Positions 1 through 7,372 of a DNA stretch of 7,372 nucleotides are shown here, piece by piece. Each line of letters opens with the position of its first letter. Positions within the stretch are counted from its first letter, which is position 1. The position numbers and the translations under genes are program-made. Source of the DNA: Candidatus Omnitrophota bacterium (GTDB lineage: Bacteria > Ratteibacteria > UBA8468 > B48-G9 > DTJG01). The stretch lies in contig JAMWBX010000056.1 in NCBI GenBank assembly GCA_023818725.1, positions 1-7,372 on the forward strand. Direction: 5' to 3'. Under the pieces are notes generated by a model, which was given only the letters and a program-made list of their open reading frames with translations, had not been told where the DNA came from and ran no database searches.

Positions 1-1910
1 TCCGGTGTATAAGGATTTTCATATATCTGCCCGTTTATCGTAATTGCAAGGTCGATTGAAATCCTCAAACACAGTATGACATCTGAAATGTCAATAAGCC
101 CATCTTTGTTGATATCTCCTTTGGCAGTGCCCTCCATCAGCAAATAAACATTGTCAATCGCCCAGTATAATGCGTCATAGGCGTTTTGATAGTTCCATCT
201 GATCTGTATCTGCGTTTCGCCTGCTTTAATCAGATATGGTTGTAACGAAAGAATTACTGTCCCTCGAGCGTCCTGGTAACGGAATCTTTTTATATTCTGC
301 CAGTTTCCATCATCCACTTTAATGTCGACATCAGCAATTTCAGAGCCGTATACATTAAAAAAGTGGTCGAACTTCAAAAATATCTTCGAATAGCCGTTGA
401 CAGTGACATTTTTTGTGATCAGCTGTTCATTCATCCATACCCTGCCAGCCCAGTCGCTATCCGCAATTATAAAGGGACTTGTTAGTTCGGAAATATCCCT
501 GTTTTTAGGATTTGAGGTTGTCCATGTTTTTCTGTCATTGTTTCCATCAATTATTGTCCAGCCGGGTGGCAGTCCTGAATCAAAGTTTTCCCTTAACAAA
601 ATGGTAAACCCCCTGGATACATCAGCAGAATAAAACGACTGGAGAAAATTTTTCCACAAGCCTTGAGCAAATTCAAGATTATTCTGATTATACGCAGGGT
701 CTACACCTGTGTTTTTGCCAGGGAAATATATTGATAATCCGGTGCCTTTTGGTTTTCCAAAATTTGCCACGATCATTGAATCAAATATGGACGATATGAT
801 TTCAGAGGCGTTAACCATTTCTTCTTTGGAGGCATTATTGAAAACTCCCTCAATAAAGGTTTTCAAGTCCCTGTAGTCAGGATCATCAAAAACTGGAGTT
901 TGAGAAAGGGAAATATGGAAATACAGCCACTGGTTGTCAAGTTCCATAGCTACCTGACAGAAATCATTTATTGCATCAAATATCTGGTCGCAAAAGGCCA
1001 GATTGACTGCTGAAAGTGTTTCTGTGCCATAATGGCCATAAAAATCGCTGTAGTGCTGAACAATCCTTTCAGAAAACTGATCAGGTTGATAATCAGGATT
1101 GTTAATTATGTCCTGGGCGATTGTGTTATATGGAAAACCGCTGGTGAATATTGTTTCTTCAGAAGCAATCATATAAGTGGCGCAATTTCTTACTTCATAC
1201 GCGACCTCAATCATTCCCATAAGACAGGCGTCAAACGCAATGATGTCAACATAACAATCAGGACCTGAAAGCGCCTGTCTTATTTCTTTTAGTGAAAGTT
1301 CATCAAATGAGGTGTTATCAAAACAAACACTCTTTTGATACCTTCTTGCATAAATTTTTCTTTTTAATTCCTTCAATGTTTTTTCAAGAGATGTTCTTAC
1401 CTCCCGCGATAGATTGCTCCGTTTTAATTGTTGTTCTATTTCATTTGCAACATAGTCCATTGAGCGCCAGCCATCTCCATGATCCCATAGAATGAGCGCA
1501 TAATATTGTGCGGGATAATTCTGTTTTGCCCATAGTATGAATGAGCGAAGAACAAGCGGGTCGCCCATATTCACTTCCCGTCCGCCAAAACCATCACCCC
1601 AATCAGAAATTGCATTAGAGATAGTGGGTTCCATATTTTGAGTTATTCTAAATCTTTGAGTATTTGTCCAGTTTCCATATCGGGTATCATAGCCGGGGAT
1701 TCTATCGAGCTGGACAATGAAATTTATCTCTTGCGTTGAGCCAATAGAAGCAACTTCCAGAAAGTCATTTATTGCATATTTTTCAAGGTCATTATCTCCG
1801 TCTAGATAGATCATTATTGTCCATTTTGCTATCGCGTAAGATTTCAAAGGAAAAGTTAAAAAAAGGAACGCTAAAATAAAAAAAATTGAAACCTTTTTAA
1901 TGTTAGTCAT
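1..1910 (-). CDS. Secreted clostripain-family (C11) cysteine peptidase with C-terminal dockerin-like repeat; 3' end outside the window
   Basis: At least 636 residues are read without a stop; the C-terminus lies beyond the left edge. The order is: signal peptide (about 1-26, Lys-rich start, hydrophobic core, SYA before the likely cut); a C11 peptidase domain opening with WTIMIYLDGDNDLE (from residue 29); the clan CD catalytic His144 in LWDHGDGW and nucleophile Cys229 in FDACLMG, followed by the family's ASEE segment; a beta-sandwich resembling cleaved-adhesin/choice-of-anchor J modules (about 436-596, opening ENFDSGLPPGW); then a dockerin-like calcium loop (598-621). Clostripain-type enzymes cut after Arg or Lys; whether this one does is inference. 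A Lys/Arg-rich insertion (163-193) lies between the catalytic residues, where family members self-process. The ATG overlaps the stop of the cohesin gene as ATGA with no clear Shine-Dalgarno, so translation is probably coupled. I see no anchor motif in the visible part. The family assignment is firm; the substrate is unknown. Confidence 0.93.
   Translation of the reverse strand, partial: MTNIKKVSIFFILAFLFLTFPLKSYAIAKWTIMIYLDGDNDLEKYAINDFLEVASIGSTQEINFIVQLDRIPGYDTRYGNWTNTQRFRITQNMEPTISNAISDWGDGFGGREVNMGDPLVLRSFILWAKQNYPAQYYALILWDHGDGWRSMDYVANEIEQQLKRSNLSREVRTSLEKTLKELKRKIYARRYQKSVCFDNTSFDELSLKEIRQALSGPDCYVDIIAFDACLMGMIEVAYEVRNCATYMIASEETIFTSGFPYNTIAQDIINNPDYQPDQFSERIVQHYSDFYGHYGTETLSAVNLAFCDQIFDAINDFCQVAMELDNQWLYFHISLSQTPVFDDPDYRDLKTFIEGVFNNASKEEMVNASEIISSIFDSMIVANFGKPKGTGLSIYFPGKNTGVDPAYNQNNLEFAQGLWKNFLQSFYSADVSRGFTILLRENFDSGLPPGWTIIDGNNDRKTWTTSNPKNRDISELTSPFIIADSDWAGRVWMNEQLITKNVTVNGYSKIFLKFDHFFNVYGSEIADVDIKVDDGNWQNIKRFRYQDARGTVILSLQPYLIKAGETQIQIRWNYQNAYDALYWAIDNVYLLMEGTAKGDINKDGLIDISDVILCLRISIDLAITINGQIYENPYTP
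48..119 (-). other. Dockerin-like calcium-binding repeat (first of an expected pair) in the C11 peptidase
   Basis: Residues 598-621 carry an F-hand loop: Asp599, Asn601, Asp603-Gly604, Asp607 and Asp610 occupy loop positions 1, 3, 5-6, 9 and 12, followed by a helix VILCLRISIDL. This is the layout of a type I dockerin half. Loop positions 10 and 11, which help set cohesin preference in Clostridium thermocellum (Ser-Thr there), are Ile-Ser here; positions 17-18 are Leu-Arg. Dockerins need two such repeats, and the second would lie to the left of base 1. After the helix comes a Tyr/Pro-containing spacer up to the edge. Confidence 0.8.
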
Positions 1911-3505
1911 TGTAGATAAATCGGTAAAGGCCTGCCTTTATCATCCCAGAGAGAACATCGCAACAGTTTTATGGTGTTGATATCCTGTTTTTTAAAATAG
2001 GAAAAAATGATGTTGAAAATTTTACCATCGCTTGTTTCTATTGCTGGCACTATTCCACCGCTGATTTTCAACAGATTTCCTTTTTGAGAGTGCCCACTAA
2101 GGACTTTGGCATTTTTTGGCGGTTCAATGGCTGATAATTTAAGGTTTGGATCGGAATTTAAAATCATTTCAAAGCTTGAAATGTTTTTTATATTTCCCTT
2201 TATAATCAGTGGGATGGAAATAGTTTTTGTACTTTCATCTACAATCGCATCGCCAAGCATCGCGGTCGCATGTACAATAATTTCAATTTCCCTTTTTGTT
2301 CCTATTTTTTCATCTGAAGATTCCGCAAAGATTGTAAGCTGGTATTTCCCACTTTTTAGAGTATCCTTTGCCTTTATAAAAACCGAGGTTTCCTTTTTTT
2401 CCGGGGTAAGACATGTTTCATCGAAAACTGCATCAAAATCCTGGGATTTTGCAGTGATATAAACCGGCCTGTCGAGCCCACCTAAAAATCTAATCCTTAA
2501 TGGAATAGAAAACTGATTTCTATCAGAGGCAATATTGACTGTTGACTGCGTTTCAATTGTGATTCCTGCTTCAACAGGTATCTTTTTCCATTTCCAAACA
2601 ATTTTAGAGTCCTTTTCTATTGTGAACGAAACCATATTAGTTTTTGTGTTATAGGCAGAACCTTTTCCTTCGCATCCAATGCAAACCACTTTTTCCATAT
2701 CATTAAGCAAAATCTCGGTTTCCACACGACACTCAATTCTGTCTCCTTTTGAGAAAGTTGTTATACCTGCCGGAGGCACAGGATTTCCGTATTCTGAAAG
2801 AACAAGTAGTATTACACTATTTGAAGGTTTCTGCTGATATAAACTCTTTTCTGTTTCCTTTGGTTCCAGTGTTTTTTCCATAGTCATCAAGAATTCATCA
2901 ATGTCAAAGGTGTCAGTTGTCTCGCTTACCATTGGGATCTGAGGGGAATCTAAGGGTGGTTTTGGTCGTGGTTCACCGGTTGGCACAGGTACAGTCCTTG
3001 CTTTGGTTTTTGTTTCTTCTGGTTGAGGTTTTATCGGTGGTTTTTCAGGTTGTTGTGTTTCTCCTGCTTTTATTGAGCCCGAAGAAGATGAACAAGGTAT
3101 CGCATACCCTTTTGGATCGGAAAGCTTGGCTGATGAAATAACAAGGCTTGAGTACCCCGGATTGATTATTTGAAATCTTAAAACCGCTAGGATTCCATTT
3201 CCAAATACACCTGACAGGGTGGGGTTAAATCCTGCGATTCTTATCAATCCCGGGGTATTTGTATTTGTCATAACTGTAAAATGAGATACATCTTGGCCTT
3301 TTTGCACATCCATAAGTTTCAGAATCTGTTGATTGTACTGGATTGTGATCTGATATCCTGCAAATTCCTTTTCGGATGAGAAGTATACATTTACATCAAT
3401 AAACGGTTGGGATTGAGGATTATTTATGGTTATTGATGGTATTTGTAAGCTGGCTCCAAATATGTAACCTGTCATTGCCAGGAAGGCTAAAATTAGTTTC
3501 TTCAT
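1907..3505 (-). CDS. Secreted multidomain cohesin-containing scaffold-like protein
   Basis: 532 residues. A signal peptide (1 to about 18, MKKLILAFLAMTGYIFGA) is followed by a cohesin domain (about 20-146), a Pro/Lys/Glu-rich linker (about 149-190), a bacterial-repeat (InlB B-like) module (about 230-309: EYGNPVPPAG ... KIVWKWKK), an Ig-like beta-sandwich (about 315-413) and a C-terminal domain that repeats the cohesin pattern (about 415-532). Cohesins bind dockerins, and the next gene downstream encodes a dockerin-bearing peptidase, so the likely role is to hold that peptidase outside the cytoplasm. I see no catalytic motif, transmembrane helix, sortase signal or SLH repeat, so surface attachment is unexplained. 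The ATG lies 16 nt after tRNA-Pro with no Shine-Dalgarno; it is chosen because it gives a proper signal peptide and nothing upstream fits. The stop overlaps the peptidase start (ATGA). The cohesin call is confident; a role as a protease scaffold is inferred. Confidence 0.9.
   Translation of the reverse strand: MKKLILAFLAMTGYIFGASLQIPSITINNPQSQPFIDVNVYFSSEKEFAGYQITIQYNQQILKLMDVQKGQDVSHFTVMTNTNTPGLIRIAGFNPTLSGVFGNGILAVLRFQIINPGYSSLVISSAKLSDPKGYAIPCSSSSGSIKAGETQQPEKPPIKPQPEETKTKARTVPVPTGEPRPKPPLDSPQIPMVSETTDTFDIDEFLMTMEKTLEPKETEKSLYQQKPSNSVILLVLSEYGNPVPPAGITTFSKGDRIECRVETEILLNDMEKVVCIGCEGKGSAYNTKTNMVSFTIEKDSKIVWKWKKIPVEAGITIETQSTVNIASDRNQFSIPLRIRFLGGLDRPVYITAKSQDFDAVFDETCLTPEKKETSVFIKAKDTLKSGKYQLTIFAESSDEKIGTKREIEIIVHATAMLGDAIVDESTKTISIPLIIKGNIKNISSFEMILNSDPNLKLSAIEPPKNAKVLSGHSQKGNLLKISGGIVPAIETSDGKIFNIIFSYFKKQDINTIKLLRCSLWDDKGRPLPIYLQ
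1910..2263 (-). other. C-terminal cohesin-like domain (divergent)
   Basis: Residues about 415-532 repeat the cohesin landmarks in order: ISSFEMILNSDPNLKLSAIEP, LLKISGG, GKIFNIIFSY, then SLWDDKGRPLPI close to the stop. The first domain has GYQITIQYNQQILKLMDV, LIRIAG, GILAVLRFQI and LSDPKGYAIP at the matching places. It is shorter and more diverged, so it may bind a different dockerin or be purely structural. The assignment rests on motif order read by eye, not a profile score. Confidence 0.55.
3068..3448 (-). other. N-terminal cohesin domain
   Basis: Residues about 20-146 follow the cohesin order: an opening strand, FAGYQITIQYNQQILKLMDV (counterpart of the typical GFQFTLTYDPSVLEF strand pair), NTPGLIRIAGF, GNGILAVLRFQI, and a closing LSDPKGYAIP...GSI. 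In known cohesins this nine-strand sandwich is the docking face for dockerins. There is one clear copy, unlike the tandem cohesins of large scaffoldins. Confidence 0.8.
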
Positions 3506-3521
3506 ATTTTTTTAAGTTGAA

Positions 3522-3596
3522 TCGGGGCGCCCAGATTTGAACTGGGGACCTCTTGGTCCCAAACCAAGCGCGCTAAGCCAGCTGCGCTACGCCCCG
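3522..3596 (-). tRNA. tRNA-Pro (anticodon TGG)
   Basis: A 75-nt cloverleaf. Acceptor CGGGGCG pairs fully with CGCCCCG, the D stem is GCGC/GCGC, the anticodon stem CTTGG/CCAAG encloses loop TTTGGGA (anticodon TGG, reads CCN Pro codons), and the T stem CCCAG/CTGGG encloses TTCAAAT. The discriminator is A. CCA is not encoded. The C1-G72 start and the CGTAGCGCAG segment are typical of bacterial tRNA-Pro. The cohesin gene begins 16 nt after its 3' end. Confidence 0.97.
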
Positions 3597-3606
3597 TTTT
3601 CGAATT

Positions 3607-3635
3607 ATTATACCACGATTTTCTTTTTATTTCAA
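3607..3635 (-). promoter_or_regulatory. Sigma-70-type promoter for tRNA-Pro (and probably the cohesin-peptidase genes)
   Basis: On the minus strand, TTGAAA (3630-3635) is followed by a 17-nt spacer and TATAAT (3607-3612). Transcription would start about 3600, just ahead of the tRNA 5' end at 3596. The -35 box overlaps the end of the lipoprotein gene (stop 3627-3629). No terminator hairpin is seen between the tRNA and the cohesin gene, so read-through is likely. Confidence 0.75.
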
Positions 3636-3950
3636 CGAAAGTCTGCCTGTTGCGGGATCATAATCATAATGCATTCCTGCTGGCGGTTCAGGAATTTTAT
3701 CAATAAATCCCTCATTTACAAGTTGCTGCAAAGAATCCGGATACTTGCCGTTTTGTCTCTTGTATGTATTTAGCTTATTTTTCAGATACATTAAATTGTC
3801 CTGGTGTGCTGTCCTTTTAAATTTTTGAAGGGTTTTTACCCCGGTTTCCTTGACCTTTTCTTCTAATTCACTTCTTTTTTTCCCACAACCGCAAACCACC
3901 ATCATAATAAGAGATAAGATGCCAAGAATTACAATTCTTCCTTTGCGCAT
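3627..3950 (-). CDS. Small lipoprotein with a pseudopilin (GspG)-like C-terminal segment
   Basis: 107 residues. It opens with MRKGR and a hydrophobic stretch ending in Val19-Cys20-Gly21-Cys22, a plausible lipobox with Cys22 as the lipidated residue; GKKR follows. A charged helical part (about 27-65) leads to YKRQNGKYPDSLQQLV (63-78) and YDYDPATGRLSLK (95-107). These resemble the globular end of type II secretion major pseudopilins (...NGRYP...L..LV...DPWG..Y.YDP..G). The N-terminal pilin methylation helix is missing and replaced by a lipoprotein signal, so it is not itself a pseudopilin. The start is supported by AGGAGG 6 nt upstream. It lies 10 nt after the glycosyltransferase stop, so the two are probably one operon. 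The function is unknown; an envelope protein is the safest statement. Confidence 0.8.
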   Translation of the reverse strand: MRKGRIVILGILSLIMMVVCGCGKKRSELEEKVKETGVKTLQKFKRTAHQDNLMYLKNKLNTYKRQNGKYPDSLQQLVNEGFIDKIPEPPAGMHYDYDPATGRLSLK

Positions 3951-3956
3951 TTTTCG

Positions 3957-3962
3957 CCTCCT
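3957..3962 (-). promoter_or_regulatory. Ribosome binding site of the small lipoprotein gene
   Basis: AGGAGG on the minus strand, 6 nt before the ATG at 3950. It overlaps the TAG stop of the glycosyltransferase (3961-3963), so ribosomes finishing the upstream gene sit on this site. It is the strongest Shine-Dalgarno in the window and contrasts with the absent ones of the cohesin and GT9 genes. Confidence 0.85.
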
Positions 3963-4872
3963 ATCTTATTTCCTTTTCAACCAGGGATATGATATGTTCA
4001 ATTTTTATTTCCTGCAAACAAATATTGTTTGCGCACATATTTCTTGTTTCAATGTTACACGGAGAGCAGCCTGCGTGTAAACTGACAATCTTTACATTCT
4101 TACCTTCTGGTGCCCAGATTGCAGGGTCTGTTGGTCCGAATATGATAAAGGTTTTCAATCCAGTAAATGCAGCAAGATGAGAAACACCGGAATCGTTTCC
4201 AATAAACCATTTTCCTGTCTCAAGTGCCTGTGATAGCTCCACCAGGTTTTTCGGGATGAGCAGATCAGGCGCGTCAGTGTTTTTTTTCCAGAATTCATAA
4301 TCAGAAATTTCGCATTCTCCGAGTATAATTTTTGGTTTGCATATCCTTTGAAAATAACGGTAAACTTCAACGAAGTTTTCAGCAGGCCAGTTTTTCTTCT
4401 TGCTTCCACTACCAGGATGGATAAAGAGAAGGTCACAAGCATTCCTTTTCACGGTTTCAGGATAATGAATATTCAGTCCCATCTTTTTCAGAGGCATTAA
4501 AAGAAATTCTGTTATCTGACAGGTAATCTTCTTAGGTATTGGATGAAATACTACTTTTGTGCCGTAAGTTGAAACTAAATTTTGGGAGAAAATTTCGTTT
4601 CTTTCGATATAACAGATAACAAGGTCGAAATCAGGGAAATCCGATATTTTGATTTTTTTTCTTTCTGAAAAAAACTCAGTAAGGCAGTAGTCGCCAAATC
4701 CAATTCCTCTAGCTATTATCCCTTTTTTTTCAAAAAATGTGTTGACTTTTTCATTACCGGCAAGATAAACATTGAAATGATTCTTTTTTAGAGATGTCAG
4801 CACTGGTATCGTCGCAATCTGGTCACCAAGACTTCCAGGTCTTATTACAAGTGCGTTTTTGTCTGTTTTCAT
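3961..4872 (-). CDS. Glycosyltransferase family 9 (ADP-heptose:LPS heptosyltransferase-like)
   Basis: 303 residues from the ATG at 4872. Family GT9 (GT-B fold) transfers heptose, or in distant members other sugars, to the lipopolysaccharide core at the inner face of the cytoplasmic membrane. Visible hallmarks are VIRPGSLGDQIATIPVL (residues 9-25, the N-terminal acceptor-side loop), HPGSGSKKKNWP (152-163), GNDSGVSHLAA (225-235, the donor-site motif) and FGPTDPAIWAP (245-255). The Cys269/Cys272/Cys280/Cys285 cluster near the C-terminus (CSPC...C....C) is common in this family. A longer reading from a TTG at 4968 is possible, but it would run into the divergent rhomboid gene and adds residues before the conserved start, so the ATG is preferred. 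There is no Shine-Dalgarno; the message may be leaderless. The small lipoprotein follows after 10 nt. The exact sugar and acceptor cannot be told from sequence. Confidence 0.9.
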   Translation of the reverse strand: MKTDKNALVIRPGSLGDQIATIPVLTSLKKNHFNVYLAGNEKVNTFFEKKGIIARGIGFGDYCLTEFFSERKKIKISDFPDFDLVICYIERNEIFSQNLVSTYGTKVVFHPIPKKITCQITEFLLMPLKKMGLNIHYPETVKRNACDLLFIHPGSGSKKKNWPAENFVEVYRYFQRICKPKIILGECEISDYEFWKKNTDAPDLLIPKNLVELSQALETGKWFIGNDSGVSHLAAFTGLKTFIIFGPTDPAIWAPEGKNVKIVSLHAGCSPCNIETRNMCANNICLQEIKIEHIISLVEKEIR

Positions 4873-4888
4873 AACTTTATTATATAAT
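4859..4888 (+). promoter_or_regulatory. Probable promoter of the rhomboid gene
   Basis: TTGTCT (4859-4864, four of six consensus bases) lies inside the 5' end of the GT9 gene, then an 18-nt spacer, then a perfect TATAAT (4883-4888). Transcription would begin near 4895, giving a leader of about 15 nt that still holds the ribosome binding site. Confidence 0.5.
4879..4884 (-). promoter_or_regulatory. -10 element of a probable leaderless promoter for the GT9 gene
   Basis: TATAAT on the minus strand ends 6 nt before the ATG at 4872, which would place the transcription start at or next to the A of the start codon. The upstream sequence AAATTATATAATAAAGTT has no Shine-Dalgarno. The best -35 candidate, TTGCCC (4900-4905), has only a 15-nt spacer, so the -35 is weak. 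The same bases form half of a palindrome shared with the rhomboid promoter. Confidence 0.5.
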
Positions 4889-4895
4889 TTTACCA

Positions 4896-4902
4896 GAGAG
4901 GG
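4896..4902 (+). promoter_or_regulatory. Ribosome binding site deciding the rhomboid start
   Basis: GAGAGGG lies 7 nt before the ATG at 4910. It supports that ATG over an in-frame upstream ATG at 4859, which would overlap the GT9 gene and adds 17 residues ahead of the usual rhomboid N-terminus. Confidence 0.75.
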
Positions 4903-4909
4903 CAATTTA

Positions 4910-6070
4910 ATGATTTTTTTTTGGCCAATACATGACGAATTCGGTGTAAAAAGACTACCGGTTGTCAATTACCTGATAATCTGTGTAAATGTTTTTGTAT
5001 TTTTACTTTTCGGTTTTAGCTCATCTTATCAATACATTGTAGATCAGTACGGTCTCATTCCATCAAAATTTTCCTGGTTAAATGTTTTTACTTCAATGTT
5101 TCTTCACGGAGGATTAATGCACCTTGTTGGGAATATGTGGTATCTGTACTTGATGGGTGATAATCTTGAGGATAGATGGGGACACTTTCAATATTTCATT
5201 TTTTATTTGATTTCAGGTATTCTGGCTGCTTTGTTTTATGTCACATTTGTGCCCGAGTCTGCAAGAAATATTCCTTCGATCGGCGCTTCTGGTGCTATTT
5301 CCGGGGTACTGGGTGCGTATTTGATTTTATTTCCAAAAAGTAGAATCACATTCTGGTACTATATTTTCGTATTCTTTAGAATTTATTCAGGCACATTTGA
5401 CATTTTTGCAGGATTCTGGATTTCTATGTGGTTCATTCAACAATTAACAGGCATGTTTTTTAGTATGGGCTCTACCTATTCTGCAATTGCATTTGGAGCC
5501 CATGTTGGTGGGTTTCTTGCAGGAATTGGAATTGGATTTTTGGCAAAGGCCTATCAGAAGGTGCGATATATTCAAAACGTTTACCAGGGTCGCACTGCTC
5601 TTTCAGCTATAACAGGTGAGATATCTCGAAAGATATTACCTTTTGAACAGCAGGTAGATCAATACAATACTGAAAAAGAAATTGACAGGCTATTGAATGA
5701 TAAAAACGAAAGGGAAGCTGCCGTACTTTATGGAAAGGCATTAAAAAACTATCCCGAGGTTTTTATAAAGCCATCTAATGAATATAAATTTGCTGAAATA
5801 CTTTACAGTATTGGGTTCATTGATGAGGCTATTGATGCCTTCAAAAGATTTATTCGCAAAAATCCATTCAGTCAGTTTACTGATAACGCCCTTTACAATC
5901 TCGGGCAGATTTATCTTCAAAAAGGCGAAAATGAAAAAGCGAAAGAATGCTTCAGACAGATCGTTTTATTCTATCTCTACAGTGAACTTCAGGATGCTGC
6001 AAGATATAATCTCGCGAATATATTAAAGCCAGAGTCTGTCTTTGTGGAAAATAAGAATTTCAGGGTATAA
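4910..6070 (+). CDS. Rhomboid family intramembrane serine protease with C-terminal TPR region
   Basis: 386 residues. Rhomboids cut transmembrane segments of other proteins inside the membrane. The N-terminus MIFFWPIHDE...LPVVNYLIICVNVFVFLL leads into the first membrane helix (about 16-36). HGGLMHLVGN (66-75) holds His71 and Asn75, the counterparts of the E. coli GlpG oxyanion residues His150 and Asn154. IGASGAISGVLGAY carries the nucleophile Ser127 in GASG. AFGAHVGGFLAG carries the catalytic His198. About six membrane helices end near 213. The rest (about 225-386) is soluble and contains at least two TPR-like units (about 293-365: FAEILYSIGFIDEAIDAFKR and ALYNLGQIYLQKGENEKAKE), probably a cytoplasmic protein-binding tail. 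The ATG at 4910 is supported by GAGAGGG. The catalytic set looks complete. The substrate is unknown. It is divergent from GT9 with only 37 bp between, and tRNA-Thr follows after 11 nt. Confidence 0.93.
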   Translation: MIFFWPIHDEFGVKRLPVVNYLIICVNVFVFLLFGFSSSYQYIVDQYGLIPSKFSWLNVFTSMFLHGGLMHLVGNMWYLYLMGDNLEDRWGHFQYFIFYLISGILAALFYVTFVPESARNIPSIGASGAISGVLGAYLILFPKSRITFWYYIFVFFRIYSGTFDIFAGFWISMWFIQQLTGMFFSMGSTYSAIAFGAHVGGFLAGIGIGFLAKAYQKVRYIQNVYQGRTALSAITGEISRKILPFEQQVDQYNTEKEIDRLLNDKNEREAAVLYGKALKNYPEVFIKPSNEYKFAEILYSIGFIDEAIDAFKRFIRKNPFSQFTDNALYNLGQIYLQKGENEKAKECFRQIVLFYLYSELQDAARYNLANILKPESVFVENKNFRV

Positions 6071-6071
6071 T
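6042..6071 (+). promoter_or_regulatory. Candidate promoter for tRNA-Thr
   Basis: TATAAT (6066-6071) contains the rhomboid TAA stop (6068-6070); TTGTGG (6042-6047) lies 18 nt upstream as a weak -35. Start would be near 6078, a few bases before the tRNA 5' end at 6082. The perfect -10 at the right distance is the main support; co-transcription with the rhomboid gene is the alternative. Confidence 0.5.
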
Positions 6072-6081
6072 TAAATGGAGT

Positions 6082-6153
6082 GCCCTCGTAGCTCAGTGGT
6101 AGAGCAGTCGCTTCGTAAGCGACGGGTCGGGAGTTCGAATCTCCCCGTGGGCT
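6082..6153 (+). tRNA. tRNA-Thr (anticodon CGT)
   Basis: A 72-nt cloverleaf: acceptor GCCCTCG against CGTGGGC, D stem GCTC/GAGC, anticodon stem GTCGC/GCGAC around loop TTCGTAA (anticodon CGT, reads ACG), T stem GGGAG/CTCCC around TTCGAAT. The discriminator is T, usual for tRNA-Thr. The acceptor stem has one T-T mismatch at 5-68; the other six pairs are Watson-Crick. CCA is not encoded. It converges with the RND gene, whose stop lies 22 nt away. Confidence 0.95.
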
Positions 6154-6175
6154 TTTCAAATTAAAGGACATCAAG

Positions 6176-7372
6176 TCAAACGTTGTTGATTGTTTCTCTG
6201 TATTTTCTTCTGGCATAGAAGAGATATACAAGCGGGATGATAAATAAAGTAAGTGCTGTTGAACTTAAAAGCCCGCTTATCACTGTAACCGCCATTGGCG
6301 CTTTGAAAGCCGAGCCCTTTCCAACAGCAAGAGCAAGAGGTGTCATTCCTACGAGTGTTGAAATAGATGTCATTAATATGGGTCTTAATCTTAAAGTACT
6401 TGCCTCAATAATTGCTTGTTCTATTTTTCTTCCTGATCCGATGAGGTTTTTAGCGAAGTTTATAATAAGGATGCCATTGCTTACGACAATTCCGACCAGC
6501 ACTATTATTCCCATCAGGCTGAAAATATTGATTGTTTTTCCGGTGAGGAAACGCCCTGTGAGAATGCCAATAATAGAAAGTGGTAACGTTCCCACAATAA
6601 TGAATGGTTCCACCCAGCTTTCAAATTGAGCCGCCATAACAAGATACACCAGCATTACTGCCAGAAGCAACGCAAGAAAAAGGTCTCTGAAGGCTTCTGT
6701 CATTGTTTCACCCATGCCGCCCAAATTGATAGTGATATCTTCTGGCAGGTTCAATTTTTTAATTTCGGATTTCAGGGATTTAATCACTGTGCCAAGGGGT
6801 TTATTAATGTTTCCAAGAATTGTAACACTAGATTTTCTGTTATATCTTTCTTTCGTTGTTGGCCCATACGACCTTTCTATCTTTGCGACCTGGCTTAACA
6901 GGAATAGATTTTGCATTTGATTTACAATAGGCAGGTTTTCCAGCGTTTTAATATCGCTTTTTAATTCATCTGGAATAGTTACTCTGATATCATACTGGTT
7001 ATCTCCTGCTCTGAATTTTGTGGGTACAATTCCTTCAAGCGCACTCCTGCATATCATTGCGACTTGATTTGAATTAAGATTATATTCCGCAAGTTGTTCC
7101 CTCTTTATGAGAAAATTAATTTCAGGTTTTCCTGGTTTGAATGAGCTGTCAGAATCAGAGATACCGGGAACCTTTTTCATAATATCCAGTATTTGTTTTG
7201 ATGCCTGGATTACCTGTTTTCCGTCAGTTCCAGTAACATAGAATTCGAGCGGTGGCCTGCTTCCAGAGCCACCAATGGATCTTTGTGGCGCAACAGGCAC
7301 TGTACCTGGTATTTCTGCTAAAACAGGTTTTATTTCTTCAATGACCTGCTCTGTAGATTTGTTTCTTTTTTC
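6176..7372 (-). CDS. RND efflux transporter inner-membrane subunit (AcrB/MexB-type, HAE1-like), 3' part; 5' end outside the window
   Basis: The last 398 residues of what is normally a protein of about 1030; the frame is open to the right edge and the GTG at 7300 is only an internal Val codon. These proton-driven trimeric pumps work with a periplasmic adaptor and an outer-membrane channel to export drugs or lipophilic compounds. Visible are the second periplasmic porter region (SIGGSGSRPPLEFYV; EYNLNSNQVA; GIVPTKFRAGDNQYDIRV), GGMGETMTEAFRDL leading into the eighth membrane helix, and helices nine to twelve with LVYLVMAAQFESWVEPFII, FSLMGIIVLVGIVVSNGILI, LRLRPILMTSISTLVGMTPL and ISGLLSSTALTLFIIPLVY. 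The position of AcrB Lys940 in helix ten reads Ser-Asn here, as in many non-AcrB pumps. The protein ends normally about 12 residues after helix twelve. Adaptor genes would be upstream, beyond the right edge. Confidence 0.95.
   Translation of the reverse strand, partial: EKRNKSTEQVIEEIKPVLAEIPGTVPVAPQRSIGGSGSRPPLEFYVTGTDGKQVIQASKQILDIMKKVPGISDSDSSFKPGKPEINFLIKREQLAEYNLNSNQVAMICRSALEGIVPTKFRAGDNQYDIRVTIPDELKSDIKTLENLPIVNQMQNLFLLSQVAKIERSYGPTTKERYNRKSSVTILGNINKPLGTVIKSLKSEIKKLNLPEDITINLGGMGETMTEAFRDLFLALLLAVMLVYLVMAAQFESWVEPFIIVGTLPLSIIGILTGRFLTGKTINIFSLMGIIVLVGIVVSNGILIINFAKNLIGSGRKIEQAIIEASTLRLRPILMTSISTLVGMTPLALAVGKGSAFKAPMAVTVISGLLSSTALTLFIIPLVYLFYARRKYRETINNV

What the first reader, a model, noticed from the sequence alone, without database searches (positions are those of the whole stretch)
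1..3505. A translationally coupled cohesin protein and dockerin-bearing protease: a possible minimal, non-cellulosomal protease complex
Seen: the secreted protein at 1907-3505 has a clear cohesin domain. The next gene, overlapping by ATGA, encodes a secreted C11 peptidase with a dockerin-type calcium loop at 598-621. Known: cohesin-dockerin pairing is tight and assembles cellulosomes in Clostridia. Isolated cohesins and dockerins occur in other bacteria and archaea, mostly with no known function. Inference: the two products bind each other, so the scaffold captures the protease on or outside the cell in what looks like a diderm bacterium with no cellulase in view. The coupling suggests fixed stoichiometry.
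Basis: partly seen in the sequence, partly recalled or inferred. Interest (0 to 1): 0.78.

Follow-up and report, generated by a model that had tools for sequence, protein, structure and literature searches.

The report
Protease-docking cohesin system without cellulases
In an uncultured bacterium the gene for a cohesin 'socket' protein overlaps the gene for a secreted protein-cutting enzyme that carries a dockerin 'plug' (half of it cut off at the end of this DNA piece), and because relatives keep this pair and encode many other plug-bearing proteins, several of them peptidases, these bacteria likely build cellulosome-like docking complexes for digesting protein rather than cellulose.

Summary
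The protein at 1907-3505 (-) has a Pfam cohesin domain (41.6 bits, cut-off 24.1). The overlapping next gene is a C11 (clostripain-type) peptidase whose dockerin is cut by the contig end; a 95% identical ortholog keeps both repeats. The ATGA overlap recurs in 5 of 6 genus junctions.

The interpretation needs widening: not a minimal pair but one node of a lineage-wide system, with cohesins in 11 of 28 order genomes and dockerins in 15 of 28 (115 places). Of 28 cohesin proteins, 21 have a separate dockerin gene within 5 kb (1.4 expected). Cohesins are soluble (as here), adaptor (with dockerin), or carry a CFI-box-CTERM, probably an anchor. Dockerin proteins include peptidases C11, M14, S8, C14 and C1; no glycoside hydrolase appeared in the tables shown.

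Binding was not tested. Peptidase-type cohesin-dockerin assemblies are already proposed elsewhere ('planctosome', Ca. Stygibacter): a new variant of a known kind. Unexpected: tRNA-Pro(UGG) ends 16 nt before the cohesin gene and precedes it in 7 of 7 genus genomes holding the gene.

The parts
1907..3505 (-). Cohesin protein, 532 aa: signal peptide, cohesin, Pro-rich linker, central beta domain, Ig-like part, C-terminal cohesin-like domain
3107..3400 (-). N-terminal cohesin domain (residues 36-133 by Pfam)
2825..3058 (-). Pro-rich, low-confidence linker (residues 150-227)
   Evidence: pLDDT under 50 at 150-227
2576..2824 (-). Central beta domain (residues 228-310), also found as a repeat in unrelated large proteins
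   Evidence: partial matches at query residues about 230-308 in G037, G011, G016 and others
1907..2284 (-). C-terminal domain (residues 408-532) predicted to have a cohesin-like fold
3..1910 (-). Secreted C11 (clostripain-family) peptidase with C-terminal dockerin, 636 aa seen, open at the contig end
   Evidence: PF03415 E 1.9e-51; ortholog in L061 complete
1224..1481 (-). Stretch from the candidate catalytic His144 (DHGDGW) to Cys229 (DACLMG)
   Evidence: positions; both motifs align to clostripain 9cip_A; catalytic roles recalled from the C11 literature
141..602 (-). Beta-sandwich between peptidase and dockerin (weak Cleaved_Adhesin / choice_anch_J matches, both under cut-off)
   Evidence: 18.7 of 21.4 bits; 23 of 30 bits
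39..119 (-). First dockerin repeat (calcium loop at residues 598-621); the second repeat would lie beyond the contig end
   Evidence: 47.9 bits, profile positions 1-27 of 54; for the ortholog
1907..1910 (-). ATGA overlap of cohesin stop and C11 start
   Evidence: same in 5 of 6 genus genomes
3522..3596 (-). tRNA-Pro(UGG), 16 nt upstream of the cohesin start codon
3607..3635 (-). Promoter-like site just upstream of the tRNA (11 of 12 matches, TG before the second hexamer); consensus match only
   Evidence: 8 sites found in the region, 5.9 expected in shuffles; TATAAT at the same place in L061, L062, L063, L064 and L068, not in L065

Best explanation
The window encodes a cohesin receptor protein and, in the overlapping next gene, a C11 cysteine peptidase with a dockerin, which likely dock to each other as one node of a wider, peptidase-rich cohesin-dockerin assembly on the cell surface. 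Shown: the cohesin, the peptidase, the dockerin (whole in the ortholog), the conserved gene pair, the other cohesins and dockerins of the lineage, and their clustering on one strand. Inferred: both proteins are exported by their signal peptides; the dockerin binds a cohesin in a calcium-dependent way; CFI-box-CTERM cohesins hold the assembly on the cell while short cohesin-dockerin proteins act as adaptors; C11, M14 carboxypeptidase, S8, C14-like and C1-like peptidases are thereby concentrated for protein digestion, an endopeptidase plus exopeptidase division of labour. Inferred for expression: tRNA-Pro, cohesin and C11 are one transcript, and processing of the tRNA 3' end would leave a very short mRNA leader; the ATGA overlap would couple translation.
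For: Domains. Second repeat in the ortholog. Pair conservation: adjacent in G000, G002, G003, G004, G006, G007 (6 of 8 in the genus); one gene between in G011, G013, G018. Within the order, cohesin genomes are a subset of dockerin genomes: 11 with both, 4 dockerin only, 0 cohesin only, 13 neither (28 genomes; Fisher p 6.7e-5, not corrected for kinship). 21 of 28 cohesin proteins have a separate dockerin gene within 5 kb against 1.41 expected from uniform placement; 31 of 31 such neighbour pairs on the same strand. Probable anchors: NF041770 CFI_box_CTERM over cut-off on cohesin proteins in L063, L064, L069 and P0042. Adaptors: proteins of about 225 aa with one cohesin and one dockerin in L064, L182, L185 and L194. 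P0042 joins cohesin, CFI box, C11 and dockerin in one reading frame. Client peptidases: of 79 dockerin proteins under 1100 aa, M14 in 10, C11 in 8, S8 in 1; C14 in two of 15 larger ones scanned; C1 in the N-terminus of a 3424-aa one when that part was scanned alone (the whole-protein scan at E 0.001 did not list it). In a quick C11 tree of 124 rows all 36 clear dockerin rows fall in one 40-row clade (SH-aLRT 95); 3 of its 4 rows without dockerin are short (359, 428 and 502 aa).
Confidence: 0.6

Rival explanations
1. Exclusive binary complex: the cohesin binds only the co-encoded C11 dockerin, in a fixed ratio.
For: Overlapping start and stop kept in 5 of 6 genus genomes; the two genes stay close in three families.
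Against: Up to 18 dockerin places per genome, often with the same loop residues (36 of 86 with IS at both loops); other cohesins cluster with other dockerin genes; three further genomes have one gene between the two.
Confidence: 0.17
2. Crossed pairing: the C11 dockerin docks on the CFI-box cohesins, while the co-encoded soluble cohesin serves other dockerin proteins or acts as a decoy or shuttle.
For: In G018 and in P0042 a CFI-box cohesin lies directly before the C11-dockerin; the soluble cohesin lacks a recognised anchor; two C11 proteins of the same class carry the CFI box themselves and no dockerin.
Against: In 5 of 6 genus genomes the soluble cohesin, not the CFI-box one, overlaps C11. 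The CFI-bearing C11 proteins are not the sister group of the dockerin-bearing ones in the quick tree, so a direct swap of attachment is not shown.
Confidence: 0.17
3. No docking: the dockerin is a calcium-stabilised tail and the cohesin fold an adhesion or carbohydrate-binding module; proximity reflects co-regulation of secreted proteins.
For: The C-terminal cohesin-like domain also resembles cellulose-binding domains; a giant Omnitrophota protein with nine dockerins was read as a possible adhesin in print (passage of PMC10066038).
Against: In the 28 order genomes cohesins occur only where dockerins do, are strongly clustered with them, and combined adaptor proteins exist.
Confidence: 0.06

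Closest known systems
'Planctosome' proposed for freshwater Nemodlikiaceae (Planctomycetes), PMC6461901 (passages seen)
   Same: Cohesin-dockerin modules without cellulose degradation; anchor, adaptor with both modules, and peptidases including M14
   Different: There: LTD and P-domain anchor, HYR adaptor, M12B reprolysin; here: C11 in an overlapping pair with its own cohesin, CFI-box-CTERM cohesins, short cohesin-dockerin adaptors, a tRNA just upstream, another phylum
Cellulosome-like complex of Ca. Stygibacter (Cloacimonadota), PMC8542988 (passages seen)
   Same: Dockerin on signal-peptide peptidases (S8/S53, C25) in an uncultured lineage
   Different: There: one 3755-aa scaffoldin with tandem cohesins and CBMs, and dockerins on GH18 and GH57; here: one or two cohesins per protein, no glycoside hydrolase in the tables shown for dockerin proteins
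Clostridial cellulosome (CaCohA2-CaDoc0917, PDB 6kgc, is the nearest solved cohesin by Z)
   Same: Cohesin fold and two-repeat dockerin
   Different: No protein with more than two detected cohesins, no cellulase in the tables shown; a different phylum
Non-cellulosomal cohesins and dockerins, e.g. Archaeoglobus fulgidus (PDB 2xdh) and ANME archaea (PMC9012536, passages seen)
   Same: Varied secreted clients; 2xdh is the best Foldseek hit
   Different: Here clients include several peptidase families and the cohesin gene overlaps one of them; ANME scaffoldin-like proteins have up to five cohesins and common clients are transporter binding proteins
Clostripain family C11 (PDB 9cip, 6mzo)
   Same: Catalytic domain with His and Cys motifs
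   Different: C-terminal beta-sandwich and dockerin; far below the NCBIfam clostripain equivalog cut-off (91 of 550 bits)

Membership tests
Cohesin domain (PF00963) | Profile match over the curated cut-off | tested here: met
   41.6 against 24.1 bits
Cohesin domain (PF00963) | Cohesin fold | tested here: met
Cohesin domain (PF00963) | Calcium-dependent binding of a dockerin | not testable with these tools
   No complex predictor or assay
Cohesin-like second domain (residues 408-532) | Cohesin fold and sequence relation to cohesins | tested here: inconclusive
Dockerin type I | Two calcium-loop repeats | tested here: inconclusive
   Window holds one repeat, cut by the contig end; the 95% identical ortholog has both
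Dockerin type I | Pfam Dockerin_1 over cut-off | tested here: inconclusive
   Not in the window fragment; among 35 close C11 homologs P0018-P0052 the precomputed column lists PF00404 in 10, while the lineage profile finds a dockerin in 33 of 35
Peptidase family C11 | PF03415 over cut-off | tested here: met
   176.2 against 25.8 bits
Peptidase family C11 | Catalytic His and Cys | tested here: met
   His144 and Cys229 aligned to clostripain 9cip_A; the roles are recalled
Cellulosome | Scaffoldin with many cohesins and a cellulose-binding module | tested here: inconclusive
   At most two profile-detected cohesins per protein, but one of those two-cohesin frames (L077) is cut by a contig end, and most cohesin proteins were not scanned with Pfam for CBMs
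Cellulosome | Dockerin-bearing cellulases | tested here: inconclusive
   No glycoside hydrolase in the tables shown for 79 dockerin proteins (25 of 41 families shown), in 28 of those scanned singly, or in 15 of 25 larger ones; the rest was not seen
Planctosome-like assembly | Adaptor with cohesin and dockerin; dockerin peptidases | tested here: met
Planctosome-like assembly | Cell-anchored cohesin | tested here: inconclusive
   CFI-box-CTERM on cohesin proteins; its anchoring role is inferred
Planctosome-like assembly | LTD and P-domain anchor, HYR adaptor, M12B peptidase | tested here: inconclusive
   Not seen in the scans made; most cohesin proteins were scanned with NCBIfam only or not at all

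The most novel reading that the evidence does not exclude
A third independent kind of cohesin-dockerin machine: a modular surface protease station of a candidate phylum (relatives labelled Omnitrophota, Ratteibacteria, TA06), in which clan CD and other peptidases (C11, C14, M14, S8, C1) plug into soluble, adaptor and CFI-box-anchored cohesins, and whose core cohesin-protease operon is transcribed from a tRNA-Pro promoter and released as short-leader mRNA by tRNA processing.
Probability: 0.35. Interest if true: 0.78.

Novelty: new variant of a known kind. Interest (0 to 1): 0.6.

Why it matters
Isolated cohesins and dockerins outside cellulosomes have mostly lacked a known function. Here a conserved overlapping gene pair names a concrete receptor and client, short enough to express, in a lineage where dockerins sit on several peptidase families and cohesins come as soluble, adaptor and probably anchored forms. 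If binding is confirmed, cohesin-dockerin docking is a general way to assemble secreted enzymes, not a cellulose speciality. The tRNA next to the cohesin gene would be a testable case of a bacterial tRNA-mRNA transcript.

Tried and rejected
Second cohesin by sequence: hhalign of N- against C-terminal profiles gave probability 3.6; only the fold comparison supports it. Direct swap of attachment in C11 (CFI box replaced by dockerin): considered because two C11 proteins of the same class carry the CFI box and no dockerin, rejected as shown ancestry because those rows are not sister to the dockerin clade in the quick tree. Dockerin specificity classes by linker length (short or long between the repeats): rejected, because C11 orthologs differ in it. 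G001 as a lineage that lost the pair: weakened, as no tRNA-Pro(UGG) was found in its assembly either. Whole-model Foldseek hits to integrins and macroglobulins: multi-domain beta matches, ignored. Library absences from fold tables are not used as evidence.

Literature (searches of the held PMC library only): no paper held both 'clostripain' and 'dockerin' or both 'Ratteibacteria' and 'dockerin'; of 20 papers matching 'CFI-box' or 'choice-of-anchor' terms the 10 listed held no 'CFI-box'; a phrase search for tRNA-mRNA operons returned three plant papers. Peer et al. 2009 is not held and is known only from citations in other papers.

Rows dropped: three dockerin proteins in G031 (L221) were left out of the counts. 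P0016 (fragment) was left out of the hhalign profiles. The order's very short or unfetched dockerin places are in the 115 but not among the 104 proteins.
Full report
What is there. The window is a complete 7372-base contig of a fragmented genome bin (1.47 Mb in 271 contigs, 64% complete). On the minus strand, in order: the end of an AcrB-type transporter, then (after a plus-strand rhomboid-TPR gene and tRNA-Thr) a GT9 glycosyltransferase, a small lipoprotein with a weak T2SSG match, tRNA-Pro(UGG), the cohesin protein, and the C11 peptidase running off the end. What cannot be seen in the window is the second dockerin repeat, because the contig ends after the first; a 95% identical ortholog carries both repeats.

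Conservation of the pair. Homologs of the whole cohesin protein are few: 17 proteins, its own included, among the 7999 candidates scored, some labelled Omnitrophica or Ratteibacteria. Six loci with organism names were found: three Ca. Omnitrophota (one from Tibet), two 'bacterium', one TA06 ADurb.Bin131. In the genus (8 genomes) the pair is adjacent in 6; in G005 the contig ends inside the cohesin gene; in G001 neither gene was found. G011 and G013 (another family) have one gene between the two; in G018 (a third family) a CFI-box cohesin lies between them. G016 has the cohesin homolog without C11; G023 has C11-dockerin without a detected cohesin. The exact ATGA overlap is in 5 of 6 genus junctions.

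A system, not a pair. With Pfam PF00963, 11 of 28 order genomes (12 of 35 in the phylum) have cohesins, 30 domains in the order. With a lineage dockerin profile, 15 of 28 have dockerins, 115 places. Cohesin genomes are a subset of dockerin genomes (11 both, 4 dockerin only, 0 cohesin only, 13 neither; Fisher p 6.7e-5, not corrected for kinship). Of 28 cohesin proteins, 21 have a separate dockerin gene within 5 kb, against 1.41 expected if dockerins were placed uniformly; all 31 neighbour pairs are on the same strand. The seven without are two at contig ends (G004:C143, G005:C111), three from G016, one from G013, and the G007 adaptor at a contig start, which has its own dockerin.

Cohesin types. 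Besides the soluble type of the window, there are cohesins that carry a CFI-box-CTERM (NF041770 over cut-off in L063, L064, L069; a choice-of-anchor U domain over cut-off in L063, under it in L064) with a hydrophobic stretch after it (read by eye), and short proteins with one cohesin and one dockerin (L064, L182, L185, L194), the last three beside very large dockerin proteins. P0042 is a single reading frame of cohesin, CFI box, C11 and dockerin; it may be a true fusion or two genes that lost a stop. The anchoring role of the CFI box is inferred from its name, place and hydrophobic end.

Clients. 104 dockerin proteins were assembled from the order's loci (three of G031 left out). Of the 79 under 1100 aa, M14 carboxypeptidase occurs in 10, C11 in 8, S8 in 1; 15 of the 25 larger ones were scanned singly: two have caspase-like C14 domains, and the N-terminus of a 3424-aa one, scanned alone, has a papain-type C1 match (E 1.7e-7; not listed in the whole-protein scan). 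Others carry propellers, RCC1, NHL, FG-GAP, Ig-like and beta-helix domains. No glycoside hydrolase appears in the tables shown; 16 of 41 families were not displayed (28 of the 79 were also scanned singly), and 10 of the 25 larger proteins were not scanned. In the own genome the other dockerin proteins are L071, L072 and L213, the last in the cluster of the M14 protein L198.

Evolution. In a quick tree of 124 C11 proteins all 36 clear dockerin rows are in one 40-row clade (SH-aLRT 95); of its 4 rows without dockerin three are short (359-502 aa) and one is P0051 (591 aa). Eight rows have a C-terminal CFI box, none with a clear dockerin and none in that clade, including two from the same class. 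Attachment thus looks solved two ways, but not by a shown direct swap.

Expression. The tRNA-Pro(UGG) gene ends 16 nt before the cohesin start, with an 11-of-12 promoter-like site just upstream of the tRNA (the number of sites in the region is near the shuffled expectation). The same tRNA sits just before the cohesin gene, 8-16 nt with the likely starts, in 7 of 7 genus genomes that have the gene; no tRNA was found in the loci of the other families (L066, L067, L069, L070). A DNA search with this tRNA gave 14 matches in the 8 genus genomes: the seven loci named and seven others at 78-80%; the three of those that I checked (two in G001, one in G006) are CGG or GGG isoacceptors. A tRNA-cohesin-C11 transcript is therefore likely but untested. 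Long N-termini of some homologs (P0005, P0008) look like the tRNA read as protein.

Verdict. Stygibacter).

Noticed in passing
window 3505-3635: tRNA-Pro(UGG) directly precedes the cohesin gene (16 nt) and does so in 7 of 7 genus genomes with the gene: likely tRNA-mRNA operon with a very short leader.
   Followed up: partly
window 3627-3950: Small lipoprotein with a weak T2SS protein G match (17.5 of 21 bits); a similar small protein stands at this place in L061, L062, L063, L064 and L068. Function unknown.
   Followed up: no
window 4859-6070: Rhomboid membrane protease fused to TPR repeats, divergent from GT9; frames with a like N-terminus stand at this place in L061, L062, L063, L064, L065 and L068.
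   Followed up: no
L219 2647-4866, L220 3337-5172: C11 peptidases of the same class end in a CFI-box-CTERM instead of a dockerin.
   Followed up: partly
L194 5285-15559, L185 7214-17485, L227 5790-16028: Dockerin proteins of about 3400 aa; L194 has a papain-like start, Kelch, RCC1 and hydrolase-like parts; in L194 and L185 they lie beside a cohesin-dockerin adaptor.
   Followed up: partly
P0082: A distant C11 protein of 809 aa matched the cohesin profile: another possible C11-cohesin architecture.
   Followed up: no
L234 2-4387, L242 1100-7966: Dockerin proteins with caspase-like C14 domains.
   Followed up: no
L063 12727-16527, L064 3895-6840: CFI-box cohesin frames run on into a second protein that by eye looks like an outer-membrane barrel (separate frame in L073 and L074); TraB match far under cut-off.
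   Followed up: no
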